Assembly (NCBI GenBank): GCA_000310025.1 | Contig: FN649739.1 | Span: 298,384-362,383, forward strand | Direction of reading: 5' to 3' | DNA: 64,000 nucleotides | Source: Ectocarpus siliculosus | Lineage: Eukaryota > Sar > Phaeophyceae > Ectocarpales > Ectocarpaceae | Shown here: positions 1-64,000 of the stretch, piece by piece | How positions within the stretch are numbered: position 1 is the first letter of the stretch | Layout of the letters: each line of letters starts with the position of its first letter | Position numbers and translations under genes: made by a program | The notes under the pieces: model-generated | The model's input: only the letters and a program-made list of their open reading frames with translations | What the model was told of the DNA's origin: nothing | Database searches by the model: none

Positions 1-420
1 GGGGGCTTTTTTTCCACCGGGTTTTTTTTGGGGGGCCTCCCCCCGTTTTACAGGGGTCCATTGCCTTTTTTTGGGAAACCCAAAAAAAGGTTTGTGGTAA
101 ATGGGGGGGGCCCGCAAAGGGCCCCCCGGTTTTTTTTTTGGGGGGGGAGGGCCCGGGGCCCCACCCCCCGGGTGTTTTTTTAAAAAAAAATGGGCCCCCC
201 CCGGGTGGGGGGGGGCCCTCAAAAAGTTTTTCCCGGGGGGGGGGCCCCCCCGCAAAAAAAATAAAAAAACGGAAAGGCTTGTGGGGCCCCCCTTTTTTTT
301 TGTTTCCCCGCTAATTTTTTTTTGGCCCTCCCAAAAGGTTGGTCCCGTCCCCCCCCCCCCCCCCAAAGGTTTCGGGCAGCCCGGATTAGGGGTCCCCCCC
401 CCCCCCCCCCCATGCTCTTC
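1..420. other. Low-quality homopolymer-rich sequence at the window edge
   Basis: The stretch is made almost entirely of runs of G, C, T and A of three to sixteen bases, with no normal codon or intron texture. It looks like the tail of a poor read or a contig end rather than real genomic sequence. Open frames here are artefacts of composition. From about 420 onward the sequence becomes ordinary. Confidence 0.75.
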
Positions 421-852
421 TTTTAAATTGCTGTACACTTGTATATGCATATGCCATTCCTGCCTCTGCTCCTGGCTCGGCTGCGGTGCGCTTCAAGAAT
501 GGTTTGGGCGCTCTCTTATCGCTCTGAGAACGAAATATCCAAAAAATGTTTGTTTGCCCCAAGAAACGTGGTTGAAGAAAAGGGACGAGATCACCACAAG
601 ACGGCAGCTCGGTCGGAACGGTCAACCTTGTGGTCTCCAGCCTGGTTGCTGAGACGAAGGGCCGTGTGATGCCTACGCAGGGGGTGCAAAGAGGAGGAAA
701 TGGAAACTGCTACCAAAGAGAGAGGACCTGGTCTGATGAAAGGGAGCCGACAGCAGTGTCGGTCACAGCAGTCAGCAGCGCGGCATGCAGCTCTGCCGTT
801 GTTGTAGGAAAGCGGGCGTGCTCTGTTGTTGTCTTCACATTACCCCCACCCC

Positions 853-912
<60 letters not shown>

Positions 913-1226
913 CACGCTGCTGCTACTGCCCGTCGCAGCCGTCGTGGACGGGCGATGCGTGTGTGTTGCGTCGGAACACGCCACGATCACGGAAGCTCCC
1001 CGACACTTCGAAGCCAGGGCGGTGATCGGCGCTTCCAGTGGGGACTAGTTCTTTCCCCTCTCTCGCTTTGCGGTCCGTGTGCGCTCGAATTTTGCAAGGA
1101 GCGGGTGTGGTGGTTTTTTCAGGACCTAAATCCATCAAACACAGAACGCGCGGCAGCAGCAGCAGGCAGCAGCAAGCACCCTTCCACTGAACACGTACAA
1201 CCAACGACACCAACACGCACCCTCAC
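421..1226. other. Region with no gene called; contains CTG microsatellite
   Basis: I see no supported exon here. It lies downstream of the minus-strand exon at 1227-1337 and so probably holds introns or further exons of that gene that I could not place. The main landmark is the (CTG)19 tract at 854-910, which reads as CAG repeats on the minus strand and generates long poly-Ala, poly-Leu and poly-Cys frames that I do not regard as genes. Confidence 0.4.
854..910. repeat. (CTG)n / (CAG)n microsatellite, 19 units
   Basis: Nineteen uninterrupted CTG triplets, followed by a short degenerate extension (CTGCTGCTACTG). On the minus strand this is a CAG tract that could encode poly-Gln if exonic. No flanking coding frame could be established. 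Confidence 0.95.
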
Positions 1227-1337
1227 CTTCTGAGCCAGGGCGTCAAGGTCGCAGTCGATGACCACGGCCACGGGACCCATGCCGTTGGGGTCATCCGCGG
1301 GCGATGGCTCCACCAAGCTCACACCGTCAATCTTCAT
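1227..1337 (-). CDS. First coding exon of an unidentified minus-strand gene
   Basis: On the minus strand an ATG at 1337 opens a frame of exactly 37 codons, beginning MKIDGVSLVEPSP and ending DALAQK. It finishes at a good donor (AAG|GTGAGG, exon end 1227) in phase 0. The acidic, proline-containing composition and the hydrophobic patch VAVVIDCDLDAL look coding. The frame stays open upstream of the ATG, so the true start could be earlier. The rest of the gene should lie to the left (below 1227), where I could not place further exons. I do not recognise the family. The gene diverges from the plus-strand genes on its right. Confidence 0.4.
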
Positions 1338-2645
1338 CTTTTTCGTTCGGGTTCCTCGCTCAAGCTCCGCTCCTTTTTTTTCGTACCACAGCCGCGGCAG
1401 ACTCAATATCGACAATGATGAAAATTCCTGGTCCTTTGGTATCACGCACACAGCAGGGACACGCGCGCACACAGGGAAGACACCGGTCTGCTCTCTCGGG
1501 AAAGCAACAGGCGAGCCTTCCGTCCAGCGGCCGTGCCCCACACTGAACAGCCGAGCTTATAGCAGCGCAGGGGACCGGTGCGTGATGGCGTCGAAAGAAA
1601 GCGCCCGTCGGAGACGGGGGTTTCGTATGGCGATGTACTGGCGTTTTTTTGGCGTTTCAGTTTTTCTATTCTTTTCGCGGGTTCTCTCTCGAAAATAGTT
1701 TTCTCGTTGACGATCTTTTCTGTGACGGCGGGGGGCGCGCGGGGCGCGTACGTTGCATGCTTCGCGTACTGCCGCGCAGAATCGGAATACTGCAGTGAGA
1801 GCTGAGAGAAGCGACGAGTTGAGAGACCGACTCAGCCCTACTGCAGTAGCAAATAGCATTTCTTGCCGCCGTGGAACAGAGGGCCATCCAAAGCTTCAGT
1901 ATTGCTTGAAGATGCTCAACCACAGGTTGGTGCTGCTTCCTGCCGATTCCCTTTCCTGCGAGACCTCAGATGTAGATACCATACGTTTCCCCCGCCGTAC
2001 AGCAGTATTTATGTACGTACAATCTTCCTGCTGTTTAGTAGTCTATGTACAGTGTGTAGTGCCCTGGACCACCCAATCAGCGCTAAGAAGTGGTCTACAC
2101 TGAGGGACAGCTCCAATGATCTACCTGATGAGTGGTGTCGAAGGTACTAGACTAACCTCTTCAGGCTAACAAAATATATGCTCTGAGATGGTCGGGTCTG
2201 TTAGAAAAAGACTTATCCACCACATTGTATGCTACTCAGTCAGCGCTGACTGAGTACCGGTGCCACCCTTTTGCGGCTTGCGAAATCGGTAACTCTGGCA
2301 CTCGTGGCCCAGTTTCGGATGCGGAGGAGACACTGTTGCTTGTTTCTCGGATGACGCGGAAGAGCGTAATGCTACACAAGCTGGCGTTGAATGTAGCTTG
2401 GCTGGCGAAGGGGACGGTGTGCTTTGTATTGGAACAAAAGCGGTCGTGGTTGCGTGCTCGCTTGTTTTTCTCTATCCACTGCTGCTGTAGTCTACACACT
2501 AATGTCTGCATTAGGCTGTAGTCTACGTACGTAGACCAAGTACATGATTCACGTTGTACCGAACAAGTGATTTCCTTGGCTCCCCATGTATGTACATCCC
2601 ACAACGATAGCAGCAGGCAAGAATCGAGCGTGAAGAAAGATGCAG
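1338..2645. other. Intergenic or intronic region, nothing recognised
   Basis: Between the minus-strand exon and the CX9C exon I see no supported exon, repeat or RNA gene. The part just left of 2646 presumably holds the upstream intron of the CX9C-containing gene, since that exon begins in mid-codon. Confidence 0.35.
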
Positions 2646-2748
2646 GGACAGACCTTGTGGACGCCGGTATGTTTCTGAGGGGATGCAGGGAACCCTTGGA
2701 ACAGTACCGCGAGTGCCTCATGAAGAACCTCAAGGATTGGCACGGAAG
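2646..2748 (+). CDS. Internal exon of a possible CHCH (CX9C) protein
   Basis: An internal exon bounded by an acceptor (GATGCAG|GG) and donor (GGAAG|GTACAG). It reads TDLVDAGMFLRGC followed by REPLEQYREC and LMKNLKDWHGR. The segment C-REPLEQYRE-C is a perfect CX9C spacing with an aromatic before the second cysteine, as in the first helix of twin-CX9C mitochondrial intermembrane-space proteins (COX19/NDUFA8-type CHCH domains). The second CX9C helix should be in a neighbouring exon and was not found. The family is therefore a suggestion only. The exon starts after two bases of a codon and ends in phase 2, so it needs exons on both sides. Confidence 0.35.
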
Positions 2749-3529
2749 GTACAGCAGTACTACGGGCATTTTCCCGTCCCATGCGGGATGTCTGTACATG
2801 TATAATAAGTTTCACAATGTGCAATATGTACCCCCTGAGTAGTTGCAGGCTCGATTCGTCCACAACAATAGTAGCAGAAGGCTCTACATGTAGTGGGCAC
2901 ACATTCACGGGGGAATCAGTCATCACCGCACAGGGCCGCGTTGGGCACGTTTCGCCAAAAGCTCCCGGGGATGTAGTGTTTGATCCTGCCATCCTCTTCA
3001 CGGTGAAGCTACAGTATCAGACTTGATACGGAACGCACCACGCTACTCGGCTGCACCTGGCCGAACGGCGTGGAAATTTACCGCCTGAAGGCCTGCCAAC
3101 AACCAGGCACAAGAGTTTTCTGGCCAGTGACGTCGGTATATTCGTTCGAGTCTGTATCCCAATTGTGGGCTTCTTCAGTTTCAAGGTATCCTACCCTCCG
3201 CGACAGAGCCCCTACCTCGGGTCCACTTTATTGCCTAAAGCCTTCCTCTCGACAAAGCACCTGTGGAGATGGATATCGAGAAAGCCGTGGCCACTCTTGT
3301 CTCTTTATACTCACTCCATTCCAACCATTTATTGTCTTGTGTCACCGCGATGGTGTTGACATCAACGCCAGGCACGGTTGGTACACAAACGTAGAGTTTT
3401 ATCTCTTTCCCCTTTTAACAAAAACTCCGAGATAGAAACGTGACTAATGCGAAACACGATGACAGAGGACACGGTTCCGCTCCCTGCGCGACTTCCAACT
3501 GCACTCATGCCCCTGTGCCTCATGGCCCC

Positions 3530-3614
3530 AGGGGACTCGTCCGCCAAAAGCTATCGGCTGTGAAGATCCACCAGCTGGGGCAGATGAACATCACACGGTT
3601 CGACCACCAGAAGG
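3530..3614 (+). CDS. Possible exon of unknown function
   Basis: The frame reading KIHQLGQMNITRFDHQK runs into a usable donor (CAGAAG|GTACGA) at 3614. The codon choice and residue mix look exonic, and the upstream frame is open through GPRGLVRQKLSAV. The acceptor is uncertain; an AG near 3531 is the best candidate. It may belong to the same gene as the CX9C exon at 2.65 kb, but phases do not prove this. No domain is recognised. Confidence 0.25.
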
Positions 3615-3799
3615 TACGACAGACAAGTTTGTTTGTTTGTTGACTAATTGACTCAAATGCTACAAACGCCATTAAGGTGTTGCGTCCGACGGGGTGGCGT
3701 GTACGGCCGAGAGGTAGTGAGCACACAACTGCAGGTGTTTCAGGCAAATCTGCAGACGGGAGGGCCCCACCTCGTCTTGTGAGGGGGTGCCGAAAGAGG

Positions 3800-4012
3800 C
3801 GGAGATGTGGCACCCCCCCTAGACCGATTTTTCACAGCTTGGTTGCTCCAAACCCAAGTTTGTGCCAGCACAAATGAGGTGGTTTTGGAAACATCTCCCC
3901 GAGGGTTTTCGGTAGAGTGATCGGGCTCTTTTTTCCGCAGCCCCTTCGTCGTGGAGCAATCGAGGTTTGAAAGTCGGTCTAGGGGCGGTGCCATCTCGCC
4001 GACTCCTGATGT
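3800..4012. mobile_element. MITE-like element with about 50-bp imperfect terminal inverted repeats
   Basis: The left end reads GAGATGTGGCACCCCCCCTA and continues GACCGATTTTTCACAG...TTGCTCC. The right end, reverse-complemented, reads GAGATGGCACCGCCCCTAGA, then CCGACTTTCAAACCTCG...TTGCTCC. These are arms of about 50 bp with a few mismatches around a short non-coding centre. The inner motif (ACCGATTT...CTCGATT / GGTC) resembles the elements at 19901-20106 and 43890-44088, so all three probably belong to one non-autonomous DNA-transposon family. A clear target-site duplication was not identified. Confidence 0.6.
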
Positions 4013-4105
4013 ATACGGCTCTGGAGGCCAGAGTCGTTCTCTAGGGGCGGTGCCATCTCGCCTACTCTTGAGGTTGACGGCTCTGGAGGCCAGAGACGCA
4101 TCGCC
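3982..4105. repeat. Two tandem copies of a 61-bp unit
   Basis: The segment TCTAGGGGCGGTGCCATCTC...GGCTCTGGAGGCCAGAG occurs twice in a row with about 85% identity. The first copy overlaps the right terminal inverted repeat of the neighbouring MITE-like element, so the duplication captured the element end. Confidence 0.7.
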
Positions 4106-4721
4106 CTCTTTGTGCCGTACTGCTTAGAAGGGTTCCCCCCGGCAGGTACGGATCGACTGGCGTCACACCTGTTCTCTCGCATCCCTACCTGCTTCATTCC
4201 GACTGTACTTTCCATGGATGCAATCACCCCGGTTGTTCAGCGACTACGGCATGTACGACCATGAGTAACCCCCCCCCCGTTCCCTGCCGCGAGGAAATAC
4301 GCGGGCTCGACTGGGAAGGCCGATCAACACTGTTTTCGTTCCATCGATGATAGCAGCAAAACCGGACAGAATACTTAGAGAGGGAGGTTTACCAATGAAC
4401 AAGCCAACGGATCTACTGTAGCCCGTCGGCAAAAAGTGTTACGAAGTATTATGCTTGTTACCGTGTTTCGCCTGTGGCCTCATTGTCGCTACTGTATACC
4501 CGAGCTCGTACGCCGACGCTGAAGCCGAGGTTCAACGGCACCTCCCCCCCCCCAAGCCAAGCGGGCACACCCCCTCCTCTCACGCCTACACACGCTCACC
4601 CTCGCGCAATAAACACTCCCGCTCTCCGTACCTCGTCGCACGACAACTGCGAACACAAGAACTTCGCTGCTACAACCCCCGATACCATGACACGACGCAC
4701 CCCCCCTCGGCGCAGCTCATC

Positions 4722-7700
4722 ATGGACCGAATCCGACACCTGTCGGACATCCCCTCGATGGCGAGGTACTCCGTCGGCAAGGCCAACGTCGCGGAGGTAG
4801 AGGCGGCCGTGCACGTGGCACCCCGGCGGAAAGGGAGCAGCAGCAACACAGGCAGCAGTAACAACGTAAACAGGGTGCTCTCCGGCGATTCCGTCTCCTC
4901 CGGCTCGTTGGCGGAAAACGCCAGCCAATCGGACGCGTCCATGTCGGGTAAATTCTGTGATGCGCGAAGCGTGCGCCTGGGGTTTGCGGGGGTTCTGGAA
5001 TGCATGCATGGGTTTGGTTTGCCGGTCGTCTTGTGCTACCCTCTTAGGAGCACCCGTCGAGAGCGAAGCGCTCGAGCCACCGCGCGTGTTGCACCAAGGG
5101 TTTCAATGACAACGCCGTGCGTGCACACTCAGTGATATAGCAGCAGCGTGCCTGTGCCATCTCTGTTTAATTTTTCGGGGCGGCGTTCCTACACCTTTCG
5201 GCATGCACGTGTTTGGAAGCACCCATCCCTGGGTCACATGCGTTGCAGCATAGACGGGGGAATGGTAGTTAATCCGGCCCTTCGGAAGAGGATGAATCAG
5301 AACGCGAAATACCCGCTTTTTCGTGGCCCCTCTTTCGTTCTCCCCTCCATTGCGCCCCGCCCCCCTGATAAAATCGTGCTTGGGACAACCACAAAAAAGA
5401 GGACACGGGCGAGGGAGGAAAAAAGAGCAAGGGTCATCACAGGCGGAGGTCGACGCGACACGGTCTTGGGGTCAAAGGAGGCCGGCGGGGAAGCTTGGCG
5501 ATCGACAAGACCTGGGAGGCCATCAACAAGGTGCTGCAAGAGGGTATCAAGCATCGCTTTCAATTCTTGTGGAATATTAGTTCGATAGAAGGTAGGGCAT
5601 GGCTGGCAACGGTTCATACGTACACCGCGAAAATCATGGGATGGATGGTGACGTGCCGTGTGGAGCCACGAGACGTTAGCCATTCGCCCACTACTGCTGC
5701 GCTTGACAGGATTGGGTCTATTGTCCTGTTTGCGAGGCCGCAAAATAACTCTGATCGCAATGACCACTTAGCTATTGCCGGCGAGAATCCAAGTTTTCGA
5801 TGTGACTTCGGCAACACCACTAATTCGGGAACGATAGGAATTGATACTTGTATGAAATACATGCAATCACAGAATGACTGCCAGTTCCAGAATATGACCC
5901 AATCGAAAGAATGTGTTGAAGTCTTTTCACTGAGTGCTTCCAGCGCAGATTTGAGTAAAGTAGGCATTAGCTTGTTGTAGCACCAGCACAACGACCAACA
6001 CCATCTGGTTGGTCAAGATTGTCGCAGATCTCAGTGGTTCACTTGAAAATTCTCTGGCGGGAGAAGCCACCCCGCCATCGGCGACAAGAGGGAGCGCCTC
6101 AACCACGGTTGTGGCACAGCTTTGCAGCACGTCTCATTGATGATGTGATTGGATGCGGGGCGATTGTTGACAGTCCCGGGCAGAGGCCGACGGCGGCGTG
6201 AAGCAGAAGCAGCTCGACACCATCCGTCGCAGGATCTCCAACGTCGGGACGCAGCCGCCGGAGCTCAAGCCATTCAACGTAAGTTGTGTCGTTGCAGTCG
6301 AAGGCATTTTTACCACCCCAAACCGGACCGACGGCATTGTCTGAGCCGTTTCATCCGCCCTAACGAATGAAACGGCCAGCGATATCCAAAGGTCTCTGCT
6401 GCAACATAAAGCTCTACCAACAGAGCAAACTATAGGACGCCAAAGCCCAGCGTTTGACGTAGTAGTGCCGAATATTGTCTAGGGAACCAAGCACTGCGCC
6501 CTATCCACGAAACGTCCCAAATGTTCCTCTTCAGACCCCTCACCGCTCGTAGTCATTCGGTTTCTTTTTCTGAGGGTGGTCATCCTCATGCTTCTTTTCG
6601 GAAGTGTCCAGTTTCGAAAGCGAAATTTGTTTTCAAGTGGTCGAGACAACAAAATGTGACCGAACAAGCCCCCCCGACCCGCCTCCCCTACCTCCCGGTT
6701 TCTCCCTGACCCCGTTTCTACATGAGTCTAGAGAGTCGGCGGTGTAGCCGAATACCAACACCGCAAACATGCGCCAAAGAAGAAAATAATCCGAGCAGGT
6801 CAATGCCTTGGCAAGGCGCCCCCACACACCAAACCTCCTATTTTCTGTTTCAGGAAACCCGTCCGTTTTAAGGCGCTCGCCGGCCTCAAAAAACATTTTT
6901 CGTTTGTCGGCCTGTTGTTAGGCTTGCTGTCCACGACGGACCCAAGCCTCTCTCGCGTACTTCTTCATGCATGAAAAACGCCTGTCGCTCGTGGTGCTCA
7001 CGTATCCTAGGGCGCAGTCTCTCAGACTCAACACTTCAAATCCACGTTTTGTTTTTGCGCTCTATTTTCTTATCTGTACGTGCGTGCTAATTTGCACGCA
7101 GCCCGCGGAATTTGCTAGGGAGCAGAACCAGGCTTCCAGCAACGACTCTTCGCTAGTAGGAAGCAAGGAGAGCTCGGATACAAATGTGAGAGGCGGAACG
7201 GCCCAGGTGCTGCGTCCATCGGGTTCCAACCCCCCCCATGGCTTGTAGGAAAGGCCTATCCGTAGCACCGGCAACGCAGCCTTATTTTCTGGCCTGGTCT
7301 GAAACGTGGGGGTGGGGTTCAATGATTCAGAGGCTTCAAAGTCACGCCACGAGAACTGTTCATAGATCTACGACCTCACTAGAACCGAAGAAAAGCGGGT
7401 GGACACTGGCCCCCATTTCAAACGGGAACAGCGGAAATGTGGTCCAATGCAATCAAGAGATGAGTACTAGGGGGACCCGGGGGTGGTAGAATCGAGATCG
7501 TCTTGTCGCCGTCTTTGGGGCCGTGTAGGGATAGTAGCTGTCCGCAACGCTTCCACCCTCCTTTGTTGTGCAGCGCGTTCGATGTTTCCAAGTCTTGGGG
7601 CCACGTTTTCCACGTATCGAATCAGCGGGGTCCATGCGGCACGCGAAGCGCTCAAGCCTGAGAATCGAGATAACCCAATTCGAACCTATGAAAAGCGTTC

Positions 7701-10700
7701 CGTTTTATCACAAAGCTTCGAACGTCGCCATATTGTAGATTGCGGACTGATGGCCGTTGTTCACTCCCTCTGGCATGTCTTGCTTGATTCCATCCTGGTT
7801 TTGGCAGGGAGCCTCCAAGGGAGCAGGACGGAGAGAGTCGCTCTCGCCCAACGTACACGACAAGGCTCGGCAGGCCAGGATCGACGAGGCCAAGGCGAAG
7901 AGGCAGCGCGCGTTAGAGTACGGGAACAGCGCCCTCAAGGCCACCACGCGCGAGGGCCAGCTGAAGGACCTCAAGAAGCAGGTGGGGCAGCAGCTAACTC
8001 TACACAGCGACAGCATCTGTTGCACGTCGTGAAACGCGCGTTCTTGTGTGTTTGTCGTACGATAGAGCCCCACAGTTGTAGCGCTATTGAATAGATTGTC
8101 TTGAATGAAACGAACTTCAGCAAAAATAACGTACCACGACCAACGGAACGATACCGTGTAGCACGGAGTTGCACCAGCCAACAATAACGTTCGGTCAGAC
8201 ACTTTGTGAACCTGCGTGAGCATATTGGAAACGTTTTCGCACGAGCGGCATGGAACGCCGACGGCACGAAGCGAAATATGAACAAAAACATATAAGAAAG
8301 CTGCATGATAGCCTCGGCAGCTAATGCGGACACATAGCTACCAGATAGCCAGTGACTTCGAGTTTATAGGCCATCTGGGTGCCAGATAAACGGAAACCTT
8401 GTTACATGTGAGTGAAGACGATCTTCCTCTCTTTCTGATGGAAATTCCCGCCTCTCGTGATCGCGGACCACCATTTATTCTGTGTATGCAAACTGTTGGA
8501 GTCATTGTTGAATCCACCCCGAAACTTGGTCGAATATTTCTGGGTCCACGTCGGCACCGTTTTTTAGGCGGACACAGGCGCGGCGGTATTTCAATGTGGC
8601 GGTACTTTTTTCGGCGGATCCCGGTACTTCGTTTTCCGGCGGTACTGCCTTTGGCGGTTCCCGGTACTGCCAAATATGGCGGTATTTTTCTGGCGGTACT
8701 GAAGTATGGCAGTACTGCCTTTGGCGGTTCCCGGTACTGCCAAATATGGCGGTATTTTTCTGGCGGTACTGAAATATGGCGGTACCGCCTTCTGCGGTTC
8801 CCGGTACTGCCAAAAATGGCGGTAGTTCTACCGAAAAGGAACATGACAGAACCAAAAAGAAGAAAAGAAAAAACAAATGTCGCACTTTTATCTATTTTTT
8901 TACGTTTTTTTTCTGCTGAATATGACCCAACGAATCCCTCTCTATCTAAGAAAAGAGTCTAAAATAGGTTAGCAGTGAATTCAATACATCGTATGTAGAA
9001 AGAAAGAGAAGAAAAAGAGAAAAAGAAAAAGGAGAAGAAGAACAGGACGCCCAGCGAGATTTGAACGACCGTCTGTCGAAATCTATCCCCTCTATTCACC
9101 CCGACACACCACCTGCCACGAGCACCCTCACGGCGGATATGTGTCACGGCGGTTCGATTATGGCGGTACTGGAGTACGGCGGTACTAATCTCGCGGTACT
9201 GCAGTGCGGCGGTACTTTTTCGGCGGTACTGAAATATGACGTTTTTTTTTAGGCGGTTCCCGGTTCTTCGTTTTTTTGGCGGTATTTTTTAGGCGGTCAC
9301 GCAATATGGCTATACTTTTTAGGCGGAAGGCGGTTTTTCGTTTTCGGCGGTACCGCCTTCGGCGGTTCCAGGTACCACCGAAATGTGGCGGTAATTACCG
9401 CCAGTACCGGGACCGCCCACCACGGCGGGAACCCCCCCCCGGGAATTTTCCCGACGCGGACCCTGCAATATTTTCGTGTACCCCACTCGCTTGGTGGTAC
9501 GCAGCACGCCCGTGCCCGAGTTCCTCGCACGAGAAAGCGTCCCACTATTTAGCCCTTCAGCACCCATACCGACGTCGGAAGGGTTCAGTTCGAGAGGGTA
9601 TACGAGGCAGTTCTCGCTTCTCGCATTTGGCGCGAGTAGATTTGGTACGTTGCGCCCATCTCATACCCCAGATGTCGATTCGGGTTCTTCAGGGAGTTAC
9701 GCACAGCCACTTGCCATCTTCAAAAGGTATTGCAAGGCGACCCTCAACGAAACTAGTAGTACAGTAGTACCCGTTCTACTGCTGCTCATTTTGCCATGAA
9801 GCGGACGAAAAATTTGCTCAAGGCGATGAAATCAATGCCAACCTAACGCAGATTCTCGCGGACTTTGTGAGCACCATTGGCTGCGACCGCGCCACGCTCA
9901 TGTTCGTCGATACGCCTGCCCAGGTAAGCGGAAACAGTTGGGGGGCTGAGTGGTTCAGGTGGTTGCCTCGCCTTACCTTTGCGCTTTAGGTCGTGAAGTT
10001 GAATTCCCCTGGAGTGAACAAACTCGCAATATTAAGCGAAAAGCGCATCGTCTTGAGTACACACAGCCAAGAGGGAAGGGGTAGCTGAACCCTTCCGAGA
10101 AGAAAGTAGCCGCGGGGGGAAGATAAAGAGACGACAGAACAACGAAACAAGTCTCCTGTGTCGGACTTCCTCCTGTCTGTGTGATCCAGGCTGGTGTATC
10201 AAACATGTTCCGATAAGTGTGTAGACAGGCGGCCTGATTCTGTGATACGAAGATTTCAACAACAATTATCCAACCGAAAATCCAACTGGTGGTGTGCACA
10301 AGAACGGAATGGGCAGATACACCGAAGTCGAGCCTGCCCGAGCCTGCCCATTCCACTCGCCCAAACGCATGTAGCACAAACTCACCACATTCCCAAAGAG
10401 CAGCACGGTACACAAATACGCGAATATCCAGTCAAATCCCACCTCTTGCGAGACAAATACATATATATGAGCTTCTGAGATGAGAAGTCCAGCAATAGAC
10501 TACAGTACCAGGTTCCAAGAACACAGTCCAATACCGTCTTACGCCCCTGCCCCCACCACTCGCTAACGTCGGCTCTCCGACACCTCACAACAGCCACCAT
10601 TGGAGGTCCAAGTTACCGACGAATACTTGGAACTATTTTCCCTCTTGCCACGAAAAGGGTACGTCCACGCACATCAATGACCTTTCCAAACCCCTTTCTG

Positions 10701-13700
10701 AGCTCATAGGAACTCTTCTTCTTCGACGGGAATATGCGGATCGCTTTCCCCCTTCGGAAAGGCATCGCCGGACACGTCGCGGCAACGGGCATGGGGTTGG
10801 TCGTTAATGACCCATACAACAACGAGCGCTTCAACCGCCAGGTATGGTGCCAGTTCGTGTGACGACATCGGGCGATGTCTCTATCGCCATTCTGAGCATT
10901 GCATCACACGTCATTGTGTATTTTTCAGACCTGGGTGCTTGTCCTGTCAGTGCATCGCTTCTGGTACCTCGCGGCGTGGTTTCAGACAGAAAGAGCGAGT
11001 CTCCGAGGCAGCAGTCACGGTGTATATCTCAAGCGGGGCCTTTTCGCCGTTCTAGATGAGTGATGCTCGTTTACCAATCTTCCCAGATGAGGTAGACGAG
11101 GTGGCACACCCACGGCGAAGTGAATGTTATCGCATTGTCATGCTTTCTCGTGCGGCTTGGTTCTCGAGGTGTCATCCTTCGGAATTCTTCCTTTCGTTGT
11201 GGTGGCAGTGCGTGCCACTCTAGCCTATCATACACCCACAACCTCTTCGCGAAATGACATGTCGAGTGTATGCCAGCGTTGGCATTGGGGATGTTGGAAT
11301 GTCCTTCGGGAGGCAGATGTCTGAACAAGGCTCGGGTGTTTAATAAGAGCCGAATTTTCACTTTCTCGGTCATCGAGCAATAGGCTCGTCTCTGTTTGCA
11401 ACACCACGACAGGGGAGGAATCAAAGCTCCGATCAACGTTTTGCCAAGGTAGAAATGAAAGGTTTCGATTTCCCTCAAGAAGTTGGATTGCGACAAGCTG
11501 AAGAAACGCGGTTTCAGAAGGGGACAAGCTGTGACCAGGGGGACATTGGCGATGGCGCACGCGTTCTTGGATACGCTATGGGTACTACCGCAGAATCATG
11601 CGTTATGCTTCCTGAGAAGTCATCTTCAACGAGCGGGACCAACACGAGAGAACACAGAAACAGCGGTTCCCAAGACGTAACCCCCCCCTCCACCTTCGTC
11701 ATGGGTAACGATGCGCCTGCTCTTCTTGGCTTGGTACCTCAGAAAAAAGTGTTTTTTTTGGGAACGCATTGCCACGGGTGGCATTTGTCGCGTTTCCAAC
11801 CCCTTTAGTAGGGGAATACATTGAAAATAATGCGTAGGACGACCAATGAAAAACAATTCTCGTCGTGGGTTATCCCGCTTGTCGTCACTACCCAGGTTGA
11901 CAAGGACTCGGGCTTCGTGACGAGAAACATCCTGTGCGAGCCCATCAAGGTGAACCCTCTTATGAACATGAGCGTGCATGTACAGACCATCGTCGACGGA
12001 AGACACAAGCGTTTCATGAAGGATGCCCTCTTTTTTGAGAGCTTCGTCACCGGTCGCTTCATCTTCTTCATGTTGACTTGTTCTACGGCAGCAGTGAGGT
12101 GACGAGACGCGCGCTGGATCCCCGTTGGAAAACGAAAATTTTGGAGTAGTACAAAGTGCAGTCCCTGCAATACTGCAATACATTCCACCCTCACTAACGT
12201 CTAGGCTCCAGCTCCGCCCTCCGAGAGGGAAGGGTGTCCAGCGAGTGTTCCATCTCTAAACGATTCTCCTTCAACGAAATCACGGCAACAGTAGAGGGGG
12301 CGGTTTGATTCGTTACCCTGATAGACGCTGCTCATTCTGTGGTGTCTGGTGTTTCTTCTACGTGGTGCCGCCGACTGCAGAGCGGTCGTTTCACTTGTGA
12401 GCGAATTTCGCTGTCGATGTCCGGGCCCTCGGATTCTTCGATTGTGCAGAAAACGCCGGTCCTACGTAGCATATCTGCATCCCGTAACCGGTGGGACAAA
12501 CGTTCCGCGCTTGGAAACCGAGGATTGATGTTGGCGCGCCGGCAGTCGTCGATCGGTCCGTTAGCCAGACAAGCTTTACACGAGTGTGACCCCGGCAGAC
12601 TGTTCCCCGATCTCACTTAGACGCCCTCTGCCAAACTACTCACCCCCCCGTCACTGTTCCCGCCCGCTTCATGCCCGCTGCTGCTCTACCCGGCTTTTGT
12701 CGCCGCCGCCGCCGCCGCCGCCGTCGTCGAAATACGCCTGGGGTCCGGTGTTGTGGGCGGGATTGGCGGTGGTACCGATGTTGATGGTCTCAATGCTGGT
12801 GTGCAATGCCGCCTTCGAATACTTCCGGGCTGGTGGGGTCTACCGTTGCCGGCGACGGTGACGCTGCTGCTGCTACCGCCGCTGGTTGGGGCTTTGCTTG
12901 ACGCCGGCCCTGCTACGTACACGCCGTTGGGTCCCGAATAAACGGACGGTTACACGAAAACATTGAAGTCGCGGAAGGGGGGCAACGTCGTGGCGGTTCT
13001 CCAGATGGTCAACAAGAAGGACGGCGAGGACTTCAGCGAGCACGTAAGACAGTTCGTAACTCGTTCCCTTCATGAATGAACCACACGGGGGGGTAGAAGA
13101 AGAATAAGGGAAGTTAATTGTTGGTTGTTAAAGAGTCCTATATCATCTAGCCTTTCTGAATTCTAAGTATCGATCTTGGCGTCTATCTCCTCGTCAATTG
13201 TCCGGTCGGAGGTTTCGCCACACACTCGCAAGAGTCACTACCGGTCCCTCCCCACATCGACGGCGAGACACACTGATTCATGTTTCGGTTCGCTGAGGCC
13301 ATGGTGATTTCGCCGATAAGCCGGCCGAAGCGATATTCATTGACAAGACGAGGCCTTACGCACGTCACATACGGATGAAAGAAGTCGTCAATCCATTCAT
13401 CCCTGGATCCGTTGTCGCGCCGCCTTCGACGTGAAATTGGGCGACCCCCCCCCCCCCCCACTCGGTGTTTGCCATCGGGATTGGGTTTTCGTCGCTTGGC
13501 AACGACGTTGTAAAACAAGCCAATTCACTTCGTGAACTCGGCAACCAGGTTACCGTTTTTTTTTTTACCTCGTTTTTTTTTTTGGCGGTAACCATAATGG
13601 TGGTCGAGTAGATCATGTTGTGCGGGCGAGAACCCTCACTCCGCGCAGCGGGGGATGATCGCACCACGTTGTGTTAAAATGGTCAAGCTTCCTCGAGGCA

Positions 13701-14796
13701 GTTACACAGTGCTTGCAACTGTCTCTGGAAGTGAAAGAACCAGAAAATAAATTAAGTCATGCGTAGCTGTCATCCGTACGCAAGGAAGCAAGCACAAGAT
13801 GCCGAACACCCTTAGCAGGATGCAGCTCACCCTTCATGCGACTCGCCAAATACCTCACGGCGCTTCGCGCTTGGTGATGTGAGAGCCTGGTCCGGTGAGA
13901 ACCCGGCGTGCTCCGTCCCGGCTTTGTAGGGATGCGAGGTCAATGGTCAAACGACTACGGCATGCGCGACTATGAGTACACCCCCCCTCCCCCCCCCCTC
14001 ACCTTTGGCAACGTAAGAAGGAACGATTGGCCATCAGTGATTGGTCCTGTGGGAACAACGTTCCGTCCTCCTGGGGGCGCGTGGTCAATGGCCCAGCCGC
14101 AAAGGCATGCACAACACGAGTACGCCCCCCCCCCCCCCACCCTAAAAACCAATATTTTGCACTCTACTCCCCCCCCCCCCGCAGGACGCGGGCGTGATGG
14201 AGATGTGTGCGGTGAAGGTAGCCCTAGCCCTGGACACGTCGTTCGCTGCGCTCGTGTCCGCCGAGAACGAGTGGGCGAAGGCTGCAGGGCGCCGGCGAAG
14301 CTCCGGCAGCGGAAGGTATTTGTCGCCCCCGCTCGTTCTTTGCACCGTGAAATTGCACCTAGGTGTAGACCCCCTGTGGTCGCCCATGACAGAGCAAGGT
14401 ATCGAAGCACCGGCGGCGTTTTTGGACCTTGTACCCATCCCCCGCTCGACCAGACGGGAGTTGGCCGTGGTTTTCATTGTTGCCAAGCTTAGCCAGGACG
14501 CTGGAGGATATGTGTCCGCCTTTGGTAGGCCCGATCTTTCGCCCTCCACAGGGCTGACGGAAGGAGAAGTGAAAATCGATGGACTTACACTTCCGCTCAG
14601 AACGTGCACGGTCGCGGTAAGGCACGCAAATATGGCGACACCCCACACACGCGATCAATACTTACATGTATGCAGTGTTGGCTAGCAGTTTGATGCCTTG
14701 CGAACAGATGTCGGGTCACCTCAAACAATATCAACAATATCAACAACAACACCAACAGCCGCAACAACAGTAGCAACAACAGCAGCAACAACGCCG

Positions 14797-14854
<58 letters not shown>

Positions 14855-15684
14855 CGCCGACAATACGCAGCAGACGAGACAGCAGCATCGACGACGGCGA
14901 ATCCGTGCCCACGGCTGCCGAGGCCGCCGCAGCCGCCGCGAGCGCAACGGCCGCAGTCGCCGCCCAGAGAAGGAGCGACGACGCCGATGCGACAGCAGGA
15001 GGGGGGAGGCGAGGCAGCCTGGGAGGCCGTCGGGGTTCTGCGACGCTGTCGGGGCTAGGGGATGATGGGCTCCAAGAGGTGGGGGCACGGGTTTGCAGGG
15101 AGGGCTGATACCGCTCGTGCAATCGATCGAAGACGTCACTTCGAAAGGTTGGTTAGCGTGGCTGCTGTGGGCATCTTTTCGCCTTGCTTTGTTTAGTTCG
15201 GATGGGTGCTGGGCGTGTTTTTTTCTTGGGGGACGTGAATTCCCAGTCCACGCCATGGGAGGTAGACAGCGGTTGACTCCCAACAACGCGCGAACGTGTA
15301 GGCCTCTCGTTCAATCTAGCCAAAACCTGCGCCTGATTCCGATGTAGCCGGTGCAAACGTGATGTGCTCTGGGTCAACGGGTGATTTGGTGGGCATTGTA
15401 GCGGTGCTAGGTCGTGCCCGTGATGTTCACTGGTTGCTCAGTCCACAGCGTTTACGGTTTCTTCCGTTCCGCCACGTTCTTCCCATTCCGCCGTCAACCA
15501 CCCGTCCATATGGAACAACGGAAGCAGGTGCCGCAGATCTCCAACCGGAGGGGGAGTGGGACGTCGAAGGCGGACGTGGAGAAGCTAAAGCGTCGAACGG
15601 AGTACGGCAAAGAGGTACGCGACGCAGGGCGGCACCCGGTGATTGAGAGCACATGTTTTGCGGCCTTTGCAGCTCGTGTCATAG
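4722..15684 (+). CDS. Stand-alone GAF-domain protein, spliced gene of about twelve exons
   Basis: Exons I place: 4722-4947, 5478-5543, 6184-6278, 7808-7981, 9768-9923, 10710-10841, 11896-11949, 12969-13043, 14185-14315, 14871-15078, 15525-15614, 15673-15684. All phases join and total 472 codons plus TAG. Order: Ser/Asn-rich N-terminus; basic segments (KQKQLDTIRRR); a coiled-coil candidate (QARIDEAKAKRQRALEYG); one GAF domain over exons 5-9; an Ala-rich tail with RRGSL/RRGSA sites like PKA targets. GAF hallmarks: RATLMFVDTPAQ, RKGIAGHVAATG, VVNDPYNNERFN, DKDSGFVTRNILCEPI, VVAVLQMVNKKDGEDF. The cyclic-nucleotide GAF motif NK-Xn-F-X3-D-E is present but ends D-A. No phosphodiesterase, cyclase or kinase domain follows, so it may be a sensor or adaptor. 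Start (ATG 4722), exon 5 acceptor and the last 12-bp exon are least certain. Confidence 0.7.
8570..9430. repeat. Foldback-like region built from GGCGGTACT repeats
   Basis: Two clusters, about 8575-8830 and 9145-9425, are made of dozens of copies of TGGCGGTACTG / GGCGGTTCCCGGTACT, separated by short A/T stretches such as TATTTTTC. The left cluster includes two nearly identical 80-bp units starting near 8640 and 8715. Many copies form GGTACC-centred palindromes (GGCGGTACCGCC). The 300 bp between the clusters is A/G-rich and non-coding. It lies in the intron between exons 4 and 5 of the GAF gene. Frames reading through it are repeat artefacts. Confidence 0.75.
13450..13985. repeat. Interspersed repeat, about 530 bp, copy 1
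   Basis: This stretch matches 56340-56880 over its whole length at roughly 85% identity by eye, starting near TTTGCCATCGGG and ending near ACGACTACGGCATGC before a C-rich run. Both copies are flanked by poly-C tracts. It sits in an intron of the GAF gene and contains no convincing coding frame. No terminal repeats were seen, so the class is unknown. Confidence 0.75.
14797..14855. repeat. (CAA)n microsatellite just before an exon
   Basis: About twenty CAA triplets lead directly into the acceptor of the GAF-gene exon starting at 14871. In one frame it reads poly-Thr, in another poly-Gln with an upstream stop. The exon phases place it in the intron rather than in the protein. Confidence 0.85.
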
Positions 15685-15820
15685 TGATGTCGTTGTTGTA
15701 TGTGCTGAAGTCGTCGTCGTCTCAGACAGCGTGGCGTTGTTCGTCTTGCTGTTTCTTCTTCCCGGTTACAGTCGAAACGTTGGGCGCCCCGATGCCCGTA
15801 CGCCTTGGGGTAATACGCTC

Positions 15821-16041
15821 GTCGTCAATGTTTGAATCGCTCGTTGTCGCTTCCCGTCATTGGTACCGTCGCCGCCGCCGCCCGTTGCGATGAATACACC
15901 GTATGAGGGCGAAGGAACCGACCGCCACCGTTTGGGCGGTCGACAATTTCGCCCTCATAAGGTGTATTCATCGTAACGGACGACGGCGGCCACACAACCA
16001 TGATGACCGTGCACGACAACGAGCGGTTCAAACATTGACGG
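15821..16041. repeat. Long inverted repeat, arms of about 92-96 bp
   Basis: The left arm (GTCAATGTTTGAATCGCTCG ... GATGAATACACCGTATGAGG) and the reverse complement of the right arm (GTCAATGTTTGAACCGCTCG ... GATGAATACACCTTATGAGG) pair over nearly 95 bp with scattered mismatches. The 34-bp centre itself contains GACCGCC/GGGCGGTC. The whole can form a hairpin of about 220 nt. It lies just after the last placed exon of the GAF gene, so it could be in the 3' UTR or a small hairpin transposon. Confidence 0.8.
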
Positions 16042-16829
16042 CGAACGAAATACGACAAGGTGTAAGGACATCGTTGAGCTGAGACGCCAAATATTTCGGC
16101 TGTGACCGAGAACCAACAACTATCAATGAATCAATGAACGTTCAGATTCATCACGACGCGAGCGCACAGCTTGAACGGGCCAGCTTCCTCTCTTGGTCGT
16201 TGATTCGGCCGACGATTGGAGGGTTTCGGGCGCAAGACGTGACCTGGTACACGCGTCACCAGAAATAAATGAATCTCTTCAAATCTTTCGTGCGTCAGAG
16301 GAATTCACTCTGCTTTGTCTTTCTCGTCTTGCACTCTACAGCCGTCGCTCATCCCCCTCTTCGATGCTACTCCTCTGTCGCCGGACTTTACACAAGGTTC
16401 GCGATAGCTCGGTTGGGCTTCTGTGAGGGATGGGGTATGTACTCGCCCACCGCACGATCAGGGTCTCCGACAACAGGGCAAACCTCCAACCTGCCCTACC
16501 CACCGACCGGTCGATGCCTCATGCCTGGACGAGGTTCAAGGTTTTCCTCCTCGAGGGAACGCGTTTGGATGCGCCACGAAGACAATGAAGAGGAACGGTT
16601 CGTTACCACCATGAAGGGCCAAGTCGCGCGCGCTCTCCGTTTTCTAATATTGAACGTCTGCCTCGAGTCACTTCGCCCTCACGGTCGGGCACCGTTGATT
16701 TGTTGAGTGTGCGTCGACGACAGGCCCTGCGGTAGATAGTACACCAGTAATACCAATTCACTAGAGAGACGAACCGTAACAGTTCTTCTCCAGATCATCC
16801 TAGTTAGTTCAGTGCGCTGTGAGAAACAG

Positions 16830-17100
16830 ACCCCTTACCTATCATCTACATAGCAGAATAAGTTGCGGGTGCGTACATATGTACTATAGCTTCGAGAGGT
16901 GGAGGCGTTCAGACCGAGGTCTTCCGTGTAGCAGAGGGCACGATCTCTGAGGGCTCTACACATACATTACGAGGGCACAATTCGAGGCTTCTTTCTTTCT
17001 TCGGCATGTCTACAGTAGTACTAATTATAGATACTCCAGCCCACACACAAGTGGGTAGCTTTCCCTCTGCAGTGGCTATTTTGCCATCATTCACTTGTCG
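16830..17100 (-). repeat. Inverted copy of the 3' flank of the 7TM-RGS genes
   Basis: Read on the minus strand, this segment matches the sequence downstream of copy B (about 60425-60720) and more loosely downstream of copy A (about 40930-41130). Shared landmarks include GGCAAAATAGCC, ACATGCCGAAGAAAGAA, GTCTGAACGCC and GGGGTCTGTTTCTCACA. It marks a duplicated block boundary and suggests a former inverted gene copy or a rearranged duplication unit on the left of the array. Confidence 0.65.
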
Positions 17101-18860
17101 TCCACGCGCGAGGGTTCAACAGTAAGCAGTCTCTTCCCTCTTTCATTATTTTTTTGAATTGTGTGTTCTCACGGTGCTAAATCCTCAACCAATCGATGTG
17201 TAAGAGGTCACAACATTACGAGGTTTCCCAATGAATCGCAAGGCAGGGCGATCAGCTCCTCTGCATGCTGTCCTGATAGGGAAAATAAATATCGATGTGT
17301 TAGGTGGCGAACTTCTATCTCACTACTGTAATGAAATGGAAAATATGTGCTTCGAAAGTACTTTTACTTCACGTCCGTTCGGGGAAGATACACACACGCA
17401 TTACAAAAAACGCTTCAGCGAGTGTGCGCGTTTGCTCGAATTTTTCCTCGCAGTTCGACGACCACCTGCAACTAATGTACTATCCATTGCAAACACGTGT
17501 CCAAACTACCATGTACCATAAAATTGCACACGACAATGCACATGCGAATACTCACGAATTACACAACAACAGTCTACACACAGGCAGACACCACGTTCAA
17601 GCAGTCGCGAGGTAGCATCTGCATATAGATATATTTGGATAGGATGGGTGCACAAGGAGTGAATGTGCAATATATAGTCTACAACAGTCACATTTTATGT
17701 TGTGTGTCCGTCGCCGGCTACGCATTTGTCGCTCCGACGCATGCATATTGCACGCAGCAGCCCCAAGCCAGAAACACCGCAACAACAGCAGTAATGGTAG
17801 GTAGACAATCGGAGCCTGTCAACACCTCGGTACTCTCTATTTTGTCCTGCGAGATGCGCGCGGCGGTGGGGGTTAGGCGGGCGACTCGAAGAGCCAAAAA
17901 AGTGTGAACATGATATTATTTTGTGTATTTATTGTATGTCACCAGCAGCAGAGAGAATGTAGTGTAGGCCAATATATTATATCTGGCCTGTTTCGTCAAC
18001 ACCTTTCAAAATGGAAGGTTGCTAATTTGTGTTCGCGTGCCTCTCTGGGCGTGCCTCTCTGGGCGTGTATATCTGGGCGTCTCGCTCTCCTCTCCAGAGT
18101 ACCACGGATGTTCGTGGTGTTTGAATTACCGGTAAAGGGGAAATTTGTGATGTTAGCTCGCTGCTGTTGTTGCCCCGCTAAAAACAACGCCATACATAGT
18201 CTAGACTACAAAGCAGAGCAGAAGGAAGGGTGAATGGTTTGTATATGATCCCTACTGCCTTACAGAAGTGTCGTGGAGAAACTTCGTGGAGAAAGGAAAA
18301 ACAAAGCCTTCTCTTCCTCTCCTTTGTGCGTAGTTCAAGATCCTACTACTCCGGCTCCTCCTCGCCTGTGTCCCAGCTGTGGTGCTGTCGATCGATGTAC
18401 TGATGTACTGGCTCGTGCGTCTCCATCTCGGATCTCATGTTATTTTTTTCTCAACGAAGCGGGATCGATCGGCATATATATTTTCAGTTGCGGAAGATGA
18501 ACATTTTTTTCGCAACGAATCGCGAAAGCGGCACAACTGGCTACACCATTTTCACCGGACACCCCCGCTGGAGGGCGCACACTTCTCAGGCGCAGAGACC
18601 AAACATGTAGTACCCCCCGTCCCTGGCAACAAAGCTGCGTTCTCTGTCGGTGATCTACTACTCTTCCTCTCCCGACCTCTCTCCGCTGGAGAGAAAGATC
18701 CTCAACCCGGCAAAAAGCCACGCAAGCCACCCAAAAGGGCCACCCAAGGGGGTAAAGGAGCCGGGTGGCCCACGCCAGATCGTCTCATCCTGGGATTTTG
18801 CGCTCTGTTGAGCATACCGGGGCTACAGCTGTCGCCGCCGCCGCCGCCGCCGCCGTTTAC
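17101..18860 (+). promoter_or_regulatory. Conserved 5' flank of 7TM-RGS copy A
   Basis: The section 17740-18235 is repeated upstream of copy C (62100-62530) and, in two pieces, upstream of copy B (41456-41618 plus the inverted 50510-50800). The shared block includes TGCGCGCGGCGGTGGGGGTT and TGTTTCGTCAACACCT. A second conserved stretch (18270-18760) precedes exon 1 in A and C. Conservation across three copies fits promoter and 5' UTR sequence, but no TATA box or start site can be assigned. A possible acceptor (GGCTACAG, 18831) just before the GCC repeat hints at an upstream non-coding exon. Confidence 0.45.
18832..18856. repeat. (GCC)n tract before exon 1 of copy A
   Basis: Seven to eight GCC triplets directly upstream of the ATG at 18861. 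If translated in the frame of exon 1 they give poly-Ala (an extended start near 18765 would include them). The equivalent place in copy C is also Ala-coding but diverged, so the tract may be part of the protein N-terminus. Confidence 0.6.
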
Positions 18861-21800
18861 ATGGGGATCGCGCGGTTGGTGATCGATGCCCTCATCCTCG
18901 TCTTTGCCTCGGCATATGCCTTGATCAGCCTTGGCTACATAGCGACCATGTGGCACTTGCGGAAGAATTTTTTCATCGTGCTACGGTAAGAGTAATATCA
19001 CATGAGTATATACGGTTTGGGCTCAACAGGCAGGAGTCAAACCAACAGCAGCGAATGAATGGGGTTTGGGTGTGTGGTGCTTGCTTGGTGTGTGATGGCC
19101 GGTTGCTCGGTCGTCGTCGCGTTAGGCCTTTCTCGGAACCCATGGGAAGATATTTCAACCAATGTGGGTTTGATGCGTTGATGGATGTGGGTTTTGGTGC
19201 GTGATGGTTTCGAGGCGGAAGCCTTTCGCCCAAGTCTTGGGGTCGGAATCTTAATCTTGCATCTCTAGAGACGCTCAAGAAGAAGACGGACGCGTCCTGT
19301 GTGTCGACAGTCTGGCTATCTTCTGCTGTCTTCTACGTTACACGTAGTAGAGCCGAATGATAGCGAACGTCCGGCCTGATTCGGAGCTTGCCGCCGATAA
19401 TATATGTATGTGTGTGTGCACGGGTATGTCTTTTTTTTCATCGACCGCGCTAACCGGTTGAAACGCAAAATAATGCTTCTGAAGGCCACGATCTGGTACC
19501 AACCTTGTGACGGATGGGCGAGTCGATGTATGCTGCTACTCTCCGGATTTAAGACAGATATCGTATCTAGGAATAACAGAAGAACGCAGCACATGTTTGC
19601 CATGGCTGCTACTACTGTATACTTTGGATACGCGATACATGTATGTGCGTTTGGTGTGCGGTGCGTGTTCGTCCCATGTATGTATTCTGGTGCCGGTTCA
19701 CAGGCCTTTCGGCCTGAAGACCTGACGCATCATCAGCCGTCGTCACTCAAGAGGAAGGGCGCAAATGAACTTTTTTTCATTTTGTTTGTTTGTTTAAGTT
19801 TGTTTGCCGCACCTTTCCCCGTGTCGTGCCCGCGGTGCTTGCCTGAGGTTTGATTGCCGAATAACGACTTGCGCTTATTTATTACTTTTTTATTACGGTA
19901 TATGACACAAGATAACACACCCCCGGAACCGATTTCAAAGCTCGATTTATCAACAGTAGAAAGAGCTGTAGCGTCGAAAACGGCGGCATTGAAACCGTCT
20001 GGTCGACAGCTATCCTAAAATGCATTGTTTCATTTACGCGTCCCCTTCGTCGTGAAGAAATCGAGCTCTGAACATCGGTCCAGTGGGTGTGTTATCTTGT
20101 GTCATACGGTAGATTCTATGTAATCACGATCCTGACAGCGGGGAAAAGGCAGTATGCGTGACGGTGGTGGTGGTTGGTACTATGCGTGGTACTGCTGTAC
20201 GGCTCATGTTCGATGTGTCTGGTACTGTACACAGAACGCACCAACACTACGAGACACAAGACACATATCTTTATGGGGAAAGAGTGTTGGGTGTAGATCT
20301 TTTAGGCCATTTCTTGCGGTTGTCTTTTTTTATGATCTTTTTCTTTTTTCCTTCTCAAAAAAAGACAACTGGCCGTAGAAGGTCTTCTTACAATGTCTTT
20401 TTTCCTCAAAAAAAGATCGCCAGAAAAAGGCAACCCGTTTTGGACAGCCCATCCTGTCTTTTTTTGGGGGCAGTTTTGGACAAGTGGAGGCTGTCCAAAA
20501 CTGTTGTCTTTTTTTGGTCACAACCACATCACTCGTACCTAGAAACTTGAATCTCTCGACGGCCTACCGCAAACTCTAACGGCGGTCACACGAGTTGTGT
20601 CATGTTGCTGGGGTACAGAGTCGGTGGCACCGGCGGTAGCCAATGTTTTTTCAGTGGGTTGGACCACGTGGACAACCCGATGTGTGCGGCAAACAAGAGG
20701 CAAACAAACCGAGAGAGCCTGGACGCAGCAGCGGTGGGTCATTTTTCGTGTACTGTCAACCTTGCGAACCCAACTTTTGGGCGTCCTATAGCCTCCTGGT
20801 CTGTATCAATAATCACACAAGACGAACCATACGCACAGCTCGTGGCGCATGCCTTTATCATCGCTGTTGCTTGAGTGGGTGGCGAGGGAGTACTGGCAAA
20901 CCAAAGTTGCGACACGGGCAATAGAGCGAAAAAAGTTGCTTGAAGATGCGGCGGATCATTTTTCCCGCGTGTCCACCACTCTCGCGCTCACAATTTCTGA
21001 GCGTCCTATAGCCTCCTGGTCTGTATCAGCCACCACACAAGACGGACCATACACACAGCTCGTGGCGCATACCTTTGTCATCGCTGTTGCTAGCGTGGGT
21101 GGCGAGGGAGTACCGGTAAACCAAAGTTTTGACAGGGGCACAAGAGCAAAAAAAATGGTTGCTGGCGCGGTGGGCATTTTTTCAGCGTGCTGTCGACTCT
21201 CGGCACCTCCATTCCCGTGCCTCCTATCGCCTTGTGGTCTCTGTCAGCCGCCACCCAAGACGGACCATACACACAGCTCGCGAGGGATAGCTTTACAGTA
21301 GGCACTGCTTCACTCTGTGAGGAGATATCACCGAAAAACCATTTCGGTGGGAAGATATGTGTGACAGCAGCCGTTGCAGAGTCTGTTTTTTTTTGGTCGG
21401 TGAAAAAGGATCGACCAACACCGTAAGAAGGGGGTCATCTTTTTCGTAGATCCCTTTCTGGGTTGTCCGAAAGGGGGAAAAAAAGATCTGCGAAAAAAGA
21501 ACCGCAAGAAATGGCCTTAGGCCAACATTCACTTCCTTTCCGTTTTTATGGGTGAAAAATCTTGCGTCAGATCTCGGCAAGATTTCTCGGGGGAACAACA
21601 TTTTAGTGCACAAGTTGCACCTTCGGACAAATCTTAATCTTTTGTTATGGTATTTGGAGGTAGACAAGTGATCGTGGTTGATCATGGTTATTTGGCGCCG
21701 TCGGATGATGAGACGTGACGTCATGCTAGATCAGGGCTTTATGCCGAGACATGTGCCCTTCTGTTCAGTGTGTGCGTACAGGCGATCTATGATCGTGTGT

Positions 21801-24800
21801 GCGTGGGATATTGTGAGTTGGCTTGGAAAGCGTTAATCAAGAGAAAGAGAACAACGGAAAGCAACAACAACCTGCTACTGTGGTCGGACAAGAGAGTTCC
21901 ACACAGCTCAAAGGTGATTGATTCTGAAGGAAGGGGTCAAATACCATTACACTGGCGTCGTCGGCAGGACACGAACCTGCGCGTGAAATCACAATGGGTT
22001 TCCAATCCATTCCCCTTCAGCAGCCCCCCCTCTCCCATTTGCACCCACACGCGTGCAAACTACGAGTATGCCCGTTGTTAGACGGTCACGGCGTCTAGCT
22101 GGTAAACCACCATCTGACGCTCTCGATCTAGCACGGTCAACGGCCGCTCCAAGGCTTCCCGTGCCTGCCCATGAAATTACCGAAAAACGACTACACCCAG
22201 TTGTACCCCATGGTAATGCAATCTCGTCTGTTGGACCTTCACCCAGCTCACCGGCTCTAATGAGCATGGTTTGCAGCAGGCTCGCCCTTACCCTTCGGGG
22301 TATGGTTCGCAGAGCCCCTCGCTCACCGATCCTACGGGGTTTGGTTCGACGCGAAACCCACCCAGCTCACCGGCTCTAATGAGCATGGTTTGCAGCAGGC
22401 TCGCACTTACCCTTCGGGGTATGGTTCGCAGAGCCCCTCGCTCACCGATCCTACGGGATTTGGTTCGACGCGAAACCCTCCCACCGACCCACAGGGGTTC
22501 GGTGCGGAGCCCTCGCTCACCGATACTACGGGATTTGGTTCGACGCGAAACTCTCCCACCGACCCACAGGGGTTCGGTGCGGAGCACACGCTCACCGGTC
22601 CTTCGGGATTTGGTTCGCAGCGCATGGCGCTCACCGGCTCGAATTAGCTTGGTTCCGAGCCCCAGCACGCCGGCCCTGCGGGGTACGGTATGCCATACCA
22701 GCAGCAAGGGCTGTTGCTGAATCCACCACTGTCCATCGCGAGAGGTGGTTATGTGGTACCGCCCCCGGCCCAACCGTCATACAGCCAAATGGCGCAAGGA
22801 CCGCCGGATCTCAGCCTCCGAACGGGGGATGAATTGTTCCTTGACATTCCGGTGTCTAACTTCGCGCACGTGCACCAGCAGGCCTTCACGAAAGCATGCA
22901 GGATACAAGTCACCAAGGCGGCTACAGTGCTGACGACGATGTTAGAAACCTCGGAGAGACCTACGGTCACTCTCCGTGAATTCATGCATCACGTCGCTCA
23001 TGCCCCTACGGTAGATGCCCCACTAGTCGAATCGGTTACGCGCCTTCTGCACGGGCTCAGAGGAGGTTACGCTAACCTTACAGGTGGCTACCGTCCGACG
23101 GAGGTCAACTGGTACCTTCCCCCTTCGATTCTGCCAACGACGTTTGGTGCTTCTGCAGCATTCGCCAAGCAGACGGGCGATTTCCGTGTCGTCACTCACC
23201 GCAAGGTGAAGAAGGAGCGCGCTACCGACAGCAGCAGCTCCCACAGCCGTGGCAGCCGTGGTCGTGGTAGTGGTCGAGGTTCTTCCAGCAACCGTGGACG
23301 TGGTAACCATAACGGTCACCGTCAACGCGGTTCGCGAGGGTCGCGCTCTTCCGCAGCTAGCGAAAGTGACGCGTCGGCTTCCGTGGCCGCCAGCAGCTCC
23401 AAAAGATCGAATCGAGGCAAACGTGGCAAGAAGCGCTCTGGGTCCAACGGCCGCCGAGAGGAGGTCGCTGTGGAACGCAAGCCTTCGGCGACTAAAAGCG
23501 TCAGCAAGGAGGACACGAGTCGTGGCCGCCGTCGTAGCCGGAGTCATAGCAGGAGCTGTAGCCCACGCCGCCGCGGACACCGCCGCGGGCACCGAAGCAG
23601 CGACGGCTCGGAGGCACCAGCCTACGAGGATCACTCCCCGGAGGAGATCTTTGACGCAAACCAACCGCACCTGACCACCGATCTTCCACTGGAAGAGCGT
23701 CTGGACCAACCCCTGACAGCCCCGCGAGATGACAGGCAAGTACCGTTGTTGGGTGATGTCGCAGCCAGCGACCACTCATTGATGTCACGCAACAGTGCAT
23801 TCGTAGGCCATAACGCCCAACCGTTGTCGTCAACGACTGCTCGTGCTCGCCAAGTAGAGATAGACAAGGCTGACGCGCTTGCAGAAGCTGCACGAATCAG
23901 AGAGATCAGTGCGAAGTACATCAAGACGAAGTTTAGGGATATTCGTATACAACCATCGATCCCTTGGCCGGCAAACCTGAAACAGGCAGTGCCGCAGTTG
24001 TTAGATTCTATCAAGGCTGCAGCCTTAGATGTCTTGCAACAGGCTGACCCTTTCATCGATTTTGACAAATCCGATACGTGGGTTCGCGGGTGGGAAAACC
24101 CGCTGAAGAAAGCCATCATTAGCGCCGTATCCCCAAACAAGCAAACCACTGGTGACCTTATCAGCTCTATCAATGGTATGTTTGTGCAGGTGAAGCAGCG
24201 TATGGACGACGGTATGAACGGAGGAGAAGCTTTCAAGCACCTTCTTCGTCTGATCGCGTCCCACTTCAAGCATGAAGACCGTGGAGACGCCTTGACAACG
24301 CTGAATGCGTTCGGTGTTCCCAACGGAACTACGTTTGGAGAATTTTTGCGACAGTATCGTACTGCCGTGAACAACATCACGCACTATTCCAGTCTTTTTA
24401 GCCTAAACGAGACTTGGATTGTCGGGATCACAAGGAATAAGATCAACGACCAGTTTTCTGTGATGATGTCTGACTGTTTTCCGGGTGCAAAGCGTACCGC
24501 GGCAGAACCCTACAGTAGTCTGGATGAGATGTGGCGAGTGCTGAATGAGTTCACGACCTCTAAGGTTAAGGCAGAGAATGGCGAGCAATATGCTGCGCTC
24601 TCGCTTAGTGGATTATCGTTGCATTCGCAAGGCGGTAGTCGTTCTCAAGGACGTTCGACGACGCAATCGCAGCAGCCTTGGAGCTCCCAGGGAGCACGTG
24701 GCAAATCGGTCATGCGTGTTAAGGCAGAGCCAATTCATGATGTGTTTTGTGTTAGCTACGATGCTTGGCCGCTGGCCACCGATGATCATTGGGAGACAGT

Positions 24801-27800
24801 GCATGCTGTTGTTTCCAGTGGTTTCAAACGTCAACTCCCCCCCCTTTGGACACCACTCCTTAGGACTAGAGCTGACCGAGCACAAGCGTTCAGCGCGAAT
24901 GCTGGCCGTTGTTTAAACTGTCACGGGTCTGGCCACTCCATCAAACACTGTGAACAGCCTTTCACCAATGCTAGTGGTGTCCTGAACCCAGATTTAGGTG
25001 CACTGACTGATGGTGATGACATGTTTCGCCTGTGGCAAGAGCGCTTGCGGTCCTGGAGGACTAAGCCTGCGACTGCCACAACACACGGCTCACGCAACTC
25101 GAATGGCCAACAAAACCGGCGCCGTTCCCACAGACCAGCTCATAGAGTTCAATACGCTGGTAACGCTCCAAACCCGCAACAATACACTCAGACGTGGCAT
25201 CAACCGCCACCACAGGGCCTGCTGCAATCTAGTGCACCAGCCCAACAGCACACATTGGTAGCATACCAGCCTCATGCAGGTACTGCTCCAGCGTCTGCCA
25301 CACACGCGCAGCCGGCGTTAAGAATCAACAGCCGACTCCCCGTAGACTCCAACCCAAATGCCCGCACTCCTGGAACGTATAATGCTGGTAACTGACAGCC
25401 CAACGGCGGCTTGTCGTTACTCCCCGACCCGCCGATGGCAAAACAGGGAGCAGCTAGATATGTGTCGCAGGATGCGCGCATAGTAGGTACGGTCGAGTGT
25501 ACCACTCCTGTTCCTACAACCGACACTTCCGCTACAAGCGCTAGTGCTTCGACCTCATCGGGTGAAGATGGTGTAGCCCACACTCCCGATCACGGCAGCT
25601 TCAGCGCTGTCGTCAATGCATATACCCCAAGGTTAGGAACTCAAGGAGCGACCTGTCTTGAAGGCGGCTCCCCGAGTTTTAACACAGCTCGAGCAGCTTG
25701 CACACGCGGCAGCTTCAGCGCTGTCGTCAGTAAATATACCCCAAGGTTAGGAACTCAAGGAGCGACCTGTCTTGAAGGCGGCTCCCCGAGTTTTAACACA
25801 GCTCGAGCAGCTTGCACAACCCACGATTACACCACGTTGCCGCCCGCAAACCAGCCTGAACCATTACGTGTTGGCTACACGAATGCAAGGGTCGGTTTGA
25901 GGTGCGGGTACGGAAGGTCGGGATTGTCGAGCATGCCCAAGAGGTCCGCTCAGACGTCCTCGTGGAAGACCGTTAAGACACCTACGTTGTCGACAATACA
26001 TGAAATGTCGCCGGGTTTAGCCACCTCGAGCGATGCTTTGGACATGTCCACTACGTACGGGTCATCGACAGCCTGCGGCGATACAGCCGATGGAACTCGA
26101 GACGGTAATAAAAGTCACTCGCCGCACGGTGAAGCGAGTATGACCGATTGCGTTGAAAGAAATACGCGTCGATTTCCCGTGGTTTGCGATTCGCGGAGTA
26201 CCAAAACTGAGCGGTCCCCAACCGCGACCACGGAGGTGCTGACAACACCGTATTCGGAGGACGCTCCGATTGCGCCCCTCGCTGAACAAACAGCGAAAAA
26301 CTCGCGACCCTCGTCAAGGGAGGTCCGTCATGTCTCCAACGTGATGGATTCTAGCGAAAGCACTACAGACTATACACCCCCACCGGGTTGCGCTGTTGGA
26401 AGAGTAGAGGACTTGGGGAAACAGACATCCCCCTCCTCCGCTATAGCTGGTATTCGTATCTACCCTCCTCCTCCGACCGACGCCAGGTGTTCACCACCAG
26501 CGTTTGATCCGAGCAAGGAGTACTGCACACCTGACATGGTGTTGTTCTGGCAAGCCCCGTCGTTTTTCTCGCAATGGACGCCCTCCGTCTTTACTGTAGA
26601 TGGTGTGGAATACTCTTGTGGAGAACAATTCTTCGCGGCTGTCAAGGCTCGTCTCTTTGGCGACCAAGATACGTTGCGGCGGATTATGCGTGTTTCTGAC
26701 CCGATTAAACATAAGCGTTACGGACGCCAAGTTAAAGGGTTTGATGAAGCTGTTTGGGAGCGCGAGCGTGAAAACGTGGTGCGTGTCGCCTCCTACTACA
26801 AATTTTCGCAAAATCCCGCTATGCGACAACATCTTTTGGGCACCGGCGACAAAATGCTCGTCGAAGCTAGCCCATTCGATGCCATATGGGGCATTGGACA
26901 TCGCGCGGATGATCCTGCTGCAATCCAACCCTCTTTATGGCGGGGCTCCAATCTGCTCGGCAAAAGCCTGCAGGTTGTTCGAGACCTACTCCGAGAGCAC
27001 GCGCCGACGCCGACACTTCCACCACAAGTTTCGTCCGACGCTCAGCTCCGGAATACAATACATGAGGTTAACCCTGCAACGCAAGAGCGTATTTCGACGG
27101 CTGCCGCCGAGGAGGCCGCCCCGTCGTCAGGTTACCGCATAAAATCAGCGCATGTTCCAAGGGATCACAGCGCTGAAGTTCTCGCGGTTACGTCCGCTGA
27201 GTATCATGAGGAAGATCGTGTACCGTTGCTCGCTGAGCATGGTCCTTGCCTCGTAGGTGGTGTTGTTACAGTTGACGACGCTTCATTTACGACTCGAGTC
27301 AAAATCCACGCTGGGCCAGCCAAATCACAATATGGTTGCGCCGCTCTGCTCGATTCAGGATCACCGGCCACGTTCATCAACAGCAACGCTGTCGGTACCC
27401 TCAAAGCCATGGGAGCCATCTCAGAGGCTTGCATATCGCACGGTAATTCACGTTCTTGGGGAGGTTTTGGTAAATCCGAGTCTCTTCAGACGTCTGATAC
27501 AGTCCGTCTGAGTGTGCAATTTTTCCACGGTGATACGCCTTCGGCTTCTCTTGCCGTTTGGGCGCACATCGTCCCTGCAAACACCATGCAGTTTCCCATC
27601 CTATTGGGACGCGATAGTTTCATGCGATTTAACACTCGCACGTACCGTATGTTGCCTCCGAGGCCACTGGACAATCGCGTTTTTGGTGAATATACGCTTG
27701 CCCACCAGGATGATTCTGGTGCGGTCGCGTATGTGCCCGATTTCACAGCCCCGGCGGACCAATTCCAGCTCCGTTATGCAGGGCCAACGGGTACTTCATT

Positions 27801-30800
27801 GTCAGACGACCACCAAATGATTGAAGTCAACTTGGTGCGTTCCAACGGTACACCGGCTCTGACCGGTCAATACCTTGTCGACATGTTGCCTGATGTTTCG
27901 TCGAACGAAGAGATCTTTGTCTCCGACGGACGTCAGTTTGTGCCGCTCGCGGGCGCTGCAGAACTTGAGCCAGGAGACTTGCTCGGTACTGCTGCCGCCC
28001 CGCTGATGCGCGTCCCGGTAGAGCATTTAGAACAACAGTTTAGTGACGAAGCTGACACTTCATGTTCGGTGCCTGGACCTATTTTGGGTTCTACCGAGGA
28101 TAACGCGGACAGGACCGTCGATCCGCAGGTGCGTTGCCACGATCCCTTCGTGCACAACCTACGATCCACCGATCTTCCTGTGCCGGACCCAGGGAAATCA
28201 CCCCCTGCGGCCCCTGCCCCCGCTCACACTTCGCCCTCGCCGCCACCACAGCATGTGATGGAGCGGTTGAGCGCTGATCAGAGAGTTAGCTTTGAGTCAT
28301 TGTGGAATCGCTTACCGCCTCACCTGAAGTTGGTTAAGTTTGATTTACACGGTCCTGGTTGGTCACCAGAGGTCATCACAGAACTTGGTGATCTTTTACA
28401 TGATTTCCAAGACGTGTTTTCCACATCCTCGACGGATTTAGGGTCCTGTTCCCTGATGCCGTTTGAGATCAAAGTACCTCCGGATTGTCCCCCTGTGACG
28501 TCCAAACCGTACCGTATGAATCCTTTGGTTGCAAAGCAAGTCGATGCCATTTTGGACCAGTATCTAGCTGCTGGCCTAATTCAGCACTCGACCTCTCCTT
28601 ATTCCAGCCCCATCGTGGTTATACCAAAGAAGTCTGGTGGAATACGCATCACGGTTAACTACCGAAAGTTGAACCATATCAGCAGCTTTGGTCAACTTCC
28701 CATCCCCCGAGTCGACGAGATTCTAACGAAACTCAACAGAGGTTCGATTTTCTCGTTATTCGATTTCACGGGTTCTTTCCACCAGATCACTGTCCACAAG
28801 GACACTATCCCCCTTACGGCTTTTGCGACCCCCACTCGTTTGTTCGAATGGCTCCGCATGCCGATGGGTGCTAGCCAATCCGCAGGCCACTTTGTAAAAG
28901 TGATTAACGAAGTAATCAAAGGACTCGATGGAGTCGAGGCATACCTCGATGACGTCGTTGTTTTTGACGAAGGCCCACTGCAGCATGTCCGTAATATGCG
29001 CACGCTCTTCGAACGGTTGAGAAAGTACGACCTCAAACTTTCTCCCTCGAAAGCCACCATCGGTACCACCAAGGCTGACTTCTTGGGGCACACCATATCT
29101 TCGAAAGGTGTCCTCCCCAACGCCCGTAAAGTAGCCGCCCTGGCAGGTATGCCCATGCCGACGACCGTCAAGCAACTCAGGTCACTCATGGGTGGTCTGA
29201 GCTACTACCGACGTTTCCTCAGAGACATGGCCAAGCGTGTGAAGTCCATTACGCACTTGCTCAAAAAAGGTGTTCCCTTCGCTTTCACGAGCGACATGGA
29301 AACAACTGTTCGCAGCCTACTGGCTGAGCTCGCGAAACCGCCCATTTTAGTGTTTCCTGATTGGGACGCTATTGCGGACGGCACACGCCCTTTACGTCTT
29401 TGCTGTGACGCCAGCTCCGACGGTCTCGGCGCCGCGCTGGAGCAAGAGCAGAAAGACGGCTCGGTACGGCCGATCGTTTTCATCAGCAGAGCCACGCTCG
29501 ACGCTGAACGCAACTGGACCGCTCTCGATCTCGAAGCAGGAGCCGTTGTATGGGCGATCAAGCGTCTCCGCGAATACCTTCGTGGCACACACTTCCGCAT
29601 CTATTCCGACAATAAGGCGCTGGAAAGTTTGTCAAAAATCAGCGAGCACAACCCACGCGTCCAACGCTGGATTGAGTTCCTTGAAGCATACAGCTACACG
29701 TTGGAGTACCGACGAGGTGCCTCCAACGGAAACGCTGACATGCTGTCTCGTCTGCCGATTGAGCCTACTGCCGCCGACATCAACGGTAACAGTCGTTTGA
29801 CGTCCCCAGAAGACGTTGGTGTGTATCTGATCCGAGCGACAGGTCACGCACCACCCGGACAAACCACGCCTGGCGTTGGTTTGGGTGGGCTGGCGCCCCC
29901 GAGCGAGAACGCCGCTTTGGGTGGGCTACCCCTCACTTCCGATGATTTTGCGGATTTTCGCAAACACGGGCCTCGCATGAGGATTGACGACCTTGATGCT
30001 CCTGCAGGAGAATTCGTCGCTCGTGTTTTTCCGTACGTCAATGCGCGAGGACCTTTGCGACACCTTGCGGACGATCGTGCATTGTCTTGCACCGACCACT
30101 CCGTATTTGCTGTGCCTGAGGTTACTTCCGCTGCAACCCAGAAAATACAGGGCGCTGTGCCGGCACTCCGGTCTTCAGCTTCTCCTGTTGTGTCTCCGAT
30201 GAGACCATTGTATAGGGACACCGCCACGGTTTACGGACCGTCTGCGCGACCCCACACGGATACAGCTGCATTTGCGCTCCCTGTCCACGACACACAGACC
30301 GCCGACGATAACTCTCGGTTGCCCCCTGTCGTGTCTCATGCGACTGCAACTGTCGACGCCGGCTCCCACTCTGATCGTTTGGATGCCGCCGACTCATTGC
30401 GGCCGCCTTCGACCTCTCGGTTGCAACCGCATCGTATTGATCCGTCGGAACTGATCTCTACTCGTACGCGTCGCCGAACCGCGGCTGCTGCGGGTCAGCC
30501 TCAACCCGATGTAAACTACGGTTTCGGTCCTGATTTGTCGATCCCCCCACACGTTCCGCGTGCAGGCGCTTCTCGTCGTCAAACACGAGTGACACCAGCT
30601 GCCACCACGCCTGAGCCTGCTGTCGAACCTGTCCCAACGGTGCCTATAGCGCCGCCGGAGACGGTTACCGACGCCCCTACGGGTCCTCTGTTGGGTTTGT
30701 CACAACCGGCTGCTGCAGCTGGTAAGGCAACGCCCGCAGTGGATTCCATGGTCCTCAATCCTGCAGAGTTAGAATTCCGTGAGTCCGTCGAACGCTACAC

Positions 30801-33800
30801 GCGTGCAGATTGGGCGCGGGAACAGCAGAAAGAGCCGGTGTGTGAAGCCACCATCCGCTACATTCTCCTCAAACGCCCTCAGAGTCTACCTGTCGATTTC
30901 TTTGCCAGAGTGTCATATCACTCCAGGCATAGACCCTCGTTGGAGGATATTCGAGAGCTTGCAGATAAAGGACGCCTCGTCACTGACGATGGCCTTTGCC
31001 TCTTGGTACGAAAGAATACCAAGCCCCCGGTCTCTTCTGACCGTCCCGGAGGACGAGCTGCACGTCTGTTGAATGACGAACCCACTCGTATTTACGTGCC
31101 CATGTTAATGCGACCTTGGGTCATGCAAGCTTGTCATGCCAACGCCCTCTGCCACCTTGGTACCGCTCGCACGCTCAGCTTGCTTGAGAGGTTTTACTGG
31201 TGGATTGGGATGAGTATCAGTACTCGTTGGTGGATTCGGCGATGTTTGAAATGTCAGGCCCGCAAAACTGCGCGCCAGACTATTCGCTGGCCGATTCTCA
31301 CGATCCCTCTGCCTTCGGCACCAGGGGTCGCGATTAGCGTCGACTATTTTGGTCCGCTTCCCACAACTCCGCGAGGTTTCTCGTATATTTTGCTATTCAC
31401 TGACCGTTTCAGTCGGAGAGCCAATATGTACGCAGTGACTGACGCCGAGTTCACAGCTGAAGGTACAGCTGACGTCCTTGTCAATAAATACATGCCTGTT
31501 TGGGGATGCCCCCTCAGCATTCTTTCTGACAATGGATTGCAGTTTTGCTCCAAACTGTCGGTTGCCATCCTAAAATTGCTACGCGTCCGAAAAATTACGA
31601 CGAGCGCGTACCACCCTAGCGGCAACGGAGGAGTTGAGCGCGTGAACCACACCATGGCCCAGATGCTGGCGATGGTTGTGAACGAACGACAAGATGATTG
31701 GGACATTCATCTCCCTCATGTTGAATTCGCGTACAACAACTCCGTTAGCGCTGCCACAGGATTGGCGCCCAATGAGGTGCATATGGCGCGCCTTCCCAGG
31801 TTTCCACTGACCGTTTTTGACAACATTTACGCTCGTGGTCACCAGTCGCTTGCCCGCGATCAGCTCGAGTATTGCAACCTTGCCGCCGATAGGGCAACGG
31901 CGCTCCTACGAGCTAGTGCGTGAACAACACGAACTCACAGTTTCCCGTATGGAAAGACGGAACTCGAAACTGTCTGATGCCTTACACAAACTACCCGTTT
32001 ACGCTACCGGTGGTTGGGTGTGGGTCTACAACCATTTGGCTACCATCCGCCAAGGTGCCAAACTCACTTCCAAGGCCCGCGCAGACGCTGACTCCCAGGT
32101 ACTCAAGAAGAAGCTGTCCTTGAATTGGACAGGTCCTTTTAAAATCCTAGCAGTCGGTCCTTGCAACAAGGCTCCCGATGGCAGCCCGATGGCTGACAAG
32201 CTCCTGTTCTTGGATCTTCCCTCCGATATGCCCGGAGTGGATGCCAAGCGCCGAGTTTCTGTCGCTCGTTGCAAACCGTGTGCGAACCCGCACGATAGTG
32301 ACGACATGCCTCGGTTCTTGCCTGCAGGCCTCACGCAGTATGTTCTCAACAACTACACGACGAAATCTCCGCCGTACCATGTTACCGCGGACGATGTTTC
32401 GGTGCCTGTCCGTAGGCTCGAGGTTGAGAAACTCACGGGACACCAGTCGGTTCGAGGACGTGGCGGCGTTATCGCAGTCATGTACGAGACCCACTGGAAA
32501 GGTCTTCTGCGGCCCTCGTGGGAACGAGAAATGGACCTCCAACACTCCCGAAAACAGATTCTTCTGTATTGGGCTGGTAACACCCGACCAACACCGGCAG
32601 ACTAACCGTCTGTATCGTCGCATGCGCATTGGCGCAGCGGAACGTGAACTGTCTCGCATCAAAGGCGAGCGGTCCTCGTCGCCCGGGTACGAATATGTTC
32701 CCCGCGATGTTTGGGCCCGCCGTTTTCGCAACACCGTGCTGCCTGTTGGCGCACACTTCTGGTACAAGGCTCAAGACGCTCTGTGGTGGCTAGGGAAAAT
32801 CTCCGGACATACTCCAACTACAAACGTCTTCGTCGTTCGCTTCCTGGATGACCCTGGACCTGTCAAGATCACCCTCTCCCCTTCGCGCTACACGACAGCT
32901 TTGGGAGCTGTTTGTGGTTCTTGGTGCCTTCAGCTGCACCGAAGTAGTCCCTTCATGCGAGGTATCTTACGCAATGTAGACGAGTCGCGTGGTACGGCTA
33001 TAGATGCCTGATAGCACTGTGGCATTGTTTTCCTTGTTTTATGTGTATGTATATGTATGTGTATATGTTTGTGTGTTACATGTTTGTGTTTATGTATGTT
33101 TGTCTGTATGTTTCCAGCTCGCCCTCTCGATCTATTTTCGAGACTGGCTATTGCTTCTGTATGTTTCTAGCTCGCCCTCTCGATCTATTTTCGAGACTGG
33201 CTATTGCTTCTTCTGTATGTTTCTAGCTCGCCCTCTCGATCTATTTTCGAGACTGGCTATTGCTTCTGTATGTTTCTAGCTCGCCCTCTCGATCGATTTT
33301 TGAGACTGGCTATTGCTTCTGCATGTTTCTAGCTCGCCCTCTCGAATATTTCGAGACTGGCTATTGCTTCTGCATGTTTCTAGCTCGCCCTCTCGAATAT
33401 TTCGAGACTGGCTATTGCTCCTTTATGCTTTCCGCTCGCCCTCTCAATCTCTTTGAGACTGGCTCTTGCTTTTGTGTTGCGTACTTTCGCGCCCCGTTTG
33501 TCACTTCTCGGTCGGTTGTCGAAAGTTTTCGCTCCCCTTTACCTATTTTTCAATGCGACCTAGGTTCGTCATTAGTTGCGGTGACACCCAAATTTGGTGC
33601 ATCATTTAACCCCCCACCCTATGGTTTGCTTTGCATATTTTGTGGTCCAACGTTCCGTCAGTGCTTCTATCGCATGCCACGGCCAACGTGTTCCATCTTG
33701 GTACTTTCTTTAGCATTTTTCTTCATACAATTGGCCTTGACGTACACGTAGGATTGTCTTCCTCGCCCCACCCCGATCGCAAGCACGTTGTATCGTGACA

Positions 33801-36800
33801 TGCGAACGTTGTTTTTGGCGTTGGTTCCTGTCCTTTTCTTTGGCCGTTGTTTACGTTCCCCGGAAACCCCCTCTTTTCCTGCTTTTCTCGATTTTGGTCG
33901 ACCCCTAACGGTTTTCCATGTCGTTTGATCCTTTGCAGGCTCGGTTTTCGTTTCTTATTCTTTATGTTTACATTTCAGCACTCGATCGCATCGTAGCCCC
34001 CCTTCCCGTAAGGTTCTGGCTTACTTGATTGCGTATTCGATCGGTTCATCCGTACGAGATCGTTTGTGATTTTCTCTTCACGATTTCGTTACTTCGTGTT
34101 ATGGTCTTTTCGGTTCGGATGTTTTGGTTATTTTTCGCACCCATGTGCCTTTTACCGATTTTATCCACCGACTTTGCCGCCCCGGCTTCTGTGTTTTCTT
34201 CTTTCTTGGTTCCGCTTCTTTGGTTTGGTTAACGGAGAGGTGCGGGTGAGGGTTTTGAGTTGTCGTATCTTCGATCCATCCCGCAATCCTCTTGATTGAC
34301 TAGAGTCCCTCCGAGGTTTGCTTCTGTATCTGCATCTACGTCCACTCAGGGTGGGCTATTGTTATGGTATTTGGAGGTAGACAAGTGATCGTGGTTGATC
34401 ATGGTTATTTGGCGCCCTCGGATGATGAGACGTGACGTCATGCTAGATCAGGGCTTTATGCTGAGACATGTGCCCTTCTGTTCAGTGTGTGCGTACAGGC
34501 GATCTATGATCGTGTGTGCGTGGGATATTGTGAGTTGGCTTGGAAAGCGTTAATCAAGAGAAAGAGAACAACGGAAAGCAACAACAACCTGCTACTGTGG
34601 TCGGACAAGAGAGTTCCACACAGCTCAAAGGTGATTGATTCTGAAGGAAGGGGTCAAATACCATTACACTTTACCCCAGATTGACAAGTCTTTCCCCAGA
34701 TTTGTCAGTTCGAGCTTTCTTACAAATCTTGGAGCGGGTCATAGATCATGGGTGCGACAAGATTTCTACAGGTCAGTCAACCTTATCGTCCATACCGCTA
34801 TATGAAACTTGCACCGTGACACATTCGTCAAGACCTCCTGGCTTCACTGTGTCGACGCCACGAGCGCCGACAGTGGAAAAATGCGATCTACATTACATTA
34901 ACTTCCGGTGTGTCGGTGACCTCTTTCCACAATCAGGTCTCCTATTTTGGCATGCACGAGCGGGCTCGGCATCACGGTGCGCTACACAGTTACGATGTAC
35001 GGTTTGGTGGTGGGGCGAAACTTGGAAATCGTAAACCTCATCGGCTTCCCAGCGCTGTGGATTGCCGAGATAGCGCTGATTCTGACGGCATTGCGGCTGT
35101 TCGTCATGTACTACCCCAGCACACGAGCCAAGTACGGAAGAGTGACCAGAGAAAAGCCGTGGGCTTGCGGCCTGGTAGCCACCTACCTTCTGGTGGAAAC
35201 GGTGGTATGGTTGGCAGCTGCAATGCAGGGTACCAAGAGGTGAGGAATGAAAATGAAGCAGGGTAGGCTACAGGATTCGAGGTTTCGCGTCGCGTGAGCC
35301 CCCCTCAACTACTGTCATGGACACGTGTAACTGCTGCTGCCGTGTGTTTGTGTTTTTTTATTAGCATCGACCGCGCTGACCGCCTGACCAATGAAAAGTC
35401 AGTCTCAGTGCGTGTGTGTGCTTGTGCGTGAGAGAGAGAGGAGAGAAGTTGAGTGAGAGAGAGACGTGTATATATATATATATATACTACTACTATACAA
35501 GGTCTCTATTCGGGACGTGGGTATCAAGCCTCCCGCGCGTGACCCAAGACCAACATGCATGCGCATTGCCCGAAGAAGGGGCCTTGTGTCTTACTTTTGA
35601 CGGGAAGTTTTGTAACGCTCGTATTACGTACAAAACATCGCGCACGTAGTTATTCTACATTGATCGGAGCCAGCTCGAGCGGACAACAGTTGCCAGCGAA
35701 AATCTGCTAATTGTATGTAGTGTGATTGACGATAGCAGGTTTCCAACGAGAACCAAGTCGATTTCGAAACAACACCACCAAAATACCATGTTCAACACTG
35801 CGGGTGCATGCGGTAAGACTTGTCTACAGCAGCAAGCAGCGTTTCACTTGGCCCGCTGCAAAGTGTAAACGAGCAAACGTTGGTACTGTTGGACATTGCC
35901 ATGAAACCTGGAGACATAGCGATGTGGCCAGCAAATGAATGAATTAATGAATTGGAAATGAACAGACCAAGAAGCAGCGACATATCTCAACTGTCGTTTT
36001 TGAATGGGTGTCGCCAGGCGTTGTCTGCGCGGAACGCGCCCCCGGGATGTAGAGCCAGTTTTGGCGACCTTGACCGTTGACCACACGCGTCACGGAGGCC
36101 TACCGAGCTCCGGGTACGAGCGCTACATTGTAATGTACCTCGAGCGTGCCCCTGAGGAGGAACCCCTGAGGAGGAATCGCAAGAAAAAACTTGTTGCAAC
36201 GAGAGGAAGCAATGCCGAAGCATGAAAGGTGACCAAACATTTATGTACACACATACATATGGAGAGATACGTTGTAGAGACAGATACAGACAGACAGACA
36301 GGTAGACAGACAGACAGACTCAGTCAAGATCACTATCCAGAAACTATCTAGCCTTGCACGTTTTGTGAAGTGTGTCAATATTGCGTCTAACATCGAGAGC
36401 CGACTCCGCCGCTGACATTCCTCGCAGAGTTGCAGCCGTCATGACGAACCTGGGCCCGCTCTCGGCGTTCATCACTCTCATGGCGGTGGCATGCCTCGGC
36501 CGCCAGTTGAAGCGGATCCACGACCTCAGCAACATGGGCCGGGATATTCGCCTGATTGGGATAATTCTGCTAATATGTTTACGTGAGTGATGGCATTGAC
36601 TACGTCAAGTGAGCGTGTACATCTAATCCCTTTGCGTGAAACATCTTGGTGGTTATTGCTTTGGGGAGTACTGCCCGAAGCACTGCCATGAACTAGGACC
36701 CCGTGAGGGGGCAGCATGGGGGGGGGGGGGGGGGGAAGGACCGGTATCGTGGTTTTGGTAGTCCGACGCACTTATAAGCATGAGCCACCGCCGCAAGTGC

Positions 36801-39800
36801 GTGTCCTGCATCGGGACTGCTTCGTGCGATCGTTCGGTAGGTCATGACGCTTTCACCAAATTGACTGCACGTTCCGCTTTCTTGTTGTTGCCTCCTGAAA
36901 GTACGCGAATCAATGGTTCGACTTCAAGTCCTTCCTTGGTAGAGTTCGTCTGTGACACCACGGAAAGCGTCGCAAAGTTTGCCCACGGATGCTAGGAGGG
37001 TACCTGGACAGAAAACTGAACCTTTTCAACGTGTATAGTCAAAACAAAAACCCCATCAACGCCATCACATCGCCACCAACAACAAGAAGAACAACAACAT
37101 GAACAACAACAACAACAACAACTTGTCGAGATGAGGCTACGCCGAATAACGTCGAAATTTCACACGATATACGACTTCCTTTGTCGAACTGAAATTTCCT
37201 GACGGAATTAGCTGACACCTGCCACCCCACACGATCGACATCGATACCCCCCCATGACCGTTGCTTGCGTGGCGCCTGTTGCTCACTTGCCGCTTTCCAG
37301 CCGTGTTCATGGCGATCAGGGTGCTATTGGGCTCTATCCTGGCGTTCAAGTACTTCTTCGTCATTTTCATTACTATTTCGCACCCGCCCATCGTCTGGAT
37401 TTTGTGAGTCCTACACCCTCCCCCGTGTTTCGTGGTCGTTGCGAACCTGCGCGTGCTCTGGGATATGAACCCTCTTCTCTTTCGTGGTGGTGCCAACCCG
37501 GAGTTGTAGCTCTATAGGTATTTTTTGGGGATGTTTTTCGTGGCTGTGCCCGGCTACCTTCCGCGGTGTTAAGACAAGGAGGGCTGTATAGGCCCTGCTC
37601 ACGATGCGCGGGCGTACGCACGCGCTCGGTTGCTGGGCAAGGCTGATGATCTATGAAATAGAATGGCGTCCTACTAGGAGAGTTCATGTCAGTCTCTGGA
37701 AAACACAGAGCGCGCACACGCCTACGGTGTGGCCGGCCGTCCTCGCGATTTCCGTCATGCAGTCAATCGCTGTCCTTTGACAAGGGTCTGTCTGAGGAGC
37801 GACGTGCACATCTAACTCCTCTTCCTCCTCCTTCGTTGTGGGCTTGCGCAGGAACATCAGACCCATCCAAGAGGTCCTGCATCACGCCCCAAGAAATAGC
37901 ATTCCCAAAGGTGTTCAGATGCTGCTGGCGTTGTCGTCGAGGAGGAGGAGGGGGAGCAGTTCAACTATTGGCGGCGAGGAAGATACCTCGGATGTTACAC
38001 AGAACCCGAGCCAACGCAGCCGCGAGTCTTACGTCGATTCGAACCGGCTCGCCGGCATCATGAACTACCTCCCGCTGCGGGAAGCGTTCGGAGAGTTCTG
38101 CCAGAAATCGCTCTGCGGCGAGGTTAGTCGATGTGTGGTGTGTTAACAAGCCGTGGAGTCATTGGCTAAATACTCGTCGCTCGCAATTTCTAGCTGCCCT
38201 ACGGCCTTGTCTCTTCTTCTTCAACTTCAGACGTCCTAGAAAACGGGCCACGCAATATATTTCATTCCTCTGCGGTGCTTGCCTTCATGTTGTTTAGCGA
38301 GACCGGTTCATCCGTCTTTCCACCAAGTGCACTCACGAACAAGTCGTCTCTGGTACAGCCAATGCCGGCATGGATCACGGATAGACACACAACCGGCCGT
38401 TCTCCGAGCACGTGTTCGCTCTGGCTCTCTGCTGTTGGGGGTCGCAGCAAGCGTGGCAGTAGGTGTTGTGGTGTGGCGTACGAGGCGGCGTTCCGAAGGC
38501 GTCGAGGTGGCTGGTGTCCGCGGCACGCGCATCACACACGAGAGAGTGACAAGGGCGTGTGCTGCAGAAACTTGCAGCAAGGGGGGCCTCCCTTTCCGAA
38601 TACTTTCTCTCTGAGGCGGGGCCTTTGACTTGGGTGATACAATATTCGGTCTATCTCCCCGCTCCTCACCTCCCGCTACTGTAAACAGGAGAATCACCGT
38701 CCGCTTGCTAGTCCCCCCTTTTTGTAATATCCTTTTTGTCATCTGCACTTCGATCGCCCTCTGATATCGATCGGTTTTCTGATCACATGATGCTTGTACG
38801 TCTGTGCGCACCCTCTCATGCGCAGTCTTTCCAGTTTCTCCGGGATGCTTCGGAGTTCAGAGGCGTGATCGTCGAAGGCCCCGTCGACGGCGATGCCAAC
38901 GGCAGCGCCGAAGAGGAGCAGGAGGCACCAGTACACACGAGCGGGTTGGGGGACGTGGCCGCCATGGTGAACGAGTACATCAAGGACGGCGCTCCCTCGG
39001 AGATCAACATCGGCAGCGACATCAAGCACGACATCATGGAGCTGGCCAAGGTCGAAACCTTCGCCTCGCTTGACCAGGTGAGAAGTAAATCGAAGAAGGT
39101 TCGAAGCTTTCGCTTGGTTCGAAGCTTTCGCTTCGCTTGACCAGGTGAGAAGTATAGAGCAGGAAGGAAGTTCGAAGCTTCGCTTCGCTTGACCAGGTGA
39201 GATGCAAACAGAAAGGAGAAAACCGAACTGGCGTGCCTAGAGGCATGGCTACGGCGTGCTCGGGCTTTCCGTTTTGGTCTCTAAAGCACCGTCGGTGACA
39301 TAGGACATCACACTCCGGGGATCGATTTGCAATTGTCGATGCATAACTCCACGACGACGAGGACACGTAATCAAAATATTGATATTCCGAAAGCTCTCGA
39401 CGACCCGGCTCGAACACCGCCATTGTCGGCACCGCCATGCTAGGCAACTTACGGACCCCCCCCTTCGTCCTCCATGACCGAAATGTAGTGTATTCCTGCT
39501 GGAAGTGTGGTGACGCGGTTTTTGATGGTCCGGCTCTTGTTAAAACAACTTTGAATAGGCTCACTCCGTCCACCTTCTTGGCTGAGTATAGTTCGTGGGT
39601 AGACCGGTTCCTCGGGGCTGGGGATCAGTGTTGACTGGCTTACCTTGATCTGTCCTTCGTTTTTGGTGGTCTCCTTCTCATGTCCGGTGACTTGACAAGG
39701 GGTATGGCCACTTGTTGGGAGAAATCCAGGTACTGTAGTTATAGATGGTCAAAGCTTCTCTTCCAGAGAAGCGATTGACACGCGGACGGTATCAAGCCGT

Positions 39801-40322
39801 TCGGACAGAGCAACAGAAACGGGCGAAGCATGCGATAGACATGGTAAACGAGACAATTTCCACTTTGACGGGGCTTTCATTCTCTTTTTCACATGGAGTT
39901 GAGCTGAAACTCCGGGTTTCACAGCATCTGGAATAATAAGTGTCGTGAACAGACTGTAGGGGAAGTCCCCTCGTCGTAGATGCGGCATTACCGTCGCCTC
40001 TTCGACACCTCCAGAGGGCAAACAAGGAAGCATCTGCCGCTTCCGCCCCCTTTTTCCTAGCGCCGCGACCAGTACGATCACCATGTTCGTACCTGGACGA
40101 AAACGGCCAATCACGGTATTTTGTGCAGATACTGCGCGAAACCGCCAATCACTTTTGTTGGTGTTCTTTCGTCCTTCCCGTGTACAGGATGCGCGACTGC
40201 TGATTTTCGTCAAGGCCGAGAGGGAGATCAGGAGGATCCTGGAAGACAATCTCATGGCCAGGTTCCTGGCGTCCGCACAGTACAAACGGGCTGTGGACGG
40301 TGACGGCGATGGACGCGTGTAG
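18861..40322 (+). CDS. 7TM-RGS fusion gene, copy A (G-protein signalling regulator)
   Basis: Exons: 18861-18985 (TM1), 19269-19336 (TM2, frame uncertain), 34937-35239, 36428-36582, 37301-37403, 37852-38122, 38826-39077, 40188-40322 (TAG). Phases match exactly from exon 3 to 8. Exons 3-5 give five hydrophobic segments (GFPALWIAEIALILTALRLF, VATYLLVETVVWLAA, PLSAFITLMAVACLGRQL, IRLIGIILLICL, AFKYFFVIFITI), aligning in pattern with Arabidopsis RGS1. Exons 6-8 encode the RGS box: YLPLREAFGEFCQKSLCGE, SFQFLRDASEFRG, an acidic insert, EYIKDGAPSEINIGSDIKHD, RRILEDNLMARFLASAQY. The RGS box should accelerate GTP hydrolysis on G-alpha at the plasma membrane. The exon 2 to 3 intron is 15.6 kb because transposons, including a 13-kb retrotransposon, inserted there. 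Exon 2 differs from copy C by 7- and 5-nt indels, so function is doubtful; an extra exon may be missing. Confidence 0.7.
19901..20106. mobile_element. 206-bp MITE with perfect 22-bp terminal inverted repeats
   Basis: The element begins TATGACACAAGATAACACAC (plus CC) and ends with its exact reverse complement at 20085-20106. It is flanked by a 5-bp direct repeat CGGTA (19896-19900 and 20107-20111). Inner sequence continues the inverted symmetry imperfectly (CGATTTCAAAGCTCG / GAGCTCTGAACATCGG). It has no coding capacity. It lies in the long intron of 7TM-RGS copy A. The perfect ends and target duplication indicate a fairly recent insertion. Confidence 0.85.
20305..21516. mobile_element. PIF/Harbinger-like non-autonomous element with internal tandem repeats
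   Basis: Terminal inverted repeats GGCCATTTCTTGCGGTT (20305) and AACCGCAAGAAATGGCC (ending 21516) are flanked by TTA on both sides. A 3-bp TWA target duplication with GGC-starting ends is typical of PIF/Harbinger elements. Sub-terminal regions are rich in CTTTTTTT/AAAAAAAG blocks. The centre holds three tandem units of about 220 bp starting near 20781, 21001 and 21227, each with GTCCTATAGCCTCCTGGTCT or a variant. No transposase is seen, so it is a deletion or MITE-type derivative inside the copy A intron. Confidence 0.65.
20781..21300 (+). repeat. Three tandem units of about 220 bp
   Basis: The units share PIASWSVS-TTQDGPYTQLVAH-F-IAVA-VGGEG when translated in their open frames. The middle and last keep a single frame (20849-21301), the first has a stop after IAVA. 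The conservation at protein level is suggestive but may simply reflect recent duplication. No domain is recognised. Confidence 0.6.
21643..21951 (+). repeat. 5' LTR of the Ty3/gypsy element
   Basis: It starts TGTTATGGTATTTGG and ends CAAATACCATTACA; 309 bp. It differs from the 3' LTR by G/C in the GGCGCC(G/C)TCGG segment and by C/T in TTTATGC(C/T)GAGACA. It contains a perfect CRE/bZIP palindrome TGACGTCA at 21716-21723, a plausible promoter element. Confidence 0.95.
21716..21723. promoter_or_regulatory. CRE-type palindrome TGACGTCA in the LTR
   Basis: The 8-bp consensus for CREB/ATF-type bZIP factors is present in the 5' LTR and conserved at 34433-34440 in the 3' LTR. Retrotransposon promoters lie in LTRs, so this is a candidate enhancer; no expression evidence is available. 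Confidence 0.4.
21953..22025 (-). other. Primer-binding site extended into an antisense tRNA-Ser(GGA)
   Basis: One base after the LTR the plus strand reads TGGCGTCGTCGGCAGGACAC. Its reverse complement is a tRNA 3' half: acceptor strand ending G-CCA, a perfect T-arm (GCAGG TTCGTGT CCTGC), a long class-II variable arm (GTG ATTT CAC) and an anticodon arm with loop TTGGAAA, anticodon GGA (serine). Similarity fades in the D-loop (GCTGCTGAAGG), and the 5' acceptor strand is absent, so this is not a functional tRNA gene. Normal primer-binding sites copy about 18 nt; here roughly 65-70 nt of the primer tRNA appear to be fixed in the element. Confidence 0.7.
22068..22689 (+). pseudogene. Gag leader region with Pro/Gly/Ser repeats, frame-disrupted
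   Basis: An ATG at 22068 opens MPVVRRSRRLAGKPP, a basic leader in frame 3. A repetitive region follows, whose sensible reading is GYGSQSPSLTDPTGFGSTRN and PTDPQGFGAE units. A 119-bp tandem duplication (from 22244 and 22363) moves this reading from frame 2 to frame 1. Frame 1 then runs into main Gag but is cut by a TAG at 22645-22647. The repeats were probably the Gag N-terminus, now broken by indels and one stop. Confidence 0.55.
22690..25395 (+). CDS. gag: Gag polyprotein with Arg/Ser-rich region and CCHC knuckle
   Basis: A 901-residue frame beginning MPYQQQGLL. Residues 1-170 are of mixed composition. About 175-310 is strongly basic and Arg/Ser/Gly-rich (SRGSRGRGSGRGSSSNRGRG, RRRSRSHSRSCSPRRRGHR), like an SR-type RNA-binding segment. 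About 400-650 is helical capsid-like sequence with a retrotransposon-gag flavour. A zinc knuckle C-LN-C-HGSG-H-SIKH-C at residues 741-754 fits C-X2-C-X4-H-X4-C exactly. It should package element RNA into virus-like particles in the cytoplasm. The chosen ATG is the first after the in-frame TAG at 22645; the ancestral start was probably further upstream. It ends at a single TGA, followed in the same frame by Pol. Confidence 0.9.
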   Translation: MPYQQQGLLLNPPLSIARGGYVVPPPAQPSYSQMAQGPPDLSLRTGDELFLDIPVSNFAHVHQQAFTKACRIQVTKAATVLTTMLETSERPTVTLREFMHHVAHAPTVDAPLVESVTRLLHGLRGGYANLTGGYRPTEVNWYLPPSILPTTFGASAAFAKQTGDFRVVTHRKVKKERATDSSSSHSRGSRGRGSGRGSSSNRGRGNHNGHRQRGSRGSRSSAASESDASASVAASSSKRSNRGKRGKKRSGSNGRREEVAVERKPSATKSVSKEDTSRGRRRSRSHSRSCSPRRRGHRRGHRSSDGSEAPAYEDHSPEEIFDANQPHLTTDLPLEERLDQPLTAPRDDRQVPLLGDVAASDHSLMSRNSAFVGHNAQPLSSTTARARQVEIDKADALAEAARIREISAKYIKTKFRDIRIQPSIPWPANLKQAVPQLLDSIKAAALDVLQQADPFIDFDKSDTWVRGWENPLKKAIISAVSPNKQTTGDLISSINGMFVQVKQRMDDGMNGGEAFKHLLRLIASHFKHEDRGDALTTLNAFGVPNGTTFGEFLRQYRTAVNNITHYSSLFSLNETWIVGITRNKINDQFSVMMSDCFPGAKRTAAEPYSSLDEMWRVLNEFTTSKVKAENGEQYAALSLSGLSLHSQGGSRSQGRSTTQSQQPWSSQGARGKSVMRVKAEPIHDVFCVSYDAWPLATDDHWETVHAVVSSGFKRQLPPLWTPLLRTRADRAQAFSANAGRCLNCHGSGHSIKHCEQPFTNASGVLNPDLGALTDGDDMFRLWQERLRSWRTKPATATTHGSRNSNGQQNRRRSHRPAHRVQYAGNAPNPQQYTQTWHQPPPQGLLQSSAPAQQHTLVAYQPHAGTAPASATHAQPALRINSRLPVDSNPNARTPGTYNAGN
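25393..25395 (+). other. Single in-frame TGA separating gag and pol
   Basis: Gag (22690) and Pol (25411) are in the same reading frame, with only this stop between them: AACTGACAGCCCAAC. A purine-free +4 C after TGA is known to weaken termination. The arrangement resembles gammaretrovirus-type stop readthrough but could also be a point mutation in a single Gag-Pol frame. Confidence 0.6.
25396..31923 (+). CDS. pol: Pol polyprotein with embedded NADAR domain (protease, RT, RNase H, integrase)
   Basis: Residues are counted from 25411 (2,170 codons). Order: low-complexity leader with a duplicated 38-residue unit; NADAR/YbiA-like domain 371-528; aspartic protease with LLDSGS (Asp 648) and ILLGRDSF; reverse transcriptase from about 1011 with AYLDD (28942); RNase H with CCDASSDG (Asp 1333), LDLEAGA, IYSDNKAL and ADMLSRLP; an approximately 300-residue Pro/Ala/Thr spacer; integrase with H-X5-H...C-X2-C zinc finger (His 1909, Cys 1945) and catalytic Asp 1978, Asp 2040, Glu 2076, a D,D(35)E spacing. 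All catalytic residues are present. It replicates the element RNA into DNA and integrates it. The frame stops with TGA at 31921, and the integrase tail continues in the next frame. No ATG is needed if Pol is made by readthrough. Confidence 0.93.
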   Translation, partial: QPNGGLSLLPDPPMAKQGAARYVSQDARIVGTVECTTPVPTTDTSATSASASTSSGEDGVAHTPDHGSFSAVVNAYTPRLGTQGATCLEGGSPSFNTARAACTRGSFSAVVSKYTPRLGTQGATCLEGGSPSFNTARAACTTHDYTTLPPANQPEPLRVGYTNARVGLRCGYGRSGLSSMPKRSAQTSSWKTVKTPTLSTIHEMSPGLATSSDALDMSTTYGSSTACGDTADGTRDGNKSHSPHGEASMTDCVERNTRRFPVVCDSRSTKTERSPTATTEVLTTPYSEDAPIAPLAEQTAKNSRPSSREVRHVSNVMDSSESTTDYTPPPGCAVGRVEDLGKQTSPSSAIAGIRIYPPPPTDARCSPPAFDPSKEYCTPDMVLFWQAPSFFSQWTPSVFTVDGVEYSCGEQFFAAVKARLFGDQDTLRRIMRVSDPIKHKRYGRQVKGFDEAVWERERENVVRVASYYKFSQNPAMRQHLLGTGDKMLVEASPFDAIWGIGHRADDPAAIQPSLWRGSNLLGKSLQVVRDLLREHAPTPTLPPQVSSDAQLRNTIHEVNPATQERISTAAAEEAAPSSGYRIKSAHVPRDHSAEVLAVTSAEYHEEDRVPLLAEHGPCLVGGVVTVDDASFTTRVKIHAGPAKSQYGCAALLDSGSPATFINSNAVGTLKAMGAISEACISHGNSRSWGGFGKSESLQTSDTVRLSVQFFHGDTPSASLAVWAHIVPANTMQFPILLGRDSFMRFNTRTYRMLPPRPLDNRVFGEYTLAHQDDSGAVAYVPDFTAPADQFQLRYAGPTGTSLSDDHQMIEVNLVRSNGTPALTGQYLVDMLPDVSSNEEIFVSDGRQFVPLAGAAELEPGDLLGTAAAPLMRVPVEHLEQQFSDEADTSCSVPGPILGSTEDNADRTVDPQVRCHDPFVHNLRSTDLPVPDPGKSPPAAPAPAHTSPSPPPQHVMERLSADQRVSFESLWNRLPPHLKLVKFDLHGPGWSPEVITELGDLLHDFQDVFSTSSTDLGSCSLMPFEIKVPPDCPPVTSKPYRMNPLVAKQVDAILDQYLAAGLIQHSTSPYSSPIVVIPKKSGGIRITVNYRKLNHISSFGQLPIPRVDEILTKLNRGSIFSLFDFTGSFHQITVHKDTIPLTAFATPTRLFEWLRMPMGASQSAGHFVKVINEVIKGLDGVEAYLDDVVVFDEGPLQHVRNMRTLFERLRKYDLKLSPSKATIGTTKADFLGHTISSKGVLPNARKVAALAGMPMPTTVKQLRSLMGGLSYYRRFLRDMAKRVKSITHLLKKGVPFAFTSDMETTVRSLLAELAKPPILVFPDWDAIADGTRPLRLCCDASSDGLGAALEQEQKDGSVRPIVFISRATLDAERNWTALDLEAGAVVWAIKRLREYLRGTHFRIYSDNKALESLSKISEHNPRVQRWIEFLEAYSYTLEYRRGASNGNADMLSRLPIEPTAADINGNSRLTSPEDVGVYLIRATGHAPPGQTTPGVGLGGLAPPSENAALGGLPLTSDDFADFRKHGPRMRIDDLDAPAGEFVARVFPYVNARGPLRHLADDRALSCTDHSVFAVPEVTSAATQKIQGAVPALRSSASPVVSPMRPLYRDTATVYGPSARPHTDTAAFALPVHDTQTADDNSRLPPVVSHATATVDAGSHSDRLDAADSLRPPSTSRLQPHRIDPSELISTRTRRRTAAAAGQPQPDVNYGFGPDLSIPPHVPRAGASRRQTRVTPAATTPEPAVEPVPTVPIAPPETVTDAPTGPLLGLSQPAAAAGKATPAVDSMVLNPAELEFRESVERYTRADWAREQQKEPVCEATIRYILLKRPQSLPVDFFARVSYHSRHRPSLEDIRELADKGRLVTDDGLCLLVRKNTKPPVSSDRPGGRAARLLNDEPTRIYVPMLMRPWVMQACHANALCHLGTARTLSLLERFYWWIGMSISTRWWIRRCLKCQARKTARQTIRWPILTIPLPSAPGVAISVDYFGPLPTTPRGFSYILLFTDRFSRRANMYAVTDAEFTAEGTADVLVNKYMPVWGCPLSILSDNGLQFCSKLSVAILKLLRVRKITTSAYHPSGNGGVERVNHTMAQMLAMVVNERQDDWDIHLPHVEFAYNNSVSAATGLAPNEVHMARLPRFPLTVFDNIYARGHQSLARDQLEYCNLAADRATALLRASA
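25593..25820 (+). repeat. In-frame tandem duplication of 114 bp in pol
   Basis: Two adjacent units each encode 38 residues (GSFSAVV..YTPRLGTQGATC...). They differ by only a few bases, chiefly VNAY versus VSKY. The duplication keeps the frame and lies in the unstructured leader before the NADAR domain. Confidence 0.9.
26521..26997 (+). other. NADAR (YbiA-like, DUF1768) domain inside Pol
   Basis: About 158 residues show the full family pattern: a start with FFSQWTPSVFTVDGVEYSC, then GEQFFAAVKARLFGD (the conserved S/G-x-E-x-x-F-x-A-x-K signature), GFDEAVWERERENVV, FSQNPAMRQHLLGTGD, LVEASPFDAIWGIG and GSNLLGKSLQVVRDLLRE. Known NADAR proteins act on ribose-linked substrates: YbiA-type enzymes hydrolyse riboflavin-pathway intermediates, and some NADARs remove ADP-ribose from guanine in DNA. 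The domain is in frame with Pol and not interrupted. What it does for a retrotransposon is unknown. Confidence 0.88.
31924..33011 (+). pseudogene. Frameshifted integrase tail with chromodomain-like and Tudor-like segments
   Basis: After the Pol stop the coding signal continues in frame 2 (to the TAA at 32605): YELVREQHELTVSRMERRN, LNWTGPFKILAVG (integrase GPY/F-type module) and a chromodomain-like end (YETHWKGLLRPSWEREMDL, then ILLYWAG). It then moves to frame 3, ending at 33011, with a small beta-rich segment at 32745-32898 (GAHFWYKAQDALWWLGKISG, then VFVVRFLDDPG), reminiscent of Tudor/Agenet folds. Two single-base shifts, near 31900 and 32590, are needed to read the whole. In chromoviruses such domains steer integration to particular chromatin. 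Either this copy is damaged or frameshifting is used. Confidence 0.65.
33012..34359 (+). other. Non-coding 3' region of the retrotransposon
   Basis: A T-rich, gene-free tail lies between the end of the integrase tail and the 3' LTR. It contains the seven-unit minisatellite at 33105-33472. The short purine-rich stretch AGGGTGGGCTAT just before the 3' LTR is the only candidate polypurine tract and is weak. No env-like frame with a signal peptide was found. Confidence 0.7.
33105..33472 (+). repeat. Minisatellite, seven units of 50-56 bp
   Basis: The unit is TGTATGTTTCTAGCTCGCCC, followed by TCTCGATCTATTTTCGAGACTGGCTATTGCTTC. Units start near 33105, 33157, 33213, 33266, 33319, 33369 and 33421. 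Each contains a small inverted repeat (CTCGA...TCGAG), so its RNA would fold into a row of hairpins. It is inside the retrotransposon 3' region. Confidence 0.88.
34360..34668 (+). repeat. 3' LTR of the Ty3/gypsy element
   Basis: 309 bp, identical to the 5' LTR except at two positions. The TGACGTCA palindrome is at 34433-34440. It is followed by the target duplication CTTT and then by host intron sequence. Confidence 0.95.
35400..35490. repeat. GA/TA simple repeats in the copy A intron
   Basis: Runs of GAGAGAGA and then (TA)n around 35465-35487, after exon 3 of copy A. The corresponding place in copy B (55190-55270) has a longer GA-rich tract. Between about 35490 and 36230 copy A has some 740 bp of unclassified sequence that copy B lacks. 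Confidence 0.75.
36278..36325. repeat. (GACA)n tetranucleotide repeat
   Basis: About ten degenerate GACA/CAGA units, conserved at the same intron position in copy B (55285-55318). Confidence 0.8.
39270..39450. mobile_element. MITE remnant in intron 7 of copy A
   Basis: The sequence from GGTGACATAGGACATCACAC through CGGGGATCGATTTGCAA matches the left part of the fuller element in copy B (58710-58935). It resembles the TATGACACAAG family at 19901. Copy A keeps only the left half, so the insertion predates the A/B duplication and the right end was later lost. Confidence 0.5.
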
Positions 40323-41617
40323 GCCCCACACGGGGAGAGTCGACTATTGTCGGCACGCACGCAGCCGCTAGCATCAACATCGTGTTGAACGATTGCGAAT
40401 ATTGAAAAACTGAACTGGCGCGTACAACATGTTTATCAGCAAGGTGAAATCAACGACGTAAATTAGTGTGTCCTTGGGGCACCGGAACCTTCCATTTTGC
40501 TACGAAAGGTCGTGACCTCAACGTTGATTGTCCAGGCGACAAGGGATACCTCCGGCGTTTCACACCGAAGGCCATGCACTCGAAGGCCATGCAAACGGGT
40601 GGCTCTTGCTCTTCAGAGTTCCACCCATTATGACCTCTATTTTCGGGTCCCTCTTGCCCCTTTGCCCTCTTGCAAGGCCAAGCAACGATTAACGATTATT
40701 TCGTGGTCACCACGATGTCACCCCGGGATGTTCCACGGAAGCGAGATTGGCCTCGACCTTCTTGTCGTCGTTACCCGCCGGAAGAAGTGAAACTCCTGTG
40801 GACGCCTTCCTTCGGGATCGAAACAAAAGAAGAAGCAACACCCCCGTTCCCCAGTTTTGACCGGGCGGCCTTTTTTTTCTTCCCGTTGCAACACGAGCCA
40901 TGGCTTGCTGTCCACGCTAACTCAAACGTTGGCTGGCGCTTTCAATGGGCGGACGTTTCCCGGTACACTTCACTCGCACAAATGGCGGAGTCCTAGTGTA
41001 GGTGTTCGAATGGAATGAAGGCAAAATAGCCAGCAGACCCCCGCTACTCGACGTCGGTCTGAACGCCTGCCCCCTCGGAAGCTACATGTTTGTAGCATCC
41101 GCATATATATATATTCTGTAGATGATGATACAAAAGGGGTCTGTTCTGACATCGCACTAGGTACATACCAGATCAAGGGGGCGGCGGCGGACACTCTTGG
41201 ATGTCCTGACTGTGACAGTTCCTCCATGATCCGCAAAGACTACACTGCTACTCTGTAATAATAAGTTGTGAATATAATGCATTGTTGTCCAAAATACAAA
41301 AAAATTGCATAATGCAAATGCGATAGTCTATATATAGCTGCGAAAAAAGTACTGTACCGTGGGGACACAGACACCGTCGCCGGCCGTCGCAGGGGCCAAG
41401 CATCATTAACTTTTGTTGTTCCTCCTGCTATTGCTCCTGCTACGTATGTATGCCTATGTGTACGCAACGGGCTCAAGCCAGAGACAACTGCTGGGTAGAC
41501 ATGTCGGCGTCTGAGAACACCTCGTTACTCTATTTTGTCCCGGGCTGAGATGCGCGCGGCGGTGGGGGTTATTACGCGGGCGAATCGAAGAGCAAAGGCA
41601 ACACAACGCAACGTTGT
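40323..41617 (+). other. 3' flank of copy A and partial 5' flank of copy B; no gene
   Basis: The first part (to about 41130) is homologous to the 3' flank of copy B (59781-60720), with a replaced stretch at 40480-40760 versus 59920-60120. The last part (41456-41618) matches the upstream block found before copies A and C. No exon is recognised. Confidence 0.5.
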
Positions 41618-41630
41618 TAAATGACAAGTA

Positions 41631-42260
41631 CTAGGGTTAAGTATTGGCCCCCCGCCCCCCAATGGGGCTGGGGGCCAACATCCAGGAAGGATGGTGGTGA
41701 GTGTCCGGGAGGAAGGAAGGAAGAAGAAGAAGAAAAAGGGGAGAGGATTTGTAGGTGCGGGAAGAAGGGACGGTGTTGGGAGAGGCAAGGAAGGAAGTGG
41801 TGAAGAGTTTCGGCACTCGACGAGCGCGCGGTCCCGTTGGGGGTGAAAGGGACATGTCAGTCCGTAGTCTTGTCTATCGGAATCGAAAAGCCGAAAAACC
41901 GAGGTATACATTATGTATGTACATAACGATGGAGAAGGCCGACGAGGAAGGTACGAAGAGAGGAAATTGCACCCCACGTTCGAAGTTCGAAGTCCGTGTG
42001 AAAACCGCGGCAAGGATGGAGTGCGAAGGAAAAAAAAAAAAAAGGAGACGTCGACGTTTGCGTCGTGGAACGATCCTTCCGTATAACGCAGGTACTCACC
42101 AATGCAAGACGGGGAGGTAAAATACCCATCGTGAAAGTCAAAGCGCAGGTCATAACCAATCGCATATATGTGACTCATGCGCGGAGAAGTTACGACGCGG
42201 ACTTATCAACAAGAAGTTTGAAGGCCGACTGAGAAGGTTTCAAGACACAAATACTCCACA
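41631..42260 (-). mobile_element. Helitron-like repeat, copy 1 (minus orientation)
   Basis: On the minus strand the element ends with a GC-rich hairpin (GGCCCCCAGCCCC AT TGGGGGGCGGGGGGCC), eleven bases, and then CTAG followed by T. This fits the Helitron 3' signature (hairpin, about ten bases, CTRR, insertion before T). It is highly similar to 52385-52993 over about 600 bp. No Rep/helicase is encoded, so it would be non-autonomous. The 5' end (expected TC after A) is not clear, so classification is tentative. Confidence 0.5.
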
Positions 42261-42779
42261 TTGCCTCCTCCCCAACAACCTCTTTCTTCTGCTCTAAATT
42301 TACATTATACGGTTATGACACGTACACGCTCTTACATCCATCTCCCCAATAATTGCATTCTGCCGCCAGCGCAGGCACCCTACCGCCTGCACCATCACCG
42401 ACATCATCACGGCCATCACCGTCACGCTTCAACATTAAGAAGCTCGAGACCTGCGTACAAGGCTGCAAACGAAACCATACCTTCCGCAGAAGTAATCGGC
42501 AATAACCACCAGGCAGGGCCGTAAGGGGCAACGATGACCCGAGGCGGGAGGCGTCAACTCTTTCACCGTCAACTAGCGGCAACGCCGTCAAACCACTGCG
42601 TGCGGTGTTTGTTCTTACTTTGTCTGAATGTTGTAGGTGTTCGGCTCCTTTCACATTGTGAGGGATACCGTATATCGGCGTCATTAGAGGGGGACATTAG
42701 AGAAGGGCGCGACATTAGACTGAAGAAGTTAGAATATGACCATTCGAGCGGGACGACACCGAAAAAGTAAGAATAATAC

Positions 42780-43070
42780 AGGTACTGACACTATTGGGAT
42801 CCCACGTGGGACGTCCCATGGGACACGTGGGCCGTCCCATGGGATGGCCCATACGGACGCACGGGACACGTGGGACGTCCCGTGGGACACGTGGGACGTC
42901 CCATGGGACACCAAATCTAGAACGTGGGACGCGTGGAACGCCCCATGGCACCACGCTAGGGACGTCCCACGCGGCGCTCGAAAACAGGCGTGGGACGTCC
43001 CAGCCGGTCTCCCCTACGGTGTCCCACTGCTGTCCCACAGGCGTTTATAATAATTAGATATATTTATCAG
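42780..43070. repeat. Array of ACGT/CATG palindromes, copy 1
   Basis: About 240 bp of 21-bp-spaced units such as GGGACGTCCCATGGGACACG, so nearly every window is self-complementary (CACGTG, GACGTC, CCATGG). It is followed by an AT-rich edge (TTTATAATAATTAGATATAT). The same arrangement, inverted, is at 54220-54440. Frames reading WDVPWDT repeats are by-products. Confidence 0.8.
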
Positions 43071-43889
43071 CTAATTTAGTGCAAGATAAGAGAATACCCG
43101 AACACCCCAGCTGCTCTTCCCTACAGCAGTACCCAGCGACCTGCACCAAAAGCAGCAGCACCTCCGAGGTCGGATTACCAATCGTGCGAAAGGATCTTTA
43201 GGGGGTTCGGGGGTCGGGTTTCCGGAAGGTTCGGAAAGCATGCCGTGCTTTTTGGGCGCGCGCGCACGCGGTTCTTGACGGTTTGGAGGTGGTACTCGGC
43301 TAGCTCAGCTCTGCTAGCTTGCACACTGAAGCCCGAGCTGTGCAGGCTTGCAGAGCCCGCCTGCTCGTATGTTCTGTGGAGTATGTTCCTGCGCGCACAG
43401 GGGACTCATGGTGTGTAGGGGAGGAGAAGAATGCTGCTAGAAAAACATGTCAGGACCGCCGAAAGCAAACAATTAGTCTACAATCAATGTAGACTGTTGT
43501 CGGGGGCACCAATTTGTATGTGCGCGCTACCGGGCTGCCGGCCGTTCGGTAGGGCGTGTACTGCTGCTGTACGAAGAGCGAGTGGAATATCTAGCTGAGT
43601 CTAGCTGAGTCTAGGTGCTGTAGGTCTAGGCCGGAACCGCTTTCTGTGCTGTACACGAAAGAAACAACCTACTGCCCCGCAACGCTAGATAGAGGTAGGC
43701 GCATCAGCATCCAGATCTGCCGCTGCCATCTGCTTCCAGATTGATAGCTTGCCAACGTCCAACCAGGCACAACACTGCACAACAACCCATACGACGTCTG
43801 AAGAAGCATGTTTCCCCCAATCCCCCACAGCCACCCTATAAGGCGTCGAAGTCCTACCCATTTCCGGCTCAAGCTAGACCTAAACAAGG
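43071..43889. other. Intergenic stretch, nothing recognised
   Basis: No supported exon, known repeat family or RNA gene. It contains G-rich and GCTAGC-rich patches (43290-43330) and a short direct repeat of CTAGCTGAGT near 43590. Confidence 0.35.
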
Positions 43890-44088
43890 TATGACACAAG
43901 ATATCACACCCCCTCGACCGATTTTCCAAGCTCCATTCTTTCACAGCAGAAGCGTGGCAGCGCCGGAAACGGCGGCGTTGAAGCCGCTCTGTCAAGAGCC
44001 TTCTGAAACAGTCGTTTCATGCACGCATTCTCTTCGTGGAGTAATTGATGTTTGAAAATCGGTCCAGGGTATGGTATCTATAGTGTCA
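43890..44088. mobile_element. Degenerate MITE of the TATGACACAAG family
   Basis: The left end TATGACACAAGATATCACAC matches the 19901-20106 element. The interior is about 75% similar (CGGAAACGGCGGCGTTGAAG, TCTTCGTGGAGTAATTGATG). The right end has decayed (GGTATCTATAGTGTCA). It is an older copy. Confidence 0.65.
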
Positions 44089-44460
44089 CCTACGGTACGG
44101 TCCAGGTGGGTAGGCTGCTGCATTTACAGGCACACATCGCAGATGATCTGCTCCCATGTAGGTTGCAAATGGCAGATACTAGATTCAACACCTTCCCATG
44201 TCGAACTATCGAGAAAACCCCAAAGTTTTTGCGCAGGGTATATTGGGGAGATATTATACGAGTGTATTATACACCAGGTTTGAGCGAGTCGTCGCCACGT
44301 TGTTTTAAGCATACTTACTTGTAGACTTACTTCATGTAGGTTGGAAGGGGGAGTTGCAGGAGGGGAGAGAGGAGCCGACATAGTCTCGCCGATAGCCTGC
44401 TTGTTAAGCTTTGGTTTAGAAGGGGTGAACGCGGAAAGAAAACAACATAGCTTTAATATA

Positions 44461-45256
44461 TACCGGAATAGTCGGAGAGATAGGACCGGTCTGAGAGGTG
44501 GCACCGGTCGGGGAGATGGCACGGGGTTGCTAAAAAAATACGAGAACGGCCCGATTTACATCCATTTACGCACCGGGGTCAGTGAGATTGCACACCGACC
44601 GCCAAACCCAAAGATTGAGCTCATTTTCAGCTGCCGGAGTGAGGTACATGTGTGTTCCTTATACATGTGGGGATGGTGTCAGCGGAGCGCCACCCCTGCA
44701 TGTACGTATGCATGGTCGCGGTTCACACGGGATGCCAGTTGATTTCATATTTGAATTGGTATGGAAGTTGCCAACCGTATACTCTCAACCAGACACACAA
44801 CGTACAAGCCACATCCTACCCCACCTTTCACAACACGAAGCTATTGTTGCTTCGTACGTACTGGTATCCGTAGAGGGAAACACCGAAACGAAAGCGGAAG
44901 ACAACTGATGCCGTATGTACCAGTACCTCAGATGGAAACGACACCCTTTCTTGTCGTCACTCTATAGCCAAACTCGCATCAAACACGACACCACTCGCTG
45001 TATGGAAAGCTGTTACGTACCAGCCTACGTTGCCGTTACCGGTATGCTCCCAATCATACAACACCTGTGTGTATTTCATCGGAGATCGCACCGGTCGGAG
45101 AGATCGCACCGGGCTGCCTTGGAAATGTAATCAAAAAGATCTAATTGCATTCCCGCACCGGGGTCGGAGACATGGCACCGGGGCGCGATAAAAACTCAAG
45201 GAAGAACATTTAAAAAAACGATCGCACCCGGTGCCATCTCTCCGACCATTACGGTA
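44461..45256. mobile_element. TIR element of about 800 bp with GCACCGG sub-repeats, copy 1
   Basis: The left end TACCGGAATAGTCGGAGAGA and the reverse complement of the right end TACCGTAATGGTCGGAGAGA form terminal inverted repeats of about 30 bp. Inside each end the block GTCGGAGAGATCGCACCGG recurs several times. It is related to 53187-54141, which shares GCACCGGGGTGCGATAAAAA. No transposase frame is evident. It also holds a short (GCAAGTGG)n tandem repeat outside its right edge at 45338-45367. Confidence 0.55.
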
Positions 45257-45949
45257 TCTCGAAACGGCATGTACGTACCACAAGTCCAGGACGAAATGGT
45301 ATTGAATGCCAAAACGCAACCTAAAAATTATTGCCAAGTGGGCAAGTGGGCAAGTGGGCAAGTGGGCACCAGACAACTTTCTTGGACAGAACACAAAATA
45401 ATTTCTACCCTCATCCGGATGGAACGCAATGAGCCGAACCCAATGGTAGGTAGGTCTGCCTTGTTTTCGATATAGGATCAAAAACGGTTCTTCGACAATT
45501 CGTTACTTTCACATTTGGGAACAGGTCTGGTTGTCCTTGGATACGCATCTTTCAAGCCAAGGCTCGAAGGCAAAAGATACATCGCGCTCTTGGAAACACA
45601 AAAAACAGCGAGCAGTCGATAGTACTGGAAGTGCTGTGAAAGGCTGACAAACGGAACGTCGGTGGGCTCGGAAATAGTTCTTGAAGCAACCCTATCGTGT
45701 AGCGAAACCAATGAATTCCCCTCAAGAAAAACCAAACGTATCTATCCCCCAAAACGCGGAGCTGTATATTCCTACCACCAGCCTCGACACACCATCAACC
45801 GAAAGACTACAAAAAAAAATGAACTCTACCCACCACTGCGAACCGGGCGAAATGACGTAATGGCGCAAGCGGTTCAGCTCAAGCGGACACCGTACCACAA
45901 AGCATCCGAGACATTGTACAACAACATCCGAGCCCCCCCAAAAGTATGG

Positions 45950-46594
45950 CTATGGCTTAACAAAGGTCAGCCGGAGCCGGCCGAACTGGTCGAATGATCG
46001 TATTAGAGACTTCTGGCAGAAGCATCTGCCGCAGAACCAAACCTGAGCCTGGCAAATCTCTACTCGTTCCGAGCCATGGCCTCGAACACGCTTGACCATG
46101 TTTGCCACCGATTTGCGGTTTATTGCCTCATTCTCGGTCTCGTTGATCAGAGTTACCATGAACGTAAAGCGGTCAAATTTCATGACATTCAACATGTGCA
46201 GAAACTTTTTCTTCTTCGCATGGTTCTGCTCGTGCGCGTTGAGGTTCACCCCCGAGAGCTGGGCGCATGAGTCTATCCCACCGTACTTTTGGCGGCAGTC
46301 ATCCCCGTGGTTGCAGTCGTGCAGGGCGTTAGGCCCGTAGTAAGGCCCGGCATTGCTCCCCAAGGCGTGCGTTCTGCGCACTGTCGCCGTGGGGTCCTCC
46401 TGCAGCGGTTGGATGTCGAACGGGAGGCCATACTCTTCAACGATGCCATTGGTGTCAGCGCTTTTCCCCGGTTGATGTTGAACCACCTGAATCTGAAGGG
46501 CTTTCGTACGCTGCACCGCCGACCCGAAGCATGCTCCTGAGCGCACAGCCAGTTCTGTGAGGACGAACAGAGATGACGTACAAAAAAACGGCAT
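45950..46594 (-). pseudogene. Unidentified 214-codon frame, possible transposase C-terminus
   Basis: The minus-strand frame has non-random composition and a Cys/His-rich centre (GPNALHDCNHGDDCRQKYGG, then IDSCAQLSGVN), followed by AHEQNHAKKKKFLHMLNVM and FTFMVTLINETENEAIN. An E-Q-N-x-K...L...M...F...N pattern near the C-terminus recalls the end of KDZ-type (CxC-domain) transposases, but the resemblance is weak and no catalytic motif was recognised. Two further minus-strand frames upstream (47545-47988, 47992-48444) may be parts of the same decayed gene. It lies between transposon fragments in the rearranged interval. Confidence 0.3.
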
Positions 46595-47544
46595 GCAATG
46601 TGTTGGCTCATGAAAACGTTTTGACTAAGGTTTGATCATTTTGAACCGGCCTGGAGGTAACGAACGACATGTACCATACCGGCCTGATACCGGCACCAAC
46701 ATTGACACATTATGGAAAAACGTACACAGCCCGGTAGATTGGTGGTCCTTAGATTATTGGACCAACAAAACGACTAGCCTCAACACCTAACACGCAAGTG
46801 TCCACGTCCTCGTACCTGCCCTCTTCTTTGCGCACTGGTTGGCGGGTTGAAGTCCAATCGCGATGAACTCCTCCTTGGCCTGATCCAGATGTCAGAGGTC
46901 CCGAAGAAGGGGACGGAAAGTAAACCGTGTGGTCGAAAAAGTTGTCTAAGTAGTTGGGTTACCGCAATATGGGCTGCTTTTAATGCATTTATACAGGAAA
47001 CTCCGTACAAGCATCAGAAAAAAAAACATTGCTGGGTAGTCTTGTTGACATGGCAGCAACTCAAGAGCTTCGAGCACTACAGCCTTTTAATATGCAACGA
47101 AGTGCATGCGCTGAATGGGAGAAGTGTGGTAGTTTTAGCGGTGGGCACAGAGCATGCGCATGTCCTTACCAGCATGCGAGAAAAGATGTTCTTGTTCCCC
47201 GCTCTAGCGTCTCTAGCATTGTTTTTCAAATTGCAGCAACACATGAGTAATATGTCAATATGTCAGCAGTGATCTACCTATGTTCACTGCTCCGAATTGA
47301 ATAACAAAACATGAAACAAGGTAGGTTTTGCCGCGCGCAGAAATCAAATCAACCGGCGACGCCGAGAAGGAAAACGGAAGGAACGTAAGGTGGAAGAAAA
47401 AAAAGGAGGGACAACAATGTTCAATGAGGAACGCGAAAATAAACCCACTTGACCAACGGAGCAACGAACAACCACCAGTATTGATAATACCGCCAAAGAC
47501 AAAGCACAACAGCCCACTACGTCAGCTACGCAAAGAAGGCGTAC

Positions 47545-48444
47545 TCACCCGGGCGTAGGCCAGAACCAGGTGATCGAGCGCCGCAGGTCGAAGATCATTC
47601 TGGCCAGCCACAGGTTCGCAAAGATGCTGAGAGAAGGCAGGGAGTTCCGGAGCCTTGCGGTGGTGGACCCAGTCGCCACCGCGGGAACTCGTGTGGAGAA
47701 CACGCTCTGCGCCGATAACGTCGGCAGCACCGAGCCCGGGGCCATCTGCTCTTCCTCGACAAGTACTGCTGGCGGGACCTCCTTGTCTTGTCCTTCGCTG
47801 ATGAAAGCCACGAGCTTGGTGAGGCGCACGTTCAGAACAGCCACTACCTCAAAGAGGTCCATGGAATGGTGGCTTCGGCGGCGCAGATTCCGCAAACGGG
47901 CCCGAGCAAGCAGCACGAAGTCCACGGCGGTGGTCCCTTCTTCTCTATCCTGCCATGCTGAAACGCTGAGAAGCTGACCGAAGTCCAACCGTTAAACCGG
48001 AGGAGAAGTTTGCGCATCGCGCAGGAGATTGTACACATTGCGTTGAGTGCATTTCTCCTGCGGTACGGGCTCCGAAACCTGATCGGCGCCAAGAAAGTAA
48101 TTTCCCAGAAGCGCTAGTGCTGGGATGTCCACCTTCCGCATGCCATGCTCGTCAGGCTCGCCAACCCGGGGAAGAACTCCTTCGTTCGGCGCCGCCGTCT
48201 GGCAGCGGTCGTGGACGATCGGACCTACACGACACATGATGTCCGTGATGACGAGGATAGGCATGTGCTGCATTAACAATGGGGGACACGGGGGACATGA
48301 AAGCATGGGTGAAGGTAGAGCGTGGGAAGTTGACAAAGTTTTCTTGGGTTCTACTGTCGTGTATTCGCCTGACGTATTCAACAGACAGTTCACAAACGAA
48401 TCTGAGACGGATACGCCAGCAATAGACTTAACACAGACTGCCAA
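47545..48444 (-). pseudogene. Two adjoining minus-strand frames, unknown
   Basis: Frames 47992-48444 and 47545-47988 follow one another on the minus strand with a stop and frame change between. They contain plausible protein stretches (PNEGVLPRVGEPDEHGMRKV, then ALALLGNYFLGADQVSEPV; RLTKLVAFISEGQDKEVPPA). I cannot assign a family. They could be exons or remnants of the same element as 45950-46594. Confidence 0.2.
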
Positions 48445-50363
48445 GTTGTTCTACCCCGCTGCCCATTTATTGCATTTAAAAGCCTTTCGAGATGAGGGTC
48501 ACACACATGTTGTGTAGACAACCCCGAGGTCGTGGACCCTGTTTGAGTACTTGCCGAGAAGAGTCCAACGGGGGAATGTGCGAGACAAGACGAGGAAAAA
48601 TTGCAAATTTTTCCGAAGAGGTGACACAATTCCATGCCTCCCTTTGAGAACAGCACATGTGCAGACTTCGATTCCTCCCTTTGAGAACAGCACATGTGCA
48701 GACTTCGATTCCGACTTGATTTTTTGGACAACACTAGATTTCAGATAAAAAAAAGCGACACAGGGTCTGGCCGTGCGCACGACCGACTGTTCCCAGAATT
48801 AATACCAGTGCGAGCATTGGAGTTGGAGTCGATAAGATATTATGTCTACATCCTATCCAAGGCCCGCTTGATTGATGGTCATATTTTCTTCGTGCATGCT
48901 GTTGAGTTGTGTTAGAAGTAGCGCGTTGGTGGCGTTCTATACAATATTTATCTCTGGCTTGGGCACAACACATGCGCACTCCGGGCCTCCAAGCGCGAGT
49001 GCGGCAACCAGTTCAATCGATTGGAGTAGTGTTTACTGCTCATTACAACACAGAGAAACATCATTTCCTGGAAACGTTCTACATCTTAAATGTGCACCAA
49101 AATTCTCCCAAAGACCATGCTTCCTGTGCATGTACACGGTCTCGTGACCACCTGTGGATTGTGCATATCTAGCTTGGCGGCTTGGGGGCATTTGGAGGGA
49201 AGCGGTGGCCTATGTGGCAAACGCGAGCTTTCGGCAGGTGGTTAGGCTTGACACGAAAGATTGGATGAAAAAAAGCTGCAGCCGCTCTGTGAAAAAACAA
49301 GGGGGTCCTTGTTTGGGATATTGATGCACGCACCTGTTGTAGACACAGGTGGTAACATGTTTCGAATGGCGAATTGTTGGACGCATGTTATTTTTGTGCT
49401 ACGCTGTTTCCGCATTTGGAGAAATTTTTCCTAGCCCATTTTATATTTTCGTTTCGTTCTAGTAAAGGTATAGTGTACCCTTTGGGGGTGTAGTTGGCTT
49501 GTGACCACGGAAGGCGTCCGCGTCAGTTGTACCAGTAGTATACGGATATTAAAAGGTACTGCGCGGAGACCGGGGCGGTTTTTAATGTGAACACAAAAAA
49601 CAACAAAAGCCGTGGTGGAACTACCATAGTGTACCCACGAAAAGCACGCGCGGGTGTGGCTGGCAGACGTGCTTTGGGTCATGCACCGCAGTACGTGTTT
49701 CCTTTTTCTTGCCCCTTGCCCCTTTCGTTCAGAGGGCGGTTGAACTCTACTTCCACATAAAACGTCCAAGTTTTATTTTATTCTGAAACGACACGCAGTT
49801 TTCACTTCCAGTATGGACATGCGTGGGCGTGGTATCGCTATCGCTGTGGCCGCACCTGCGGCATGGTTTCGGGCTTCCAGTACTGGGTATTCAAGAAATC
49901 ATGCGTGCACACACAGACAGTTTAGCTTCACACGCGCTTGCATCAATTTGACCAAAGTCATTTTTTCTGTGCTCCATGCGCGGAGTTAAAACCTAGCGTT
50001 GACCCGAAGTCGGTTGTACGATATTCGAAAAACACGGCCAACAACGAGTACGTCGTTTATCATAAGCGCACGGACAACAAGAAACACATGTCGTGAAAGA
50101 GACCTTTACACAACCGGATTGCGGTTTGTGCTTGTCCCGCCCAATTACTGGTGGACGAACCAAAAGTCAGCCGTGAGTACTTTCGCGTCGGCGTGGCGGT
50201 GCTCTACGATAGTTTCAAGGTTGGGAGTGCGTGAACATCGCAGCATGCAGACACCTCGTAGGTGACCATGTTGTCTCCTCCACGTAGATGTTGCTTCAAC
50301 CCGCTAGATGCCCTAATCGGCACTTGTCGTTTTGCAACAAAGACCGGAAGTATGTACAACTAC
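48445..50363. other. Non-coding stretch with a 36-bp direct repeat
   Basis: No supported exon. At 48638-48712 the 36-bp unit CCTCCCTTTGAGAACAGCAC...GACTTCGATT is present twice in tandem. The remainder is unclassified intergenic sequence ending at the assembly gap. Confidence 0.4.
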
Positions 50364-50463
50364 NNNNNNNNNNNNNNNNNNNNNNNNNNNNNNNNNNNNN
50401 NNNNNNNNNNNNNNNNNNNNNNNNNNNNNNNNNNNNNNNNNNNNNNNNNNNNNNNNNNNNNNN
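50364..50463. other. Assembly gap of exactly 100 N
   Basis: A run of exactly 100 Ns is the usual placeholder for a gap of unknown length. The sequence to its right is an inverted piece of the 5' flank of 7TM-RGS copy B, so the missing exons 1-2 of that copy may fall here. Confidence 0.95.
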
Positions 50464-50509
50464 AAGGAGGGAAAGAAAAGGTTTTTCCTTTCCCCACATA
50501 GATAGTCTA

Positions 50510-50800
50510 AACGTCGGTACAGCAGTAGGGATCATACACAGCGTTTCCGTGTTTTTTGTTCTGGTTCTGCATTCTGCATGTCGAAGCCGTTGTTTAGCGG
50601 GGCAACAACATCACTACACAGAAAACTGTTGTGTAGGGGTCATTCAAACACAGCGACCATCCCTTACAGCAATAGTAATCTGGAGAGGAGAGAAACACGC
50701 CCACGGTGAGGCACGCAAGCAAGGCACGCGCGAACACAAATTCACAACGAAGCAGAAACAGAGCAGCAATCATTCTGAGGGGTGTTGACAAGCAGGCAAT
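50510..50800 (-). repeat. Inverted piece of the 7TM-RGS 5' flank (copy B)
   Basis: Read on the minus strand it matches 62290-62530 (upstream of copy C) and 17990-18235 (upstream of copy A): GTCAACACC...AGAATGATTGCTGC, CTGCTTCGTTG, GTGCCTTGCTTGCGTGCCTC. It directly continues the block at 41456-41618 in the ancestral order but now lies 9 kb away in opposite orientation. Confidence 0.6.
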
Positions 50801-52384
50801 GTATGAAATGGTCTAGAATCATTTTAGTATATACGAAGGGCTCCGGACTTCGGGGGGGGGGGGGATTTGGGGGGGGGACTCTAATTTCTATATATTTGAG
50901 TAAGGGGCACGGCGGATAGAAAACCCTCTACAATAGGGGGTCAATTACATATTTTCGTGAACGAAGCCTCCAATACTAATTCCTATATAAGACAGAAATC
51001 GAAACTGCCCTCCCGCGGGTGTGTGTGTGTGTGTGCGTGTGGCCCATGCGTCCAGATTTATGTTTCACGTAGACCATTGGGTTAACACACAGCCAGCTTC
51101 ATGGAAACGCACACGTCATCGGAAAATAGCTAGTTACGCCGCATCTTAACGCCAACACACCAGAAGAAAGCGGGGACAAGGTCCAAACAGCCCCTGAAAC
51201 AAGTCTACTTCGTACTACACTGCGTGGTTGCATGCAGCAACAGTAGAATACATATACTGTTGATCATGTTACATATATACTCACAGGATGGTCGTCGTGA
51301 CGTGATACATTTCTTGTTATTAGTATGGAAAGAAATAAAAAAAAGATGGCTCGATTTTTGTATTTCTACAGCAGTATGGACCAGACGCCGACTGTACATG
51401 GAAGTCGTACGAGTGTCGACTCAGTTGTGCTGTCGCAGCATCTTCCACGCACTTCTGCCAGTGCTGGTTTGTTGATTGGAGTCTTGTAGGTCGAGATACA
51501 GCAGTGGGATTCTCGGGTTGTGGAGGCAAAAGTGAACCAGAGCAAAACATTTCATGCATAGCTCGATTACTGCTGTGTTTTTGCAACAGCGGTATGGACT
51601 AGACGCCGAACGACGTCCGCGTACTACCGCAACGACCTAACTGGATGGGATACTTCTTGCCACGGCAAACCATAGTACAGTGCGATGCAAACATCCGTTC
51701 GTGTGTCGCGCGGCTGCCACGTGTGTCGACGACAGGTACACGTAGAGCTCTCGCCATGTTGTCGTTACCGCGCAGGAGGACCCCTCGGAGATCTTCCACA
51801 TGGTGCTACAACGACAGCAGTACTACTGTACATAGATGTCGTAGGAGAGTGGAGTTGTGCAGTCACGGCTTCTTCCACGCACTCTCCTACCGGTGCTTGC
51901 GTCGATTGGAGTCTTGTAGGCCGAAATACAAGAGTGGGTTGGGTTCCCGGGTTGTGGAAGCAAACCTGCCTGCAACAACAGAGAAGGCGGTGTTCTATTT
52001 ACTAGAGTACCCCGCTCAACTTTTTTTTTTTGCGACATGTGGTTGCATATTTCTTTGCCACTGCCGAAAAAGACCGCTGGATCTTTACGCAGTCCACCTT
52101 TCGCATTTATCATTTTACACCGAACGACGCAGGACGGGTCGACCTTCATCATTGTTGTTGTTGTTGTGCCTTCACATTAAAAATCGTTCCCATCTCTCTC
52201 TACCCAGTACCTTCATATGTCCGTACTTACTTGTGGATTACCTGTTGGAAATTGTGGGAATCCCTTCATTCCGAGAGAGCCACAGGTCGGCATCCGGCCT
52301 TTTCTTTTTTTGTATGCACTTTTCTTATAATATGCACTTTTCTTCCTGTGAAGTTTTGACGTTGCGCTTGCCATCGTCGCTGAA
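50801..52384. other. Intergenic stretch with a diverged direct repeat of about 230 bp
   Basis: Segments near 51365-51540 and 51815-51970 share TCTTCCACGCACT, GATTGGAGTCTTGTAGG, GAAATACA/GAGATACAGCAGTGGG and GGTTGTGGAGGCAAA, so this is an old duplication. A 359-codon open frame crossing this area and the following repeat has no protein-like features. Confidence 0.45.
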
Positions 52385-52993
52385 TGAAGTGTTCGTGGCT
52401 TCAAACCTTCTCAGCCGGCCTTCAAACTTCTTGCTTGTGATAAGTCTCCGTGGTAACTTCTCCGCGCATGAGTCATATGCAGTTATGACCTGCGCTTTGA
52501 CTTTCACGATGGGTATTTTACCTCCTCTCTTTTTGTCTTGCATTGGTGAGTACCTGCGTTATACGGAAGGATCGTTCCACGACGCAAACGTCGACGTCTC
52601 CGTTTTTTTTTTGTTCCCTCCGCACTCCTTCCTTGCGGCGGTTTTCACACCGACTTCGAACGTGGGGTGCAATTTCCTCTCGTCGTACCTTCCTCGTCCG
52701 CCTTCTCCATCGATATGTACATAATGTATACCTCGATTTTTCGGCTTTTCGATTCCGATAGAGACAAGACTACGGACTGACATTTCCCTTTCGCCCCAGA
52801 CGGGACCGCGCGCTCGTCGAGTGCCGAAATTCTTCACCACTTCCTTGCCTCTCCCAACACCGTCCCTTCTTCCCGCCCCAACAAATCTTCTCCCCTTCTT
52901 CTTCTTTCCTTCCTCCCGGACACTCACCACCATCCGTCCTGGATGTTGGCCCCCAGCCCCATTGGGGGGCGGGGGGCCAATCCTTAACCCTAG
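52385..52993 (+). mobile_element. Helitron-like repeat, copy 2 (plus orientation)
   Basis: It ends with the same GC-rich hairpin at about 52948-52979, spacer AATCCTTAACC and CTAG (52990-52993) followed by T. It shares about 600 bp with copy 1 in inverted orientation, including a C/T-rich stretch and CGCATGAGTCA. The base after it (TACTAAATAGTCACGATC) rejoins sequence homologous to the copy A intron at about 20120. Confidence 0.5.
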
Positions 52994-53186
52994 TACTAAA
53001 TAGTCACGATCTTGACAGCGGTACGCATGCGATCGGTCGTGCTCATGTTCGTTCTTTCTGGTTATATACAGAACGCATCAACACTAAAACACGTTTCTCT
53101 ATGGAGACAGAAAATTGGGGTATATATCGTTGAGCCAAGATTGGCGTTTATGGACGTCCCGTGGGACATCCATTCGGTTCATGATA

Positions 53187-54141
53187 TACCGTAATTGTGC
53201 GGGCTATGACACCCATCGTTGATTTCGCACCCTTCGGTGTTATGGCACCGGGGTGCACAAAGATATCGAGAGCGGGATGAATTAATTGCATTTCCGCACC
53301 GGTATGAAACACCACCCGGTGCGACATCAACGATATATAACCTGCTTAGGACGAAGGTTTGCGTGCTTCCGCAAGGTGCCGGTACCTTCCGGGCCACGGG
53401 TCGAGTTGTATTTAAGGAACGGCTGAGAAGGTCCGGTAGGTACCATTTGGGGCGCCATTCCTATCATGTATGTACATCGTACCGTCGAGGTGTGCGAGTA
53501 GAAATGATAAAAGTTTTGTCTACGGTAATTCGTACATCGAATGCACTCACTCACTCAACCAAGTACACAGCACAGATCACGCACCTCCAGCCAACCGAAC
53601 AAGAGGGAAATCGTAAACGGTACTACAATTGTACCGGTACCATGCCCCGTGAGGCCGACAAAGACAGAGGGAAGCATCAGCCAACAAATGAGGGGCTTGC
53701 GACCAACAAAGAGGTTGGAAGAATCGACACCGTACCGTATACCTTTCCCAACAGGGAACCACAGCGTCTGTTGTCTTTGGCACACGCTACCCCAATGTCG
53801 CATTCAGCCGCTTCATTTAAGTACCGTATCACGCACAATAGCGGTACTTGTACCAGGAAACGCCTGTCGTCATTTCTTAGTATTGCACCTATCGGTGTCA
53901 TCGCACCGGGGTGCGTTCACTCAGCACCGTAAAACGACCAGTGTGATTTGTTCCGTATCACACCCATCGATGTCATGGTGCGTAGGAAATCTAGAACGAA
54001 ATGATTTTTAATAACATTTCCACACCAGTATCGGTGTTATGGCACACATCGGTGTTACGGCACCGGGGTGCGATAAAAAACCAAGATAGGAATGATTTAA
54101 AAATCGATCGCAGTCCGGTGACATGAAACACACGATTACGG
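53187..54141. mobile_element. TIR element of about 950 bp, copy 2 of the GCACCGG family
   Basis: The left end TACCGTAATTGTG and the reverse-complemented right end TGCCGTAATCGTG form imperfect terminal inverted repeats. The ends contain repeated blocks TCGGTGTTATGGCACCGGGG. The centre lacks a convincing transposase. It sits in what should be the large intron of 7TM-RGS copy B. Confidence 0.55.
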
Positions 54142-54219
54142 CAACACATGCTTGAGGGGAGCCCTGCCAAATATCCGTTGCATGCATCGCGTGATCCGTC
54201 CTACTTGTGTACGCCAAGG

Positions 54220-54440
54220 AGAGTTAGCGCGTCTATTGTATATATATCTCGATTAAATTTATAGCCCTCTGGCGCGAGACACGTGGGCTGTCCCAGCGAC
54301 GTCCAATGGCCGTCCCATGGGACACGAAGGACGGCCAATGGCGTGTCCCATGGGACGTCTATTGGCTGGCCCATGGGCCGGCCCACGCGCGCGTGGGTCA
54401 CGTGGGACGTCCGATGGGCCAGCCATTGGACGCCCATATG
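54220..54440. repeat. Array of ACGT/CATG palindromes, copy 2
   Basis: An AT-rich edge (GTATATATATCTCGATTAAA) is followed by units GTCCCATGGGACACG, ACGTGGGACGTCC and GGCCCATGGGCC. This is the mirror image of 42780-43070. A further single unit is at 53152-53166. Confidence 0.75.
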
Positions 54441-55184
54441 AAGATTTTTCGGGGGACCACAAAGTTGCTCTTCCGAACAAACCGAAATCTTGACCAAAAA
54501 TTTGTAATTTCGAGGTGGTAGTTGACATTCTTGGAGCGGGCCTACGAATGTTGGTGGGTCCGGCGAGGTTTCTACAGGTCAGTCAACCTTATCGTCCATA
54601 CCGCGATGAAACTTGCACCGTGGCAGGCCTCTACCGCACCCTGGCTTCACTACGGTGTGGACGTCACGGGCGCCACAACGGAGAAAACGATCTACATTCA
54701 AGTACAACTAACCGCCTTTTTTTGGGTGTGCCGCCAACCTCTTTGCACAATCAGGTCTCCGAGTTTGGCATGCGCGAGCGGGCTCGGCATCACCGTGCGC
54801 TACATTGTTACGATGTACGGGTTGGTGCTGGGGCGAAACATACTGGAAATCGTAAACCTCGTCGGCTTCCCAGCGCTGTGGATTGCCGAGATAGCGCTGA
54901 TTCTGACGGCATTACGGCTGTTTGTCATGTACTACCCAAGCACAAGAGCCAAGTACGGAAGAGTGACAAGAGAAAAGCCGTGGGCTTGCGGCCTAAATAG
55001 CAGCCACCTACCTTTTGGTGGAAACGGTGGTGTGGTTGGCAGGTGCAGTGCAGGGCACCGAGAGGTGAGGGAATGAAAATGAAGCAGGGTGGGCTACAGT
55101 GTTCGAAGTCGCGCGTCGGGCGAGCCCCCCTCAACTGTTGTCACGGACACGTACGTGTAACTGCTGCTGCTTGCGTGTGCGTGT

Positions 55185-55320
55185 GCGTGAGAGAGAGGAG
55201 AGAGAGAGTGATAGAGAGGGTATGAGAGAGAGCAGACAGAGAGAAGAGGGAGAAAGGAAGAGAGATAGATAGAGAGAGAGAGATGCAGACAGACAGGCAG
55301 ACAGACAGACTCAGGCAGAG
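55185..55320. repeat. GA-rich and (GACA)n simple repeats in copy B intron
   Basis: Long GAGA tracts followed by GACA tetranucleotides between exons 3 and 4, aligned with but longer than the tracts in copy A. Confidence 0.85.
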
Positions 55321-56349
55321 ATGATATGGAGAAACTATCTATCCTTGCAAGTTTCGTGAAGCGCGTCTACGTTGTGCCTAACGTCGAGAGCCAACTCCGC
55401 CGCTTTCATACCTCGCAGAGTTGCAACCGTCATGACGAACCTGGACCCTGTCTCGGTGTTCATCACCATCACGGCGGTGGTGTGCCTCGGCCGCCAGTTG
55501 AAGCGGATACACGACCTCAGCAACATGGGCCGGGATATTCGCCTGGTTGGGATAATTCTACTGATATGTGTACGTGAGTGATGACATTGACGTCATGTGA
55601 ACGTAACATAGTCTGGTGGTTCTTGTGTTGGGAGCTCTGCCCGAAGCACCGATATGTGGTTTTGGTTGTCCGGCACACCTACTTGTTGGCCACGGCGGCA
55701 CGTTCCTGCCCTGCATCAGGACTGCTTTGTGCGATCACTGCCACGTGCGATCGTTCGGTGGGTCATGCCCGCTTTTACCAAATTGACTACACGTACCGCC
55801 TCCTTGTTGTTGCCTCATGAAGTACGCGAATCTATTGTTCGACTTCAAGTCCTTGCTTGGTAGAGTTCGTCTGTGACACCACGAAAAGGGTCGGATCGTT
55901 GGCCCATGTACGGATGCTAGAAGGAACCTGGACAGAAAGCTGAACCATTTTCAACGTATGAAGTCAAAACAACAACGCCATCCACACCACCACCAACTTG
56001 ACGATGAGGCTACCCCGAATGACGTCGCATTTTCACACGATATGAGAATTCCACTCCTCAAAATGCCTGACGGAGTTAGCTGCAGCTGCCACGCCACGCC
56101 ACGTGATCGATATCGATACCCCCCATGACCGTTGCTTGCATGATGGCCTGTTATTCACTCGCCGCTTCCCAGCGGTGTTCACGGCGATCCAGGTGCTACC
56201 GCTCTCTACCCTGGCGTTCAAGTACTTCAGCGTCGTTTCCATGACCTTATCGCACCCGGCCATCGTCTGGATTTTGTGAGTCCTACACTGCCCCCCCATG
56301 TTTCGTGGTCGTTGTGAACCTTCCCGTAGTCTGGGAAATGTGCTCCCCC

Positions 56350-56880
56350 TCCGCCCCCCGTTGTTTGCCATCGGGGTTGGGTTTTCGTCGCTTGGCGACG
56401 ACGTTGTAGCACAAGCCGATCACTTTGTGAGTTCGGCAACCAGGTTACCGCTTTTTGTTGCCTTTTTTTTTGCGGTAACCATGAATGATGTTTGAGCAGA
56501 TTATGTTGTGCGGGGTCGAGAACTATCACTCCTCGCAAAGGGTATGATCGCGCCACGTTGTGCTACATTGGTCATGCACCCTCGAGGAGGCAGTTACACA
56601 GTGCGTATATCTGTCACTGGCAGTGAAAGCACCAGAAAATATATGACGTCATTCGCAGCTGTCATCCGTATGCAAGGAAGTAAGCACAAGATTCCGAACA
56701 CTCTTAGCAGGATGCAGCACACCATCCATGCCACTCACCGAATACCTCACGGCGCTTCGCGCTTGGCGATGTGACAACCTGGTCCGGTGAGAGCCCGGCG
56801 TGCTCCGTCCCGGCTTTGTAGGGATACCAGGTCAATGGTCTAACGACTACGACATGCACGGGTATGGGTCCACCCCCCCT
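56350..56880. repeat. Interspersed repeat, about 530 bp, copy 2 (inserted only in copy B)
   Basis: It matches 13450-13985. In copy A the equivalent intron (37420-37480) runs through without it, so this insertion happened after the A/B duplication. Flanks are C-rich on both sides. Confidence 0.75.
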
Positions 56881-58709
56881 CCAATTCGTGGTGGTGCCAC
56901 GCCGGAGTTGTAGCTATAGGTATTCTTCGGGGATTTCGCATTTGGCTGTGCCCGGCCACCTTCCGGGGAGTTAAGCCAAGAGGGCTATGTAGGCCCTGCT
57001 CACGATGCACGGGCCTACACACGCGCTTGGTTGCTGGGCAACGCTGATGAGCTATGAAATAGAATGGCGTCCTAAAGAAGAGTTCATGCTAGTCTCTCGA
57101 AAACACAGAGCGCGCACACGTCTACTGTGTGGCCGGCCGTCGTCGCGATTTTCGTCATGCCGCCAATCGCCGTCCTTTGAAAAGGGTCTATCTGAGCGGC
57201 GTCATGCACATGTGCCTCGCCCTCCCCGTCCTCCTTCGTTGTGGGCTTGCGCAGGAACATCAGACCCATCCAAGAGGTCCTGCATCACGCCCCAAGAAAT
57301 AGCATTCCCAAAGGTGTCCAGATGCTGCTGGCGTTATCGTCGAGGAGGAGGGGGGGGAGCAGTTCAGCTATCGGCGGCGAGGCAGTTACCACGGATGTTA
57401 CACAGAACCCGAGCCAACACGGCCGTGAGTCTTACGTCGATTCGAACCGGCTTGCCGGCATCATGAACTACCTCCCGCTCCGGGAGGCGTTCGGAGAGTT
57501 CTGCCAGAAATCGTTCTGCAGCGAGGTCAGTCAATGTGTGGTGTGTGTACAAGCCGCGGAGAGTCATTGGCTAAATAGTGGAAGCTCGCAATTTCTAGCT
57601 GCCCTACGGCCTTGTCTCTTCTTCTTCAACTTCAGACCTCCTGGAAACGAGGCCACGCAGAATGTTTCATTCCTCTGCGGTGCTTGCCCTCATCTTCTTT
57701 AGCGAGACCGGTTCATCCGTCCTTCCGCCAAGTGCACTTACGAACAAGGCGTCTCTACTCCAACCATAGCTGGCATGGAGCACGGATAGATACAACTGGC
57801 CGTGCTCCGAGCACGTGTTCGTTCTGGCTCTCTCCGGTTGAGGTCGCAGAAAGCGTGGCAGTAATGTTTTTTGTGTGGCGTACGAGGCGGCGTTCCGAAG
57901 GCATCGAGGTGGCTGGTGTCCGCCTCACGCACGCTACACACGAGAGGGTGAAAAGACGTGTGCTGCAGAGACTTGCAGCGGGGGCCTCTCCTTCCGAGTA
58001 CTTTCTCGCGAGGCGGGGCCTTTGGGCTGAATGATACACTGTCCAGTGTATCTCCCCACTCCTCACCTGCCGCTACTGTAAACAGGAGAATCACCAGCTG
58101 CTTGTTTGCACCCCCTCCTGTTTGCCATCTGCACTTCGATCGCCCTCTGACTATCTATCGGTTTTCTGATCACATCATGCTTGTACATCTGTGCGCACCG
58201 TCTCGTTCCCAGTCTTTTCAGTTTCTCCTGGATGCTTCGGAGTTCAGAGGCGTGATCGTCGAAGGCCCCGTCGAAGGCGATGCCAACGGCAGCGCCGAAG
58301 AGGAGAACGAGGCACCAACACGCACGAGCGGGTTGGGGGACGTGGCCGCCATGGTGAACGAGTACATCAAGGACGGCGCTCCCTCGGAGATCAACATCGG
58401 CAGCGACACCAAGCACGACATCATGGAGCTGGCCAAGGTCGAAGCCTTCACCTCGCTTGACCAGGTGAGCAGTAGAAATGAATGGAACTCAAAGCTTTTT
58501 GTTGTCTTGACGATGTGGGAAGTATAGAGTAGGAGGGAAGTTCGAAGCTTTCGCCTTGCTTCACCAGATGACAAGTAAAGTGAAGGAAGTTCGAAGCTGT
58601 CGCTTCGCACGACAGACGAAAAGCAGAAATAATGGAGAAAACCGAAAGGGCGTGCGTGGAGGCATGGCGCCGGTGTGCTCGGCTTTCCGTTTTGGTCTCC
58701 ATGCACGGT

Positions 58710-58935
58710 CGGTATCACAAGACATCAAACTTCGGGGATCGATTTTCAAATATCGATGCATAACGCCACGACGACGAGGGCGCGTAATCAAAATGTAGAT
58801 ATTCGGAACGCTCTCGATGAGGCGGCTCCAACGGCGCCATTGTCGGCACCGCCATTCTTCCTGCCGTGAAGTAGTCGAGCTTTGAAAATTGGTGCAGGGG
58901 GTGTCCTCTCTTGTGTCACTTGCGGTAATAGCATG
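58710..58935. mobile_element. MITE-like element in intron 7 of copy B
   Basis: The left end GGTATCACAAGACATCA and right end TGTCCTCTCTTGTGTCACTTGCGG are diverged terminal repeats of the TATGACACAAG family. The interior has ACGACGACGAGGGCG and CATTGTCGGCACCGCCATTC. It is fuller than the copy A remnant. Confidence 0.5.
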
Positions 58936-59780
58936 GATGCATGTTCGTATGTGGCGGTTTGGGCGCAATCGGTGGGGACAAGCATGTTTTCTAAGGATCA
59001 CAACTTTCTTTCTGGCGTCTTCAGCCTGGGCGCGTATCCACCGCGCCACGTGCAATAGCGCACGGGGCAATGTACACCTCGACCAGGCCCAGTATGGATA
59101 ATGTTTGGGTTGGCCACATCGAAAATTTCGGGACTTGCTCAAACTGCGTGCGGGGCAGCCGCAGCAGTACCCAACCAGTTGTCCCCACGGCAAGCTGCGG
59201 GACGGAGAGAGCGTTTCGTGTATTCTCGTTGCAGAGTGTGGAGGCGTGAGAAACACCAAGAACGGTTTCATGGGTTCTTTCTCCACCACCGGGAAGGCGC
59301 ATGCAATAGACATGGTAACGAGATAATGTCCACTTCAACCGGGGTTTCATTCTCTTTTTCAATCGTGGGAGTTGACAGAAGCTCCGGGTTTGACAATGTC
59401 TGGTAAAACTGTCGCGAAGAGACTGTAGAAGAAGTCCCTTCGTCGTAGATGGGGCATAACCGACACCTCTTGGACACTTCCAGAGGGTAAACAAGGAAGC
59501 AGCCGCCGCTTCAATTCCCGATTGTCGCCCCCTAACTCCTAGCGCCGCGACCAGTACCTAGGACGAAAACGGCCAATCATAGTTTTTTGTGCAGATTCTG
59601 CTCGAAGCAGCCGCATCACTTTCGTTGTTCTCTTCCCATGTACAGGATGCGCGAAGGCTGATTTTCGGCAAGGCCGAGAGGGAAATCAGGAGGATCCTGG
59701 AAGACAATCTCATGGCCAGGTTCTTGGCGTCCGCACAGTACAAACGGGCTGTGGACGGTGACGGCCATGGACGTGTGTAA

Positions 59781-60119
59781 GCCCCGCACGGGGAGAGTCG
59801 ACTCTCGTCGACACGCACGCAGCCGCTAGCATCAACATCGTGTTGAACGGTTGCGTTTGCTGAATAACTGAACTGGAGCGTACAACATGTTTATCATCAA
59901 GGGGAAATCAACCACGTAAATTTATGCTGGAGGCACCTGTTGAGAAGCGCCTGGTATATGAGAAGAAAAAGTCTGAGGAAATAGGTTTCGCAAAATATGC
60001 CGATGAACCTCTTCTACCGATAGCGATCTCCCGGCAAGACAGCGTTGATTACAGGGATGAAAACCCTGAGGGTACGTGTTCCTGGCTGCAAAGCCAGACC
60101 GGACGCGGGCATTAGCTTT
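59781..60119 (+). other. 3' flank of copy B
   Basis: It begins like the copy A flank (AGCCGCTAGCATCAACATCG) and then switches at about 59920 to unrelated sequence holding a short 63-codon frame (59924-60115) of unknown meaning. No gene is assigned. Confidence 0.4.
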
Positions 60120-60199
60120 TGTTGAGAAGCACGATGGTGGTCTAGTGGTCTTAGTGGTCTCGTGGTCTCGTGGTCTAGTGGTCATAGTGCTTCTCAACA
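60120..60199. repeat. 80-bp hairpin with 17-bp inverted ends and internal minisatellite
   Basis: TGTTGAGAAGCACGATG at the left and CATAGTGCTTCTCAACA at the right pair with one mismatch. The loop is GTGGTCT(A/C)GTGGTC repeats. It looks like a tiny foldback element or a tandem-repeat expansion within an inverted repeat. Confidence 0.7.
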
Positions 60200-60814
60200 G
60201 AAACTCCTGTGGACATCTTCCCCCGGGATCGAAAGAAAAGAGGAAGCAACACGCCCGTTCCCCAGTTTTATCCAGGGTGCGTCTTTCTTTCCCCCGTTGC
60301 AACAAAAGCCATGGCTTGCTGTCCGCACTAACTCAAAATTTTGGATGGCGCTTTCAACGGGCGGACGTTTCGAGATATGCTTTTCTCGCAAAAATGGCGG
60401 AGTCCTGGTGCAGGTGCTCGAATGGAATGAAGGCAAAATAGCCACCACAGGGGGAAAGCTACCCACCTGTCGGTGGGGCTGGAGTATGTGTATTTATCTA
60501 CTAGACATGCCGAAGAAAGAATGGGACCTCGAATTTGGCCTCCTACTGATGTACAGCTCTCAGAGACCGTGACCCCCGCTCAACCCCCCCCGCTATACGA
60601 AAGACGCCGGTCTGAACGCCTGCCCCCGTGGACATATACGTATGCATACATACTACACGCATATTCTGCTCTCACTCGCTGATGTGTGGATGATACCTAA
60701 GGGGTCTGTTTCTCACATCGCACTACGAGATCAATGGGGGCGGCGGCGGAACCACTGACGGTGTCCTGACGGTGACAATTCGAAGATCCGGAACTATACT
60801 GTCACTTGTAAAGC

Positions 60815-61350
60815 AATAGGTTGGGTTGGGTTGGGGTCGGGTAGGGTAGGGCAGGGTAGGGTAGGGTGGTTTTGGTCCCTCGGTCGGTTGGTCGGGCTGT
60901 GTACTGGGGACGGTTTGGGTTGGGTTAGGGATAGGATAGGTTGTGGGTCGAACGGCTAGTCGGTCGGTCGATCGGGCGGCCTGGTTCGTACGGACTTCTT
61001 CGTGGTTGCTCGGCCCCAGTGCGTCACTTCTATCTACATCGTTGCGGCGGCATGTTTTTGCGCGATGGTGTGTGGTTCTTTCGTTAGGAGAGGTCTTGAT
61101 TGGGGGCGTGTTGGTCACCAGTGTCGCCTTGCATGTTGCCGTCGGTTCACTTGGCATGAGGCGTTTTTTTTTTTTTTGTCTTGCTCTGGTGTTGCGTTCA
61201 TTTTGAAGTCGACCGTGTCCGGTTGGATTGGATTGGGTTGGGATCGGGTTTGGTGGGGTTGGGTTGGGTTGGGTTGGGTCGCCGCCGTCGATTGCGCCGT
61301 CGTCGCTTCGTCATTTGTCGCCGTTGGGTTGGGTTGGGTAGGGCCGGGTA
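60815..61350. repeat. Degenerate (TTGGG)n / (TAGGG)n G-rich clusters
   Basis: Clusters at 60818-60945 and 61220-61355 consist of GGTTGGGTTGGG, GGGTAGGGTAGGG and similar blocks on the plus strand. They resemble telomere-type repeats but lack the exact TTTAGGG unit. Runs of four or more GGG blocks could fold as G-quadruplexes. They lie between copy B and the 5' flank of copy C. Confidence 0.8.
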
Positions 61351-61355
61351 AGGTC

Positions 61356-63220
61356 TTGGGTTACACACTACTTGTAAATACGCGTCAATATTCAACAAAA
61401 TTGATTACAGTAAAATACCCATGATGAGAATACATACATACGAAGTATATCACCACACAGAGAGAGTAGCCGTATGCACACACAGACACTACTACCAAAC
61501 AAGTACAACTTTTCACGAAAAATAAGAAACTAAATGTATACGTATCTCAATCTGGGCCACAATAACAATCAATGTAAGACACGCGTCTCAATAGGAAAAC
61601 AGAGAGAGGAGGAGCGAAAGTTTACGGGGGGCAGTGTGTGTGTCGAAGAACACCCCATACTTACTTCTCCTACAAGATAGCTCTCTCTCTCTCTTGCCCC
61701 CTCTCCCATGTTGTGCTATACACCTCCTCGCAGGCGAGGGGGGGCAGTTTTTTTGCGGCGCCCCCTCCCCCACCCTGCCGGCTCGGGCGTTGCCTGGCAC
61801 ATTTCGCGAACCACGATGATACATATGTTGTCTCTGTTATACGTACGTATAGTACGGGTTTGATGGCGCTCTTCGTCGCCTCTCTCGTGAGGGCATGCAT
61901 TTGACACATCATAGGAAAAAATGGACAACGTTCCCTGAGTTTTCAGCCCACAAAAAGAAAGTGAGGGTGGACCGGAAATTACTAGTTTTCGCAAAAGCGG
62001 GCGCTAACCTGTAATAATAGTAGTATAATAGTGAGGAGTCAATCACTTGCTGCTTGTCCGTCGCCCGCCCGCCACGTTTATTTCTTGCTCCTACGTATGG
62101 ATATTGCACGTAACGGGCCCAAGCCAGATACACCGCAACAAACAGCAGTAGACTAATGGTGAGTGTCGGAGTCTGTGAACACGTAGTGACTCTCTATTTT
62201 GTCCTGGGATGAGATGCACGCGGCGGTGGGGGTTTGGGGGGCGACTCGAAGAGCAGCGAAGAAGTGTGACGTAACGTATGCGTTTTGTAACGGCCACCAA
62301 AAAATAATCGTCCTGTTTCGTCAACACCTGTCAGAGAATGATTGCTGCCCTGTTTTATTCCTGCTTCGTTGTTCGCGTGCCTTGCTTGCGTGCCTCTCTG
62401 GGCGTGTGTCTCTCTCCAGAACACTACGAATGTTCGTGGTGTTTGAATTACTGTACTGCCCCTACAGAACACCCTGCGCGGCACCTAGCGATGTCGTTTA
62501 GCTCCCTGCTGTTGTTGTTGTTGACAACGGCTCCGACAAGTCCGACTGTAACATGCAGAACAGAAACAAAGGGTGTGATCCCTTTGTACTGCCTTACAGA
62601 AGTTCATGTGGGGAAAGGAAATACTTGAAACCCCCCCCCCTTTTGTGCGGTAGTCTCAAGATCCTTCTCCTGCCCCTCTTCGTCCTGTGTCCCAGCTGTC
62701 GATCGATGTACAGGCTGCTGCGGCCATCTCCGATTTCAACTGTAAAATTCCGATTCATCAGACTCACGTGTACGGAGGAGTATATTTTTTCTCAGCGAAG
62801 CGGGCGGGATCGATCGGCATATAAATTTGCCATGATGGAAGATGCATTTTTTTCACAACACATCGCAGAGCGGCACAACCGACACGTGACACCCCCGCGC
62901 GGAGTACGCACACTTCTCAGGCGCAGAGGCCAAAAGTGTCTCATCACGGCAACCAGCGGTGTAGTACCCCCCCGTCCCTGGCAAGAACGCTGCGCTCTCT
63001 GTCGATGATCTTCTACTCTTCCTCTCCCGGCCTTTCACAGCTACAGCAGTAGAGGGAAAGATCTGCACCCTGCATAAAGCCACGCAAGCCAAGGGGGTAC
63101 CGGCTCCGGAGCCGGCGGGCCACGCCAGATTCGTCTCATCCTGGGATTTTGCGCTCTGCTGAGCATACCGAGGCTACAGCCGCCGCCGCCGTCGCAACGT
63201 CCGCAGCCGCAGCCGTTTGC
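61356..63220 (+). promoter_or_regulatory. 5' flank of 7TM-RGS copy C
   Basis: The block 62100-62530 is homologous to 17740-18235 of copy A, and 62590-63200 is homologous to 18270-18840. The conserved part ends at a possible acceptor GGCTACAG just before the Ala-coding stretch and ATG. The stretch 61356-62090 holds nothing recognised apart from CT repeats near 61680. Confidence 0.4.
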
Positions 63221-63691
63221 ATGGGGCTCACGCTGTTGGTGATCGATGCCGTCATCCTCGTCTTTGCCTCGGCATATGCCTTGATCAGCCTTGGCTATAT
63301 CGCGACCATGTGGCACTTGCGGAAGAACTTTTTCATCGTGCTGCGGTGAGAGTGTGCGGTTTGGGCTGTACAGCAAACGAACAACAGCGAATGAATGAGA
63401 TTTGGGTGTGAGATGTTTGTTTGGTATGTACAGCAGTATTGTGTGTGACCGGTTGCTCGGTGGTCGTCGCGTTAGGCCTTTCTGGGAAGGGAAGATATTT
63501 CAACCATGTGGGTTTGATGCGTGATGGTTGTGGGGCCAAAGTCCTTCGCTCCAAAGGAGACGTGTCTCTTGAGTCTGTTACGTCATGGGACCGAAAATCT
63601 AGCAGCTCAAGAGACCCTCAAGAAGAAGACGGACACGTCCTTGGCCCTGTGTGTCGACGGTCTGGCTATCTTCTGCTGTCTTCTATTGTAC
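63221..63691 (+). CDS. 7TM-RGS gene, copy C, first two exons (continues beyond the window)
   Basis: Exon 1 (63221-63345) has the same length and donor phase as copy A and encodes TM1: MGLTLLVIDAVILVFASAYA, then LISLGYIATMWHLRKNFFIV. Exon 2 is taken as 63612-63691, ending CTATTGTAC|GTTAAG. The frame giving the hydrophobic TM2 (LALCVDGLAIFCCLLLY) does not join exon 1 in phase through the acceptors I can see, whereas in copy A an equivalent hydrophobic frame does; the copies differ by 7- and 5-nt indels here. Either one copy is broken or the splice site differs. Remaining exons should lie to the right of the window. An upstream in-frame Ala-rich extension is possible. Confidence 0.6.
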
Positions 63692-64000
63692 GTTAAGTCT
63701 AGAGCCGAAATGATAGGGAACGTCCAGCCTGATTCGGAGCTGGCCGCCGAATAATGGCTTGTGTAGCCACCCTGCAGGTCCAGGGCAAATTGTGCGAACC
63801 GTGATAGAGGAACAACGTAATAATACATGCACGTCGGAGAAAAATGTGCCCTCAGAACACAAAACACGATGGAGGCCACAGCGGTTTGGGGGCGCTACTG
63901 GTAAGACCTATTAGATATATTGGGAGTACTCGTAGCATAGTATGACGGTTGAGATGTCCGGTACGTACGTACGAAAGTAACAGTGATGAGATGCGGAGGG
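63692..64000 (+). other. Intron sequence of copy C
   Basis: This is homologous to the start of the copy A intron (TAGAGCCGAA, GGGAACGTCCAGCCTGATTC) for about 70 bp and then diverges. Nothing else is recognised. Confidence 0.45.

Follow-up and report, generated by a model that had tools for sequence, protein, structure and literature searches.

A NADAR domain of the YbiA subfamily lies in frame within the Pol polyprotein of an LTR-flanked Ty3/gypsy element in Ectocarpus siliculosus, and the variants shared among its genomic copies show that it has been under purifying selection. One copy of this element is located in the window, the 64,000-nt stretch of DNA analyzed in this study. A fusion of this kind is already known from Dinatale et al. 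2025 (PMC12477816), where a NADAR domain in Ty3/gypsy Pol was described from Ectocarpus sp. 7 with an unclear function and a suggested bacterial origin; this answers the original prediction, which could not say whether such a fusion had been described. No other paper on a NADAR-Pol fusion was found among the matches listed, mostly from non-subscription literature. New in this study are the constraint on the active site, the NADAR genes of the host, the likely host origin of the domain and the conserved TGA-C at the end of gag.

The element and its NADAR domain

The following features were located on the + strand of the window.

About 21.64-34.67 kb, + strand: LTR-flanked Ty3/gypsy element with NADAR in frame in Pol
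21643..21951, + strand: 5' LTR (TG...CA), with the 4-bp TSD CTTT at 21639-21642
21953..21980, + strand: primer-binding site, complementary to the 3' end and T arm of tRNA-Ser(AGA)
22648..25392, + strand: gag open frame, ending at the TGA and in the same frame as pol
25393..25395, + strand: in-frame TGA followed by C at the gag/pol boundary, candidate readthrough codon
25396..26520, + strand: rapidly evolving linker with which Pol begins (pooled pN/pS 0.74)
26503..26523, + strand: FDPSKEY motif directly 5' of NADAR, a form common to the type II NADARs of brown-algal hosts (FDGTREY)
26545..26994, + strand: NADAR domain, PF08719 (Pfam boundaries)
27346..27375, + strand: aspartic-protease motif LLDSGSPATF (DSG), motif alone, between NADAR and RT
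28621..29097, + strand: reverse transcriptase RVT_1 (Pfam), with YLDD at 28942
29383..29691, + strand: RNase H (RT_RNaseH, E 3.2e-32)
31096..31617, + strand: integrase, H2C2 zinc-binding domain and rve core (Pfam)
31811..32605, + strand: continuation of the integrase C-terminus in another frame, with a weak chromodomain-like match at 32420-32572
34360..34668, + strand: 3' LTR, with TSD CTTT at 34669-34672

Two LTRs, a TSD and a tRNA primer site characterize the element as Ty3/gypsy (Metaviridae), and its Pol follows the order protease, RT, RNase H and integrase of this group, with the protease recognized by motif only. The LTR pair differs at two positions over a 312-bp alignment, and the TG/CA ends and the TSD were seen in the flanks. 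A 24-nt pattern of the primer site occurs at four places in the genome at no more than one mismatch, namely the site itself and three places with one mismatch each; ARAGORN predicted tRNA-Ser(aga) over one of these three and nothing over the other two.

A zinc-knuckle-like motif, CLNCHGSGHSIKHC, was spotted by eye in the gag frame, which gave no match in the Pfam search. The linker at the start of Pol has no match in the Pfam search either, and contains a 112-nt repeat in two copies (25593-25818). The open frame from 25396 to 31923 (2175 codons) comprises NADAR, RVT_1, RNase H, the integrase zinc-binding domain and rve. NADAR is thus placed in frame between the gag-pol junction and the protease, as predicted, and the protease is known by its motif, with no match to Pfam protease models in the polyprotein pieces searched. 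The Pol of the window copy is frame-broken near 31.8-31.9 kb, where the open frame stops at 31923, and its relative P0064 is continuous there. The Chromo match remains below Pfam's cut-off both in the window (E 0.016) and in P0064 (E 0.026). By eye, a second reader domain of Tudor type seemed to follow the chromodomain, but Pfam gave it no support and it was discarded.

Positions 26521-26997 translate into 159 residues with no stop, in agreement with the uninterrupted domain of about 158 residues proposed before. Residues 9-158 match positions 2-163 of the 163 in the Pfam NADAR profile PF08719 with an E-value of 5.5e-48 and 163.7 bits, over the cut-off of 35.1. Only two solved structures were matched by sequence at E <= 0.001, and both are NADAR/YbiA proteins: 8bau (7.7e-18) and 2b3w (2.7e-10). 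The AlphaFold model of the domain has a mean pLDDT of 97; its top PDB match is 8bau, the ADP-ribose-bound NADAR of Phytophthora nicotianae (TM 0.90), and the TM to 2b3w, E. coli YbiA, is 0.80. The full-length profile match, the fold and the key residues place the domain in the NADAR superfamily and its YbiA subfamily.

Copies, active site and selection

The genome (189 Mb in 492 contigs) was searched with PF08719. At least 150 NADAR matches were found, all above the cut-off, with 150 of 230 candidates scored. All but one of the 150 (149) are nearest to the retroelement families, and the remaining match belongs to a host gene as one of its exons. The matches consist of 40 copies read with their flanks, 76 read as NADAR stretches, 33 mostly partial matches and the window copy. 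An RT lies 3' of NADAR, in the same orientation, in 39 of the 40 flanked copies; L036 is the exception, and the RT match is partial in a few. The order of NADAR and RT therefore recurs in other family members, and a chance or one-off insertion is ruled out by the Pfam match, the 150 genomic matches and the RT in 39 of 40 copies.

Clustering at 85% linkage sorted 117 copies (116 and the window) into seven families and set two locally frame-shifted copies apart; the window copy belongs to family F2. The two frame-shifted copies, L052 and L053, were discarded as separate families; they are kept in the residue counts of the 117 copies and left out of the family comparisons. Among the 33 mostly partial matches, 32 clearly fall nearest to the retroelement families, and the other one, L157, led to a host gene. 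Two polyproteins with NADAR and RT, P0065 and P0066, come from Ectocarpus sp. CCAP 1310/34, and a scan for close relatives found three distant NADAR loci (39-42%) on viral contigs.

Codons of five active-site residues were located in the window copy.

26623-26625, + strand: E35
26644-26646, + strand: K42
26863-26865, + strand: E115
26878-26880, + strand: D120
26887-26889, + strand: W123

Ligand contacts and residue roles were taken from the sections covered of the work on the P. nicotianae NADAR (PMC11543638), in which E43 and K50 are catalytic and E125 is the glutamate of the subfamily. The contacts were mapped through the sequence alignment with 8bau, with a two-residue offset assumed between the chain and the numbering of the paper. 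Conservation of the active site, part of the original prediction, holds across the 117 copies, of which 115 retain E35, 110 K42, 115 E115, 115 D120 and 116 W123. An identical majority residue in all seven families was found at 10 of 11 ligand-contact columns, compared with 55 of 139 other columns (Fisher p 0.001). As exceptions among the contacts, the D86 position varies freely and Y84 is F in every family. In-frame stops within NADAR are present in 12 of the 117 copies, and the other 105 are stop-free.

Within families, variants were counted separately as shared (in at least two copies) and as singletons, from 115 copies of seven families. Shared variants mostly arose in replicating lineages, and singletons include decay after insertion. 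The shared variants of NADAR comprise 86 synonymous and 39 non-synonymous changes (pN/pS 0.13), and the singletons comprise 131 and 249 (pN/pS 0.56). The shared variants show purifying selection on NADAR, and their ratio rules out that the domain is a decayed passenger. RT shows a like pattern, with ratios of 0.05 in shared variants and 0.55 in singletons (31 copies), and NADAR in these 31 copies alone gives 0.13 (23 changes) and 0.30. All copies were taken in order of NADAR score, a choice that lowers the non-synonymous counts in NADAR and leaves those in RT unaffected. The window's own family, F2, holds only nine shared changes with a ratio of 0.38, so most of the signal of selection is owed to the other families.

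The linker between the TGA and NADAR has a pN/pS of 0.74, and the gag stretch one of 0.57 (21 copies). Values for gag lie between 0.12 (F1) and 2.61 (F0), with few changes, and that of F3 is probably inflated by misalignment. As NADAR is constrained and the linker is loose, NADAR forms an island of constraint. Synonymous sites are saturated in 15 of the 21 family pairs, and dS exceeds 2 in five more; F1-F6, the pair that has diverged least, has a dN/dS of 0.18. With synonymous sites saturated in most pairs, selection would have acted on NADAR over the whole span of divergence of the families. The original prediction that the domain looks catalytically competent gains from the 10 of 11 conserved contact columns and from purifying selection, and such competence stays predicted from sequence.

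Expression of Pol and origin of the NADAR domain

The junction between gag and Pol was surveyed in five of the seven families. In all five (F0, F1, F2, F3 and F5), the gag frame ends with TGA-C and the same frame runs on towards NADAR. Counted by copy, 26 of 41 carry TGA-C where their family has it (F0 4/6, F1 7/9, F2 7/12, F3 6/10, F5 2/4), and one F3 copy has TGA-G instead. The other 14 copies have no stop at this place, one from want of upstream sequence and the others apparently from frame changes or rearrangement. In 19 of the 41 copies the TGA is the sole in-frame stop 5' of NADAR in the stretch read. RNA structure was sought 3' of the TGA at six junctions, with folding z-scores from -1.5 to 0.7 and nothing common by eye.

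UGA-C is a leaky stop context. The in-frame UGA-C may thus be read through to make Pol, which would offer a simple expression mechanism for the NADAR Gypsy lineage. A comparable arrangement is reported for Tca2, where gag and pol are separated by UGA (PMC2194720). Alternatively, Pol could be made by splicing away the gag stop, which we regard as somewhat unlikely. This route has an example in P0066, an annotated polyprotein of Ectocarpus sp. CCAP 1310/34, in which gag is joined to the linker and about 0.64 kb of the family copy is skipped; the skipped part corresponds to 583 to 1226 of L032 and holds the TGA at 698. However, this gene model may be an artefact of the gene finder. The conservation of TGA-C across five families, and the open frame on both sides of it in the 19 copies where it is the only in-frame stop before NADAR, also argue for readthrough over splicing.

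At least two free-standing, intron-bearing NADAR genes, here named types I and II, were found in the genome.

C24, about 329,990-332,590: host NADAR type I, three exons with GT-AG borders
C24, about 2,125,200-2,127,000: host NADAR type II, four exons seen as tblastn blocks

Relatives of type I are P0084 from Pylaiella (81%) and the EukProt record P0073 (83%). Type II possesses a Cys/His-rich N terminus and shares 87, 90 and 95% identity with Ectocarpus sp. 13 over three exons; the Ectocarpus sp. 13 protein in turn is 80% identical to that of E. fasciculatus and 61% to that of Pylaiella. The first and last introns in the domain are at the same places in both types, after VDG/VDN and after GDK/GEK. 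NADAR genes of brown algae and other ochrophytes are represented by records named Pylaiella, Scytosiphon, Ectocarpus and Tribonema. The retroelement NADARs are intronless, as expected from capture of an mRNA or from a bacterial source.

An FDxxxEY-type pattern immediately ahead of the domain was found in 14 of the 150 retrieved proteins in which the start of the domain was located. Seven of them are retroelement or retroelement-like proteins (two are short pieces outside the trees), five are type II and two are jgi proteins. The pattern is absent from host type I, Tribonema and P0160, and partial in a Planctomycetota protein (FDGSSVIE). Among the 40 genomic copies, its strict form occurs in 21, from F0, F2 and F5, and in none of the 19 from F1 and F3. 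The motif is supportive only as a sign of host origin.

In a tree of 73 rows, the retroelement NADARs (17 rows) form one clade with support of 73/78, which groups with host types I and II at 71/94.6; the bootstrap of this tree had not settled completely. Support for the monophyly of the retroelement NADARs was 100/95 and then 97/95 in the early trees, before more host sequences were added. Between the first tree and the second, six rows were taken out as long or as deeply placed in the first, and redundant rows were removed before the 73-row tree. Forcing the retroelement NADARs together with the P0005 group, which is mostly bacterial or unnamed, costs 24.8 log-likelihood units (p-AU 0.06), and forcing them with type II alone costs 6.4 (p-AU 0.36). 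An earlier and smaller set gave AU p-values of 0.27 and 0.20 and no decision on the origin.

The finding of host NADAR genes tilts the likely origin away from a transfer out of bacteria and towards a captured cellular gene, and we lean to a capture from the host, with the bacterial placement disfavored at p-AU 0.06. That NADAR was gained by horizontal transfer from bacteria with the same function, the view of Dinatale et al. 2025, appears rather unlikely. It draws on the blastp matches outside Ectocarpus, nearly all bacterial in the part of PMC12477816 covered, and on the many bacterial or unnamed proteins among the close free-standing relatives; nor does the AU test reject a grouping of retroelement and bacterial NADARs, at 0.27 and 0.20 in the smaller set and 0.06 in the widest. 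It is opposed by the existence of ochrophyte NADAR genes, by the widest tree, which joins the retroelement NADARs with two host types of brown algae, by the worse likelihood with the P0005 group, and by an FDGTxEY-type motif held in common with host type II and absent from four named bacterial rows (one of them partial).

Possible function and comparison with known systems

Our best explanation, tentative and somewhat short of an even chance, is that the domain is a working YbiA-type NADAR captured from the host which cleans guanine-linked ADP-ribose off the nucleic acids of the element. A Ty3/gypsy lineage would have taken up NADAR, probably once and probably as a spliced host mRNA, and would have retained it as a working enzyme module of Gag-Pol. 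NADAR would be produced as the N-terminal part of Pol, ahead of the protease, through putative readthrough of UGA-C. Its location inside Gag-Pol suggests delivery into the virus-like particle, packaged together with RT. There it would most likely hydrolyze N-glycosidic ADP-ribose on guanine, or a like adduct, from the RNA, the primer tRNA or the cDNA. Removal of ADP-ribose may keep the template copyable, either as house-cleaning or as counter-defence.

The expected substrate follows from the best-supported chemistry of the superfamily. NADARs that were assayed, including that of Phytophthora, removed ADP-ribose from guanine and not from thymine, as described in the covered sections of PMC11543638 and PMC11125620, and several subfamilies hydrolyze guanine-ADP-ribose in vitro (PMC11125620). 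E. coli YbiA and a phage NADAR were active in vitro, but did not protect cells from DarT1 (PMC11125620), so that activity in vitro need not equal the role. As to a writer of ADP-ribose, no DarT (PF14487) was found in the genome search or in the element pieces searched by Pfam. Four PARP matches in the genome are short, at 26-33 bits, and two of them contain an inner stop. The lack of DarT and the weak PARP matches count against our best explanation. It is improbable that brown algae ADP-ribosylate foreign or retroelement nucleic acids as a defence, with the retroelement NADAR as a packaged eraser of guanine ADP-ribosylation derived from a spliced host NADAR and the host NADARs serving for self-protection.

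Two other activities were considered, both unlikely. NADAR might act on small molecules, such as riboflavin intermediates, the substrates of E. coli YbiA, or cyclic or phosphorylated ADP-ribose, and blunt an NAD-derived signal of the host. Consumption of such a signal was raised in the original prediction, beside the countering of ADP-ribosylation on the cDNA. The activity of YbiA and the proposal that viral NADARs act on diffusible ADP-ribose derivatives, in the covered parts of PMC11543638 and PMC9503650, are in line with this. However, tethering in Gag-Pol beside RT and protease would fit a nucleic-acid substrate in the particle better, and for eukaryotic RNA viruses macromolecular targets are favored in PMC9503650. 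To a similarly low degree of probability, NADAR may work in the processing of the RNA intermediate, for example by cleaning RNA ends or the tRNA primer. A role with the RNA intermediate was proposed in general terms in PMC12477816, links of NADARs with RNA-repair systems were presented in PMC9503650, and the primer site of the element fits tRNA-Ser; against it, no partner domain of RNA repair was matched by Pfam in the polyprotein pieces searched. A non-catalytic module binding ADP-ribose or nucleic acid, or a structural spacer, is highly improbable: loose linkers on both sides would allow either and nothing more direct speaks for them, but E35 and E115 are each kept in 115 of 117 copies, constraint is stronger on the ligand-contact columns than elsewhere in NADAR, and a spacer would not give a shared-variant pN/pS of 0.13 beside a linker at 0.74.

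The best-known cases of reversible ADP-ribosylation of nucleic acids are bacterial toxin-antitoxin systems and conflicts with phages (PMC11543638, PMC11125620, sections covered). Under our preferred reading of a working eraser, a eukaryotic retroelement keeping the reversing enzyme under selection would suggest that eukaryotes, too, have such a mark and that its removal pays. As a small domain with a good model and no stop in 105 of 117 copies, NADAR lends itself to direct tests of activity and substrate.

Matched by description, the window element is probably a member of the Ectocarpus NADAR Gypsy lineage of Dinatale et al. Gypsy-12_Ec32 and its kin likewise carry a YbiA-type NADAR at the N terminus of Ty3/gypsy Pol throughout the lineage, and Gypsy-12_Ec32 is named also for a putative C-terminal chromodomain (PMC12477816). 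The sections of that paper covered hold no analysis of selection, active site or host genes, and suggest a bacterial origin, in contrast to the host origin favored here. Another NADAR-like domain of retroelements, in the Tx1 LINEs of Crassostrea gigas, is part of a LINE ORF1 and reported to be divergent (PMC12477816).

The closest structural relative, 8bau, shares with the window NADAR the fold (TM 0.90), the ADP-ribose pocket and the equivalents of E43, K50, E125, D130 and W133, but is a free-standing NADAR, 33% identical in the structural alignment. E. coli YbiA (2b3w) and the DarT1-linked NADAR antitoxins belong to the same superfamily; the window NADAR has the YbiA-subfamily glutamate (equivalent to E125), whereas the DarT1-linked forms have aspartate. 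Unlike the DarT1-NADAR toxin-antitoxin pair, no ART toxin partner was seen for the window NADAR. In nidoviruses and other animal RNA viruses NADAR is also embedded in a polyprotein, that of the replicase (PMC9503650). Yellow head virus and Wenling nido-like virus were matched by structure, at 20-23% identity, and these viruses use an RNA-dependent RNA polymerase. Some retroviruses carry in Pol or Pro a dUTPase, a nucleotide house-cleaning enzyme within Gag-Pol. The retroelement NADAR may play a similar house-cleaning role, while its fold and chemistry are unrelated to those of the dUTPase and the likeness is one of analogy only.

Repeats in the element and the spacing between gag and NADAR

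Direct and tandem repeats are found within the retrotransposon at the following window positions.

25593-25818, direct repeat of 112 nt, in the linker upstream of NADAR
22277-22659, tandem repeat of ~75-bp units, close to the gag start
33050-33474, tandem repeat of ~53-bp units, downstream of pol

Within one family, the in-frame TGA that separates gag from pol lies 114 nt closer to NADAR in some copies (offsets 1014 and 1128), as if one unit of the linker repeat had been lost.

Open frames sharing a peptide

The peptide SCIGEYLRYTEGSFHDANVDVS is common to two open frames lying far apart in the window.

41525-42202, (-) strand, open frame with the peptide
51603-52724, (+) strand, open frame with the peptide

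Because of this shared sequence, the window may hold another repeat family.

Host NADAR genes

Two intron-split host NADAR genes are located on a single contig, C24.

C24:328600-333600, stretch holding the type I gene (L161)
C24:2124200-2127010, stretch holding the type II gene (L170)

The N terminus of P0102, a protein related to type II, is rich in Cys and His, and Pfam names no domain in it.

C terminus of Pol

At least one frame change downstream of the integrase core breaks the Pol frame of the window copy (31811-33011), and the homologous C terminus of the relative P0064 is unbroken. Following a chromodomain-like stretch, P0064 possesses a W-rich segment (FWYKAQDGFWWLGKIS...) that is also present in the window frame 32151-33011. 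This segment, for which Pfam gave no match in P0064, resembles a Tudor-type reader when its sequence is judged by eye.
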